From assembly GCA_003141855.1 (NCBI GenBank), contig PLNS01000008.1, positions 1 to 49,924 on the forward strand: DNA of 49,924 nt, in the 5' to 3' direction. Of this stretch, positions 1-49,924 are shown piece by piece; the stretch's first letter is position 1; each line of letters begins with the position of its first letter. This DNA is from Candidatus Bathyarchaeota archaeon. Lineage in GTDB: Archaea > Thermoproteota > Bathyarchaeia > Bathyarchaeales > Bathycorpusculaceae. Under the pieces are notes generated by a model that was not told the origin of the DNA, made no database searches, and was given only the letters and a program-made list of their open reading frames with translations. The translations under genes and the position numbers were made by a program.

Positions 1-148
1 CCATTAGGACTCCTCGTTCGCCGGTTAGGTCGCTGTAGACTTCTTTTTCGAAGGTTGTTGGAAATAGGTATCCTGCGCCGATTGAGATGCCCAGAGCTTT
101 AACGCGGTCCTCTGCCTTGCCTGTTGCATCTTGGAAGACTGCAAAGCT
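1..148 (-). CDS. ilvC: Ketol-acid reductoisomerase fragment (runs off the window start)
   Basis: The minus strand read in the frame ending at position 1 gives a peptide containing FAVFQDATGKAED and then TTFEKEVYSDLTGERGVLM. These match the C-terminal knotted domain of ketol-acid reductoisomerase, the NADPH-dependent second step of valine/isoleucine synthesis, where a TFxxEVxSDLxGER stretch carries conserved metal-binding acidic residues. Only about 49 codons are visible; the rest lies beyond position 1. Going upstream the similarity stops abruptly near 148, where an ArsB-like sequence in another frame takes over. No start codon or N-terminal Rossmann domain precedes it, so within this window it is a broken gene or an assembly join. 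Confidence 0.7.
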
Positions 149-327
149 GCATCCCAAATGTCCAAAAAAGACTGCGCTGCCTGCCCCAAACTCACCGTGC
201 CCAAAAGCAGAGAAGCCACCGCGCCGATACCTGCCGCATAGCCCAGCCGCAAACCCCGCGGACGCTTAATCATCAAGAAAAGCGTTGCAACAAAGACAGC
301 TAATGCAGCAACCGTAATGTAGTCCAA
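142..327 (-). pseudogene. ArsB-like arsenite/anion permease, N-terminal fragment
   Basis: A TTG start at 327 opens a frame with one hydrophobic helix, then IKRPRGLRLGYAAGIGAV, a second helix, and FLDIWDAAL. This resembles the N-terminus of ArsB/NhaD-type permeases, where a KPxGL motif follows helix 1 and an IWxA motif precedes helix 3. After IWDAAL the frame loses hydrophobicity and runs as unrelated sequence to a stop at 25, while the adjacent frame becomes ketol-acid reductoisomerase. About 62 residues of a usually >400-residue transporter remain. The ArsB assignment rests on motif memory, so it is moderate. It may be a rearrangement scar or a chimeric contig end. Confidence 0.5.
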
Positions 328-483
328 ACCAAGCCTCGCGTTTCTTAGCAGAGCGTTGGTTTCAGGTATAAAAGATTAGCTTGCCAAACAAGAGAGAACT
401 TGATGTGCACTCAGACTAAAAATTAAAACAAAAAATAAAATAAAGATTGGAAAAAGAAGTTAAAATTGATTAGTAACCGTTTT

Positions 484-1455
484 CTAATTAGTTATTATTA
501 CTTTTAGTGGCTTTTCCGCTGGATTATCCACCGTTTGTAGTGCCATCTCAAACTCATCCAGCTTGAACCTGTGCGTGATGAGTCCTTTCACGTCCACGAG
601 TTTTCGAGCGATTAATTCAACAGCCGCTGGGTACTCAACTGGGGAAATGTAAATCGTGAAAAATTGGGCTTCGTCCGCGTCTTCCAGGTTCAAGTAACCC
701 TTCGATTCGCCGACCAATGCGACTTTGCCTGCTTTCCGCACCAAAAACGGCGTCTGCTCCACCGTCTGGGCGGTTCCGGCTGCTTCAATCACAAAGTCGG
801 AGCCCATTTTGGTTAGTTTGCGGACGGTTTTGGGTACGTCTTCTTTTTTAGCGTTTATAACCGCGTCTGCACCGTACTTTTCTGAAAGTTCAAGCCTGTA
901 ATCCTCCAAATCCACCGCTATAACCCTGCAACCCTTCATCAATGCTATCTGCGTCATGAGCAAGCCGACGGCTCCCTGCCCAACCACGGTAACCCAATCC
1001 CCCAAGTTAGGCTGCAAGTGATTTAGGACTCGAAGCGCCAAAGCCACAGGCTCCACCACCGCCGCCTCTTCATCGCTAACGTTGGAGGGGAGGGGGATGA
1101 GACTTCGAGGAAGCATCGCTTTAGACTCGGCGAAAAAGCCGTCCCTTGTTAAGCCGTAGAATTTGCCGCGGACGCAGTAGGTTGGTGAGCCTCGGAGGCA
1201 GAAGTAGCAGTGTCCGCAGTTCACTATGGGAACCATGACAACGCGCTCGCCAGTGTCCTCTCTTATTCCGCAGGCGTCGTGTCCAAGGATTCTGCCTTTT
1301 TTCATCCATTTCCACTCGCCCCGATAGAAGTGCATGTCGGTTCCGCAGATGCTTCCAGCCTTAAACTTCACAAGCACCCTGTTGCCTTTAACTTCGGGTT
1401 CAGGGGCATTTTCGATTTTGATGTCGTGGGGTCCGTGGTAAACAGCGGCTTTCAA
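484..1455 (-). CDS. Zinc-dependent alcohol/polyol dehydrogenase (MDR family)
   Basis: A 323-residue medium-chain dehydrogenase/reductase. Catalytic zinc ligands are Cys37 (SICGTDMHF) and His59 (GHDACG, where most relatives have GHE). The structural-zinc loop has four cysteines in NCGHCYFCLRGSPTYC. The Rossmann fingerprint VGQGAVGLL and a following Asp at the end of beta-2 (AVDLED) suggest NAD(H) preference. The arrangement fits sorbitol/threonine/glucose-dehydrogenase-like members; the substrate cannot be read from sequence. It starts at TTG with a GAGGT Shine-Dalgarno-like site upstream. It stands alone on this strand, with an AT-rich 3' flank. Confidence 0.9.
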   Translation of the reverse strand: MKAAVYHGPHDIKIENAPEPEVKGNRVLVKFKAGSICGTDMHFYRGEWKWMKKGRILGHDACGIREDTGERVVMVPIVNCGHCYFCLRGSPTYCVRGKFYGLTRDGFFAESKAMLPRSLIPLPSNVSDEEAAVVEPVALALRVLNHLQPNLGDWVTVVGQGAVGLLMTQIALMKGCRVIAVDLEDYRLELSEKYGADAVINAKKEDVPKTVRKLTKMGSDFVIEAAGTAQTVEQTPFLVRKAGKVALVGESKGYLNLEDADEAQFFTIYISPVEYPAAVELIARKLVDVKGLITHRFKLDEFEMALQTVDNPAEKPLKVIITN

Positions 1456-1574
1456 AAAGAGTCAACCTCTAATAATTGAAGCGTTGTTGGCGGGGTATTA
1501 AGTTTGTTGTGCCTTTCTCAGCTCTGCTTGCGGTAGACTAATAACCACTACAGCGTATCAATGGTTGATGCCCT

Positions 1575-1790
1575 ATGAACTTGGATGAATACACCAAAGA
1601 AAAAATCTGGCAGTTACTAGTCGAAGCAGTCCACGCCTCCGTTATGTACCCAACTCATAAGGCTTACACCCGCGATAGCATAATGCCCCAGAAAGCTGAT
1701 GTTTCGGCGAATGAGCTTGCGGAAAGACTGGGGATGCCGCTTGGTGAAGCGCTGATTATTTTGAGTGAGTTAACGCAAGAAAGAAAATAA
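1575..1790 (+). CDS. Small conserved-looking protein, possible winged-helix
   Basis: A 71-residue soluble, acidic protein of unknown function. The C-terminal half (VSANELAERLGMPLGEALIILSEL) reads like a helix-turn-helix: a helix starting at the DVSANELAERLG segment, a turn at GMP, then a second helix. That suggests DNA binding, but no family was recognised. ATG start. The tungstate transporter promoter follows about 70 bases after the stop, so a link to metal uptake is possible but unproven. Confidence 0.55.
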   Translation: MNLDEYTKEKIWQLLVEAVHASVMYPTHKAYTRDSIMPQKADVSANELAERLGMPLGEALIILSELTQERK

Positions 1791-1858
1791 TTGATTGAGT
1801 CGCTTTTCTGGATATTTTGTTGTTGGTATGTGGCTTCGAACGCAGGCTAGTCGATATG

Positions 1859-1867
1859 CTTAAATAT
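1859..1867 (+). promoter_or_regulatory. TATA box of the tungstate transporter operon
   Basis: CTTAAATAT lies 24-32 bases upstream of the GTG start of tupA, the usual archaeal box A distance for a leaderless or nearly leaderless transcript. No Shine-Dalgarno sequence is seen immediately before the start. Confidence 0.5.
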
Positions 1868-1878
1868 GCACAACGGCT

Positions 1879-1893
1879 CACTGGAAAACAGTG
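1879..1893 (+). promoter_or_regulatory. Inverted repeat over the tupA start, candidate operator
   Basis: CACTG-GAAAA-CAGTG is a perfect 5-bp inverted repeat with a 5-base spacer. It includes the GTG start codon and the expected transcription start. A repressor bound here would block transcription. The ModE-like regulator encoded at 4800 is the obvious candidate. The assignment is inferred from position and symmetry only. Confidence 0.4.
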
Positions 1894-3231
1894 AAAAAAA
1901 TGAAAGCCACGGCAATAACAGCAGTCATATTAATAGTTATAATTGTATCTGGAATAGGCGCTTATGTAGCTTATAATTACATGCAAAATGCAGGACAGAA
2001 CACGCAACCAACCCCGACTCCAGTTCCCACGCCCTCACCATCACCGTCGACTTCAGCAACGCCTTCTCCAAGCCCAACTACATCCCCTTCTCCAACAGCT
2101 TCTCCCACTCCAACCGCAAGCCCCACAGCATCTCCCTCGCCTTCGCCATCCCCGACAACCACTCCAGTAACACTCACAGTCTCATCCACAACAAGCCTTC
2201 GTGACACAGGACTAGAAGACACCGGAACAGGCAACATAAAAGATGCATTCCAAGCCAAATACCCCTGGATAACAGTTAACTTTCTCGGACAAGGAACAGG
2301 CGCCGCAATACAAACCGCCCTGAGAGGAGATGCGGACATGATAATGGTTCATGACCCAACACAAGAAGTAACCTTCCTAAACAACGGGTATGGCGTTAAC
2401 CGCAAAATCATAGCATACAACTACTTTATCATCGTGGGGCCTCCAAATGACCCAGCAGGCGTTTTAGGTATGTCTCCAACAGATGCACTGAAACACATAG
2501 CTGACCTAGCACAAGCGGGCACACCTAACTTAATTTGGGTCTCAAGAAACGATAGTTCAGGAACATACTCAAAGGAAAAGGCGCTATGGACAGCTGCAGG
2601 CTTAAACATTGCTACACTCAGCCAGCAAACGTCATGGTTTAAATCAACTGGTTCCGGAATGGGAACAACCCTTGGAGTAGCTAACGAATTCAATGGCTAC
2701 GTATTGTCCGATACGGGAACTTACCTTGCTTACTATGGAACCGGAGCAGGCCAAATTCAGTTGAAACCTGTCGTTCAAGACCAAAAAGACCTGCTAAACG
2801 TCTACAGCGTAATAATTGACGACCCACGCAACTCAGCTCTTACTGGAACCCACTTTGACGCAGCAATGCAACTCTTAAATTACCTGGTTTCTGCTGAAGG
2901 ACAGCAATTGATTGGTAACTTTGGCAAAGCAACCTATGGGCAATCACTATTCACGCCATTTGTACCATTAGCTAGCGGCGCATCACCAAACACCGAAGTT
3001 CTAGGTTGGATACAGAACTACGCATACATCCCCGCGAGTGCAACTGAATGTCCTGCCCAATACCGCTATAACGCAGGCAACCTTTACTCGCCATCATACG
3101 ATGCGCTATCAAACGCTAATTTGAACGCTTCCATAAGCCTTCCAAACTATTACACCTCAGAAGGGCAACAGTTCATGTTTGCGCAACCAGTAACACCCAG
3201 CCAGTTCACCTATAAATTGAACAAGGCATAA
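1891..3231 (+). CDS. tupA: Tungstate-binding protein of an ABC importer
   Basis: A 446-residue protein with an N-terminal membrane anchor (about residues 5-28). A Pro/Thr/Ser-rich linker follows (about 36-95, PTPSPSPS-like repeats), then a periplasmic-binding-protein-type domain. TupA hallmarks are SSTTSLRDTG at the start of the domain, FLGQGTGAAIQ, GDADMIMVHDP and GYGVNRKIIAYNYFIIVGP. The protein should sit on the outer face of the membrane, capture tungstate (possibly molybdate) and deliver it to the permease. The linker probably spans a surface layer. GTG start chosen from the TATA box 24-32 bases upstream. Followed by the permease after 39 bases. Confidence 0.88.
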   Translation: MKKMKATAITAVILIVIIVSGIGAYVAYNYMQNAGQNTQPTPTPVPTPSPSPSTSATPSPSPTTSPSPTASPTPTASPTASPSPSPSPTTTPVTLTVSSTTSLRDTGLEDTGTGNIKDAFQAKYPWITVNFLGQGTGAAIQTALRGDADMIMVHDPTQEVTFLNNGYGVNRKIIAYNYFIIVGPPNDPAGVLGMSPTDALKHIADLAQAGTPNLIWVSRNDSSGTYSKEKALWTAAGLNIATLSQQTSWFKSTGSGMGTTLGVANEFNGYVLSDTGTYLAYYGTGAGQIQLKPVVQDQKDLLNVYSVIIDDPRNSALTGTHFDAAMQLLNYLVSAEGQQLIGNFGKATYGQSLFTPFVPLASGASPNTEVLGWIQNYAYIPASATECPAQYRYNAGNLYSPSYDALSNANLNASISLPNYYTSEGQQFMFAQPVTPSQFTYKLNKA

Positions 3232-3270
3232 GCTAGGAAAGGCTCAAATAAACTTCCCATTATTTTCTTT

Positions 3271-4026
3271 GTGATATGCATGGCTGATATTATCGTTCAA
3301 GCTTTTCAGCAAGCAATCAACTTGATAACCAGTGGCAATCCTGAAGTTTACGCAACTGTTTACAGAACCATCTATGTTGCGGGCATAGGAACCTTACTTT
3401 CTTGTTTGTGGAGTATTCCCATCGCGGTAGTTTTAGGCTTATATAATTTTAGGGGAAAATGGTTTATCAAAGGCATCTTTAATGCCTTCATAGGCATACC
3501 CACTGTTGCCCTAGGTCTTCTCATTTATTTGCTGCTGTCTAGGCAAGGCGAATTTGGCTATCTTCACCTCTTGTATACTCTTAATGGGATAGCAATCGGT
3601 CAAGCCATATTGGTAACGCCGATAATTGTCAGTTTCACTGCAAACGCGCTGGGTTCAGCGGATTCTCAACTTAGAGACTTGGCTAAAACTCTTGGAGCAT
3701 CTGGCTTTAGGACAAATCTTATCCTAATTCGAGAGACAATTTGGTCTATGGTGCTTTCTGTGACGGCAGCTTTTAACAGGGGGTTTGGAGAGCTCGGTAT
3801 TGCCACCATTGTGGGTGGAAACTTGCTGGGCGAAACCAGAGTTTTAACCACTGCTATCGCCATTGAAATCAACTTCGGAGCTTTCGACGTCGCCATGGCA
3901 TATGCGTTAATCCTTATGTTAATAGTGATTGTTTTAGCGTTAACCATCAGTCTAATAGAGCGTGTAAGGAACGAAGACGTATCATGGAGCAAACTAGTTT
4001 TCTGGAGAGGTTTAGGTGGGAATTAA
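3271..4026 (+). CDS. tupB: Tungstate ABC transporter permease
   Basis: A 251-residue inner-membrane permease with about five hydrophobic segments. The EAA-type loop that contacts the ATPase reads LRDLAKTLGASGFR around residues 133-146. It belongs to the TupB/ModB branch by context and by the FNRGFGELGIATIVGGNLLGET segment (here given only to orient the reader). The start is GTG at 3271, with an ATG at 3280 as an alternative. The last 11 bases overlap the ATPase gene, indicating translational coupling. Confidence 0.88.
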   Translation: MICMADIIVQAFQQAINLITSGNPEVYATVYRTIYVAGIGTLLSCLWSIPIAVVLGLYNFRGKWFIKGIFNAFIGIPTVALGLLIYLLLSRQGEFGYLHLLYTLNGIAIGQAILVTPIIVSFTANALGSADSQLRDLAKTLGASGFRTNLILIRETIWSMVLSVTAAFNRGFGELGIATIVGGNLLGETRVLTTAIAIEINFGAFDVAMAYALILMLIVIVLALTISLIERVRNEDVSWSKLVFWRGLGGN

Positions 4027-4747
4027 AGCCATGAGTGTTAACCTTCAGTTAGTAGACCTCACAAAGAAATATCGCGATGTTAAAGCATTAAAATCTGTGT
4101 CTTTGGAGCTGCAGGGCAACAAAATAATCGTCCTCCTTGGAGTCAATGGCGCAGGCAAAACTACGCTTATGCGGATCATGGCTGGCTTAGAGGACTCTGA
4201 CAGCGGGCAAATCTTATTCAACAACCAAAACACAGAACCCAAAGCACTACGCCGAGTTTCAACCTTGGTTTTTCAGAAAACAGCCATGTTTACTATGAAC
4301 GTTTACGGCAATCTGGCTTTCGGGCTTAAAATCCGTAAAGTACCAAGAGAAGAAATTCCCAAAAGAGTGGAGGAAGCATTGCAGGCTGTCAGGCTCCCAG
4401 AGTTTGAGAAGCGAAGGGCAAAGAGGCTGTCGGGTGGAGAGCAGCAAAGAATCGCTTTAGCACGGGCGTTTCTGCTTGATTCGCATGTTTTGCTTTTGGA
4501 TGAGCCCACGGCAAACCTGGATCCGAACAGTGCAATCATTATCGAGAAGGCAATCATTAGCAAAAAAAGCAGTCAGCGCGTCATAGTCATGGCTACTCAT
4601 AATCTCAACCAAGCAAGACGAATGGCTGATGAAATAGTCCACATCCACAACGGCGAAATAGTTGAAATTGCTAAACCCGCGGATTTCTTTGAGAACCCCA
4701 AAAGCGAGATAACGCGCAAATTCATTAACGGTGAACTGGATTTCTAA
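4016..4747 (+). CDS. tupC: Tungstate ABC transporter ATP-binding protein
   Basis: A 243-residue ABC ATPase. It shows Walker A (GVNGAGKTT), Q-loop (FQKTAM), signature (LSGGEQQR), Walker B with catalytic Glu (LLLDEPTANLDP) and the switch His (ATHN). It powers tungstate import with the upstream permease and binding protein. The GTG at 4016 overlaps tupB; an in-frame ATG at 4031 is also possible. There is no C-terminal TOBE/Mop domain as in many ModC proteins; that domain is carried by the regulator downstream. Confidence 0.9.
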   Translation: MGIKAMSVNLQLVDLTKKYRDVKALKSVSLELQGNKIIVLLGVNGAGKTTLMRIMAGLEDSDSGQILFNNQNTEPKALRRVSTLVFQKTAMFTMNVYGNLAFGLKIRKVPREEIPKRVEEALQAVRLPEFEKRRAKRLSGGEQQRIALARAFLLDSHVLLLDEPTANLDPNSAIIIEKAIISKKSSQRVIVMATHNLNQARRMADEIVHIHNGEIVEIAKPADFFENPKSEITRKFINGELDF

Positions 4748-4764
4748 TTTCGGGTGCTAAGCAG

Positions 4765-4772
4765 CTTTATAT
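4765..4772 (+). promoter_or_regulatory. TATA box of the ModE-like gene
   Basis: CTTTATAT is centred about 31 bases before the ATG at 4800, typical for a leaderless archaeal gene. It shows that the regulator has its own promoter in the 52-base gap after tupC. Confidence 0.55.
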
Positions 4773-4799
4773 GGACTTTACTACATAACCATAATTAGA

Positions 4800-5357
4800 A
4801 TGCTCAGCAACAAGAAACATACGCTGTCCTGCAAAGCTTGGATTGAATACAAAGGAAAACCCTTAATCGGCAAAGGCGGAGCAGAAATTCTAGACGCCAT
4901 TGGCAAGGAGAACTCGATTTCTAAAGCTGCAGAAACACTTGGAATGTCTTACCGTTACGTTTGGAACTACATACAGGAAATCCAAAGCGCAATGGAGGAA
5001 CCAATAGTTGACACTTACAAGGGCGGAAAATCCGGCGGAGGCGGCGCAAAATTGACTGATTTGGGCAGAAGTTTGCTTGGTGAGTATAAACAAGTTGAGA
5101 GTTACTTGGATAAAGTTTTGTCTAACCAAGGATGTTTGGAGGTGAAAGGTTTGAAGTTAAGTGCAAGAAACCAGTTTAAAGGAAAAGTCTTAGCTGTTGA
5201 AAAAGGCGTCATAACAGCCAAAGTTAAGGTCGAAGTTAAAATGCCCATAACCGTTACCGCAGTCATAACAAAAGAAGCAGTCGAAGAATTAGACATAAAA
5301 GTCGGCGACGAAGTTACTGCAATCGTGAAATCAACAGAAATCATGATTGCAAAATAA
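4800..5357 (+). CDS. ModE-like molybdate/tungstate-responsive regulator
   Basis: A 185-residue protein with two parts. The N-terminal LysR-type winged helix (about residues 12-95) has the ModE pattern: SISKAAETLGMSYRYVWNYI as the helix-turn-helix, then GGKSGGGGAKLTDLG as the wing. The C-terminal single Mop/TOBE domain (about 118-185) includes SARNQFKGKVL and VTAIVKSTEIMI and binds the oxyanion. It should sense tungstate or molybdate and control the adjacent tupABC genes. Its ATG sits at the expected transcription start. The convergent Rpb5 gene begins its stop only 9 bases beyond this gene. Confidence 0.88.
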   Translation: MLSNKKHTLSCKAWIEYKGKPLIGKGGAEILDAIGKENSISKAAETLGMSYRYVWNYIQEIQSAMEEPIVDTYKGGKSGGGGAKLTDLGRSLLGEYKQVESYLDKVLSNQGCLEVKGLKLSARNQFKGKVLAVEKGVITAKVKVEVKMPITVTAVITKEAVEELDIKVGDEVTAIVKSTEIMIAK

Positions 5358-5368
5358 AACTTTTTTTA
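5358..5368 (+). terminator. T-tract terminator between convergent genes
   Basis: Seven consecutive T (5361-5367) follow the ModE-like stop codon by four bases. Archaeal RNA polymerase terminates at such T-runs. The tract overlaps the stop codon of the convergent Rpb5 gene. Confidence 0.4.
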
Positions 5369-5917
5369 CTCCACTACGTACCTGTAGGCTATGTGTTCGC
5401 CTGCTGTTATGCTTTTTCTTGTGATTTTCAGTACGTCGCCTGGTTTTGCACCTATCGCTTTAACGGCTGGGTCGCCTGATTTGATTTGCGGTATCTGGTA
5501 GGGTTTAACTTTGAATTGTGCAAGGAGTTGGTTCTTTTCTTTTTCGCTTAGGATTTCGTGGAATGGGACTAGTTCATGCTCGAAGATGTCGAACACCGGG
5601 AACGATTTGGGCAGTAACTCCACTTTTCTCTTCTTTGCTCCTAGTTTAACGGCGTGGGTGTAGCGTCCTTCGGTGACTACGATGGCTCGGTCGAGGTCTT
5701 TTTCCTTCATTATTTTGTAGAGAGTGTTCATGGCTGCGATGCCGACGGTGGCTTCGCCTAGGATGCACCAGACGATTGCTCTCTCTTTGTCCTGTGGGAT
5801 GTCGATGATGTAGGCGTATGCGCCTTCAAACTTTTCTTTTTCGATAAGCTTGTATTTTCTTAGTTTGATTAGAACTTCTGCTTTCCGTTCTTCGATTGTT
5901 TCAACTTTAGTGCTCAA
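5366..5917 (-). CDS. rpoH: RNA polymerase subunit Rpb5/RpoH with an N-terminal jaw-like domain
   Basis: The C-terminal 75 residues are a clear RpoH/Rpb5 assembly domain: [15 protein letters not shown], then [15 protein letters not shown] and [15 protein letters not shown]. Upstream lie about 105 more residues, including [20 protein letters not shown] and AIVVTEGR. These parallel the eukaryotic Rpb5 jaw-domain region that leads into the same EHELVP motif. Usual archaeal RpoH has only the C-terminal part (about 80 residues). A TTG at 5917 with GAGGT seven bases upstream gives 183 residues; an ATG at 5962 would add 15. It is not beside rpoB, its usual archaeal neighbour. Confidence 0.85.
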
Positions 5918-6083
5918 ACCACAAACCTCAAAGGTAGAATACTCGCAACCTAAAACAAACATTTACCCTTAAACTTTTCGCATGATTCTTGGAGATGTCA
6001 ACCGCGCAACCTTCTGCTTTTCTTTTTTGGGAGGCACTTAACTAGAAGTATTGTGTATTTTACTTGAAAGCGACACTGTTTTT

Positions 6084-6563
6084 TCAATCAACGATTTCGT
6101 AGTAAACAGCCGACTGTCCTTCTGAAGATAGAAACCTGATTTGATAGGTTTGACCGAATATTATGCCGTCTGTTAGAGTTAAGAGTAACTTTATGTTGGA
6201 ATTTCCCTGTACTGCTATGTCTTTTTCTAGGTTTGCTGGATAGTTGTTGACGAAGACATTTGTGATGGCAATTTGTGATGAATCATTGTTGGAGATTGAA
6301 ACCAAGAATGAACCTGCAGTTAAATTCGCTTGTACGTTTGTTATCGCTAACTTGTCAGTCCTGGGTGAGGAAGAGGAGTTTGTGGCAGTTGGGGTGAGAT
6401 ACGTGGGAATGACGCTGACTATAATTTTTGAAGCTGGGTCGTCAACGATTGTGCTGACATTATTTTGAGTAGGTGGTTGAGATACCAATATTCCCAAAAA
6501 TACAATATTTAAGATAAAAGCAAATGCAATCAAAATAATGAAGGTCAAATACTTCTTACGCAT
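6084..6563 (-). CDS. Membrane-anchored secreted protein, unknown function
   Basis: From the ATG at 6563 the protein has a basic N-terminus (MRKKYLTF) and one transmembrane helix of about 22 residues. A Thr/Ser/Asn-rich extracellular region and a compact beta-rich C-terminal half follow, containing ITNVQANLTAGSFLVSISNN and DSSQIAITNVFVNNYPANL. Longer starts exist (6644, 6584), but the charged-then-hydrophobic pattern favours 6563. Alternating hydrophobic strands suggest an immunoglobulin-like fold exposed outside the cell. No family recognised. It is divergently placed from the GH5 gene. Confidence 0.6.
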   Translation of the reverse strand: MRKKYLTFIILIAFAFILNIVFLGILVSQPPTQNNVSTIVDDPASKIIVSVIPTYLTPTATNSSSSPRTDKLAITNVQANLTAGSFLVSISNNDSSQIAITNVFVNNYPANLEKDIAVQGNSNIKLLLTLTDGIIFGQTYQIRFLSSEGQSAVYYEIVD

Positions 6564-6737
6564 GTTGTTTCTCGTCAATCTCATCGTTAATTGGGATGTA
6601 TAATGCTTATGAATTTGAAATAAATACTCCAGTGAAACCACCAAAAAACATTATAACCTTCAGAGCCTTCATTGAAGATTGACAAGCCCCAACGTAGCCT
6701 CTAACGCGAGCTAAATTCAGTTTCCCAAACTAACCTT

Positions 6738-8102
6738 TTGAAGGCACAATTATTGAAAACAACCGTTCTTCTAGCTGGAGTGGGATTAACTATCTTAGCC
6801 ATCGCCCTTTTCATGCCTTGGCTGTCATATTTGGGAAGCAACCCACCGCAATCTAGCCTTCAGGCGTCAACTATAAAACCCCTGCATACCTCAGGACACA
6901 CAATATTGGATTCAAGCAACAACTTGGTTTATTTTAGGGGAATTGGTAGAGCTGGAGATTTAGATTCGCTGTCGGGAATGTGGAGTGGACAAGGAGAAAA
7001 TGTTTTAGATTACGGAGCAAAGTGGCAAACTGACATTTCTGTTTTGAAGCAAAATATGGATGAAACTTTCGCTTGTTACCGCGATTTTTGGAAAGTTAAT
7101 TTGGTCCGAATTTTGATTCCTGTTGATTGGTGGTGGGATGATAACGTCAACCCGGCACAGCAGTACGGGTTGGGACCCGACCAAGTTATGAGTTACAGAA
7201 ACTACATCGAACTCATCGTTCAGGAAGCCGCCAAATACGGAATTTACGTTGATTTCTGTCCTTATGAAGTCCGCAACTACTACGTTAGCGGAGGTAGCTG
7301 GGATGGAATTCCGGGAAGTTTAGGAACAGCAAGCTTAGATTACATACATTCTATCAACGCTGATGAACTTCAGGCGTGGCGAATGTGGTGGACAAGCGTT
7401 GTTAATAGGATAGGTAGCTACTCCAACGTGATCTTTGAAATGTGGAATGAACCAGATGACGCAACAAACACTGCAACATCTTCTGAGGCAGTAGCGTACT
7501 TCAATTATAGTGTCGAAATGTACAAAACCATCCGAGCAACGGGTAACATGAACCTGATTTTTATGCAGTGGCATGCAGGTTTAATTCCGGGAGTAACTGA
7601 ACTCGACTGGGTTCCCCAATTGTATAACCAACTAAAAGATTCCTTAGGCTACACTCCAAGTAACATTGCCTTCACAGCGCATCCGTATAGACGCGCGCCT
7701 TACCCCAATTTGGAGTGGTCAACAAGCTACAGTGGCATCCGGGCACAACTCAACCTGCCAAACATGATACCTGCCACGCGGTCAAACGGCATTGACGTCC
7801 CGTTAGTGTTCAATGAGATGGGCGTTATGGCTGGCTCATCAGTTTACAGCAACGATTACTATCCAGCAGCCCAGCAACCTGAAATCCACTTATCCGTCAG
7901 CCAAAGAATGATTAATGAACTCTTGTTTTGGAACGCAATACTTCGGAACTCCAAGGAGATGGGCATCGGCGTTTGCGTCTTTTATTGGATGCAAACTGGC
8001 GTTTGGCCGGGCTGGGAAGCCTTGGTTGCTAGTACGTGGACACCCAACGCCGTCTCACCTGCCCCCTCTCAAGCAGGAAAAATTTTCATAAACGCGTTTT
8101 AG
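6738..8102 (+). CDS. Membrane-anchored GH5-type glycoside hydrolase
   Basis: A 454-residue protein. An N-terminal anchor or signal helix (about residues 8-30) precedes a TIM-barrel of the cellulase/endoglucanase GH5 type. Visible signatures are YFRGIGRAG at the first strand, VNLVRILIPVDWWWDD, IFEMWNEPDD with the acid/base Glu near residue 238, FTAHPYRR, and VFNEMGVM with the nucleophile Glu near 360. Both catalytic glutamates are present, so it should be active on beta-linked glucan or mannan outside the cell. The TTG start is chosen because no closer ATG precedes the anchor. It has no obvious operon partner. Confidence 0.85.
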   Translation: MKAQLLKTTVLLAGVGLTILAIALFMPWLSYLGSNPPQSSLQASTIKPLHTSGHTILDSSNNLVYFRGIGRAGDLDSLSGMWSGQGENVLDYGAKWQTDISVLKQNMDETFACYRDFWKVNLVRILIPVDWWWDDNVNPAQQYGLGPDQVMSYRNYIELIVQEAAKYGIYVDFCPYEVRNYYVSGGSWDGIPGSLGTASLDYIHSINADELQAWRMWWTSVVNRIGSYSNVIFEMWNEPDDATNTATSSEAVAYFNYSVEMYKTIRATGNMNLIFMQWHAGLIPGVTELDWVPQLYNQLKDSLGYTPSNIAFTAHPYRRAPYPNLEWSTSYSGIRAQLNLPNMIPATRSNGIDVPLVFNEMGVMAGSSVYSNDYYPAAQQPEIHLSVSQRMINELLFWNAILRNSKEMGIGVCVFYWMQTGVWPGWEALVASTWTPNAVSPAPSQAGKIFINAF

Positions 8103-8246
8103 TTCCTCAATCTAAGAGTTAACTTTTTCAATAAAAAAGGTTGAAGTTAAAGGAAACATCTTTGCGACACAGAATTATGCTCTCCGCTTACCATTGAAGT
8201 AAAGATTTTGTTGCCCAAAAATTTGGTCGGAAAAATTGGTTTATAG

Positions 8247-8432
8247 TTATTCTTCGTATGTGTCTTCGTTTAGTTTTCTCTTTAGTTTGCCCACTTTTTC
8301 TTGGGCTTTGCCCTCAGTCTTTTCCAGTTTTCCTTTAGCTTGCATTTCTTTGTCGTCCGTTATTACGCCTGCTGCCTCACGGATTTTTCCTTTAACTTGT
8401 TTTTCTTTTCCTTTTTCTTCTTCGCGGCTCAT
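8247..8432 (-). CDS. CsbD-like stress protein
   Basis: A 61-residue, highly charged, helical protein. It has the CsbD repeat pattern: KGKEKQVKGKIREAAGVITD near the start, then KLEKTEGKAQEKVGKL. CsbD proteins are general-stress proteins of unknown molecular role, common in bacteria and found in some archaea. ATG start. Confidence 0.85.
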   Translation of the reverse strand: MSREEEKGKEKQVKGKIREAAGVITDDKEMQAKGKLEKTEGKAQEKVGKLKRKLNEDTYEE

Positions 8433-8482
8433 ACAAGTATTATGTTTAAGCGGATATAGAAAAGTAATGGCGAGAAAGCGCC

Positions 8483-9064
8483 CTATGATTTAACTAGTTT
8501 ATAGCCCATCTTGTTGCCCATCCCATACGTGTACGCTAAATTGATTATCAAAATTCCCATAGCTTCAAGGTAGCGCGCTGCTTTTAGTGGTCCACAATCG
8601 ACTGGGTCAAAACCGATGTCACGGGTTAACTGCGCCACGGTTTGTTTAGCTTTTAAATCATTTCCGGCGATGAAAGCAGTTAACTGTTCACCGGCAACTT
8701 TTGCGGTGCTCTGGTTTTGCGCAAACACGGTGTTGAATGCTTTTACCACTTTTGCCTTGGGAAGCTTTTTCTGGGTTTCCTCAGCGGTGGAGGTAGTGCA
8801 GCTGATTGCTAAGTCCATGTCTTGGCCAATGGCGTTCATTACGTCGATTACGGTTTTTCCATCAGCGTATGGTCTTATTTCTTCTATGGCGTCGTTGGCG
8901 TTGTTGTGTGGTACTGCGAGGATTATTACTTCTCCCCATTTTGCAGCATCAGCAACTGGTTCTGCTGGGTCGCGGTGGCCAAATTTTGTTTCGTGCCCAG
9001 CGTTGCTTAAGCCGTTGCAGAGTGCGCTGCCAACGTTGCCTTTTCCGATAATTGCGATTTTCAT
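8483..9064 (-). CDS. F420:NADP oxidoreductase-like dinucleotide-binding protein
   Basis: A 193-residue protein starting with a Rossmann fingerprint, IAIIGKGNVGSALCNGL. GHRDP lies after beta-2, where Arg may contact an NADP phosphate, and VIILAVPHNNANDAI follows. The fold and length match the NADP oxidoreductase coenzyme-F420-dependent family (Fno-like and YrbA-type relatives). The C-terminal segment has LKAARYLEAMGILIINLAY, a helical dimerisation region. Substrate unknown; F420 use is possible but not shown by the sequence. A TATA box lies about 145 bases upstream. Confidence 0.8.
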   Translation of the reverse strand: MKIAIIGKGNVGSALCNGLSNAGHETKFGHRDPAEPVADAAKWGEVIILAVPHNNANDAIEEIRPYADGKTVIDVMNAIGQDMDLAISCTTSTAEETQKKLPKAKVVKAFNTVFAQNQSTAKVAGEQLTAFIAGNDLKAKQTVAQLTRDIGFDPVDCGPLKAARYLEAMGILIINLAYTYGMGNKMGYKLVKS

Positions 9065-9206
9065 AACTTTTAACCTTCAAATAGTAAAGTTTTGTTTGGG
9101 TTCTTTAGAAGTTGTGACTGTAATGTGCCTACAACAAGTGCTTCTATGGGAAACATAGGGGTCAACAAGGTGAAGCTCTGTTGCTCGGAGAAGACTAGCC
9201 CCCATC

Positions 9207-9215
9207 TATTTATAG
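9207..9215 (-). promoter_or_regulatory. TATA box, leftward promoter
   Basis: CTATAAATA on the minus strand, upstream of the F420-reductase-like gene. The implied leader is about 120 bases. The match to archaeal box A is good, but the distance to the gene is long. Confidence 0.4.
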
Positions 9216-9252
9216 CCTAAATCTCTACCTCTCAAGCGACCTACCCCCTCCC

Positions 9253-9260
9253 TTATATAA
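9253..9260 (+). promoter_or_regulatory. TATA box, rightward promoter
   Basis: TTATATAA on the plus strand, about 210 bases before the proteasome-like gene. It would give a leader of about 185 bases that includes the first direct repeat. The nearer CTTTTATTG element may be the real promoter. Confidence 0.35.
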
Positions 9261-9261
9261 A

Positions 9262-9350
9262 GAACCAATTTCCTCCTTAAGAAGTAGCGCGCATTTTGTT
9301 TTTAATTAATTGTTTGCTTGCATTGTGAATGAGTGTTATCCACTTGTTTC
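9262..9350 (+). repeat. Direct repeat, left copy, flanking the proteasome-like cassette
   Basis: Shares blocks in the same order with 10488-10595: an ACCAA segment, GCGCATT, an AT-rich spacer, and a 37-base core (9313-9350) built on TTTGCTTGC...TGTTATCCA. Differences are scattered substitutions and small gaps. Confidence 0.5.
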
Positions 9351-9470
9351 TTCGGTTCTGTAAGTTTTCAGTTATTTGTTTCGTTTGAACTTTAGTTTGA
9401 TAGTAAGCCAGTATTCAATAAGCTTTTATTGTCATAACGCATTATCAAAAATACGAAAAGGGGAATAACC

Positions 9471-10211
9471 ATGACCTTAATTGTCTGTTTAAGAGGAACA
9501 GATGGAATGATTCTGGCGTGTGATAGCAGAGGTACCTTTGGGGATCCACGAGGCGTAACGGCACAAAATGATAACATGCAAAAAGTCTACGCAGTTTCTA
9601 AGTATGTTGGCGTTCTTCTCGCTGGAAGTGGCGAATTAGGCTCAATGATTATCAATGAAATACAGCGAGAAATAGCTACAAAAAAGACTGAAGGTGTAAC
9701 ACCCGTTATGGAACTCATAAGAGACATACTCATTCGCCGATTCAATGAGTGGTTTCCAGGATTCTTAATCCAACCTATTCAAGGAGCAACCAATCCAGTC
9801 AGACCAAACCTCGTCTTCATAGTAGGCGGATATGACCTAAACGGAGAAGGCAAACCAACAATACAGAGAACATATAACCTGAACAGTATGATGAATTTTG
9901 CGCCATTTCTGATTGATTACGGTTTTGCGCTTGAAGGCGTGCCACAATACGCATTGTACTTGTTGAACAGACTATATAGCCCAGAATCAAACGTCATTAA
10001 CCTTATGCCACTTGCAGCTTATGTTATAACTGAAACGTCAAGTCAAGATGGTAAAGTTGGCGGTCCCGTAAAAATGCTTAAGATACTACCCGATGCTGGT
10101 TGCATACCTTTGACTGCGGAAGAAATAAATACGGTTATTAAATCTAATAATGATAGAAGTAAAAACCTAAAAACATCATTTTTCGGAAGTGAACAAAATG
10201 TCACAACCTAA
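9471..10211 (+). CDS. Proteasome-fold (Ntn) hydrolase, Anbu/HslV-like
   Basis: A 246-residue protein. After Met removal Thr1 would be the N-terminal nucleophile. Asp17, Arg19 and Thr21 (ACDSRGT) fall at the same numbers as in proteasome beta subunits. A Lys near 37 (DNMQKVYAV) can serve as the active-site lysine, about four residues later than usual. GVLLAGSGELG is the typical strand-helix step. The C-terminal DGKVGGPVKMLKI resembles the Anbu/HslV end better than classical beta subunits. No propeptide is present. It probably self-assembles as a threonine protease; the substrate is unknown. It overlaps a 55-residue ORF by 14 bases. Confidence 0.8.
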   Translation: MTLIVCLRGTDGMILACDSRGTFGDPRGVTAQNDNMQKVYAVSKYVGVLLAGSGELGSMIINEIQREIATKKTEGVTPVMELIRDILIRRFNEWFPGFLIQPIQGATNPVRPNLVFIVGGYDLNGEGKPTIQRTYNLNSMMNFAPFLIDYGFALEGVPQYALYLLNRLYSPESNVINLMPLAAYVITETSSQDGKVGGPVKMLKILPDAGCIPLTAEEINTVIKSNNDRSKNLKTSFFGSEQNVTT

Positions 10212-10365
10212 TGTTCAAGTGGTAAATGCCCCAATACCGCCAATCAAATGCCCAAATGGCTGTACAGACCGAGGTAACGCCGTAATATACAACATAAAGC
10301 TTTCAAACGGAATGATAGTTACACGACCTGAGGATTTTCCCGATAATTGTCAGCCAAAGGCTTAG
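10198..10365 (+). CDS. 55-residue cysteine-containing protein coupled to the proteasome-like hydrolase
   Basis: An ATG at 10198 lies inside the end of the proteasome-like gene (14-base overlap) and opens a frame to a TAG at 10363. The protein begins MSQPNVQVVNAPIPPIKCPN and contains KCPNGC (a CxxxC pair), followed by beta-forming sequence (NAVIYNIKLSNGMIVTRPED) and a further Cys. The arrangement could bind a metal or form a disulfide. The overlap argues for translational coupling and a joint role. No family was recognised. Confidence 0.6.
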   Translation: MSQPNVQVVNAPIPPIKCPNGCTDRGNAVIYNIKLSNGMIVTRPEDFPDNCQPKA

Positions 10366-10672
10366 AAGTCGGTTCGGCGAATACCTTTTTCTTCTAAATA
10401 CTTTTCCTTTTTTAATAGGTTATACCCTGCTTGTTTTTTTCAAATTTATCTCGTAAAACTCGCCACAAACTTGATGGTTTTTATCGAGTACCAACCTATT
10501 TACTAAAAAGGCGCATTAAATATTCTTGAGTTAATTTTTAATAACTTGACTTTATTTTTGCTTGCGTTTTGAATAATTGTTATCCATTTATTTTTCCCTC
10601 TATCTGAACACCCGTACTTCACACGAAGAAAGGAAGGAAATAAAGAGTCAAAAGCAGGTTCAACTTGAGATT
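10366..10672. other. AT-rich intergenic region with the second direct-repeat copy
   Basis: No ORF of note. The region contains T-rich tracts (10386-10440) that could terminate the cassette, and the right copy of the direct repeat. It ends at the stop of the phosphoglycerate mutase gene on the other strand. Confidence 0.5.
10488..10595 (+). repeat. Direct repeat, right copy, flanking the proteasome-like cassette
   Basis: Related to 9262-9350 in the same orientation. The best-kept part is 10557-10595, TTTGCTTGCGTTTTGAAT followed by TGTTATCCA. The two copies bracket exactly the two-gene cassette. Confidence 0.5.
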
Positions 10673-11953
10673 TTACCTATTTTTTATTAGTTCCATCAGT
10701 TTGGGCATTAATTCGCATCCGCGCTCTATGGTGCCAAGGCTGCCTTTAGCGCATTCCCTCTCGGAGAACTTGGCTGCTTTGCCGTTGCCCATGTGGTCGC
10801 CTGAAATCAGCACTGGAACCGGCGTGTCGCTGTGAACTTTCAAAGAGCAGGGCGTCGCATGGTCGGCGGTTATGCAGATAAGGTTGTCTTCGAGCGAGAT
10901 CTGCTTTAAGAGTGGTCCAAAGAAGTACTTGTCTATGGCTGCTATAATCTGAGTTTTTAGTGTGCAGTTGCCGTCGTGCCCCGGTTCGTCGGGTCCTTTA
11001 AGGTGGATGTAGAAGCAATCATGCTTTGGCAAGGCTTCCAGCAGGGCTTTTACTCTGACTTCGCAGTCTTTCTGGAGGTTTCCTGAAGGCGGCGGAAGAA
11101 GAGACGATTCCATACCTGCAAGCTGGGCTATGCCGCGTTCCGCATGCATGTCCGCTAAACAAGCAAAATTGACGTGGTAGTGCTCGTTTATGTTGAAGAA
11201 TTTTGGAAGCAAGTGCCCTGCGTCTCTTGTTAAAACGACGTTTGCTTTGAGCTTTCCCTCGGCGGCGCGCTTTACGTTTATGGGGTGGTTCTCCCACAGT
11301 TTATGGGATTTATCGATGAACTCGTTTACCAGTGCAGCGGAAACTTTGGCTGCTTGTGTGTTGTCGGTTGGTTCGCAGGTTTGAAGCACCATTTCAACTT
11401 CAGCTTTCGCCATACCTATGCCGTTAACGATTATGTAGGCTGGGTCGCTGTTAGTTATGCTGCTTGAAAGAGGCTTGGCTTTACTTTTAATAAGCAACAC
11501 TGCCCTGTGCCCTAACGTGTTGCGGAACTCAAACGTGGCAGGGTAGGATTCAAGCTTAACTTCCTTGTTAACTGCCTTGCTGAGTTCAGTGGCTTCCTGC
11601 GTGCTTAAGCTACGCGCCACTCGACGGTCGATAATGTTTTTTCCTTGACCCAACGTGGCAAAATTGCATCTTAACGCTAAATCCCCATCCTTCATCTTCA
11701 ACCCTGCACCAGCGGCTTCGATGACGCCTCTGCCCGTGCTGTACTTGAAGGGGTCATAGCCTAAAAGCGAAATAACCGCAACATCACTCTCTGGCGCCAC
11801 ACCCTTCTTTACCGAGTACATTAAGCCTGTTTTCCCCGTTTTGGCAAGCGCATCCATGTTTGGGGTTTCTGCTGCTTCGAGGGGTGTTTTGTTGCCTAAG
11901 GATTTGATCGGTAAATCGCCCATACCATCTATTGCAACGTAGATTAGTTTCAA
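10673..11953 (-). CDS. apgM: 2,3-bisphosphoglycerate-independent phosphoglycerate mutase (archaeal type)
   Basis: A 426-residue member of the alkaline-phosphatase-superfamily mutases that interconvert 3- and 2-phosphoglycerate in glycolysis/gluconeogenesis. The metal-binding N-terminus YVAIDGMGDLP is present, as is the substrate loop ESDVAVISLLGYDPFKYSTG. KGPDEPGHDGN and ITADHATPC carry further metal-binding Asp/His residues. GSLGTIERGCELMPKLMEL at the C-terminus is typical of the archaeal ApgM branch. Length is normal. TTG start with a GAGG site about nine bases upstream. Confidence 0.95.
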   Translation of the reverse strand: MKLIYVAIDGMGDLPIKSLGNKTPLEAAETPNMDALAKTGKTGLMYSVKKGVAPESDVAVISLLGYDPFKYSTGRGVIEAAGAGLKMKDGDLALRCNFATLGQGKNIIDRRVARSLSTQEATELSKAVNKEVKLESYPATFEFRNTLGHRAVLLIKSKAKPLSSSITNSDPAYIIVNGIGMAKAEVEMVLQTCEPTDNTQAAKVSAALVNEFIDKSHKLWENHPINVKRAAEGKLKANVVLTRDAGHLLPKFFNINEHYHVNFACLADMHAERGIAQLAGMESSLLPPPSGNLQKDCEVRVKALLEALPKHDCFYIHLKGPDEPGHDGNCTLKTQIIAAIDKYFFGPLLKQISLEDNLICITADHATPCSLKVHSDTPVPVLISGDHMGNGKAAKFSERECAKGSLGTIERGCELMPKLMELIKNR

Positions 11954-12017
11954 ACGGTTTGCCTCGTTAATGCTACAGCTAACTCGATTAGCTTTATTAT
12001 TTTTTGCGTTAAAATAC

Positions 12018-12962
12018 CTATTTTTTCAAGGAAAGAACCGTTCGAATCTGATCTTGAGTCTCGTGTGGACTTGCGGTTGTGTTCACGAGGTAAACGGTGG
12101 TTTGTTCGAAGAGTCTTCGAAAGAAGTTTGTTCTAACCGCGATTTTTCTGCTGTCCTTTACCAGTTGGTGCGGGTTGCAAAAGTTGTTCTTCAACATGTA
12201 CTGCACAGCTTCATCGGCATTCAAGGCGGTGACAATGTTCTTGTCGGAGGGGTCGCGTTTTAGCAGGATTATTTTGTGCAGTGTCGCCATTGGAATCACG
12301 CCGCCGTTGCCTACAATCCACCGCACGTTCACTATTGCCCTGCCGCGCTGGTCAAACTGCGCCTTATCAACTAAACGTTCGTACTCATTCCATATCTTGC
12401 CAATGTCCGCTTGGATGTAAGTGTTTTTTTCGGAGCCAAACGCTAAGGGTTCACGGCTGCTCAGCCGCACGAAATACCAGTCATCGCTGATTAACCGTGC
12501 AGTTGGAATACGCAGTAACCCCCATGAATGAGTTGTTTTGCCCGTGCCTGACGGAGCGATAATTGAAACACCCATACAATTGATATCAATCATGGCGCCG
12601 TGAACCGAGTAAATCCTGTGCTCATCTTCTAGGACATCGCCTGCAACCGCGAGGGCAATGCTCTTCACCCAACCGTAATAATCCACGTTAATCAAAAAAG
12701 CCGTCTTCGTATAAGCATCATACTTAACGCTGAAAGGCTGACCTGGCTCAGATAAAACAATAAGCCGTCCGTGAGAGCGGTTGTTTTCGTTTGCGGAAAA
12801 AAAGTTGTCTTCCCACTTGTTCTTGGTTGCCTCGGAATCGGTTAAGATTTTTATGCAGCAGCCGTAAATTTCAGCCTTGCTCGTGTAGAGTAGTCTGGGT
12901 TCGTAGGTTTCATAGAGCCTGTCTTTTTCTTCAGGGTTTATTAACTCTACTGCATAGCTCAT
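12018..12962 (-). CDS. HPr-kinase-like P-loop protein
   Basis: A 314-residue protein. A Walker A motif, APSGTGKTTHSW (about residue 134), is followed by ISDDWYFVR. This is the arrangement of the HPr kinase/phosphorylase C-terminal domain and the related PEP-carboxykinase-like fold. The N-terminal 125 residues contain a YSVHGAMID strand leading to the P-loop. No phosphotransferase-system genes are nearby, and archaea of this type usually lack HPr, so the substrate is probably a different protein or small molecule (compare archaeal serine kinases of this fold). ATG start. Confidence 0.7.
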   Translation of the reverse strand: MSYAVELINPEEKDRLYETYEPRLLYTSKAEIYGCCIKILTDSEATKNKWEDNFFSANENNRSHGRLIVLSEPGQPFSVKYDAYTKTAFLINVDYYGWVKSIALAVAGDVLEDEHRIYSVHGAMIDINCMGVSIIAPSGTGKTTHSWGLLRIPTARLISDDWYFVRLSSREPLAFGSEKNTYIQADIGKIWNEYERLVDKAQFDQRGRAIVNVRWIVGNGGVIPMATLHKIILLKRDPSDKNIVTALNADEAVQYMLKNNFCNPHQLVKDSRKIAVRTNFFRRLFEQTTVYLVNTTASPHETQDQIRTVLSLKK

Positions 12963-13231
12963 TAAATGTGACTTCCAGAAATTAACTTATAAAAGTTAGT
13001 TCTCAAACACACCGATAAGCTTTTCGAGAAAAGCAAAAGGATGCTAATGTTAATGCAGGATTTGTTGTTTGGTTTTCTTTGTGTGGTTGTGGATTTTGAT
13101 GTCTCCCTTCATAGTGTACATGGCGATATGTTGATTTGGGCTGGTTGTGGAAGTGAGGGCATGTTTGGTTTGTTTGTGATTTCACTATTTGGTTCTTTGA
13201 GGGTGTAGGTTTAAGATTGTTTGCTGACTAA

Positions 13232-13636
13232 TTAAAGCCACCTTGTTTTGGTTTCCTTAATCTGTTTAATGTGGTTATCATCTGTCACAACACAGTCTGA
13301 AGCGGTTTCAATTGCCGTCGCCGCTATGATAGCATCAGCCGTAGGCAATTCCGCATATTTACACCGTAACTTCGCAGCTTCAATAGCTATAGATAAATCA
13401 AGGTTCATTAACTGTAACCTTAATTTTAGAACCGAGTTTACTCTCATTTCTGCGACCTCTTTCCCAAAGTCTTCTAACTGAATCTTATACAACTCAAGGA
13501 TTACAATTGAAGGAACCATTCCTAGGTTCGTTTTTCTTTCAAGATTGTCCAGCGTAACTCTTGCCCATTTCTTAAACTGTTCATCTTTGCTTTCAAGGCT
13601 TGCAATAAAGAATCGAGTATCCAATACGGCTTTCAT
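13232..13636 (-). CDS. vapC: PIN-domain toxin (VapC-like ribonuclease)
   Basis: A 134-residue PIN domain with the expected acidic active-site residues: Asp6 in AVLDTRFF, a mid-protein Glu, Asp in TADAIIAATA and Asp in CVVTDDNH. VapC toxins cleave RNA, often tRNA, when freed from their antitoxin. Its ATG overlaps the antitoxin stop by one base (TAATG), so the two are translationally coupled. It is the second gene of the pair. Confidence 0.88.
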   Translation of the reverse strand: MKAVLDTRFFIASLESKDEQFKKWARVTLDNLERKTNLGMVPSIVILELYKIQLEDFGKEVAEMRVNSVLKLRLQLMNLDLSIAIEAAKLRCKYAELPTADAIIAATAIETASDCVVTDDNHIKQIKETKTRWL

Positions 13637-13863
13637 TAATACCTGTCTTCTGACCGCATTTTATCCAATCTTTTCAGTGTTTCTTTCAAGTCTGCTTTTT
13701 CAGCATCAGTACCTATAAGGTCTTGAAATCGAGGAATCACTTTGAGAACTATCCCTGAAGACGAGTCTTCAAAGATTATTTTCATACCTTCTTCTATCCC
13801 GTATTTGCGTCTAAGTTCAATAGGAACAGTCACTTGACCTTTACGAGTAACAAGCACTTCCAT
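13636..13863 (-). CDS. vapB: AbrB/SpoVT-type antitoxin (VapB-like)
   Basis: A 75-residue protein. The N-terminal swapped-hairpin AbrB fold is MEVLVTRKGQVTVPIELRRK, followed by YGIEEGMKIIF. The C-terminal tail (about 50-75) is charged and helical and should occupy the toxin's active site. It binds DNA and probably represses its own operon through the inverted repeat just upstream. ATG start with a GGAG-like site in CTTGGAGTTG. Confidence 0.88.
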   Translation of the reverse strand: MEVLVTRKGQVTVPIELRRKYGIEEGMKIIFEDSSSGIVLKVIPRFQDLIGTDAEKADLKETLKRLDKMRSEDRY

Positions 13864-14178
13864 AGTTCAACTTCAACTCCAAGTAGTACCTAATATTGTA
13901 TGTACAACCTAAATATAAAATTATTTGAAAAATAACCCATGAGATCAATTTTATTGCTAATGCCACTGAACGTAACAGTTGAAAACTGGAGCGACCCCAA
14001 AACAGATCAATATGGCTCAAAGCAACCACGCAAATCGGATTGGGCATCCTTGGAAGCAACGCAGAAGCATAAGTGGTCAAGATAAAAACCACCCTCTAAA
14101 AACCCTCATCTTTTTTAAAAAACTAACTTCCCGAACGCTGCTTTTAACAAATAAGAAATGGCGATTATTCGGATTTAG
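13864..14178. other. Intergenic region with the vapBC promoter
   Basis: Apart from the vapBC promoter at the left end, I see no convincing gene. Open frames here on both strands have poor composition and no start signal. Confidence 0.4.
13896..13907. promoter_or_regulatory. Inverted repeat, candidate VapB operator
   Basis: TTGTA-TG-TACAA is a 5-bp inverted repeat with a 2-base spacer. It lies between the minus-strand TATA (AAATATAAAA read on plus, 13911-13920) and the vapB start. Its position at the expected transcription start suits autoregulation by the antitoxin complex. Confidence 0.4.
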
Positions 14179-14397
14179 CTATGCGCGTTTTCTGATTTTT
14201 CTTTGTTTTTTCGGGGTTTTGACTTCTGCTTCGATTTGTTCTATGGTGAGTGTTTCGGTTGCCTTTCTTAGTTCGACAACGGAGTCGCCATAGCACATTC
14301 TGATTTCGCTTACGAATTCTATGGCTCTTTTTGTTCCGAGTTCTTTGGCTAGGGCTTCAAAGGGCACTTCTACGGTGGCTATGTTCGAGGTCGTCAT
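14179..14397 (-). CDS. Small hypothetical protein
   Basis: A 72-residue protein: MTTSNIATVEVPFEALAKEL, then a helical middle (KRAIEFVSEIRMCYGDSVVE) and a strongly basic tail (KKQRKIRKRA). The ATG is preceded by a GGAGAGTG-like site 12-20 bases upstream. The basic tail suggests nucleic-acid contact. No family was recognised. It lies 11 bases downstream of a 46-residue ORF on the same strand and may be co-transcribed with it. Confidence 0.55.
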   Translation of the reverse strand: MTTSNIATVEVPFEALAKELGTKRAIEFVSEIRMCYGDSVVELRKATETLTIEQIEAEVKTPKKQRKIRKRA

Positions 14398-14408
14398 TTT
14401 TTTTTATT

Positions 14409-14549
14409 TCACTCTCCGTTTTGCTGTATGTAATCTATTGGATTCCTAACTTTTAACTTATACCCTTTCTTTGCAGCGAGTGTTTCGATGCAGTTAGTGT
14501 TCTCTAAAATTTCGTCGTAATGAACTCTCCGTGAACCTTGGAAGTGCAT
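14409..14549 (-). CDS. Possible 46-residue protein
   Basis: An ATG at 14549 opens a frame to a TGA at 14409. The product starts MHFQGSRRVHYDEILENTNC and contains TLAAKKGYKLKVRNPIDYIQ. It has a plausible amphipathic helix and a basic beta-like segment. The stop lies 11 bases before the ATG of the next small gene. No recognised family and no clear ribosome-binding site; offered as a candidate small gene. Confidence 0.35.
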   Translation of the reverse strand: MHFQGSRRVHYDEILENTNCIETLAAKKGYKLKVRNPIDYIQQNGE

Positions 14550-14579
14550 AGTTAGTTGCGTACAGATAGCACTGTTATG

Positions 14580-15443
14580 CTACGTTAACGCGTTTATCAT
14601 AAATGCCAAAATGATGAGAAAACCTGCATAAGCTTGCAGTTTATAGGCTTTCTTGTAGATAATCTTCGACCCAGTGTTTCTGTAGAGTACGAGAAGACTG
14701 TACGCAAACAATGCTATGGTTAACGTGATAGTGGCAAAGTAGGCTATGTTGACGTTGCTAAACATGAGGTTCAAGAATAGCAGCGGAAATCCGGCGATGG
14801 ATGCAATTGTCATAGCCTTTATTGCTCCTTGCTCTCCAAGCATAATGGGAAGCGTGTGCACGTTCATGGCTCTGTCTCCTTCAAGGTCCTTCAAATCTTT
14901 TGTGAGGCCGCAGCCGGCTGTTAAGAAAGCCAAGGTGAACGCTGCAACTATTGAATTTGTGTTGATGGCTGTGACGCTTGCTCCGCCTAGAATTGCAGCT
15001 GCTATTCCTAGGCCCCAGCAGACGTTTGCGAACAAGCCATCTTTGAATCTTATCGGCGGTATGGAATACATAATTCCTAAGACTGAAAAGAGCACGACGC
15101 AGAGGAAAACCGTTAAGTTAACGGTGAGGGCAATTGCCGCGCTTGCAACGAAAAGCACTGTTGTCAGAACTTTAGCCTCACGCATTGTTACTCGACCTGA
15201 AGGGATCGGTCTTCCAAGGTCGTTAATTGCGTCAATTTTCGCGTCGTAAATATCGTTTAAGGCGTATATGGCAAACGCCGAAAAAGTTATGGCAAACGCA
15301 ACCGTTAAAGATGTCCCAATCGGAAGTTTCCAAGACGATGCTAAAAGGCTCCCGATGAACGAGCAGAAACCATAGTATAGGGTAGATTTTGAACTGTTGA
15401 AAACTTTCACTAATTCTAAGCAAGCTACTACTTTCTTCCACAT
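14580..15443 (-). CDS. UbiA-family prenyltransferase, probable digeranylgeranylglyceryl phosphate synthase
   Basis: A 287-residue membrane protein with about eight transmembrane helices. The two Asp-rich motifs that bind Mg-prenyl diphosphate are NDIYDAKIDAINDLGRPIPSG-like (near residues 62-82) and TKDLKDLEGD (near 182-191). In archaea this subfamily adds the second geranylgeranyl chain to geranylgeranylglyceryl phosphate, making the ether-lipid core; related members prenylate quinones. Start ATG with GAGGT upstream. The regulator gene ends about 36 bases before it on the same strand. Confidence 0.85.
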   Translation of the reverse strand: MWKKVVACLELVKVFNSSKSTLYYGFCSFIGSLLASSWKLPIGTSLTVAFAITFSAFAIYALNDIYDAKIDAINDLGRPIPSGRVTMREAKVLTTVLFVASAAIALTVNLTVFLCVVLFSVLGIMYSIPPIRFKDGLFANVCWGLGIAAAILGGASVTAINTNSIVAAFTLAFLTAGCGLTKDLKDLEGDRAMNVHTLPIMLGEQGAIKAMTIASIAGFPLLFLNLMFSNVNIAYFATITLTIALFAYSLLVLYRNTGSKIIYKKAYKLQAYAGFLIILAFMINALT

Positions 15444-15479
15444 TTCCGAAGTTACCTCTCGGTTCTTGATTATCAGGAA

Positions 15480-16349
15480 TCATAGACTTGGCATGGGAAG
15501 TATCTGAGATCGATTCCAAAGTTCCCAGAAAAGATGCGACAAAATTTTTCCCGTCTCTTTGTCAGTTGAAACAAACGCGGTTCTAAATTCGCTGTTGGGA
15601 AGTTCGAAAACGGTGATTTCACCATCAATTACAATGAATGATAGTGGAACATCCCCCGACCTGTAATTATTCTCTCCACCGAGAAAGAATTTCAATGAGG
15701 TCGGTCGAATGTTCCTCATGAAGCCCCCAACTAGTTTAATGAAACTGGAAAAGTCTACTCTTTCGCTTGTTATTGATTTTATTTTTACATTCCTTTGAAG
15801 GGCGGATACTAAACTCTGGACAACTACCATATCCACATATCTCGTGGCAAGGAGTATCTCTGACTTTGATTTTTCAATTGTAGCAACCAGTAAACTAACG
15901 AGGTCTTTGTAATCGTCAACGATTGTTAGCTCGCTCCTGTGACCGATTTTCGTGAAGGTTTCTAACAGGCTTTGGTCCGCAAGCAAGTAGGCTGAGGCAT
16001 CGTTGAATAGCAATTTATGCAGGAATTCGCCGAGAGAGGTCAACTTATATCTGTTCTCAAAAGACACAACCAATCCCACGTCGTTTAGTTTTCTCAAGCT
16101 TCTGTAGTATTTCCTCGGTGTCAGTTTAAGCTCTTTTATAGTTACTTTCCCACTTTCGAACCCTGCTGCGGCTTCGTCAAGAATTCTCAGAGTGTCAGGA
16201 TCACCTAGAACATTAGTTATTGAAGCCAATTTTTCGTAGCGGGAAGGAGAGGATTCGGTGTTCAATTTAGTTTCAACTTGTAGATGGCGTCGCTTTATCT
16301 TACTTATACTTAGGTGCTCTGGCAATATAGGATTTACCTTTTTTGTCAC
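15480..16349 (-). CDS. FilR1-type winged-helix transcriptional regulator
   Basis: A 289-residue protein. An N-terminal winged helix (about residues 45-110: DTLRILDEAAAGFESGKVTI, then LRKLNDVGLVVSFENRYKLT) is followed by a domain of about 150 residues. That domain has the pattern of the FilR1 middle domain (DUF1724): a helical segment with SEILLATRYVD, VKIKSITSE, and a C-terminal PLSFIVIDGEITVFELPNSEF. Such regulators are widespread in archaea; in methanogens FilR1 relates to a methanogenesis and filament regulator. The effector here is unknown. GTG start. Confidence 0.78.
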   Translation of the reverse strand: MTKKVNPILPEHLSISKIKRRHLQVETKLNTESSPSRYEKLASITNVLGDPDTLRILDEAAAGFESGKVTIKELKLTPRKYYRSLRKLNDVGLVVSFENRYKLTSLGEFLHKLLFNDASAYLLADQSLLETFTKIGHRSELTIVDDYKDLVSLLVATIEKSKSEILLATRYVDMVVVQSLVSALQRNVKIKSITSERVDFSSFIKLVGGFMRNIRPTSLKFFLGGENNYRSGDVPLSFIVIDGEITVFELPNSEFRTAFVSTDKETGKILSHLFWELWNRSQILPMPSL

Positions 16350-16426
16350 TAGCTACGTTTTTTTGGGAGTGGCTGTTTGCCTTTGTCAGCACGTTTTAAA
16401 TAATCAGCAATCAACAAAACATAATA

Positions 16427-16939
16427 TTGAATGACCTTGTCGAGGCTTCTTGCGATATGAAGAATAGAAAATTGATGCGCTCTAACAGGAGTAGGGATAA
16501 TATTATTGCTGGTGTCTCGACGGGTGACCAAAATGGTTTCTATTCCTGTCCCTACTGTAGTGGCTGGTTTACCCAAAAACGCGACCTTGGCAACCACATA
16601 GAAAAATTCTGCACAAGGAAACCACAATGGGCTTCTAAAAACGTGGAGGAAACGTGCCAGTCGAGTTTTAGGCGTGTTGCCGGACGCTTGTCTGCAGTTA
16701 AGTGTGAGTGTGGCGCGGAAATCTTGTTGTTGCCTGATGTAGGGGCTATGAGTCGCGCTATAGAGGTTCATGTAGCTGAGCATAGGAAGAAGTCGAAAGC
16801 CTCTGCGGGTGCAGCTGCAGAAGCTGAACGCGTTCGTGCTGCCTTAATTGCGCAGGTTTTTAGCAAAGCAAGCGAATCGGAAAACGTTGGGTCTCAGGGG
16901 CAAGAAGGTGCTAGCGGAGGTTTTGGGCAAAGATTTTAA
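16427..16939 (+). CDS. Zinc-finger protein, C-terminus run into transposase DNA
   Basis: A 170-residue frame starting TTG 28-35 bases after a TATA box (TTTTAAATA, about 16392-16400), consistent with a leaderless gene. One C2H2-like finger is visible (YSCPYCSGWFTQKRDLGNHIE with following Cys). A second CxC/His cluster follows (KCECGAEILLLPDVGAMSRA, then IEVHVAEHRKK). An Ala-rich helix follows. From about residue 150 the sequence (GSQGQEGASGGFGQRF) is an out-of-frame reading of the IS66 transposase fragment, so the native C-terminus has probably been replaced. Confidence 0.6.
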   Translation: MNDLVEASCDMKNRKLMRSNRSRDNIIAGVSTGDQNGFYSCPYCSGWFTQKRDLGNHIEKFCTRKPQWASKNVEETCQSSFRRVAGRLSAVKCECGAEILLLPDVGAMSRAIEVHVAEHRKKSKASAGAAAEAERVRAALIAQVFSKASESENVGSQGQEGASGGFGQRF

Positions 16940-17483
16940 GGGTCGCATTGTTTGTGATGGGCTTAAGTCTTATTCGAATTTTTCGGGTAGGTTGCAGCGT
17001 TGTTGGGCGCATTTGTTGCGTGAGGCAGAGTGGCTCTTTGAGCACTGCGAGGAAGCAAGGCCGCTGTATTTGGCGTTGAAGGGGTTGTTTGGGGATTTGA
17101 AGGCTTGTCTTGCGGGTGATCCGCCTGCTTGTTTGCGCAGAAAGCTTAAAGCAGCTGCGAAGAGGCGTTTAAGGTACTGGTTGGGGAAGCGTTACGAAAG
17201 CGTTGAGGCTATGCGGTTCATTAGGAAGGTGCGTAACGGTTTTGACCATTGGTTCACGTTTGTGACTGTTGTGGGGCTTGAGCCTACGAATAATCGGGCT
17301 GAGCGGGCGTTGAAGGAGCCTGTTGTGCAGCGCAAGATTATTGGTACTTTTAGGAACGAGAAGGGCACACGCATCTATGAGACGTTGATGTCGTTGTTGG
17401 CTACTTGGAAGCAGCAAGGGCTTAACCCGTATGAGGCAATGGCGCAAAGCCTAACTACAGCATGGGCAAAAGCCGATAGCTAA
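16905..17483 (+). pseudogene. IS66-family transposase, C-terminal fragment
   Basis: From about 16905 the frame that ends at 17483 reads RGKKVLAEVLGKDFKGRIVCDG, then YSNFSGRLQRCWAHLLREAE and TNNRAERALKEPVVQRKIIG. These are the catalytic Asp and Glu regions of IS66-type DDE transposases. The N-terminal half, with the first catalytic Asp and the zinc-binding region, is missing. About 193 residues of a usually 450-500-residue protein remain, so it should be inactive. No terminal inverted repeats could be identified. It abuts the glycan island. Confidence 0.8.
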
Positions 17484-17501
17484 ATACACACTGGAAATAT
17501 G

Positions 17502-17510
17502 TTTTATATA
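17502..17510 (+). promoter_or_regulatory. TATA box of the first glycan-island gene
   Basis: TTTTATATA lies 26-34 bases before the ATG at 17536. The distance makes that ATG the likely transcription start and translation start. Confidence 0.55.
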
Positions 17511-17535
17511 CAGCTAGTAACCTTGCTCTTGCTAA

Positions 17536-18513
17536 ATGGTTACCTATCAATCGATGAGTGGTTATGTCTCAGAGGCGATTAGTGTTATGAACAGGTCTAA
17601 GATGGTCTTGGTTACGGGCGGGGCTGGATTTATTGGCAGTCATTTGGTAGATCGTTTGGTAAGTGAAGGTTATGCTGTTAGAGTTGTTGATGATTTATCC
17701 ACTGGACGATTGGAGAATATTGGGGACCATTTGAGTAGGGGTAGCGTTGATTTTGTTCAGGGCGATATTCGTGATTCCGAGCTCATTAGAAAGTGCGTTG
17801 ATGGGGTTAATGTGGTCGTTCATTTGGCGGCTTTGACGAGCGTGCCTTTTTCCGTTAAAAATCCTGATTTGACTTTTGATGTTAATGTTTCAGGCAGTTT
17901 GAATTTGATGCGTTCATGCGTTAAGGAAGGCGTTGAAAGGTTTGTGTTTGCTTCTACTTGTGCGGTTTTTGGTGATCCTGAGTTCTTGCCTGTGAACGAA
18001 AATGCTCAGGTTAATCCCATTTCGCCGTATGCTGAGTCTAAACTTTTGGCTGAGCGTTATTGTAGCGGTTTTTATGAGCGGGGGGTTTTGGAATCTGTTG
18101 TTTTGCGGTTTTTCAATGTGTTTGGTCCCCGTCAAGGTTTGAGTGAATACAGTGGTGTTATCACACGCTTTGTTGATCGTTGTAGGCGTGGGTTGCCGTT
18201 GGTTGTTTATGGTGATGGTTTGCAGACTAGGGATTTTGTTAGTGTTTTTGATGTAGTCGAAGGGGTTTTGGCTGCTGTGAGGAGTGGCGGGGTTGAAGGT
18301 GAAGTATTTAACATTGGTTCTGGTAAAGCCACTTCGCTTAATGTATTAGCTAAGGCGGTTTTGGAGTTAGCAGGTGTCGATTTGGAAATCCATCACGAAA
18401 AGCCTCGCGCAGGCGATATTAAGGATAGTTACGCGGATATATCTAAAGCAAAGCGTTTGTTGGGTTTTGAGCCAAGGGTTACTTTGCGTGAAGGCTTAAA
18501 GGCTATAGTTTAG
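17536..18513 (+). CDS. NAD-dependent sugar-nucleotide epimerase (UDP-glucose 4-epimerase-like)
   Basis: A 325-residue extended short-chain dehydrogenase. NAD-binding motif VTGGAGFIGSHLVDRL, Asp after beta-2 (VVDDLSTGRL), HLAALTSVPFSV, catalytic Ser/Tyr/Lys in STCAVFGDP and YAESKLLAERY, and the sugar-nucleotide motif FFNVFGPRQGLSEYSGV. It should interconvert UDP-Glc/UDP-Gal or the N-acetyl forms. The TATA box supports the ATG at 17536; an internal ATG at 17587, just before the Rossmann strand, is an alternative giving normal length. Its T/G-rich codon choice differs from the later island genes. Confidence 0.88.
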   Translation: MVTYQSMSGYVSEAISVMNRSKMVLVTGGAGFIGSHLVDRLVSEGYAVRVVDDLSTGRLENIGDHLSRGSVDFVQGDIRDSELIRKCVDGVNVVVHLAALTSVPFSVKNPDLTFDVNVSGSLNLMRSCVKEGVERFVFASTCAVFGDPEFLPVNENAQVNPISPYAESKLLAERYCSGFYERGVLESVVLRFFNVFGPRQGLSEYSGVITRFVDRCRRGLPLVVYGDGLQTRDFVSVFDVVEGVLAAVRSGGVEGEVFNIGSGKATSLNVLAKAVLELAGVDLEIHHEKPRAGDIKDSYADISKAKRLLGFEPRVTLREGLKAIV

Positions 18514-18524
18514 GCTTAACGGTT

Positions 18525-20486
18525 TTGGAGTTGTTTTTGATTAAGAATTTATTTTCTGCATACCGTTGGCGTTTGAGTGGATGGTTAGTTTGGCTAGTTT
18601 GTCTTTCGCTTGGCTTATGCATCATCTATTCGTTGTTTTATCTGGCGGGGTACTCTGGTTTTTCTTTTTTGGTTTTGTCGAATAGGAGTATGGTTCAGTA
18701 TAGTTTTAGCGGCAGTTTAGTTTCAGCAACTTGGGACCTCGCGGTCTGGTGTACGGCAATTCTTACAGTTATAGTTGGTCTTTTTTACGGTTTGGTCTCT
18801 GGTAAGCTTGGTGGATTTCATCGGTTTTTAGTAGGCTCTGTGTTGTGCGGTTTAATCGGTTGGGTTTGCATGGTTGCCTTCGGATGGTTTAGTGTTGTAA
18901 CCTTGTTTTTTGTCACTGTGTTCGTCTTGATTTTAGGTTTTTACTTTTCTTTAGATTTCTTTGCCTTAACTCGATTCAGCATGCTGAAGCGTGTAGTTTT
19001 TGGCTGCGTTTTGGTTGCCCTGTTCGTTGAGATAGCTGGTTTGGTTCTGTTTAACGTTCCTTTTACGCTGAACCTTCCGATTGCATCTTCGGCGGTTGCG
19101 GTTCATTGGCAGTTGGCGGAGTTGAGTCTATCAAATTTAGGCTATCCATTTCTGCCTTATGCGTACTTATTTTTTGTTATTCTTGGTATTGCAGCTTTCT
19201 TGATTAAAGTCGCTCCTGCTGTGATTTTGCCTAAGAAGTTGGCTGACAAATGGTTTGTCAATTTTGCTCGTCGGTTCCACCGCTCCGTTGAATCTTGTAA
19301 GGAGCATGTGCCTGAGCCTTTGAGTGGGCATTTATCATTGGGTATTGCAGTGTTGGTTTCGATTGTTGTTTCTTGTTTGTTTGTGGTTGTTACTGTTTTG
19401 CCTTGGATTAACCCGACGAATCGTCTTGTGAGTGTTGATGCTCCCGTGTACTATCAGTGGCTAGCTCACATGCGGAGTCTTGATGTGAATTCTGCTTTGT
19501 CATTTGCCGCCATCAATGACCGCGCAGTTTTTTTGGTTTTGTCGTATGTTCTATCCTTCGTTGTTTCTCCAGTGAATGTTATGCAGTTTATGCCCGCTTT
19601 GCTGGTGCCGCTGTTTTGCGTTGCTTCTTTGTTTGTTGTGAAGCTTGTTTGTGGTTTTCGTGAGGCTTGGATTTATGCCGTGCTGATAGCGCCTTTTTCT
19701 ATTCAGGCATTGGGGCTGATGTATTCAGGTTATTTTGCAAACATGTTGGCAGTGTTTTTTGTCTACGTTTATTTCATTCTGTTACTGAGAGTATTCCGTT
19801 CAGGCTCAAGTTGGGGCATACTTGCCTTGTTGGGGGTATCTCTGCTGGTTTTGTTTTCGCACTCTTGGACCTGGTATATTTTTGTGTTCTCGCTTGGAGC
19901 GTTCTTGTTTTTAGAGTGGCGGATGGCGGTTCGGGAACCTAATTTACGTCAACGCCTTAATTGGAAGGTACTTGTTGTTGGCTTGACTGTAATCGTAGGT
20001 TTGATTTGCGATTTAGCACGCAAACTATTGACTTCAACGTCTGCATCGACGTCTGTTTTTGAGACAGCACAATCGAGTTTGGGTTTTCCTAACACAGGCT
20101 ACATTTTGGGTGCGTTGAAGTTAACTACTAATTTGTACTTGGGCGGGGTTTTTGCAAACGGCGTCATTCTTGCTCTATGCATTGTAGGTTTCTTGTTCAT
20201 GTTGACTTTTAAAACCGAGATGTCCCGTATTCTTCTTTCTTGGTTTCTGGTGGGTTGTGTGGCAGTGCTGTTTGCTTCTGGAGAGTTTGTTTTTAACCGA
20301 TTTTTGTTTTTGATGCCATCCCTTGTATTTTCCAGCTTGGGGCTTAGTTTTTTTGTTCGCGTTGGCGTTTCCAGTTCAAAAGGGACACGGGCTAAAAAGA
20401 TGTTTGAATTGCTGGTTGTTGTCTTAGTGTTTTTGTTTCTTTTGAATTTTGGTTTGAGGTTTGCTTCTAACCTGAACATTGTTTAA
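18525..20486 (+). CDS. Large polytopic membrane protein, GT-C glycosyltransferase-like
   Basis: A 653-residue protein with about 14-16 predicted transmembrane helices and few soluble loops. Near residue 300, after a helix, an extracytoplasmic loop has RLVSVDAPVYYQW, an acidic loop motif of the kind seen in GT-C enzymes that use lipid-linked sugars. The last 35 residues form a helix and a short tail. It starts with TTG 11 bases after the epimerase stop. It could transfer or polymerise sugars on the outer face; no exact family was recognised. Confidence 0.65.
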   Translation: MELFLIKNLFSAYRWRLSGWLVWLVCLSLGLCIIYSLFYLAGYSGFSFLVLSNRSMVQYSFSGSLVSATWDLAVWCTAILTVIVGLFYGLVSGKLGGFHRFLVGSVLCGLIGWVCMVAFGWFSVVTLFFVTVFVLILGFYFSLDFFALTRFSMLKRVVFGCVLVALFVEIAGLVLFNVPFTLNLPIASSAVAVHWQLAELSLSNLGYPFLPYAYLFFVILGIAAFLIKVAPAVILPKKLADKWFVNFARRFHRSVESCKEHVPEPLSGHLSLGIAVLVSIVVSCLFVVVTVLPWINPTNRLVSVDAPVYYQWLAHMRSLDVNSALSFAAINDRAVFLVLSYVLSFVVSPVNVMQFMPALLVPLFCVASLFVVKLVCGFREAWIYAVLIAPFSIQALGLMYSGYFANMLAVFFVYVYFILLLRVFRSGSSWGILALLGVSLLVLFSHSWTWYIFVFSLGAFLFLEWRMAVREPNLRQRLNWKVLVVGLTVIVGLICDLARKLLTSTSASTSVFETAQSSLGFPNTGYILGALKLTTNLYLGGVFANGVILALCIVGFLFMLTFKTEMSRILLSWFLVGCVAVLFASGEFVFNRFLFLMPSLVFSSLGLSFFVRVGVSSSKGTRAKKMFELLVVVLVFLFLLNFGLRFASNLNIV

Positions 20487-20513
20487 GTGTTTTTGTGGGG
20501 TTCTTGCTTGGTA

Positions 20514-20567
20514 TTTGATATTTCGAGATTCGATATATTATTTTTTTGTAAGCAAACCTTTTATTGT
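20514..20567 (+). promoter_or_regulatory. Shared promoter module, copy 1
   Basis: A 54-base stretch ending in a box-A-like CCTTTTATTG, 42 bases before the next gene. It closely matches 21931-21984, including TATTATTTTT and TAAGCAA blocks and CGA-containing repeats upstream. Probably a TATA box plus activator site. Confidence 0.55.
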
Positions 20568-20608
20568 TGGAACAAGCAAGAGAGCTGTAAGAGAAGGGTG
20601 AGAGAAGG

Positions 20609-21286
20609 ATGATTAAGAAGTATACCCTAGTTGGTATGGCTACTGTTTTAGCGGTAGTTTTTCTATCGCTTTCGTCATTCGCTAATGCGCAATATCAGAC
20701 TCAGCAGACGGCTAATTTTACTGTTTCCTCTGCTGGCTTAGCGCATGTCGATCAAAGCTTAACTGCTGGCGGCATTTCAATTGACATAGTTGGAACTCCT
20801 GGCGCAACCGGGTCAGTTTCTACAGCTACTTACACTGCGAATCCTCAGCCTGGCGCGTCTATCCCTGATAATGTTGTGTTGAGTCACTTCGTGGTTGTCA
20901 CTTTCAACATGAGCTCGAGTGATTTCAAAAACGCTACGATAACGATATCTTACACTGATGCGGATGTCGCAGGCATGAGTCAGCCTTATGCGCTTTACAA
21001 ATACAACCCTGATACCAATAGCTTCATTGCATTAGTTGGTGTTGTTGACACTTCTGCCAAAACCATAACTGTTACCCTGACGAGCACCACAGATCCATTG
21101 TTTGCCATAGGCGGCGCCGCTGTAACACCGACTGTTGCACCCACTGAAGAACCGGCAACTATTTCGCTTTCAACTTGGGCTTGGATCGCTGTGGGTATTG
21201 AATGCGTTACGGGTGTTATCCTGGTGCTTGGGATCTACTATCAACAAAATCGTTCTGATGCTGCTCGATCTAAAAAATCTGTCTAA
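20609..21286 (+). CDS. Membrane-anchored secreted beta-sandwich protein
   Basis: A 225-residue protein with a signal peptide (about 1-27, ending FANAQYQ). An extracellular beta-rich domain of about 140 residues follows, with NVVLSHFVVVTFNMSSSDFK and YALYKYNPDTNSFIALVGVV. A TPTVAPTEEPA linker then leads to a C-terminal transmembrane helix (about 188-210) with a basic tail. The domain resembles the PGF-pre-PGF type seen in archaeal surface proteins, but this is uncertain. A GGATG-like site precedes the ATG. It is likely a cell-surface component of the glycan region. Confidence 0.65.
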   Translation: MIKKYTLVGMATVLAVVFLSLSSFANAQYQTQQTANFTVSSAGLAHVDQSLTAGGISIDIVGTPGATGSVSTATYTANPQPGASIPDNVVLSHFVVVTFNMSSSDFKNATITISYTDADVAGMSQPYALYKYNPDTNSFIALVGVVDTSAKTITVTLTSTTDPLFAIGGAAVTPTVAPTEEPATISLSTWAWIAVGIECVTGVILVLGIYYQQNRSDAARSKKSV

Positions 21287-21563
21287 AGCTGGGAATTAGG
21301 CATACCTATTTTTCTTTTTTGGTTTTTTAGTTTTAATAAGTAAATTTGTTGTTGTGGTAGCTAATTTAGTTAAGTTTTTTTGTTTAGTTTCATTGATTTC
21401 GGTTTGCTGGGTTTTTGTTTGTGGTGAGGTGTTCGAGTTTGTCTTCGAGTTTCTGTTTGATATGTGTGGTTGTTTGGGTTTTTGTTTATTATAGATTCAG
21501 TTTATTTAAGCATAAGTCTTAAGTATTATATCTTGTTATTCAAGTGACATTGGGGGTTTGACA

Positions 21564-21812
21564 ATGACAACTAACCTTACATTGAACAGAATGCGCGTAG
21601 TCTTTCACAGTATAGGCCTAAGTTGTTTAGGGGGAGCCATCTGTCTCCAGATACTCGTATTCTTGACCATCCTTCAGCACGGTTATTTCAAGGCAATAGA
21701 GACAAATTCCACCATTCTCTTCGGCGAAATAGCCCTAACAGGCTTCTCAGCACTCTACTTCTTTTACTTTTATCAACGTGAAATCAGGGCATACTTAAAA
21801 TCATTCTTATAG
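21564..21812 (+). CDS. Small two-helix membrane protein
   Basis: An 82-residue protein from the ATG at 21564, which is preceded by GGGGG seven bases upstream. Two transmembrane helices are seen (about 13-33 and 48-66), with a basic C-terminal tail (REIRAYLKSF). Unknown family. An AT-rich region (21340-21550) before it contains a TATA-like TTTATTTAAG. Confidence 0.6.
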   Translation: MTTNLTLNRMRVVFHSIGLSCLGGAICLQILVFLTILQHGYFKAIETNSTILFGEIALTGFSALYFFYFYQREIRAYLKSFL

Positions 21813-21930
21813 AACCTGCCCAAAAGAAAGGGCTGCTTTAGGTTATCCATGCTTGGACATTTATCAAGCTGGTTTAGAATAGACTTTGGCTTTCTTTAGC
21901 AGTGCTTATGTAACTATAATTTTTGTTTAG

Positions 21931-21984
21931 TTTGCATATTCCGAAAAGCGACATATTATTTTTCTTTAAGCAACCCTTTTATGT
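21931..21984 (+). promoter_or_regulatory. Shared promoter module, copy 2
   Basis: Near-duplicate of 20514-20567, with TATTATTTTT, TTTAAGCAA and a box-A-like CCCTTTTATG in the same order. It lies 61 bases upstream of the gene at 22045. The conservation contrasts with unrelated sequence on both sides. Confidence 0.55.
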
Positions 21985-22044
21985 TCCCTGGCAATTTATC
22001 GTTCAGTTGTTTAAGGAGAAGGAAGTGAGCTTACGCTATCACAT

Positions 22045-22467
22045 TTGAAATATTCAACTGTAAAGGTTAAACCAAATTTTAAAAACCTCATAGCAGCAAT
22101 TTCTCCCAAGGTTGAGCCCAGCGGATTTGTTTCTGCTGGAAAACTTGCTGAGTTCAAAAAGACTGCACTGAGACGGGGCACTTGGTTTAGAGCCCTCAGT
22201 CGGATTGAACGTGGCATAATAGATCTCACCGTTAAATACGTTGATAACATCAAAAGCGAAAAGCTGGCTAAATTAGTGACGGCCATAATAGCAAAGCTGC
22301 AGTTAGCAATGGAGACCATCGCAGACAAGTTGGTGAGGACTATTGGTTTACCCTTAGCCCGAAAAAATAGTAGTATAGCGGTTAGTTGGGGCAATCTTTC
22401 GGCTTCAAAATGGGCAGAGGATTGTGCCTATGCACGGTATTTAACTTTAAGCTTTGGAAAAAGCTAG
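22045..22467 (+). CDS. Hypothetical basic helical protein
   Basis: A 140-residue basic protein, starting TTG, with mostly helical sequence. RRGTWFRALSRIERGIIDLT and KLVTAIIAKLQLAMETIADK suggest amphipathic helices. There is no signal peptide and no recognised domain. It shares its upstream module with the secreted protein at 20609, so the two may respond to the same regulator. The start is uncertain because the AGGAG site lies too far upstream. Confidence 0.5.
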   Translation: MKYSTVKVKPNFKNLIAAISPKVEPSGFVSAGKLAEFKKTALRRGTWFRALSRIERGIIDLTVKYVDNIKSEKLAKLVTAIIAKLQLAMETIADKLVRTIGLPLARKNSSIAVSWGNLSASKWAEDCAYARYLTLSFGKS

Positions 22468-22497
22468 AAATACTTGTTTGTTTATGGAGGTTAATGT

Positions 22498-23463
22498 TTG
22501 GTTTTAACTAACGCACCCAATTCCGACTTCAGGGATATCAGAGATGCTGATTTGCAAACGCCTTTAATTATTGTAGGCATACCCGCCTTCAATGAAGAAA
22601 AAACAATCGCACGTGTAGTATTGGGAGCACAAAAACACGCCCATATCGTAATTGTCTGCGACGACGGATCCTCAGATTTGACTGGAGAAATTGCACTTCG
22701 GCTTGGGGCAGTGGTTGTTCGTCACGAGCGGAACCTTGGTTATGGCGCTGCCTTGCAGAGCTTGTTTAAGCGAGCTAAAGAATTGAACGCTGATGTCTTG
22801 GTAACGTTGGATTCCGATGGACAGCATGACCCTGCGCAGATTCCGATTTTAGTCAAGCCCATCGAAAATGGCATCGCCGAGGTAGTTTTAGGCAGCCGAT
22901 TTAAAGACAAAAATGGCACGGCCGAGATGCCCGCATACAGGCAATTAGGCGTCAAGGTTATCACTAAATTAAGTAACGGCTCAGGTAAAAACGGCGTAAG
23001 CGACGCCCAAAGCGGCTTTAGAGCCTACAGCAAACTCGCCATTGAGCAACTGGGAGCCATTTCTGAGAACGGCATGAGCGCCAGCATTGAACTTCTTCGG
23101 GCGATCAATAAAAGTGGCTTAAGCGTCTGCGAGGTTCCTATCTCCTGCAAATATGGTGACAGCGTGGGCGTGGAAACTTCAACTAAGCATCCGGTTAGGC
23201 ACGGTGTAGGTCTTATAATGTCTCTTGTCAGGCTTGTCGTCGAAGATAGACCTCTAGTTCTTCTAGGAATACCTGGCATAACCGCCCTGGCTATGGGTGT
23301 TTGGTTTGGCGTTTGGATGATGAACCTATACGTCACTGAGAGTCGAATAGTAACTAATGTTGCTTTGGCGTCTATAGGCTTCTTGCTGCTAGGATGCTTC
23401 ATGGTATCAACAGCCATAACACTATATGCCATAACACGATTGTCAGCAAAACTCAAACGATAA
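22498..23463 (+). CDS. GT2 glycosyltransferase, dolichyl-phosphate mannose synthase-like
   Basis: A 321-residue protein. The GT-A fold starts VGIPAFNEEKTIARVV, with nucleotide-binding VCDDGSSDLTGE and the metal-binding DSDGQHDP. Two transmembrane helices occupy about 258-280 and 288-312. The layout matches DPM1-like enzymes that load mannose or glucose on polyprenyl phosphate for use outside the membrane. TTG start, with a GGAGG site a few bases upstream. It probably supplies the lipid-linked sugar donor for the two large GT-C-like proteins. Confidence 0.85.
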   Translation: MVLTNAPNSDFRDIRDADLQTPLIIVGIPAFNEEKTIARVVLGAQKHAHIVIVCDDGSSDLTGEIALRLGAVVVRHERNLGYGAALQSLFKRAKELNADVLVTLDSDGQHDPAQIPILVKPIENGIAEVVLGSRFKDKNGTAEMPAYRQLGVKVITKLSNGSGKNGVSDAQSGFRAYSKLAIEQLGAISENGMSASIELLRAINKSGLSVCEVPISCKYGDSVGVETSTKHPVRHGVGLIMSLVRLVVEDRPLVLLGIPGITALAMGVWFGVWMMNLYVTESRIVTNVALASIGFLLLGCFMVSTAITLYAITRLSAKLKR

Positions 23464-23482
23464 AATAGTAACGCGGTTTGAA

Positions 23483-24409
23483 ATGAATAAAAAAATATTA
23501 GTGACGGGTGGTTTGGGCTTCATTGGCTCAAATCTAGTGCGCGAATTGAAAAAACGAGGATATGAAACGTGGGCTTGCGACTTGATGCATTCTTGGCAGC
23601 CGAATTATGTCCGCTGTGATGTAAGTAAGTTTAGCCAAGTCGAGCGTTTGTTTGCAGAACACAACTTTGACTATGTATATCACGCCGCGGCAGAGTATGG
23701 CAGATGGAACGGGGAAGACTACTACGAAAACCTCTGGGCTACAAACGCGGTTGGTACTAAGAACATTCTTCGGGTTCAGGAGAAAAAGAAGTTCCGAATG
23801 ATATTTTTCGGAAGCGCAGAAGTTTACGGCGACTACGATGGCGTCATGCGCGAAGACGTCATGGACACGATTGCGATTAAGCAGATGAATGATTATGCCC
23901 TATCCAAGTGGGTTAACGAGATGCAGATACTTAATTCTGCAGCCATGTTCCAAACAGAATCCGTCCGAGTTAGACTGTTTAACGTGTACGGCGTTGGCGA
24001 ACACTACACACCCTACCGTGGCTGGATACCCAAATTCATCTACAAAGCCATGAACGACGAACCCTACACCGTTTACTTAGGACACAAGCGAACACTCGAA
24101 TATGTCGAAGACCTCTGCAGAACCCTTGCCAACATAACCAGCAACTTCAAGCCAGGAGAAATCTACAACCTCGGCGGAGACACACAATACGACATCAAAT
24201 ACGTCTCAGACCAGATCCTAAAAAACCTGAACAAAGATGACTCCAAAGTTAGCTACAAAGAAGCCGAACCCTTTACCACAAAAATCAAAACACCCGACGC
24301 ATCAAAAGCGAAAAAAGACTTGGATTTCAAGTTAACCATCAATGCTGAAGAAGGCATCCGAAGAACTGTCGCGTGGTTCAAGGAACTTTACGGCAAACAA
24401 GAAGCTTAA
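23483..24409 (+). CDS. NAD-dependent epimerase/dehydratase
   Basis: A 308-residue extended SDR. TGGLGFIGSNLVREL begins the Rossmann fold. HAAAEYGRW and FFGSAEVYGDYDG provide the catalytic Ser region, and YALSKWVNEM carries the Tyr-x3-Lys pair. The substrate loop RLFNVYGVGEHYTPYRGWIP is typical of nucleotide-sugar epimerases. The exact reaction is unknown (C4 epimerase or 4,6-dehydratase). It is followed closely by a second epimerase whose start lies 16 bases after this stop. Confidence 0.85.
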   Translation: MNKKILVTGGLGFIGSNLVRELKKRGYETWACDLMHSWQPNYVRCDVSKFSQVERLFAEHNFDYVYHAAAEYGRWNGEDYYENLWATNAVGTKNILRVQEKKKFRMIFFGSAEVYGDYDGVMREDVMDTIAIKQMNDYALSKWVNEMQILNSAAMFQTESVRVRLFNVYGVGEHYTPYRGWIPKFIYKAMNDEPYTVYLGHKRTLEYVEDLCRTLANITSNFKPGEIYNLGGDTQYDIKYVSDQILKNLNKDDSKVSYKEAEPFTTKIKTPDASKAKKDLDFKLTINAEEGIRRTVAWFKELYGKQEA

Positions 24410-24425
24410 CTGGGAGAATGACCGC

Positions 24426-25427
24426 GTGAAAAAAGAAGTTTATGGCGCGTTTGATGGCAAAACTGTGCTTGTTACTGGTGGCGCAGGAGCAATCGGGTCA
24501 AACTTAGTAAAAACGCTGAGCCAGCTGGAAACAAAGAAAATCATCATCTTAGATGACTTGTCCTCGTCTTACGAGTGGAACATTCCCGTAAATCCCAAAG
24601 TTGCATTTATCAAAGGCAGTGTGCTTGACGATGAAAAGCTCAAGTGGGCGTTCAAAGAAAAGCCCCAGATAGTTTATCATCTCGCAGCACATTTTGCGAA
24701 CCAAAACTCAGTTGATAACCCCGAAACGGATCTAATGATTAACGGCATGGGCACGTTGAAGGTTCTTGAGTACGCTCACCTCGTCGGCGTGGAGCGCTTC
24801 ATTTACGCCTCTTCCGGTTGCGGAATATACGGCGCAGACTCAAAAATGCCCTTCGAAGAACACGACGTATCAATGAAGCTCAACACCCCCTACCAAGTAA
24901 CAAAGATGCTTGGCGAACTCTACACCAACTACTTCTACAACCTATACCATCTCCCAATCGTTAACGCAAGGTTCTTCAATTCCTACGGTCCAGGCGAAGT
25001 TCCAGGAAAATACCGAAACGTTATACCCAACTTTTTCTGGTGGTCAATGAACAAACAGCCTTTGCCAATTACTGGAACGGGCGACGAAACAAGAGACTTC
25101 ACCTACGTTGGAGACATAATAAACGGGTTGTTGGCGATGGCTTACTACGAGGATGCTGTTGGCGAAGCATTCAATTTGGCAACTGGTAGAGAAATAAGAA
25201 TAGGAGATCTCGCACAATGGATAAACGAGATAACTGGCAACGAGACGGGAATTATATTTACAGAAAGACGCGACTGGGATAAGAAAAATAGGCTTCTCGC
25301 TTCAATTGAAAAAGCAAAAAAAATCTTGGATTACACACCTAACATGGACTTCAAGCAAGGCTTAAAACATGTTCATACTTGGTTTACAGAAAATTATGAA
25401 AACATTCGTTCATCATACAAAAAATAG
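24426..25427 (+). CDS. NAD-dependent epimerase/dehydratase
   Basis: A 333-residue extended SDR from the GTG at 24426, preceded by GGGAG. TGGAGAIGSNLVKTL, DDLSSSYEW, HLAAHFANQNSV and the catalytic YQVTKMLGELY are all present. RFFNSYGPGEVPGKYRN is the substrate loop. It resembles UDP-glucose 4-epimerase or dTDP-glucose 4,6-dehydratase relatives. The open frame extends 84 bases upstream into the previous gene, but the GTG with the ribosome-binding site gives normal length. Together with the preceding gene it probably makes one sugar nucleotide for the glycan. Confidence 0.87.
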   Translation: MKKEVYGAFDGKTVLVTGGAGAIGSNLVKTLSQLETKKIIILDDLSSSYEWNIPVNPKVAFIKGSVLDDEKLKWAFKEKPQIVYHLAAHFANQNSVDNPETDLMINGMGTLKVLEYAHLVGVERFIYASSGCGIYGADSKMPFEEHDVSMKLNTPYQVTKMLGELYTNYFYNLYHLPIVNARFFNSYGPGEVPGKYRNVIPNFFWWSMNKQPLPITGTGDETRDFTYVGDIINGLLAMAYYEDAVGEAFNLATGREIRIGDLAQWINEITGNETGIIFTERRDWDKKNRLLASIEKAKKILDYTPNMDFKQGLKHVHTWFTENYENIRSSYKK

Positions 25428-25467
25428 TTCTACTGCAAGCATCAGCCCCTCGAGGTAGTTCTTCCTT

Positions 25468-26691
25468 TTGAATGTATTAGTGATAGCGCAGTATTTTCCT
25501 CCAGACCTTGGCGGCGCAGCAACTAGAGCTTATAATCTGGCTAAAGGTCTCGCCCTAAATGGCTGTAACGTTACAGTGATAGCTGCTGTTCCGCATTATC
25601 CACATGGCAAAATACCCAAAGCATATCGGTGGAAGCCCTTTAAAGTAGAGCGGATGGCAAACTTTAGGGTAATTCGAACATTCATGCCTTCGATTAAATC
25701 GGAAGGTTTTTTTAAACGACTTGTGCTACGCGGCGCTTTTGCGTTTTCCTCATTGTTTGCATTACTTTTTGTGGGCAAAATTGATGCTATATGGGCATCA
25801 AGCTGGGCTCCCGGTTATGTCTACAGCAAAATTAAGCGAAAACCTTTGGCTCTAAATGTTGATGATTTGACTCTTGATGACCTTGTTGATCTCAAACTGG
25901 TCGATGAGCATTCGCTATTTCTCAGGGTGGGTGAGTTGGTGTATCGGTTATTTTTCGTTAAAGGCGATATTTTAACTCCGATTAGTTCTGGTTATTTCGA
26001 TATAATGTCTAAGAAGTACTGTGTCAAGCCAAACCGAATTCATCTTGTAAGAGGCGGAGTAGACCTTTCTGTCTTCAAGCCAAGTTTGCGCAAGTCTGAG
26101 CTTAAAAAGAAGTTTGTGGTTTTGTATTCGGGGGGTTTTTCTGTGGCCTACGATTTTGATCAGGTTTTCAAGGCCGCCCAGATCGTTGAGGAAATAGATG
26201 GTACCATCGAGTTTGTCGTTCAAGGCGCGGGGGAACTTCTGGGTTCGATGCGGGGTTCGGTTAGCAAGTTGAAGGTTAAGAACGTGAAAATCGTCGATAA
26301 GATTTTGAGCAGAACCGCCGTCGCTGAGCTGCTGGGTCAAGCTGACGTTTTGCTTTTGCCCCTCGCAGAGTTCGATAAACCCTACCGTGGAATGTCATCG
26401 AAACTCTACGAGTACCAAGCAGTGGGTAAGCCGATAATCTCCTGCAGCAGGGGATTGCCTTCCGTTTACGTGAAGGAGACTAATTCAGGTTTAACCGTTC
26501 ACCCCGGCGATTCTGAGGCTTTGGCTAAAGCTGTCATAAAACTAAAAGAAAATCCCTGCCTTGCTCGAGTGATGGGGGAAAACGGACGAAAATATGTGGA
26601 ACACGAAGCATCAATCGAGGCTATAGGCTTAGAAATGAGGACGCTTTTCGAAACGTTGGCGGAGTCAAAAGCAGAACTTCCGCTTGAATGA
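25468..26691 (+). CDS. GT4 glycosyltransferase
   Basis: A 407-residue GT-B enzyme. The N-terminal domain has VIAQYFPPDLGGAATRAYNL and VIAAVPHYPHGK, typical of WbuB/WcaI-like transferases. The C-terminal domain has VLYSGGFSVAYDFDQ, VLLLPLAEFDKPYRGMSSKL and EYQAVGKPIISC; the last Glu of the nucleotide-binding site is in that stretch. It adds a sugar to the growing lipid-linked oligosaccharide. TTG start with a GAGGT site. Donor sugar not predictable. Confidence 0.88.
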   Translation: MNVLVIAQYFPPDLGGAATRAYNLAKGLALNGCNVTVIAAVPHYPHGKIPKAYRWKPFKVERMANFRVIRTFMPSIKSEGFFKRLVLRGAFAFSSLFALLFVGKIDAIWASSWAPGYVYSKIKRKPLALNVDDLTLDDLVDLKLVDEHSLFLRVGELVYRLFFVKGDILTPISSGYFDIMSKKYCVKPNRIHLVRGGVDLSVFKPSLRKSELKKKFVVLYSGGFSVAYDFDQVFKAAQIVEEIDGTIEFVVQGAGELLGSMRGSVSKLKVKNVKIVDKILSRTAVAELLGQADVLLLPLAEFDKPYRGMSSKLYEYQAVGKPIISCSRGLPSVYVKETNSGLTVHPGDSEALAKAVIKLKENPCLARVMGENGRKYVEHEASIEAIGLEMRTLFETLAESKAELPLE

Positions 26692-26712
26692 TGATTTAAC
26701 GAGGCAATTAGT

Positions 26713-27993
26713 ATGTTCAGAATTATCATCTTAAACACAGCGAGTCTAGACAATAAAGGCAGTATGGGGCGTGTAGAAGGTATTATTAAATGTTTGGAGG
26801 AAGCTGGATGTTCTGATCACATAGTAATTTTGCACAGGTACTATAAACAAGACAGAGATACGCATGTTAGACAACTGCTAAAAAAGTATCCAAACGTTGA
26901 TATTCAACAGCATCCATGGTTCAGAGAAGAAGCTTCGCTTATTTTGACAGCCGTGTGTTCTTTGTCTCGTTTTTGCCTCTTAGCAATGCGGTATAAGACT
27001 CTTCGCCTTTTTGGTAAACAACCAAAAGGTGAAATTCAAAGTTCTGATGTAATTGTTGATTTGAATCTTATTGAACCAGCTGAGGGCGTATATGCAACTA
27101 TGACATTGGGCGCATTTTTTGCGCTCATTGATACCTGGCATGCCACAATGACTGGAAAATCAGTACTGGTCTGCTCAGCTACCATAGGTCCATATAACAA
27201 TAGCTTTCTTAGGCATTTAGCTCGATATGTTCTTAACAAGGTTGACGCAATAACACTGAGAGAAAAATACAGTTTTGACTATTTGCGAGTTATCGATGTC
27301 ACTTCCCCTCAAGTTTACTTAAGCGCTGATCTCGCTTTTCTCATGGACGGCGAAAGTTACAGACTGCCTTCAATACTGAAGACCGCTGGGATTGTTCTTG
27401 CCAATAAGCCCATAGTAGGAATAACTGTTTCTGCCATGTTAAATCCTTCACTTGAAGAGTCAGTGTATATTCGCCTCATCTCAGAACTTACTGATTTTCT
27501 CATAGATCATTTGATTAACGTTACAATAGTTTTTATCACGCACACTTATCAAGATGCAAAAATAACGCAAAGTGTTTATGCGCGAGTTAAGAACAAACAA
27601 AAAGTAAATTTACTTCCAACATACTTGACAGCGGCAGAAACAAAAAGTGTTATTGGTATTTGTGACCTGTTCATTTGTTCACGATTTCATGCTCTTGTGG
27701 CATCTACCTCTTTGGCTATACCCAGTCTTGGGATTGTGGCCTACAGTAAAGGTAAATTTCACGGAATAATTGGCGAGATTATGGGTCAAGAGAATTATCT
27801 TGTTGATGTACCAGATAATTTAATTTTTGATGAGTTTCTTTTTAAACTTAAATCAAAAGTCATGGCTTTATGGGCTAACAGAGAAATAGTTGCGCAAGAT
27901 TTGTTGGCGCGGAGAGACTCGACTAAGTCGCAGGTGCTATTTAATGGCCGCCTTGTTAAAGAACTTGCGATGTGTGGTAAAAGGGTAAATTGA
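26713..27993 (+). CDS. Polysaccharide pyruvyl transferase family protein
   Basis: A 426-residue protein. The N-terminus (ILNTASLDNKGSMGRVEGII) and the C-terminal ICDLFICSRFHALVASTSLA with SLGIVAYSKGKFHGI are hallmarks of the pyruvyl-transferase fold. Those enzymes add a ketal pyruvate from PEP to a sugar, giving the polymer negative charge. The next gene follows the stop codon directly (TGAATG), as in bacterial exopolysaccharide loci where this family is paired with FrhB-like proteins. Confidence 0.85.
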   Translation: MFRIIILNTASLDNKGSMGRVEGIIKCLEEAGCSDHIVILHRYYKQDRDTHVRQLLKKYPNVDIQQHPWFREEASLILTAVCSLSRFCLLAMRYKTLRLFGKQPKGEIQSSDVIVDLNLIEPAEGVYATMTLGAFFALIDTWHATMTGKSVLVCSATIGPYNNSFLRHLARYVLNKVDAITLREKYSFDYLRVIDVTSPQVYLSADLAFLMDGESYRLPSILKTAGIVLANKPIVGITVSAMLNPSLEESVYIRLISELTDFLIDHLINVTIVFITHTYQDAKITQSVYARVKNKQKVNLLPTYLTAAETKSVIGICDLFICSRFHALVASTSLAIPSLGIVAYSKGKFHGIIGEIMGQENYLVDVPDNLIFDEFLFKLKSKVMALWANREIVAQDLLARRDSTKSQVLFNGRLVKELAMCGKRVN

Positions 27994-29310
27994 ATGCGAC
28001 AAAAGAGTATGAACGCTAATTTGTCTGGATATGTTGCGCAAGTAGTTGGAGATGGCTTATGCACTGGTTGCGGAACGTGTGTTGGCATATGCCCCAGCGG
28101 TGCACTTCGTATGGATAGGTCTAACGCGAATGGTTGCTACTCTGTTCATTTGGATAGTTCGCGATGCACCGGTTGTGGATTATGCCTTAGAGCTTGCCCC
28201 GGGCATTCGGTAGATTTCAAAGCTTTAAGTCTTGAGATATTTGGTAAAGCTGCTACAGATATCCGCCTTGGAAATTACCAAGGCTGTTATCTTGGGCATT
28301 CTTCCGATTACGCCGTAAGATATAATGCGGCCTCTGGCGGTGTGATAACTGCTTTGCTTCTTTTCGCTTTGGAAAAAGGGCTAATAGATGGGGCTTTGGT
28401 TACGCGAATGAGAAAAGATCGCCCTTTGGAACCGGAGTCATTCATTGCACGAACGAGGGAAGAGATTATTGATGCTTCAAAGTCAAAATACTGCCCTGTT
28501 CCGGCTAACATTGCATTGAAGGAGATTTTAGCTTCAAAAGAAGGGGCCAAGTTCGCCGTTGTCGGGCTTCCATGCCATATTCAAGGGATAAGGAAAGCAG
28601 AAAGCTGCAATAAAAACCTGAAAGAAAAGATAGTTTTACACTTAGGGCTCTTCTGTTCTCATACCGATACTTTCTTTGCAACAGAGTTCTTGCTTTCAAG
28701 TTTGGGTCTCAATAGTCAAGATGTTGCTACAATTAACTACAGAGGTGAAGGGTGGCCTGGTAGCTTATCGATTTTGCTAAAAAATGGTCAGAAGAAGATA
28801 TTACCTTATTCAAAAATGATTTCTGCCCATATATTGTGGTTTTTTGCTTTCCCGCGTTGCACTTTATGTTGTGATCTCACCGCTGAATTGGCTGACATCT
28901 CATGTGGTGACGCATGGTTGCCACAGTTAATGGCAAATGATAATATTGGTCAATCAATCGCCATCTGCAGAACTCGGTTGGGAAGCTCAATTTTTACAGA
29001 AGCGATTAAGACGGGTTACATAAATTCTAAACAGGTAGATCCACTAATTATAAAGCAATCAATAAATATGGCGAGAACAAAGAAAAAAGATATACGCGTA
29101 CAATTTTTCCTAAGGCGTTTACTTGCCAAACCTTTTCCCGCTTATAGGACTTTATTGCTGAATCCTAATTTTACTAGTTATCTGCGAACTGCGCTTCTCT
29201 GTTTCAATTTAGCAATTTCATCAAATAAATATTTCAGGGGTAGATTATTCAGTTATTTACTTCATAAGGAACTTTCCTTATTAGGTTTAGATAAAGAGGC
29301 CGGCGAATGA
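27994..29310 (+). CDS. FrhB-like iron-sulfur oxidoreductase of a glycan locus
   Basis: A 438-residue protein. Two ferredoxin-type 4Fe-4S clusters lie at about residues 23-34 (CTGCGTCVGICP) and 57-69 (CTGCGLCLRACPG). FrhB/FdhB N- and C-domains follow, with YNAASGGVITALLLFALEKG, FAVVGLPCHIQGIRKAE and ISCGDAWLP. The family includes F420-dependent dehydrogenase subunits. In polysaccharide loci paired with pyruvyl transferase its role is unproven, perhaps a redox step on a sugar. It begins directly after the preceding stop and overlaps a decayed epimerase start (ATGA). Confidence 0.88.
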   Translation: MRQKSMNANLSGYVAQVVGDGLCTGCGTCVGICPSGALRMDRSNANGCYSVHLDSSRCTGCGLCLRACPGHSVDFKALSLEIFGKAATDIRLGNYQGCYLGHSSDYAVRYNAASGGVITALLLFALEKGLIDGALVTRMRKDRPLEPESFIARTREEIIDASKSKYCPVPANIALKEILASKEGAKFAVVGLPCHIQGIRKAESCNKNLKEKIVLHLGLFCSHTDTFFATEFLLSSLGLNSQDVATINYRGEGWPGSLSILLKNGQKKILPYSKMISAHILWFFAFPRCTLCCDLTAELADISCGDAWLPQLMANDNIGQSIAICRTRLGSSIFTEAIKTGYINSKQVDPLIIKQSINMARTKKKDIRVQFFLRRLLAKPFPAYRTLLLNPNFTSYLRTALLCFNLAISSNKYFRGRLFSYLLHKELSLLGLDKEAGE

Positions 29311-29551
29311 AAATTCTTCTTCAACGTTTTACGTTTATGGGCAGTCACTTGGTTGACCACTTGTTAAACAGAATTATACGATTACGGTAGTTAGTTAAAT
29401 GGTTGAAATTGAAGATACAACAAAACTGCTAACCAAATTGGGTCCTACCGAACAGGTTTGGTTGTTGTTGCTAGTATTCCAGTTCCAAAAATCCCCTTTT
29501 GAAGAGTTACGAAGTCTCCATCAAGGTTATACTGCTACCATGGGACAATAG
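29307..29551 (+). pseudogene. Decayed NAD-dependent epimerase (N-terminal remnant)
   Basis: An ATG overlapping the previous stop (ATGA) opens MKILLQRFTFMGSHLVDHLL. FMGSHLVDHLL is the end of an SDR glycine motif (normally GGAGFIGSHLVDHLL), and the glycine half is scrambled. One base later the reading frame shifts to YTITVVS, equivalent to the second Rossmann strand, then hits a stop and continues as a 50-codon frame (29399-29551) with no recognisable domain. It shows at least one frameshift, one nonsense codon and loss of the remaining roughly 250 residues. Confidence 0.65.
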
Positions 29552-29554
29552 AAA

Positions 29555-30457
29555 ATGCTTAAACAATTAGATATTTCACCTTTAGTTTCGATTATAATAC
29601 CAACATGGAATTCAGCTGCAACACTCGCTCTTTGTTTGCAATCGATAAAAAAACAAACGTACAAAAACTTGGAGGTTTTGATTATTGACGGTGGAAGTAC
29701 CGATAACACACTTTCAGTTGCTGAAAGCTATGGAGTTAAATTTAGGAAATTGCATAAGCGGAGTAGAACCTATCAGCGAAATTTGGGCGCTTTTTATGCT
29801 AAAGGTGTTCTCCTCTTCTTCTTGGATTCCGATGAAGTGTTGCACCCAAAATTAGTCGAAGAGTGTGTCAGCAAATATTTCGATGGTTATCAGGGAATGT
29901 TTGTAACAACAATTGATACAGGTTACACTTATTTAGGAAAATCAAGATGTTTGGGGAATTTTATAAATTTAGAAATAAAATCTTCCGCAATTTACATTCC
30001 TAATTCAGCTTTGCGATTTTGCACTAAAGACATTTTCAAAGCTGTGAAAGGGCAAGACGAAGACTTGCTAATCGGAGAAGATATCATATTTGCCTTGAAA
30101 TGTTTAAAAAGTGGGGGTAAGATTGGCAGATGCAAATACGCAATCTCACATTATGCAGTTGAAGGTTTAAGGAACATCTTAATTAAAAAATACGCATATG
30201 GTCAGACTTTTGAAAAAGTTGTTGAAAAAATGGGGGAGTTTAACGAATCGTTTCGTGTTACTCATGGTTTTGGGCTATCCGCTCATGTTTTATCCTTCAG
30301 AATGGAGTATGTAAAGATGGGAGTTTTTTATTTGGTTCACATGTTTCGGCTCAAGGCATACAGTCGTTATATACCAGGGTTTTTCTTAGTCAAATTGATA
30401 GAGCAATGTGGTCGCGTGACCGGGTATATCAGGTCCCGCATGTTTTTCAGTACTTGA
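29555..30457 (+). CDS. GT2 glycosyltransferase
   Basis: A 300-residue GT-A family 2 enzyme: VSIIIPTWNSAATLALCLQS, LIIDGGSTDNTL for nucleotide binding, and FFLDSDEVLHP with the metal-binding Asp pair. IGEDIIFALKCLKSGGKIG carries the acidic region usually linked to catalysis. The C-terminal 60 residues have a hydrophobic helix that may associate with the membrane. It would transfer one sugar in glycan assembly. The ATG at 29555 follows a run of decayed sequence. Confidence 0.87.
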   Translation: MLKQLDISPLVSIIIPTWNSAATLALCLQSIKKQTYKNLEVLIIDGGSTDNTLSVAESYGVKFRKLHKRSRTYQRNLGAFYAKGVLLFFLDSDEVLHPKLVEECVSKYFDGYQGMFVTTIDTGYTYLGKSRCLGNFINLEIKSSAIYIPNSALRFCTKDIFKAVKGQDEDLLIGEDIIFALKCLKSGGKIGRCKYAISHYAVEGLRNILIKKYAYGQTFEKVVEKMGEFNESFRVTHGFGLSAHVLSFRMEYVKMGVFYLVHMFRLKAYSRYIPGFFLVKLIEQCGRVTGYIRSRMFFST

Positions 30458-30566
30458 GGTAATCGGGTCTGCAACTCACCAATTATATTTTTTACCAATT
30501 ACAAATGCTTTTGAGCAGTTGCCTTGAATATGGTGTCAAAATTATGTTTGAAGTTGGCTTAAGCAT

Positions 30567-31397
30567 ATGAATGCTGTGAATCCTTCTTTGGTTTTTACCT
30601 GTGATTTGGAATTTTCGCCAAAAGTTTATGGCAGATTATCTGTTAAAGACGAGCGTCTCATTATTGGACAGAAAGCGCTTGTTGACTTATTGCACAAATA
30701 TGACGTGACCTGCACATTTTTTACTCAAGGAAAACTATGCCTTCAATGTCCTGAAATGGTTGAAGATCTGCACAGCGAAGGCCATGAAATAGGTTCACAC
30801 GGCTTTGATCACATTCCAATGAAATACCTCTGGCCAGTTGGCTTGTTCCCAAAAATCTCTCCCGCGATAACAAGACAAATCGACATCAAAAAATCAAAAG
30901 AAGCGGTGTTCTCAATAATAGGAGAAAAACCTATTTCTTTTAGAGCTCCGTACTTGGCAATGGATCAAGAAATGCTGCCTTTTCTGGAAAAAGAAGGCTT
31001 CTTGTTCGATAGTTCATTGTATAATCCTGCTCTGGGGAAAGTCTCCAGTCCCTATCATCCGTCAGCGGGAAGTTATGTTTCCGAAGGACATATGAAAATC
31101 TGGGAAGTGCCCCCGACAGTAAATTTTTTTCCCCAACGGAAATACTGGTATTACAGGTACCCTTTAATTCTCAGTTTGGACGAGCAAATGATCAGAAAAT
31201 CAATTCCAGCTTTAATTGGTAAATTTTTGAAAAACGACCGTTATCTTCCTTTATTTGTCACAATAATACATCCATATGAGCTGTGTTCTCCGTCTATGGT
31301 TTCAAAAGTATCTCTTTTCCTGGATATAATGAAGAAAAATGAATTACGTAGTATCGCTCTTCGCGATCTTCTGAAAGAATCAAATCCGAAAAATTAA
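30567..31397 (+). CDS. Polysaccharide deacetylase (NodB-like, CE4)
   Basis: A 276-residue protein. FTCDLEF holds the catalytic/metal Asp. CTFFTQGKLCLQCPEMVEDL and HEIGSHGFDHIPM give the His-x3-His metal site, and FRAPYLAMDQEML is motif 3. A late FVTIIHPYEL contributes the final His. It removes acetyl (or similar) groups from N-acetyl sugars. There is no signal peptide, so it probably acts in the cytoplasm on the lipid-linked intermediate. ATG start. Confidence 0.87.
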   Translation: MNAVNPSLVFTCDLEFSPKVYGRLSVKDERLIIGQKALVDLLHKYDVTCTFFTQGKLCLQCPEMVEDLHSEGHEIGSHGFDHIPMKYLWPVGLFPKISPAITRQIDIKKSKEAVFSIIGEKPISFRAPYLAMDQEMLPFLEKEGFLFDSSLYNPALGKVSSPYHPSAGSYVSEGHMKIWEVPPTVNFFPQRKYWYYRYPLILSLDEQMIRKSIPALIGKFLKNDRYLPLFVTIIHPYELCSPSMVSKVSLFLDIMKKNELRSIALRDLLKESNPKN

Positions 31398-31425
31398 CCT
31401 AATCCCCTGAACAAGTTGCATATCT

Positions 31426-32622
31426 ATGAGAATTGCTCGTTTGGTACAGTACTTCCAACCTCGATTCGGCTATGCAGAATACTATCTTATGACTGAACTT
31501 GCAAAGCAGGGCCATGAAGTATGTATCATCACTTCAGATCACTACTCTCAAAGTGTAAAATCTTTTGACAAATCAATCGATGTCACTACTGAGTGCGGTA
31601 AGTTTATCGAGAATGGACTAACAGTTTATCGTCTGCCTACGGTCTTTGAAAATGGTCAGCTCATAGCAAGTCGCAACCTAAAAAGGTCGTTGAAAGACTT
31701 TGAACCAGATGTATTACATTCTAATGATCTTTTTTACCCATCAACTCTTTTGGCAATTTGCTACAAGAAACTTGGTTATAGATTATTTGTTGATTCAATC
31801 ACAGGTACATTTAATCCACGTGGATTTACTCTTCTGGGTTTTGACCTTTACAGATTGCTGTTCAAGCATTATTTGAAGGACAATGTTGATGGTTTCTTCG
31901 CTATCTCAAAGGGATCAAAAAAGTGGTTGAAAAAGAATTTTGGAATTCCGTACGATTCAATTGGTCTTATTCCGCTCGGCGCAGATGACAGACTATTCTT
32001 TCCCTCAACCATCGCACGCGAATCCACCCGGTCCGCTCTTGGACTAAGCGATGACGAAATCTTGATAATCTATACTGGAAAGCTTCTGCCTGAAAAAGAT
32101 ATAGATGTCCTGATAAAAAGCGTGGCTCAACTAGAATCAAAAACTTTCAAACTTAGATTGCTTTTAGTCGGAAGCGGTCCTCTAGCGTACATGCGATATC
32201 TCACTAGACTTGTAGAATCAAGAAAAATTAGAAAGAACGTAATGTTCATTTCAACGGTTGCTCGAACTGAACTTCCTAAATATTATAATGCAGCAGATAT
32301 TGCTGTATGGCCAGGAAGTCCTTCGATTTCAATAATCGAGGCTATGTCAACAGGTCTTCCCATAATTATCGCCTCTTATCCAAAACCCCGCGAAGATGCG
32401 TATGATACATCACATTTGATAGAATATTCAAATGGACTAGATTTTCAAAGGGGGCATGTATCGCAACTTGCCTCTTCAATAGAAAGTTTAGCGGTTAATG
32501 AAGATCTCCGAAATGAAATGCGGAAAAAATCGAGAAAACTTGTTGAGCAAAAAATAAATTGGGCCACAATAGCCACGCAATATCTCAAAATTTATGAAAA
32601 TCCTCCTAATTCGCGGGTCTGA
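31426..32622 (+). CDS. GT4 glycosyltransferase
   Basis: A 398-residue GT-B enzyme: VQYFQPRFGYAEYYLMTELA, VLHSNDLFYPSTLLA, and IIYTGKLLPEKDIDVLI opening the C-domain. The usual Glu-x7-Glu site reads WPGSPSISIIEAMSTGLPII. Its first Glu is missing, a variant also found in the relic at 32918, so the two come from one subfamily. ATG start. It lies in the same operon-like run as the deacetylase (28-base gap). Confidence 0.85.
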   Translation: MRIARLVQYFQPRFGYAEYYLMTELAKQGHEVCIITSDHYSQSVKSFDKSIDVTTECGKFIENGLTVYRLPTVFENGQLIASRNLKRSLKDFEPDVLHSNDLFYPSTLLAICYKKLGYRLFVDSITGTFNPRGFTLLGFDLYRLLFKHYLKDNVDGFFAISKGSKKWLKKNFGIPYDSIGLIPLGADDRLFFPSTIARESTRSALGLSDDEILIIYTGKLLPEKDIDVLIKSVAQLESKTFKLRLLLVGSGPLAYMRYLTRLVESRKIRKNVMFISTVARTELPKYYNAADIAVWPGSPSISIIEAMSTGLPIIIASYPKPREDAYDTSHLIEYSNGLDFQRGHVSQLASSIESLAVNEDLRNEMRKKSRKLVEQKINWATIATQYLKIYENPPNSRV

Positions 32623-32749
32623 TTTGAAGACCGAATTTCAGACCATAGTTGAGATCTTACCCCAGCTAAGGAATGACTCTTAGTGTTTCTCATAATTCAA
32701 GGGCAGCACAGTCTGAGCAGTAAAACATAAGTCTATTTTGTGGTAAATA

Positions 32750-33277
32750 ATGAAAGTATGTTATCTTAGGCCATATGATCCGAATCACCCGCGAAGCAGA
32801 ACAATTCTAAAGGGATTAAGAAAAAGTAATGTTGACGTTATTGAATGTAACTCGGCTTCGTCTAATCGTTTATTGGATTACGTTAGGTTGTTGAAGAAAC
32901 AGTGTTCTATCCAATAAATGGCGGTGCATAGGACGGAATTGCCTAACTTTTATAATGCCGCAGATTTCGCGGTATGGCCTGGAGCCTTTTCCATTTCAAT
33001 AATTGAGGCAATGGCCTGCGGCTTGCCCATAATTATAGCGAAATCTGATTGGACATCACATTATCTGGAGTACAAAAATGGGTACTCGTTTAAAGCAGGA
33101 GACATTAATCATTTGTCTTCCATTATGTTAAGGCTATCTCTAGACGGCAGGCTGCGGAAATCGATGGGATTTGGAAGTCGAAAATTGGTTGAAGATAAGC
33201 TAAACTGGGATACCATAGCTAATCAGTACAATGCCGTTTACACAAAAGTCAACAACTCTAATTTATGCGGTTCGTAA
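32750..33277 (+). pseudogene. GT4 glycosyltransferase with internal deletion
   Basis: Two fragments abut. 32750-32917 encodes a 55-residue N-terminus (VCYLRPYDPNHPRSRTILKG, typical of GT4), ending in TAA. 32918-33277 encodes the C-terminal 119 residues (RTELPNFYNAADFAVWPGAF, SISIIEAMACGLPIIIAKSD). About 200 residues of the middle are missing and the two parts are separated by a stop. The C-terminal part is closely related to residues 280-395 of the intact GT4 just upstream, so this is a decayed tandem paralogue. Confidence 0.75.
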
Positions 33278-33278
33278 G

Positions 33279-34490
33279 ATGACAAAAACTGCTTCGTTGA
33301 AGTCAAAAAATCTCCTACTAATTGTTCCCCATCTGCAGGTGTTTATCAAAGATCAGACTGCCGCAATAAAGCCGTATTTCCATGGCGTGACCGCCCTGAT
33401 GCCAGTACCCTTATTCTCTTCCCTCGTCGTGAAACTGCCAGTCGTCAAAAAGAACTTCCGCTTTTTATGGTATTCAGAGAATTCGCGAAACGAGCTTAAA
33501 CATGACTTTAAATTGTTATCGCCAAAATTCTTCACTTTACCAATTGACGTTATGCGAAAAAGGAATTGTTATCTCGCTTCTAAAAGCTGTGTTAAGTATG
33601 TCACGAAAAACCGTGTGCATTTCGATTTAATACATGCCCATTTTGTAGGAAATGGTTTTATTGGCGCAAATTTAAAACGCCTATTTGCCAAGCCACTAGT
33701 GGTAACAGCTCACGGTGGTGATGTTTATGACCTGCCCTTTAGAGATGAATGGCAAAAAACATTAGCTAAATATATCTTGAATGAAGCTGATCAAGTAATT
33801 ACTGTAAGTTGGTTTAACAAGGCGAAATTGTTATCGCTAGGGATTTCTGATAATAAATTACACGTGATTCCTAATGGTTACAACGAGCAAATCTTTAAGC
33901 CTATGCCTACACAAGAAGCAAAAAAGAAGCTTGGTTTGCCTTTAAACAAGAAAGTATTGCTTTCAGTAGGCAATTTAGTTGATGTGAAAGGGCACATCTA
34001 CTTGGTTGACGCCATGAATATTGTCCTGAAGAAACGAAATGATGTGATACTTGTAATAGTTGGCTCTGGGTCATTGAAGGAGCGATTGCAGAAAAGGGTC
34101 AATGCTTTAGGTTTAAATGGAAAAATATTGTTCGTAGGCGGCAAACTGCATTGTGAGATTCCGATGTGGATGAATGCATGTGACATTTTCGTCTTGCCAA
34201 GTTTGGGCGAAGGCTTTCCAACAGTTATTCCTGAAGCAATGGCTTGCGGAAAACCTGTTATCGCAAGTTGCGTGGGCGGAATCCCAGAAGCAATAACTTC
34301 CAATGAGATAGGGACACTATTAGTTCCCAAAAGTACCATGGCATTAAGTGACGCGATTCTGGAAGGCCTTAATCGTGTATGGTCTCGCGAAAAGATTTTG
34401 GATGCAGCTGCAAGATATTCTTGGCAGAATATCGTCAAAGAAATAATTATAGTCTATGAACGTGCATTGAATAATTACCGAAATTGTTGA
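33279..34490 (+). CDS. GT4 glycosyltransferase
   Basis: A 403-residue GT-B enzyme from the ATG at 33279, two bases after the relic's stop; the frame is open further upstream but inside the relic. VVTAHGGDVYDLPFRDEWQK, ITVSWFNKAKLLSLG, LSVGNLVDVKGHIYLVDAM and EGFPTVIPEAMACGKPVIAS (intact Glu-x7-Glu) are classical GT4 features. It should be active; acceptor and donor unknown. Confidence 0.88.
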   Translation: MTKTASLKSKNLLLIVPHLQVFIKDQTAAIKPYFHGVTALMPVPLFSSLVVKLPVVKKNFRFLWYSENSRNELKHDFKLLSPKFFTLPIDVMRKRNCYLASKSCVKYVTKNRVHFDLIHAHFVGNGFIGANLKRLFAKPLVVTAHGGDVYDLPFRDEWQKTLAKYILNEADQVITVSWFNKAKLLSLGISDNKLHVIPNGYNEQIFKPMPTQEAKKKLGLPLNKKVLLSVGNLVDVKGHIYLVDAMNIVLKKRNDVILVIVGSGSLKERLQKRVNALGLNGKILFVGGKLHCEIPMWMNACDIFVLPSLGEGFPTVIPEAMACGKPVIASCVGGIPEAITSNEIGTLLVPKSTMALSDAILEGLNRVWSREKILDAAARYSWQNIVKEIIIVYERALNNYRNC

Positions 34491-34496
34491 ATAAAA

Positions 34497-34760
34497 TTGA
34501 CAAAAGAAATTTCCGTTTTATTGTATGTTGATGTTGAGCCGGATAAAGTCCAGCTTTTGGCGGAAAAAAGATATGATTATTTTAGCTTTCAAATATGAGC
34601 TTCAATTAGCAAAGTAATACCTGAATTGTGCTACAGAGTAGACTTAAACCTGTTCGCGCCTTTCCTTTTATTAGACATATTTCCGGCAATTCGATAAAAT
34701 CTTCTGCATAGACTGAGAAATGCTTATTTCCAAATAGAATATAGTGATCCAAAGCAATGA
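34497..34760 (+). pseudogene. Decayed gene, product unclear
   Basis: One frame reads as protein-like sequence across the whole gap, but with stops at 34596 and about 34692. The pieces are TKEISVLLYVDVEPDKVQLL with AEKRYDYFSFQI, then SKVIPELCYRVDLNLFAPFL, and NLLHRLRNAYFQIEYSDPKQ. It ends in TGA overlapping the next ATG (ATGA), as a functional operon gene would. The DVEPD start resembles some deacetylase-like proteins, but this is weak. It is either a pseudogene or chance; the coupled end favours a pseudogene. Confidence 0.45.
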
Positions 34761-35977
34761 AGACTAAAAAATTACTTCTAGTTTCTCACTTATATCCACC
34801 AACTGAAAGTGTCGGCGGGTTAAGAGCGTTCCACTTTTCTAGAAATCTAGCACAACTTGGTTGGCACACATATGTAGTAAAACTGAAAACGCGGCAAAAA
34901 ATAAATAGTTCAAAATCTGCAAACCTAGTCAACAATTCAATTGAGCTTTTTGAATGTGCTGATTCTCTCTATTTGAGCAGATTTGCCTGCAGATGGAAAC
35001 TTTTTGTCCCTGATTTTGATGCGGGTTGGATATTGCCTGCCTTTGGACTATGTAGGCAAATAGTCAAAAAGTTACGCCCTCAAGTAGTAGTTGCAACGTG
35101 CAGTCCTTTTAGTTCAGCTGTAATAGGTGCGTTGATTAAGAAAGAATTCGGCATACCCCTTCTGCTTGATTTTAGGGATCCTTGGACTTTCAATGAGGAG
35201 ACAGCCTATCCTACACTCTTGCATAAGTATGCTGATAGCTTTCTTGAATCAAATATCTTAAGATTATCAGATCACTTAGTCGTCGTTACAAAAACAATGC
35301 GTCAAGCATACGTCCGCAAATACAGTTTTCTTGGAGAAAAAATTTCCACGATTACAAATGGCTTTGATTTTTGTGACTTCCCAGTAAATGATTTGCCATT
35401 ATTTGAGAAGTTTACCATACTGTATTGCGGTACCTTTTATGGACAAAGACGTCCAGACTTATTCTTAAATGGATTAAAGGAAGCAGTGATAAAGAAGAAT
35501 TTATCGCCCAACCATTTGCAAGTCCTTTTCTTAGGGATTATTAACGAAGAGCTTTCCCAACTGATTGAATCACTTGGTCTAACGAAATTCGTTTCTCAGT
35601 TGGGTTATTTTTCCCATGAAGAAGCAATAGAGTTCATGTTTAGGTCTCATTTGCTTTTGCTTGTTGAGCCACGACAGGCGTTAACGACCAAAGTTTTTGA
35701 GTACTTGGCAACGGGTAAGCCTATTCTTGCTTTATTTTACCGCGGGGAACTATATGAACTTGTTCGGGAGCATTCAGATGTGTCGTATCTTGTAACCTCA
35801 AACGATTCTTCCGACGTTGCGAAAGCCATAAATGATTGCTACGCCAAATGGGCTGACAATAAATATCAGTTAGCTAATCCGCTGAAAGTGAAAAAATTTA
35901 TGCAAGAATACAATAGACCCGCATTGACTAAAAAACTCAGCGTTATCCTGGATAACCTTTGCAACGCTAAGCATTGA
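34757..35977 (+). CDS. GT4-like glycosyltransferase
   Basis: A 406-residue GT-B enzyme. The N-terminus is LLLVSHLYPPTESVGGLRAF. LLDFRDPWTFNEETAYP precedes LVVVTKTMRQAYVRKY. The C-domain has ILYCGTFYGQRRPDLFL, LLLVEPRQALTTKVF and EYLATGKPILALF. It differs from the classical Glu-x7-Glu form, like enzymes that bind other nucleotide sugars. ATG start overlapping the preceding relic's stop. A 1518-residue membrane protein follows after 15 bases. Confidence 0.82.
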   Translation: MKTKKLLLVSHLYPPTESVGGLRAFHFSRNLAQLGWHTYVVKLKTRQKINSSKSANLVNNSIELFECADSLYLSRFACRWKLFVPDFDAGWILPAFGLCRQIVKKLRPQVVVATCSPFSSAVIGALIKKEFGIPLLLDFRDPWTFNEETAYPTLLHKYADSFLESNILRLSDHLVVVTKTMRQAYVRKYSFLGEKISTITNGFDFCDFPVNDLPLFEKFTILYCGTFYGQRRPDLFLNGLKEAVIKKNLSPNHLQVLFLGIINEELSQLIESLGLTKFVSQLGYFSHEEAIEFMFRSHLLLLVEPRQALTTKVFEYLATGKPILALFYRGELYELVREHSDVSYLVTSNDSSDVAKAINDCYAKWADNKYQLANPLKVKKFMQEYNRPALTKKLSVILDNLCNAKH

Positions 35978-35992
35978 CCTGGTGAAATATAC

Positions 35993-38900
35993 GTGAAAAT
36001 TGCTTCACAAAAACTAAGTCACGGCGCGTTGGTTCCATATTACATAGGCTTACTTAATTCGTTGTTGGTGGCTGTTGCGGTATCCGCCATATCACAGTTG
36101 CCGTTGCGTTACATGTTCTCAATATTGTTCGGCACCCTTACTTTCTTCATTTATTATATAGTAATTAAAAACAGGGCAGGACAATTCAAATTCAAGGGGT
36201 TTACAGTAAGTCCCAAGTTTGTCTTTCACCCTTCCAAAGATCTCTATGCTCTTGTGTTGTACGCTATTTCCCTTGCATTAGTTCTTCTAATACCCTCTGC
36301 AGCTGAGACTCAGTTTGTGGCTTGGGCGCATATTCCTACTCTTAATTATATTCGATTGTTCGCAGGTCTACTGTTGTCGTCAATACTGCCTGGTTATGGT
36401 TTGCTAAGACTGATAGATAGAAAGAACCGGTTTGACGGGCTGAATTTGGTAGTTTTCTCTTTTTTTACAAGTGTATTTGCGACGACATTTTTGTCTTATA
36501 CCTTGTTGGTTTTAAATATGTCCATCGAAAACACCTTTTTAGCAACGTTAATTTTTAACTTAATAGTATTATCGCTTTATTCATTTGCTTTTATTACTAA
36601 TATAAGAAAAGAAAACGTTATCATAAAAGAAGAAAAATCACACCATAATTTTGATTATTTAATTCTTGCTTGCATCTTCTGCTTTTTTATTATAGGTTGG
36701 GTCATATACTACTCCAGCTACCCCCTAGGTTCCACAGGGGACATGTGGAGTCATTACTCCACTTATCTCCAACTTGCGAAAGGTGTAAACATTTTTTCCT
36801 TTCCTCACTTGGCCTATTTAGGGGCTGAAACATGGATTCCCCTTCATTATGTCACCGTTTCATTGCTAACTGGCTTTCCTGCCCTTAACGGTTGGATGGT
36901 TTATGCTTTCATAAACTTCTTCTACATTTTAGCAGTTTATCAAGCGGTTCGTGGTATAGTCGGCGTTAATCATCCAAAGATTCCAGTGATAGCCACAGTA
37001 ATAGCAACTCTTTTCGGTGGTTTCGGTTGGGTTAAGGCTCTCTCACTTTCATCTGGCAATAACTGGCTTATTGCTTTGAACACTGCAGGACGCATGACTT
37101 ATAATGACATAGTATACAGTTTTCTTTATGGTCCTATTCCAGAGTATTTTTCTCTTGCTGTCCTATTTTCGCTACTTTATTTGATGGTGCGCAAGGACAA
37201 GTTCGATGTTCCAAGTGCCTTTTTGACTGTTGTTCTGGTTGCACTGGGTTTGCTGGTGCACAGTCCCGAGATAATTATGCTCCCAATATTCTACTATTGT
37301 TATCTGCTTTTCGTTCACCGTGAAGAGTTTGCGAGGCTGAGAAAGTACAGTCTATCACTTCTTGTTGGCTTACTCGTTGTTTTCATAGTAGGCCTTCCGT
37401 TTTCGTCACACTTCTATTTCAGCATGGAGCTACCACTATTGTTTCTATTTCTGACGGTCAGTTTGACTTTTGTTCTAATGCACTTTAGAGCGAAATTCAG
37501 TCACTCTTTTGCTTTCCCGAAGCGATTAGGCATAGTATTGGTAGGTTCAGTTTGGGTTTTGTATATTCTGTCTTTTTTTGCCTGGAATTCTACCTTGAAT
37601 CTTGGCGTAACTGCAAACCTTGTTGTTATCGGCTTGCTACCTTGGTACATTTATCCTGTATATTCTGGTATATCACTTTTGTTGGGTCTATTAGGATTAA
37701 CATGCTTGGTTGCATGGCGCAAATTTAAGTTAGAGAATGCAAAGTTTCTCGTATTGGCTATCGTGGCGCTTTTCTTGACGGGCATAATATTATCTTACGT
37801 AAACATCAATATTTTTGCAACTGGATATTGGGAGAAGCGTTTCTACACGTTTATGATTCTTCCCGTTAGCGTTTTAGGTGCTTTCTTCATAGTTGAGGTT
37901 GTTCCGAAAATGACGTTAGGCAGGTTTGCTAAAGGATTTCGAGTACCTGCTGTCAAATACGTGATGGTAGGTTTGCTTATTTCTTTGATCGTTGTTAGTG
38001 GCGTTTCATCCAACATTTTGTCTTTAGACAGAACTGCGTTAGTTTCTCAGGGCGATCCGTATGCCGCCGTTTCAAAAGCAGAACTTCAAGCACTTGATTT
38101 CTTGAGGGTCAATGCTTCAGCAGATGCGACTGTTCTTGGGCTTTCAACCGTTTCAAACCGTTTAGTGACTGTTTTTTCAGGGATGAATCATCTTAACTCG
38201 CCCTACTTGTTTACAGGTAAACCTCCTTTTCAGTTCGTCGATATAACAAATCCTGAACTCGCTTTGAAAATGCTTTACTCACTCAACATAACCTACTTAT
38301 TTGCCACAAAAAGTGACCTGGAAACATTACAGTCAAGCGGATACATTGTGAATCATTTACTAAAATATTTGCCTATAGCTTTTCAGAACAGTGAGGTGAC
38401 TATCTACCAGGTTCCTAAATTGGATCCTCCAAGTTCAGACTCTAACCTTACACTTGTCGTACCCAGTTACATGATTGATTCATTATCTGATCCCAAAGTT
38501 TTGCTTCAGAATCTACCTAAGCAGGTGATATTCAACGAAACCTTCAGCAGTTACAATGACGGTTCCGATGGTGCTCCAACATGGACCCCTACAAACCTTC
38601 CGGGGGATAAATACGTTGGAAATGGAACGTGGACTGTTAACAATGGCACATACAATGGACTAGAAAATCAGTGGGCGATGGCTGCCTCACTAATATCTAA
38701 TGAAGATTTATCAGACTTTTCCCTTAGTGTAGATTTTAAAATTGATTCCGGTTATTATGCTGGAATCGTCTTTAGAGCTGTTAATTCTTCTAACTTTTAT
38801 GCCACTTACATTTCCGTAGATGGACGATACGATGATATCTACAAAGTTGTAAACGGTACAATGATTCTTATTAAACATTCTACGGGTCCATCGATTGGAA

Positions 38901-40549
38901 ATAACTGGACTTCCCTTCAACTGGATGCCTATGGTAATCAATTTAGCCTCTACTTGAACGGTAAGTTGATTGTCTCTATTTCTAATTCACTGTTCACAAG
39001 TGGACAGGTAGGCGTTTTTGCGGATAATTCTATGTCGTCTTTTGATAACATCACAATCGAGCAACCGCCTAACGTTGCTAAGAACATCGATTATACATTC
39101 AATTTTCCAATTGATGTTTTGGCTCAATCAGGCTTGGAGTATTCTATAAAAATTGCCGACGACGGTTCAATCTTCGACAGCAAATATCTTTTGCTGCCTT
39201 CAGATCAAGATTGGAGTAACGAGCAGATACATAGTTATCTTAACTGGGTGGAAAACGGCGGACGTTTGATAGTGCTTAATGGCGATGGATTAGGCGATTT
39301 CGCAAAAATACTTTCAATAAATTCCAATTCTGACGAGCCACTAATCGCCAATAGTGCAGTTGGTCAATCATCGACGGTCGAACTTGGAACCCTGCCTGTT
39401 TCTTCTCTATTTTCAAGCGATGAACAGGTAAAAGGGATCGCCAATTATACTAACGAAAACGACCAGTCAGTGCCTCTAGCCTTTTCCAAGCAAGTAGGAA
39501 ACGGCGAAATAATCTACGTTAATGTCAGCCCCCTCTTCGAAAATCTTTACTCAGCTAATGGTACTGCAACTAATAATTTCCAAAAGATAGGTATTCTGCT
39601 TAATCTTTTGAACTTAAATACATCAAGTTTCAAGGATACGCCTTCAGATAAACGTTGGCAATACATGCTCTATGACACCACTTGGATTCGAGATTATACC
39701 CAACTTCAGGGCGCCGTTAACATAGAATCAAATTCAACAATTCTTCCTTACGATCAATTTAATGTTCATACGTTGGAGCTAGTTAATGCGACTGGAACGA
39801 TTAACGGATTGCCCATTCAAGAACCGATGTTTCTACAGAATGTTGCCATTAATAATCTCCTCGAAAAAGGCGCGGCTCACTCTGTAATAAAATCTCAAGG
39901 CATTTATTTGATCCCGACAGACTATGGACGTTATAGTTGCTTGTTCTCAGAGTCTGCATTCAATATTTCAATGCAAGTGCCTGAAGGCGGTGTTGTCTTT
40001 TCCGTCATTACAAAAGAAAATGAAACATATGATATAAATCTGCAATCTGGTACGTTATTTATGCAAAACATAACAACAACCTCCCCATCAAATATTTCCG
40101 TTAATACGGCATTGCCAAACGAAATCACCGGAGGCAACAAAACATTGTTGTTGGCGCGCACGCCTTCTATTTCGGTTAACGGAACGTCATCTTTTTCTGA
40201 AGCTGTCATTCCCAACTACATCAACTATGTAAATGGCTACTCAGTCCAAATAAAGGGAACGACACACTTCAGTTTTGATTGCTCAAGCGACAACGTCATG
40301 ATGCTGACTGACTTTGGTTACACGGGCACGTTCCAAACAGGACAAGAAACAACAAAAATATCAATGATCTATTGGGAACTCATTGCCATACCTTGGGCGT
40401 CAATATTGACCTCGCCATTATTTCTAATCTTCTGCATCCTCCTCGCTATGGTAGTAATTACTATATATTCCACCTATTCCAAAGCATCAGGTAAAAAAAC
40501 AATTGACTTTCACTACCAAGGATTAAACCCGGAGGCTGACAAATTTTAA
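35993..40549 (+). CDS. Giant membrane protein: GT-C-like core with a large extracellular region
   Basis: A 1518-residue protein. Residues 1-675 contain about 16-18 transmembrane helices with the loop GSTGDMWSHYSTYLQL near 245-260, an acidic luminal motif as in GT-C enzymes. Residues 690-1460 are extracellular. A LamG/DUF1080-like beta-sandwich (about 845-1020, DFKIDSGYYAGIVFRAVNSS) is followed by a GATase-like alpha/beta segment (about 1040-1190, DWSNEQIHSYLNWVENGGRL) and beta-rich sequence. A final helix lies at about 1462-1485. It may transfer lipid-linked sugars while binding polymer outside. GTG start. Confidence 0.7.
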   Translation: MKIASQKLSHGALVPYYIGLLNSLLVAVAVSAISQLPLRYMFSILFGTLTFFIYYIVIKNRAGQFKFKGFTVSPKFVFHPSKDLYALVLYAISLALVLLIPSAAETQFVAWAHIPTLNYIRLFAGLLLSSILPGYGLLRLIDRKNRFDGLNLVVFSFFTSVFATTFLSYTLLVLNMSIENTFLATLIFNLIVLSLYSFAFITNIRKENVIIKEEKSHHNFDYLILACIFCFFIIGWVIYYSSYPLGSTGDMWSHYSTYLQLAKGVNIFSFPHLAYLGAETWIPLHYVTVSLLTGFPALNGWMVYAFINFFYILAVYQAVRGIVGVNHPKIPVIATVIATLFGGFGWVKALSLSSGNNWLIALNTAGRMTYNDIVYSFLYGPIPEYFSLAVLFSLLYLMVRKDKFDVPSAFLTVVLVALGLLVHSPEIIMLPIFYYCYLLFVHREEFARLRKYSLSLLVGLLVVFIVGLPFSSHFYFSMELPLLFLFLTVSLTFVLMHFRAKFSHSFAFPKRLGIVLVGSVWVLYILSFFAWNSTLNLGVTANLVVIGLLPWYIYPVYSGISLLLGLLGLTCLVAWRKFKLENAKFLVLAIVALFLTGIILSYVNINIFATGYWEKRFYTFMILPVSVLGAFFIVEVVPKMTLGRFAKGFRVPAVKYVMVGLLISLIVVSGVSSNILSLDRTALVSQGDPYAAVSKAELQALDFLRVNASADATVLGLSTVSNRLVTVFSGMNHLNSPYLFTGKPPFQFVDITNPELALKMLYSLNITYLFATKSDLETLQSSGYIVNHLLKYLPIAFQNSEVTIYQVPKLDPPSSDSNLTLVVPSYMIDSLSDPKVLLQNLPKQVIFNETFSSYNDGSDGAPTWTPTNLPGDKYVGNGTWTVNNGTYNGLENQWAMAASLISNEDLSDFSLSVDFKIDSGYYAGIVFRAVNSSNFYATYISVDGRYDDIYKVVNGTMILIKHSTGPSIGNNWTSLQLDAYGNQFSLYLNGKLIVSISNSLFTSGQVGVFADNSMSSFDNITIEQPPNVAKNIDYTFNFPIDVLAQSGLEYSIKIADDGSIFDSKYLLLPSDQDWSNEQIHSYLNWVENGGRLIVLNGDGLGDFAKILSINSNSDEPLIANSAVGQSSTVELGTLPVSSLFSSDEQVKGIANYTNENDQSVPLAFSKQVGNGEIIYVNVSPLFENLYSANGTATNNFQKIGILLNLLNLNTSSFKDTPSDKRWQYMLYDTTWIRDYTQLQGAVNIESNSTILPYDQFNVHTLELVNATGTINGLPIQEPMFLQNVAINNLLEKGAAHSVIKSQGIYLIPTDYGRYSCLFSESAFNISMQVPEGGVVFSVITKENETYDINLQSGTLFMQNITTTSPSNISVNTALPNEITGGNKTLLLARTPSISVNGTSSFSEAVIPNYINYVNGYSVQIKGTTHFSFDCSSDNVMMLTDFGYTGTFQTGQETTKISMIYWELIAIPWASILTSPLFLIFCILLAMVVITIYSTYSKASGKKTIDFHYQGLNPEADKF

Positions 40550-40556
40550 TTCATAA

Positions 40557-40850
40557 TATTTATGTGTTACGCGGGTCTTCTCTACGTACGCAAATGGGAG
40601 GGCTCAAACAGTTATATTCCAACTGGATATTAAACAGGACGACCTCATTCTTGACGTAGGTTGCGGCGAAGGGTTCATCGTAAGCCACCTTTTAGATGGA
40701 AGTTTCGCGGTGGGGTTAGATGACTATAAGCGTTCATTATTGGTAACTAAGCAAAAGCTAAGAAAATCTAACATGGACTATACATGCAGACGTTATGCTC
40801 TACCCCTGAAGATGAGCTCTTTTGATAAAGTAACCCTTCTAGAAGAGTAG
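40557..40850 (+). pseudogene. Truncated SAM-dependent methyltransferase
   Basis: The frame ending at the TAG at 40848 reads RVFSTYANGRAQTVIFQLDI, then DLILDVGCGEGFIVSHLLDG (SAM motif I), GLDDYKRSLL, and SSFDKVTLLEE. It stops where motif III-IV should continue. No start codon follows the last in-frame stop (40554-40556), and the C-terminal half is absent. It is broken at both ends, between the giant GT-C-like gene and an intact methyltransferase. Confidence 0.7.
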
Positions 40851-40856
40851 AATTCT

Positions 40857-41612
40857 GTGACATCCGAACCGTACAAATCCTTATTGAAATATGTTCCCAA
40901 AGTAGGTTCCGCTTTAGTGTTAGACGCAGGGTGCGGAAATTTTACTTATACAAACTTCCTCAAAGAATACGTTCATAATTTGGAACCTGTTTGTATCGAT
41001 TTGTCAAATTTGGACCCTATGCGAATAAGGAAAAATAGCTTTTTGCTTGCCTCAATTGGCAATTTGCCGTTCAGAGACAACTCGTTTGATTTTGTATTCT
41101 GTTTATCCGTAATAGAATTTGTTGAGAATGATCTTGGTGTAATTAACGAATTTCACAGAATCTTGAAAAAAGGTGGCATGCTGATTCTCACAGCGCCAAC
41201 CAAGTTCTCGCTTTTTAAGGTAATAAGAGATTTGGAGATACTTTGCGGAGTATACAAATACCCGCAGTTCAACGTAAAGCATTATCATTATTATTCCAGA
41301 CTTGATATCCCTCGGCTTGTACGAGAAAAATTTGACCTTGTTGATTTACGCGGATACCGATACAACTTCATACCTAGATTAATGACTTTTTCTTTATCTT
41401 TACTCATGTCCTTTTTACGCTATGAACAGAAATCTGCAGAGAACTTGGCATCGACAAATAATGAAAAAAAATTATCCTATGTGCAATCCATCGGTAATTC
41501 CTATAACGATTTGTCTGATGGCAAGTCTATGTTAAAAGACACACGTGTCCTAATAGACTTAAGTTATCACTACGTGATAGTTTTATTCAAGCAGACTACA
41601 TCAAATCATTAA
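40857..41612 (+). CDS. SAM-dependent methyltransferase
   Basis: A 251-residue class I methyltransferase. VLDAGCGNFTYTNFLKEY is motif I, SIGNLPFRDNSFDFVFCLSV motifs II-III, VIEFVENDLGVINEFHRILK and GGMLILTAPTKFS motif IV-V. The C-terminal 90 residues carry a hydrophobic helix. It probably methylates a sugar of the glycan. GTG start, just after the relic's stop, so it may have replaced it by recombination. Confidence 0.83.
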   Translation: MTSEPYKSLLKYVPKVGSALVLDAGCGNFTYTNFLKEYVHNLEPVCIDLSNLDPMRIRKNSFLLASIGNLPFRDNSFDFVFCLSVIEFVENDLGVINEFHRILKKGGMLILTAPTKFSLFKVIRDLEILCGVYKYPQFNVKHYHYYSRLDIPRLVREKFDLVDLRGYRYNFIPRLMTFSLSLLMSFLRYEQKSAENLASTNNEKKLSYVQSIGNSYNDLSDGKSMLKDTRVLIDLSYHYVIVLFKQTTSNH

Positions 41613-41699
41613 CTGACGAGTTTCAAATGACCTTCAGTAATCCATACCTTAAAACTTAATAGGCAGCAACCTGAAGGGAGTAGTTTCGAGGCAGCATGA

Positions 41700-42746
41700 A
41701 TGACAAAATGCCAAAATAAACGCGACACCCCTGAGGTTTTCCGTTCTAAATCCCACAAAGGAGTGGTTTTGGATAGATCCCACATGGGTTTTGACAAGAA
41801 CGCGGCCTGTTTCGCTTCAATATTTTGGGATAAAGAAAAATCAAATAAAATATATCTCGCTTATACAGGTGCTTCTGACTTGAAATTTTCTGACGCAAGT
41901 ATTGGTCTAGCAGAGTCAGATGACGGTCTTAACTTCAGGAAGCTGAATGAGGTTAACCCTCTTGTCAGTTCAAGATCTCTCGGTAATCAGCAATGTGTTA
42001 CTCCTGTTATCTTCGTAATTAAAGACGCTTATTATATGGTTTTTTCAACCAAACCGTTTGGAGGTGGTCGTCGAATATGTCTTGCTTGGTCAGACGAAAT
42101 TAGAGGTCCATGGCATTATGCTGGTGAACTCATAAGACCGAGGAGCCTTTGGGAGGGTTATGATATAGATTTGGGTCCTTCGATCGTCAAGCTAACCGAA
42201 GACGAAGTTTTGATTTATTACAGTAACGTATCCAACAAAAGATATTGGGACCTACTCTTTGGTCCCAAATATTGGCACAGACGAATTGGTGTTCTCCGTT
42301 TAAAAATAACCTCTTCGAAAAGCTTTAAGGCATATCGATTTTGTGGGAATCCACTTGGAAATTTGAATGGTTCAGCTAAGTCTTGGAATGAATCTCTTTT
42401 CTGTCCTGGGTATATGAATTTTGAAGGAACGCATTATCTCTTTCCCGCAACGTCAACTTACTCAGTGGGGTACCCTTATACTTCATGTATTGGGTTAGTA
42501 GCTGACACGTCCCCTTATTTCCAAAATCCTTCATATAAGGAAATCCTAATTGACGGTCCAAGAGAAAAGCAACTAATCCTGCCAACGGTTAAGAGTGAAA
42601 TAACTTTTGATTCACCGTGTCCAATTATAATGGGCGATAAGCTCCATCTCTATTATTCGGTTATGGATCGTGCAGACGAAGTTTGGAGGGAAGCTTTAAC
42701 AATCTTCGACCTGAATGGTAGATACACTTCAAGTAATGGTTGTTGA
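41700..42746 (+). CDS. Five-bladed beta-propeller glycosidase-like protein (GH43/GH130-type)
   Basis: A 348-residue protein made of repeated beta-propeller blades: IYLAYTGASDLKFSDASIGL, DAYYMVFSTKPFGGGRRICL, VLIYYSNVSNKRYW, MNFEGTHYLFPATSTY and DKLHLYYSVMDR. Acidic residues typical of GH43/GH32/GH130 active sites appear in several blades (YDIDLGPSI), but the catalytic set cannot be fixed by eye. It has no signal peptide. In glycan loci such proteins may be cytoplasmic phosphorylases or proofreading/trimming enzymes. ATG at 41700. Confidence 0.65.
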   Translation: MTKCQNKRDTPEVFRSKSHKGVVLDRSHMGFDKNAACFASIFWDKEKSNKIYLAYTGASDLKFSDASIGLAESDDGLNFRKLNEVNPLVSSRSLGNQQCVTPVIFVIKDAYYMVFSTKPFGGGRRICLAWSDEIRGPWHYAGELIRPRSLWEGYDIDLGPSIVKLTEDEVLIYYSNVSNKRYWDLLFGPKYWHRRIGVLRLKITSSKSFKAYRFCGNPLGNLNGSAKSWNESLFCPGYMNFEGTHYLFPATSTYSVGYPYTSCIGLVADTSPYFQNPSYKEILIDGPREKQLILPTVKSEITFDSPCPIIMGDKLHLYYSVMDRADEVWREALTIFDLNGRYTSSNGC

Positions 42747-42750
42747 CCTC

Positions 42751-43833
42751 ATGACTGTGCTAATTGTTGTTGGAACTCGACCTCAAATAATAAAGTCCGT
42801 TCCAGTGATTCATGAAGCCTTAAAACAGGGCTTAGCCATGCAGATAATTCATACCGGACAACATTATGATCCTGCACTTTCCGAAGTTTTCTTCAATGAA
42901 CTCTCCTTGCCGGAGCCACTAGCGAACCTCAATGTCGGCTCAGGCTCACACGTTTTTCAAACTGCAGAAATCATGATTCGTCTCGAAAAATACCTCATCA
43001 CCGAAAAACCTTCGCTTGTTCTGATTCCAGGAGACACTAACTCCGCACTAGCTGGGACCCTTGCTACCGTTAAACTTGGCATACCCGTAGCCCATCTTGA
43101 ATCTGGCGCCCGAAGCTATGACATGAAAATGGCTGAAGAAATCAACAGACGCCTAATCGACCATTCTGCAAAAATACTATTCGCCCCGACAAACAACTGC
43201 AAAGCAAATTTGGAACACGAATCCGTTACAGGCAAAATCTATCAGGTCGGTGATACTATGTATGACGTTTTCGTAAAATTCAAACAAAAAGCAGACAAGA
43301 GTGACATCATCAATAAGCTGGACTTAGAAAAAAAGGAATACGCTATCCTCACTACGCATAGGGCGGAAAACGTGGATGATCCAGCAAAACTTAAAAAAAT
43401 GCTGCTTGCGATGGAAAACGCTGAAATGCCCATAATATTCCCAATTCACCCCCGAACAAGAAACAGACTTAAAGAAAACGGTATCTCTTTGAGCGATGCC
43501 AATATACGTCCAATCGATCCAGTGGGTTATATCGAAATGTTAGCACTTCTCAAAAATGCAAAAATCGCCATTACCGACTCAGGCGGGCTTCAAAAGGAAG
43601 CTTTCTGGTCGAACACTCCTTGCATAACCATTCGAGACCGAACGGAATGGACAGAAACAGTCGACCTCGGAGTAAACTTCGTCACAGACGTAGACCCAAC
43701 CAGAATAGCTCAAGCACTTGAGCAAATCCGAAATAACTACAGCGAAATAAAAAACAAGTTCAAAAGCAACCCTTACGGGGAAGGCAACGCCTCCGAGAAA
43801 ATAGTTAAAATTCTGAAAGCAGAATTACCGTAA
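42751..43833 (+). CDS. wecB: UDP-N-acetylglucosamine 2-epimerase (non-hydrolysing)
   Basis: A 361-residue GT-B-fold epimerase from the ATG at 42751 (earlier in-frame starts at 42736 and 42715 overlap the previous gene). VVGTRPQIIKSVPV, HTGQHYDPALSEVFF, PGDTNSALAG, HLESGARSYD with INRRLIDH, THRAENVDDP, ITDSGGLQKEAFW and IRDRTEWTET cover all conserved blocks, including the catalytic Asp, Glu and His. It converts UDP-GlcNAc to UDP-ManNAc for the surface glycan. The dehydrogenase that usually follows is not in this window. Confidence 0.92.
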   Translation: MTVLIVVGTRPQIIKSVPVIHEALKQGLAMQIIHTGQHYDPALSEVFFNELSLPEPLANLNVGSGSHVFQTAEIMIRLEKYLITEKPSLVLIPGDTNSALAGTLATVKLGIPVAHLESGARSYDMKMAEEINRRLIDHSAKILFAPTNNCKANLEHESVTGKIYQVGDTMYDVFVKFKQKADKSDIINKLDLEKKEYAILTTHRAENVDDPAKLKKMLLAMENAEMPIIFPIHPRTRNRLKENGISLSDANIRPIDPVGYIEMLALLKNAKIAITDSGGLQKEAFWSNTPCITIRDRTEWTETVDLGVNFVTDVDPTRIAQALEQIRNNYSEIKNKFKSNPYGEGNASEKIVKILKAELP

Positions 43834-43837
43834 ATGA

Positions 43838-43966
43838 AGCGGTGAAGGCGCCGTTGTTGGGGGCGGGTCGGTTGTGACAGCTGGCATTCCAGAGGGTACC
43901 GTCCACAAAGGTCTGCCTAGCCGAGAAACCATGAGTTTTGAAGAGTACTTATGCAAGCGAGAATAG
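43838..43966 (+). pseudogene. Hexapeptide acyltransferase, C-terminal remnant
   Basis: Directly after wecB, one frame reads GEGAVVGGGSVVTAGIPEGT, the last coil of a left-handed beta-helix acetyltransferase. A typical short tail follows (LPSRETMSFEEYLCKRE) and a TAG at 43964. No N-terminus is present. An intact version would acetylate a sugar amine or hydroxyl; its presence as a stub indicates a lost modification step. Confidence 0.65.
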
Positions 43967-44320
43967 TGGAAGAACTCACACAGAAAGCCTTAAGCCTTCA
44001 TTGCTTAGCCTTGTTGCACCAATCCAGGTCTAGATTGTTTGCTATACCTATAGAAATCTTAAGTTCCGAAGTTTGCCGATTCTCCATCGAAAATGCTAAT
44101 GTTGCATTTCCAGTTCTATTAAGTATTGTTATGTCAGCAGTTAGCACTTCGTATTCATCAGGAATGACGCAATAATCCCTTAATATACTGCTGTTTGTTG
44201 TTGCATTAATCTTTGGCAAGTCTTAAATGTTTGCAGCGAACTAAAATAAAGGATGGATGATTCATTGAGGTTTGCTTAGATAGTTGCAGCAGAACCTATT
44301 TCGTGAGGTGGTTGCATAAA
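43967..44320. other. Intergenic region with possible remnant on the minus strand
   Basis: On the minus strand a 73-codon frame (43998-44219) contains EVLTADITILNRTGNATLAF, a composition like that of extracellular beta proteins. It lacks a signal peptide and clear start, so it may be a remnant or chance. The plus strand holds a GAGGTGG site (44305-44311) for the next gene. Confidence 0.3.
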
Positions 44321-46126
44321 ATGTCTTCTCGTGCCAAGAAAGCGTTTACATGTCTAATGATTACTCTGTTTCTTCTGGGTTTTGTTAGTGTCGCCTTCGG
44401 GGATTATTACCCTTCATCGTATTTTTGGGATTTCAAGAATTACTCTTACTTAGGTTTTAGTCAAGCGGTGAATTTTGCGAGCACTCCCCATCAAGGTGTG
44501 ACTTATGACGATAGTTTGGTTGGTTATTGGAGGTTAGATGAGGGCGCGGGTTTGGTAGCACATGACGACAGTGGTAAGGGCAACGATGGTACATTAGTGG
44601 GCGCATCGTGGGTTGACGGGAAATTTGGGAAGGCATTAAGTTTCAATGGTTCAACTAATTATGTGGACTGCGGATCAGGTGCAAGTTTAAACATAACTGG
44701 CAACTCGTTATCTATTGCGTTTTGGGCTAACTTTGCAGCCTCAAAAACTGCCTATTCGATAATTGCAAAAGACAACGTTTTTTCGCAGAAGAAAAGCTTT
44801 GAAGTTTTCAGAGGCGCAGACGGTCGAGTCTATTTTGACCTTATGACTGATTCTTACCATGAATTATCAACTGTCCCTCTTTCTTCGGGCGTTTGGTATT
44901 TTATTGTCTGCACTTATGATGGAGGTTACATGCGAATTTACGTTAATGACGTTGCGGGTTCTTCCCTTGCGGGCACTGGAAATATCGTAAGTAGCCCCCG
45001 TAACTTGAAATTTGGCACAGGTGGATACAACTCTGCATATTATAATGGAACTCTCGACGAGGTTATGATTTATGATCGAGCCTTAAGTGCTAACATGGTT
45101 GCCTCACTATACACTATGGGTCCGTACGTGCATCCAGATTCTGTGTCTTTCGCCAATTACTACAGTTTTATTGATCCTCTCACTAACAATACCATTTTAG
45201 TCTATGTCAAGAGTCCCAACGCAAACAGCAACAACATTGCACTTGTCACCTGTACAAACTTCTTTGCAGGCAACAGTTTAGCTTTTCAAGCTAACAACAG
45301 TGCAACTGTGAATGTGTGGACGAACCTTGGGCGACCAGCATTTACTGCTGGTGTTTGGAACAGCGGAAACTACACAACAACTCTAACGCTTGACCCTTCT
45401 TCCACGGCGGAGCTGAACTGGAACACCTACAACATCACAACTTACGTTGACACCCACTCGGGTGTTTCGCCTTCAAACGTGACCGTCGGTTATAGCGGAA
45501 GTCAAACCTTCAACTTTAACGCTTCGCAGGGTTACCGCTTTAACGTTGTTGTGGATGGTGTTTCGCAGGGGCAGATCAGCAGCTACACGTTTAGCAACGT
45601 GACGGAGCCACATTCGATTAATGTTACTTCTGTTTTGCTTAAGTATACGGTTGCTGCTTCTGCGGATTTGGGTTCAACTATTTCTCCTTCTGGCGATGTA
45701 TTGGTTAATTATGGTGGTTCTCAACTTTTTACCGTACAAAACAAAACTGGATATAAAGTTACGCATGTTTATGTTGATGATGTTGATAAAGGCGCCATTT
45801 CTAACTATACTTTTAGCAATGTGACGGGAAATCATGTGATCTCTGTATCCTCAGAAAGTCTTCCAGCGCCAAGTCCTTCACCAAGTCCTACCGCAACCCC
45901 AACACCCAAGCCTTCACAATCGCCAGAACCAACAAATTCGCCCTCTTCAACCCCGACATCACAGCCAGAAACCAACCAGTTTCCAACACAAACAGCAGCA
46001 ATAGCAGCCGTAGCCATAGTAGCGTTAATCGCTGGGTTTGGTTTAGCGTTCAAAAAAGGTTACATAACAATCGAAACGGTTGACGAAGAAAATCCGGAAG
46101 GCACTTCAGACGACTACACAATATAA
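44321..46126 (+). CDS. Surface protein with LamG domain, two beta repeats and a membrane anchor
   Basis: A 601-residue protein from the ATG at 44321, nine bases after GAGGTGG (a GTG at 44303 would add six). Signal peptide about 1-30. LamG/concanavalin-like domain (about 65-265, YWRLDEGAGLVAHDDSGKGN). A Cys/Asn-poor beta region. Two tandem repeats of about 65 residues (TVGYSGSQTFNFNASQGYRF and VLVNYGGSQLFTVQNKTGYK, each with YTFSNVT). A Pro/Thr/Ser linker and a C-terminal transmembrane helix (about 558-578) with a short acidic tail. Probably binds carbohydrate at the cell surface or in the glycan layer. Confidence 0.82.
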   Translation: MSSRAKKAFTCLMITLFLLGFVSVAFGDYYPSSYFWDFKNYSYLGFSQAVNFASTPHQGVTYDDSLVGYWRLDEGAGLVAHDDSGKGNDGTLVGASWVDGKFGKALSFNGSTNYVDCGSGASLNITGNSLSIAFWANFAASKTAYSIIAKDNVFSQKKSFEVFRGADGRVYFDLMTDSYHELSTVPLSSGVWYFIVCTYDGGYMRIYVNDVAGSSLAGTGNIVSSPRNLKFGTGGYNSAYYNGTLDEVMIYDRALSANMVASLYTMGPYVHPDSVSFANYYSFIDPLTNNTILVYVKSPNANSNNIALVTCTNFFAGNSLAFQANNSATVNVWTNLGRPAFTAGVWNSGNYTTTLTLDPSSTAELNWNTYNITTYVDTHSGVSPSNVTVGYSGSQTFNFNASQGYRFNVVVDGVSQGQISSYTFSNVTEPHSINVTSVLLKYTVAASADLGSTISPSGDVLVNYGGSQLFTVQNKTGYKVTHVYVDDVDKGAISNYTFSNVTGNHVISVSSESLPAPSPSPSPTATPTPKPSQSPEPTNSPSSTPTSQPETNQFPTQTAAIAAVAIVALIAGFGLAFKKGYITIETVDEENPEGTSDDYTI

Positions 46127-46548
46127 AATGTGATATACAAAACGCGGGTTTGTCTTGAATTAATGTTGGCAGACGAGTGATAAAAGACGTGCAGAGATGG
46201 AGTCCTCTTAATTGGCGGGTAGTTAACAAATTTAGGGAAAAAGTTTAAAGTGTTGTTTTTATGCTGGTTATTTTTGCTAAACACATGCTTACTTTTTGGT
46301 TCCGCGATTTATGCAGGTTGAAGTGTTACTTCCATAACATAGCCTGTAACGTCTGACTTTTCGTTTTCGCTTCGTAATAGCTGACAATAAGAGACGCAGC
46401 CTGCAACCAATTTAAGCTTTACTTCAACGGCAGGCTGATAACGAAGGTGTTATACTTTATCGAAAGAATAATGGTATTTTTCTCTTCAAACAACAATATA
46501 AAGCAAAGAAAAACATAACATGTAGCAAGCAACAACTTGGTATGTCAC
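46127..46548. other. Intergenic region with decayed AbrB-like copy and a repeat copy
   Basis: Holds a degenerate minus-strand relic (46309-46440) and a weak copy (about 46247-46280) of a repeat found at 48309 and 49718. Near the right end, a TATA-like AATATAAAG (about 46495-46503) may be the promoter of the deacetylase at 46549. Confidence 0.45.
46309..46440 (-). pseudogene. Degenerate copy of the AbrB-like small gene
   Basis: Minus-strand translation ends with LLRSENEKSDVTGYVMEVTL and a TAA at 46309. This parallels the end of the AbrB-like gene at 48454 (GDKPNLEGHVMEVALEP). The upstream part (KLVAGCVSYCQ) keeps only a trace of the GRIAIPKL segment. No start codon in frame. Confidence 0.5.
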
Positions 46549-47397
46549 ATGATAAATGCATTAACCATTGATTTAGAAGATTGGTACCACCCAGAATTAG
46601 TGCATAACCATATACAAAACGCGCACCCTAGAATAACAGAATCCACAAAGAAAATACTCCAGTTACTTCAAAAACATAACGTCAAAGCCACATTCTTTAT
46701 CTTAGGTGAAGTCGCAAAAAAACACCCTGAATTAATAACAGAAATCTACCAACAAGGTCACGAAATCGCCTCACATGGAGAAACACATACACCACTTTGG
46801 AGTTTAACACCTGAATCTTTCAACCAAGAACTCAAGGAATACAAAGCAATAATCGCAAAAATTTTAGGTGCTCAAATCAAAGTTTATGGGTTCCGAGCGC
46901 CAACATTCTCAATAGACAACACAACAAAATATGCGATAACCTGTTTACGCCAAAACGGGTTCACCTACGACACAAGCATATTTCCAGCAAAAACCCCCCT
47001 ATACGGCGTTAAAGACGCACCATGCACAATCTACACTGTAGATGAAAATGACGTATCTAAAGAAGCACCTAACGCTGAAATAACAGAGTTTCCACTTACC
47101 GTATATAAAAAATGGGGGCTCACTATACCCGTCTCAGGCGGTTTTTATCTTCGCATCTTACCTTATTGGCTGCTAAAACGGCTCCTCAAAACAATCAACA
47201 AGCAAAGACCTTTTGTTATATATTTCCACCCTTGGGAAACCGACCCCAAAACGCCACGACTAAAAAGCATAGGCATAAAAAATTATTTGATAACCTATTA
47301 TGGAATCGGTGGAGCTTTGCGAAAAATAGAAAAGCTACTAAACGACTTTCAATTTGAACCCATGAAAACTGTAATCCAAAGAGGAACACAACAGTGA
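46549..47397 (+). CDS. Polysaccharide deacetylase (NodB-like, CE4)
   Basis: A 282-residue protein from the ATG at 46549. ALTIDLEDWYHPELV provides the metal/catalytic Asp pair. ATFFILGEVAKKHPELITEI, HEIASHGETHTPLW (His-x4-His type) and FRAPTFSID are the other NodB motifs; YFHPWETD carries the late His. The IDLEDWYHP start is typical of the subfamily found in exopolysaccharide loci (often with a DUF3473 tail). It lacks a signal peptide. A four-base overlap (GTGA) couples it to the methyltransferase gene. Confidence 0.88.
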   Translation: MINALTIDLEDWYHPELVHNHIQNAHPRITESTKKILQLLQKHNVKATFFILGEVAKKHPELITEIYQQGHEIASHGETHTPLWSLTPESFNQELKEYKAIIAKILGAQIKVYGFRAPTFSIDNTTKYAITCLRQNGFTYDTSIFPAKTPLYGVKDAPCTIYTVDENDVSKEAPNAEITEFPLTVYKKWGLTIPVSGGFYLRILPYWLLKRLLKTINKQRPFVIYFHPWETDPKTPRLKSIGIKNYLITYYGIGGALRKIEKLLNDFQFEPMKTVIQRGTQQ

Positions 47398-48044
47398 ACA
47401 CTACAGTAAAACATTACTTTGAGAATTGTGCTGACCGTTTTGATGATTATTATAAAGACAGTAAACAAAGGGGTTGGTTCCAGGAACTTGTTCATGAAAC
47501 ATTTAGACAGCCTGGGTTAACTAAACGGTTTGAAGCTGTAGTAACTGCGCTAGGAGATATCAAAGGTAAACAGATTTTAGATGTTGGCTGTGGCTCTGGT
47601 ATTTATTCAATTTATTTAGCAAAGCAAGGAGCAAACGTTGAAGGTATAGACTTCTCAGAGAATATGATAACAAAGGCAAATTTAAATGCCGAAAGAGAGC
47701 AAACAAACGTTTCTTTCTCCGTTGCCAATTTTATGCAATATTCAAAAAAACAGTATGACAGTATAATTCTTGTTGGTGTTTTTGATTACATTAAGAAAAC
47801 TCAACAGTTTATTTTTTTGGAGAGGGCAACAGATCAAGCAACCAACATAATTGCGACATTCCCTAAAAAATATGCTTTCCAAACTTTAATTAGAACACTA
47901 TGGCTGAAAAAGCAACATTGTCCTGTTTACTTCTATACAAAAAAACAAATCAATAACTTAGCCAAACAACTGAAGTTCGAAGCAACATTTTTTGATTGCG
48001 GCCCAATATGGACTGTTAAGTTGCAAAAGAGAAGTAGAAATTAA
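47394..48044 (+). CDS. SAM-dependent methyltransferase
   Basis: A 216-residue class I methyltransferase. VKHYFENCADRFDDYYKDSK is the usual lead-in, ILDVGCGSGIYSIYLAKQGA is SAM motif I, GIDFSENMI motif II and YDSIILVGVFDYIKKTQQFI motif III-IV. GTG start overlapping the deacetylase stop. It is the last gene of the glycan island and is followed by repeat-rich, gene-poor DNA. Confidence 0.85.
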   Translation: MNTTVKHYFENCADRFDDYYKDSKQRGWFQELVHETFRQPGLTKRFEAVVTALGDIKGKQILDVGCGSGIYSIYLAKQGANVEGIDFSENMITKANLNAEREQTNVSFSVANFMQYSKKQYDSIILVGVFDYIKKTQQFIFLERATDQATNIIATFPKKYAFQTLIRTLWLKKQHCPVYFYTKKQINNLAKQLKFEATFFDCGPIWTVKLQKRSRN

Positions 48045-48453
48045 CTAATTTTGACCAGCGACAAATACTTCTTAACTGCACTTATGCAAATAAATCTGTA
48101 ATGTCAAAGTAGAAAGTGTCACGCGTAATAATAGACTCGTAACCACACGTCGGACAATAAACGTAGTCGCCCACTCTGGCCAGAGGCCATGTAGACTTAT
48201 AGTTTGTGCTTTATTTGCAACTGCAGTCATTTCTACAGCAACGAAGGTTTACGTAAACAGTCAAGGGTAAACCCAAACTACACCGCACAAACGAAACAAA
48301 CTACTAGAGCGTTTTTTTATGTTGGTCATTTTTGCTATGGCGTTGCTTCTTAGTATGCCTAAGTCGAACCTTGCGGTCCCATCAAGCCATACTTGCCAGC
48401 CATAATATAGCTCAGTCCTTCACCATCAGATCTTTACGAATCATCAATAATAT
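48045..48453. other. Gene-poor region with zinc-ribbon and repeat remnants
   Basis: The minus strand at 48082-48200 reads as WPLARVGDYVYCPTCGYES and continues to a TAA at 48082: a zinc-ribbon half (CPTC) with no start codon. 48309-48358 is a repeat copy shared with 49718. At about 48350-48430 the minus strand resembles, with stops, the small protein encoded at 49673-49870. Confidence 0.4.
48309..48358 (+). repeat. Dispersed repeat A, copy 1
   Basis: Shares TTGCTTCTTAGTATGCCTAA and flanking bases with 49718-49765 in the same orientation, and part of it (GGTCATTTTTGCTA) with 46261-46279. It lies at the 3' end of a small decayed minus-strand gene. Confidence 0.5.
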
Positions 48454-48654
48454 TTATGAGGGTTCAAGGGCTACTTCCATAACGTGGCCTTCAAGGTTTG
48501 GCTTATCACCTTTCAGCAAAGCCAACATTAGTTTGGGTATGGCTATTCTTCCGTCTTTGCCCATTCTTGATAGGTAGCTCTGTGAGGTAATCCATACGCA
48601 AACATGTTTATGGCGACTTTTGGGAGTCCGGTTTGTCTCTAGTTTGAATCGCAA
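48454..48654 (-). CDS. AbrB-like small protein
   Basis: A 66-residue protein. The core YLSRMGKDGRIAIPKLMLAL, followed by GHVMEVALEP, matches the AbrB/SpoVT swapped-hairpin pattern with a short insert (GDKPNLEGH). The N-terminus is basic (RTPKSRHKH). It probably binds DNA. A degenerate relative sits at 46309. It is not next to a toxin gene, unlike the VapB at 13636. Confidence 0.5.
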   Translation of the reverse strand: MRFKLETNRTPKSRHKHVCVWITSQSYLSRMGKDGRIAIPKLMLALLKGDKPNLEGHVMEVALEPS

Positions 48655-48674
48655 CTAGGCAAACTTGGAGGGCT

Positions 48675-48828
48675 TGTTCAACCTTTCCTAGCCGGGTGGT
48701 GACTTGCTGTGACTTCTCTTGACGCAATCAACAAACGCCGCAAACGCTAAACCAAAAAATCAACCCAAAACAAAGCCCCTTGCCAAACGAAAAAACACAC
48801 CTGTTCTTCTTCTATCAAACAAACAAAA
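48675..48828 (+). repeat. Direct repeat B, left copy, flanking the toxin-antitoxin pair
   Basis: Shares ordered blocks with 49516-49659: CAACCTTT, GACGCAAT, CAAACGC, GCAAACGCTAAACCAAAAAA and GTTCTTCTTCTA. Differences are point changes and small gaps. Confidence 0.6.
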
Positions 48829-48873
48829 ACATGATTACCGTTTTTTAACAAACGGCTCGTAAGTATAGACTTG

Positions 48874-49134
48874 TTATTGGTAAGCTTCGTCATGATGTTT
48901 ATACTTCAAAACTCTCACTGTTTTGGGGTTTTCAAGCACTTCGTAAATAAGAACAAACGACCCAATGTGAACTCGTCGAAGTCCTTCCAATGGATGTTTT
49001 AAAGGTTTAAACTGGAATGGTTCAGTTAGTATTTGATCGATTTTCTTATTTATCGCTTCTAACTGTATTTTATCCTTTTTCGCCAACTTTTTAAATGCTT
49101 TAAAAACCTCTTCCTCGATCTCTAAGCTATACAA
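48874..49134 (-). CDS. RelE/ParE-superfamily toxin
   Basis: An 86-residue protein with the RelE fold pattern: N-terminal helices (VFKAFKKLAKKDKIQLEAIN), then LKHPLEGLRRVHIGSFVLIYE (the Arg-rich strand that contacts ribosome or RNA) and a final VRVLKYKHHDEAY. Such toxins usually cleave mRNA on the ribosome. TTG start four bases after the antitoxin stop, so the pair is an operon with antitoxin first. Confidence 0.85.
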   Translation of the reverse strand: MYSLEIEEEVFKAFKKLAKKDKIQLEAINKKIDQILTEPFQFKPLKHPLEGLRRVHIGSFVLIYEVLENPKTVRVLKYKHHDEAYQ

Positions 49135-49138
49135 AGAA

Positions 49139-49375
49139 TCACTTCATGTCAAACTCTTCAGCGAAGTCTTTTACCTTTACAAACTTGCCATGCTTGCGAG
49201 CATCCTCTATCTCCTTGATAAATTCTGGCCTAAACTGAGGCTCAAGCTCACATTCTTCATAACGTTTAAGGATTAAGCCTAAAGCTTGACTTTTATCTTT
49301 GAGACCATATTTTGCTTTTACTATATTGATTATCCTGCTTTCGCGCTCATCTAAGTCTATTAAGCTTTTCACCAT
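49139..49375 (-). CDS. DUF2683-type antitoxin
   Basis: A 78-residue protein: MVKSLIDLDERESRIINIVK, then AKYGLKDKSQALGLILKRYE in a ribbon-helix-helix-like N-terminus. An acidic/basic tail (RPEFIKEIEDARKHGKFVKV) would wrap the toxin. The family is common in archaea as the partner of RelE-type toxins. The promoter is in the AT-rich stretch just upstream (about 49395-49430 on the plus strand). Confidence 0.82.
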   Translation of the reverse strand: MVKSLIDLDERESRIINIVKAKYGLKDKSQALGLILKRYEECELEPQFRPEFIKEIEDARKHGKFVKVKDFAEEFDMK

Positions 49376-49672
49376 TTTATTGCAGCTCTCACATTATTCA
49401 ACATTATATGATATTATGTCAAGTTATTTTAAACTTCTCCAACAAGTATTCGGAAAATAAGTCCTCAAATAAGTGTGACCACAGCGTGCACAAGTCAACC
49501 CTACTTTTATTATTGTTGCCCAACCTTTTCTGACCGATTAGTGACTAATCCAGACGCAATAAACAAACGCTGCAAACGCTAAACCAAAAAAGCAAGCCAA
49601 AACTAAACCCTTTACTGCACATGCAAAAACGAGTGTTCTTCTTCTAACAGACAAAAGACGTAGCAACGAAAA
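49376..49672. other. Intergenic region with toxin-antitoxin promoter and repeat B, right copy
   Basis: Contains AT-rich promoter sequence for the minus-strand toxin-antitoxin operon and the right copy of direct repeat B. No gene seen. Confidence 0.45.
49516..49659 (+). repeat. Direct repeat B, right copy, flanking the toxin-antitoxin pair
   Basis: Second copy of repeat B (see 48675). It has the same order of blocks, including GCAAACGCTAAACCAAAAAA. Confidence 0.6.
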
Positions 49673-49870
49673 CTAGCCAAGTCTGCCGCTGTGCCGCAAG
49701 GAATGAAACACGGTTTTTTTCGGCATTTTTTGCCCTGCATTGCTTCTTAGTATGCCTAAGCCGGATTTTGTGGTTGCTTTTAATCCGTATTTGTTAGCCA
49801 TTGGGTCGCTCCAGTCTTCTACCATACGTCTAGAAATTCGTAAGTAAATCGCTAAATCTTGGCAAATCAT
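49673..49870 (-). CDS. Possible small protein of a repeated family
   Basis: A 65-residue frame: MICQDLAIYLRISRRMVEDW, then SDPMANKYGLKATTKSGLGI. The first half resembles a helix-turn-helix (a resolvase/Sigma-70-like LAIYLRISRRMV). A decayed version with stops lies at about 48350-48430. The C-terminal part overlaps repeat A, so the real end is uncertain. No family recognised. Confidence 0.35.
   Translation of the reverse strand: MICQDLAIYLRISRRMVEDWSDPMANKYGLKATTKSGLGILRSNAGQKMPKKTVFHSLRHSGRLG
49718..49765 (+). repeat. Dispersed repeat A, copy 2
   Basis: Shares TTGCTTCTTAGTATGCCTAA and flanks with 48309-48358. Confidence 0.5.
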
Positions 49871-49924
49871 CGCTTTTCATTGAGGATGAGTCTGACTAAC
49901 CTAAATCTCTCAAAGTCAGATTTT

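Follow-up and report, generated by a model that had tools for sequence, protein, structure and literature searches.

The window, by which we mean the whole stretch of 49,924 nucleotides analysed here, carries on its minus strand a gene for Rpo5 (RpoH), an RNA polymerase subunit whose archaeal version is very short in textbooks. The rpo5 gene probably extends over 5366–5917 from a TTG start, and its frame stays open to an ATG at 5962. Two domains are predicted in its product, both on the minus strand: the Rpo5/Rpb5 C-terminal (assembly) domain, PF01191, at 5375–5593 (Pfam match), and upstream of it, at 5594–5911, an inactive restriction-endonuclease-like N-domain that resembles both Mrr nucleases and the Rpb5 jaw (A1 profile, E 4.8e-41; G000:C4:5594-5911).

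From the ATG, a single uninterrupted frame of 198 codons covers 5366–5962, which is the extent given by the first-pass annotation. The frame is indeed open throughout and contains both N-terminal strings quoted there, but its start was probably placed too far upstream. A GAGGT Shine-Dalgarno-like site (5925–5929, minus strand) precedes the TTG at residue 16 (5917), and GAGGT followed by TTG recurs in nearly all relatives inspected. GAGG or GAGGT is found at the same place in most of the long rpo5 genes inspected, with TTG, GTG or ATG as the start codon behind it, whereas an ATG equivalent to 5962 is present in few relatives. The protein conserved among the relatives compared begins near residue 20. 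Because the Shine-Dalgarno site and TTG are conserved and the upstream ATG is rare, translation probably starts at TTG 5917 and not at ATG 5962, which would yield a product of about 183 amino acids with about 107 residues in front of the RpoH domain, close to the 105 or so estimated before.

The C-terminal domain is complete. PF01191 (Rpb5_C) matches residues 124–196 over profile positions 1–73 of 73 (E 9.1e-29), and the NCBIfam RpoH equivalog is matched with E 1.4e-30 and 104.9 bits over a cut-off of 83, in agreement with the initial reading of a full RpoH domain carrying an N-terminal extension. The same C-domain is shared with the short archaeal Rpo5/RpoH proteins 4qiw_H and 2waq_H (E 1e-23 to 3e-16); these lack the N-domain and their gene precedes rpoB, whereas the window Rpo5 has the N-domain and its gene has been relocated. 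In the 95.97%-complete genome, PF01191 has one match only, the window rpo5. The genome's only rpoB lies on another contig (C25), where it is followed by rpoA′ and has no rpo5 upstream, so that the reported detachment from rpoB is borne out. From the sole PF01191 match and the lack of an rpo5 next to rpoB, it follows that no second, short rpoH adjoining rpoB is present in this assembly (∼96% complete, PF01191 profile search). The profile matches thus show the window gene to be the genome's only gene for the Rpo5 subunit of RNA polymerase. The suggestion that it might be a paralogue is not supported, and the single match in the genome rules out a second, paralogous rpo5. A position beside rpoB is the usual arrangement of rpo5, not a requirement for membership of the Rpo5 family.

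Open frames from stop to stop by themselves prove nothing, and the N-terminal part could in principle result from a mis-joined or misannotated frame that is not translated together with the RpoH domain. We regard this as scarcely conceivable, since a Shine-Dalgarno site and a start codon are conserved ahead of the N-domain, 71 distinct long rpo5 loci were collected, and dN/dS of the N-part is far below 1. In comparisons with seven congeners, the N-part shows dN of 0.02–0.10 against dS of 0.63–1.28 (one dS saturated). Where the ratio is computable, dN is 0.02–0.05 and dN/dS ∼0.03–0.07; in most congener pairs this ratio is similar to or below the value for the C-part. Differences at codon positions 1/2/3 of the N-part number 1037/384/5046, an excess at position 3 as in the C-part. 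An untranslated upstream region is therefore ruled out by the conserved start, the low dN/dS and the 71 long loci, and these results show that the N-part is under purifying selection and forms one translated protein with the RpoH domain.

The N-domain of the window protein scores above the curated cut-offs of two Pfam families of nuclease-like domains, PF22722 (NA-iREase1) and PF04471 (Mrr_cat), and both models were matched by 17 of 17 diverse N-domains (best 1.2e-11). Unlike the proteins of these families, to which it is related by sequence, the window N-domain lacks the catalytic residues and is joined to an RNA polymerase subunit. Where Mrr nucleases have the catalytic motif (E/Q)xK, the aligned columns hold WCI (residues 65–67; 5762–5770, minus strand). 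Among 43 Rpo5 N-domains, the catalytic D is retained in 3, the E/Q in 2 and the K in none, compared with 5/6, 5/6 and 4/6 for the Mrr proteins found in this class. Because the catalytic columns are lost, the Rpo5 N-domain is, as judged from the alignment, a catalytically inactive restriction-endonuclease-like domain of the Mrr type (PD-(D/E)XK). The eukaryotic Rpb5 N-domain has likewise been described as an inactive PD-(D/E)XK-type fold (PMC1185551, PMC551604). The Mrr_cat match above its curated cut-off would also fit an RNA polymerase that carries an active nuclease, a very improbable reading given that the catalytic D, E/Q and K columns are gone in nearly all members; the loss across the 43 N-domains rules it out. 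The jaw-like character seen in the N-part by the first-pass annotation stands, but its Mrr-like restriction-endonuclease identity had been missed.

Single-sequence AlphaFold models reached a pLDDT of 49 for the full-length protein and 65 for the N-domain only. The order of elements in the N-only model is a-b-b-b-a-b-b-b, and this pLDDT 65 model gave no fold match at E ≤ 0.001. In the fold search with the full-length model (pLDDT 49), RPB5 ranked first but with a TM of ∼0.2 and an rmsd of ∼16 Å, and the top rank is therefore not structural evidence.

The same dead-nuclease domain occurs in a second family of proteins of 174–252 amino acids (loci L136–L146 and L149, e.g. G170:C34 and G007:C2:800475), in which it is followed by a Cys-rich C-terminal domain. 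The latter has the pattern LC..KCG.iP...dCkGy...C.vRliSDnAsFH and no significant Pfam match. N-domains of these paralogues keep the catalytic D and have lost E and K, and the family is also present in taxonomic families with a short Rpo5. A Cys-rich, zinc-ribbon-like insertion (LKCEHCGHMFPLKGGIRECPKCKE) was found within the N-domain of one Rpo5 (L010, G060:C43); its close relative L015 has no such insertion.

Searched against the whole PDB (177,635 sequences), a profile built from the archaeal N-domains only found RPB5 as its seven best matches (E 6.1e-5 to 4.6e-3); the best match other than RPB5 had E 0.13, and LlaBIII 0.82. Profile-profile comparison restricted to N-domains gave P 1.4e-6 for Rpo5-N against eukaryotic RPB5-N, versus 5e-4, 3.4e-3 and 0.09 for RPB5-N against the Cys-rich paralogues, the Mrr proteins and a short Mrr-like family of the class, respectively. 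Scored with RPB5-N, subsamples of six Rpo5-N sequences reached 29–45, compared with 21–28 for the paralogues. In the reverse direction, an RPB5-N profile searched against 61 whole genomes had rpo5 as its best match in 28 of the 35 genomes matched, with a best E of 2e-5 for rpo5 and E 0.155 in the genome of the window. The Pfam model PF03871 (RNA_pol_Rpb5_N) matched neither the window protein nor the diverse N-domains, nor any rpo5 in the genome search. In yeast RPB5 this model spans residues 6–99 and therefore ends short of the T-x-[SA]-A positions in the stretch that aligns best.

This stretch includes the loop GRYTHAVK (residues 99–106; 5645–5668, minus strand), the aligned counterpart of the Rpb5 "TPSA" loop, which is reported to touch downstream DNA (PMC6690254), and the archaeal loop may make a similar contact. 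A motif [YF][TSV].[ASEV][AVG][KR] occupies the place of TPSA(K) in 65 of 71 long forms, and the aligned positions common to the archaeal N-domain and RPB5 are RGY, VG(I/V) and T-x-[SA]-x-K. Together, the profile comparisons show a specific similarity, at the level of sequence, between the archaeal Rpo5 N-domain and that of eukaryotic Rpb5. RPB5/RPABC1 (yeast 1dzf), made up of jaw and assembly domain, has the same domain order, a short junction and a homologous C-domain, besides an N-domain with this detectable specific similarity and a reported inactive fold (PMC1185551, PMC551604). The two proteins differ in the length of the N-terminal part (∼107 residues in the window Rpo5, ∼140 in RPB5), in the loop, where the archaeal (G)RYTxxxK lacks the proline of TPSA, and in the match to Mrr_cat, strong for the archaeal N-domain and weak for RPB5. 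The eukaryote-like layout proposed earlier is thus upheld by reciprocal N-only profile matches with RPB5 as the best in the PDB, the same domain order, almost no linker, and an inactive nuclease-like domain in both proteins.

Within the order sampled, members with an Rpo5 match have the long form (180–240 amino acids from stop to stop); the exception is G174, in which Rpo5 is cut by the contig end. The long form also occurs in six further families of the class, which is probably Bathyarchaeia (f14, f15, f17, f19, f20, f26), and short Rpo5 frames of 85–136 amino acids are found in others of the same class (f10–f13, f16, f18, f22–f25, f27). In 255 genomes of the other classes of the phylum, no open frame combines the N-domain with Rpo5; N-domain matches there are few, weak (E ∼1e-6 to 1e-9) and located in unrelated frames of 162–582 amino acids. 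No relatives were found in the viral contigs searched. Hence, the long Rpo5 is widespread in the class but confined to part of it. Gene order follows the same division. Of 33 usable loci with a short rpo5, 30 have rpoB immediately downstream (9/9 inside the class); among 67 distinct loci with a long rpo5 and 600 or more bases of sequence behind it, none does. It therefore looks as if gain of the N-domain coincides with exit from the rpoB operon and as if the short, operon-borne state is ancestral.

Some genomes (G066 and G118, with L135 and L147, as well as G040, G043, G193 and G200) contain two or three Rpo5-domain matches. Among these are a second copy that is degraded and an N-domain copy standing alone.

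We consider it rather probable that the window gene encodes a sole Rpo5 with a dead Mrr-type N-domain that is jaw-like, acts at the downstream DNA and was gained in this class independently of eukaryotes. Docking of the C-domain on Rpo1, as known from other archaea, would make the N-domain project at the cleft's downstream end. There it would work as the jaw of Rpb5 does and guide or hold downstream DNA through the GRYTxxxK loop, which would lie close by. Rpo13 of Sulfolobus fills a positively charged groove next to Rpo5 that is there because the jaw is missing; in eukaryotes, the jaw takes up part of this place (PMC2675907). The N-domain could take this place, or the groove left open in other archaea. 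Rpo13 of the Sulfolobales would then be its presumed functional analogue, although it is an unrelated helix-turn-helix protein and a separate subunit, unlike the fused N-domain. A local pool of dead-nuclease domains may have supplied the N-domain at the time of rpo5's departure from the rpoB operon. Within the class, domains of this type are also found alone or with a Cys-rich C-terminus, and NA-iREase1 is named after an association with NACHT proteins; the N-domain might accordingly be no jaw but a fused module with a different binding partner, for instance a protein of defence, repair or regulation, and RNA polymerase would then be only its tether. We judge this improbable in view of the retention of the domain across the order, the strong purifying selection, the very short linker and the specific likeness to Rpb5-N, all of which argue that the domain is an integral part of the polymerase.

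Does the jaw-like archaeal N-domain share its origin with the jaw of eukaryotes? In a tree of the C-domain (73 columns), a starred fork (98/82) puts eukaryotes among short forms of archaea and not with the long ones. An AU test on these columns rejected long forms plus eukaryotes as one group (p 0.043), yet also the long forms alone (p 0.025), so that multiple origins or a misleading short alignment may apply. The N-domain tree (113 columns) leaves the placement of eukaryotes unsettled, with AU p 0.06 against Rpo5-N plus eukaryotes and 0.21 for Mrr plus eukaryotes. In L148 and L164 (f19) and L046 and L052 (genus g38 of f9), the Rpo5 N-domain scores higher with the profile of the Cys-rich paralogues than with the main Rpo5-N profile and the C-domain is that of an ordinary Rpo5, a possible domain replacement or second fusion. 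This suggests that N-domains may have been captured or replaced more than once (f19; g38). Based on the C-domain tree, which places eukaryotes with short forms, and on the possible repeated capture, we favour a gain of the jaw-like N-domain inside the class, parallel to that in eukaryotes.

Alternatively, the archaeal N-domain and the Rpb5 jaw may derive from one fused ancestor, either because a full-length Rpb5 was lost by most archaea or because of transfer between the class and the eukaryotic stem. N-only searches are reciprocal in their best matches, and RPB5-N is closer to Rpo5-N than to the Mrr and paralogue families sampled; domain order and missing linker are the same, both N-domains are dead, and the RGY, VG(I/V) and T-x-[SA]-x-K positions align. 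These mutual best matches, which would fit common descent or transfer as well as an independent gain, are hard to dismiss, and Asgard archaea were not included in the genomes sampled for Rpo5 forms; common descent or transfer therefore keeps a substantial minority of the probability. Against it, the long form is missing from the 255 genomes of the other classes and from the solved euryarchaeal and Sulfolobales Rpo5, the conserved rpoB operon belongs to the short form, and the C-domain tree and AU tests separate eukaryotes from the long forms with the reservations given above. The ancestral full-length Rpb5 put forward by the first-pass annotation is possible but not favoured, as the long form is found in part of one class and never before rpoB, the C-domains of eukaryotes fall with the short forms, and the N-domain tree does not settle where eukaryotes belong. 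Only slightly less probable than common descent or transfer in general, we think, is that a jaw-bearing Rpb5 is older than eukaryotes and survives in this archaeal class, its jaw being a true counterpart by descent and not a eukaryotic invention.

Archaeal RpoH has been described as lacking the Rpb5 N-terminal domain, which was called eukaryote-specific (PMC3906176, PMC2675907, PMC6690254), a statement that in PMC3906176 and PMC2675907 covers the archaea known to those authors. A long Rpo5 goes unmentioned in a 2026 survey of small subunits of archaeal RNA polymerase that includes Bathyarchaeota models (PMC13257274), and we found no description of one in the open-access literature that the search covered. 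With an archaeal Rpo5 that carries a similar dead-nuclease domain and is widespread in one class, the origin of the jaw can be put to the test, and jaw function can be studied in a simple system with one polymerase. If gained independently, the domain would be a clear example of two lineages extending one subunit at the same end with the same kind of domain; otherwise, reconstruction of the polymerase of the archaeal-eukaryotic ancestor would change.

Further genes were predicted elsewhere in the window. For an archaeal protein at 12018–12962 (minus strand), the match to an HPr-kinase-C-like P-loop stays under the curated cut-off, and a gene pair at 13232–13863 (minus strand) encodes an AbrB/MazE-type antitoxin and a PIN-domain protein. 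The 246-amino-acid product of 9471–10211 (plus strand) is a partial proteasome-subunit-like protein (Ntn hydrolase) and perhaps not a core proteasome subunit. The region next to rpo5, 1891–5357, encodes an anion ABC transporter, judged by its neighbourhood to be of the tungstate/molybdate type, and a LysR-HTH plus TOBE (ModE-like) regulator. The regulator gene is convergent with rpo5, and such a regulator is found near the long rpo5 in ten loci of families f1, f2, f4 and f6.
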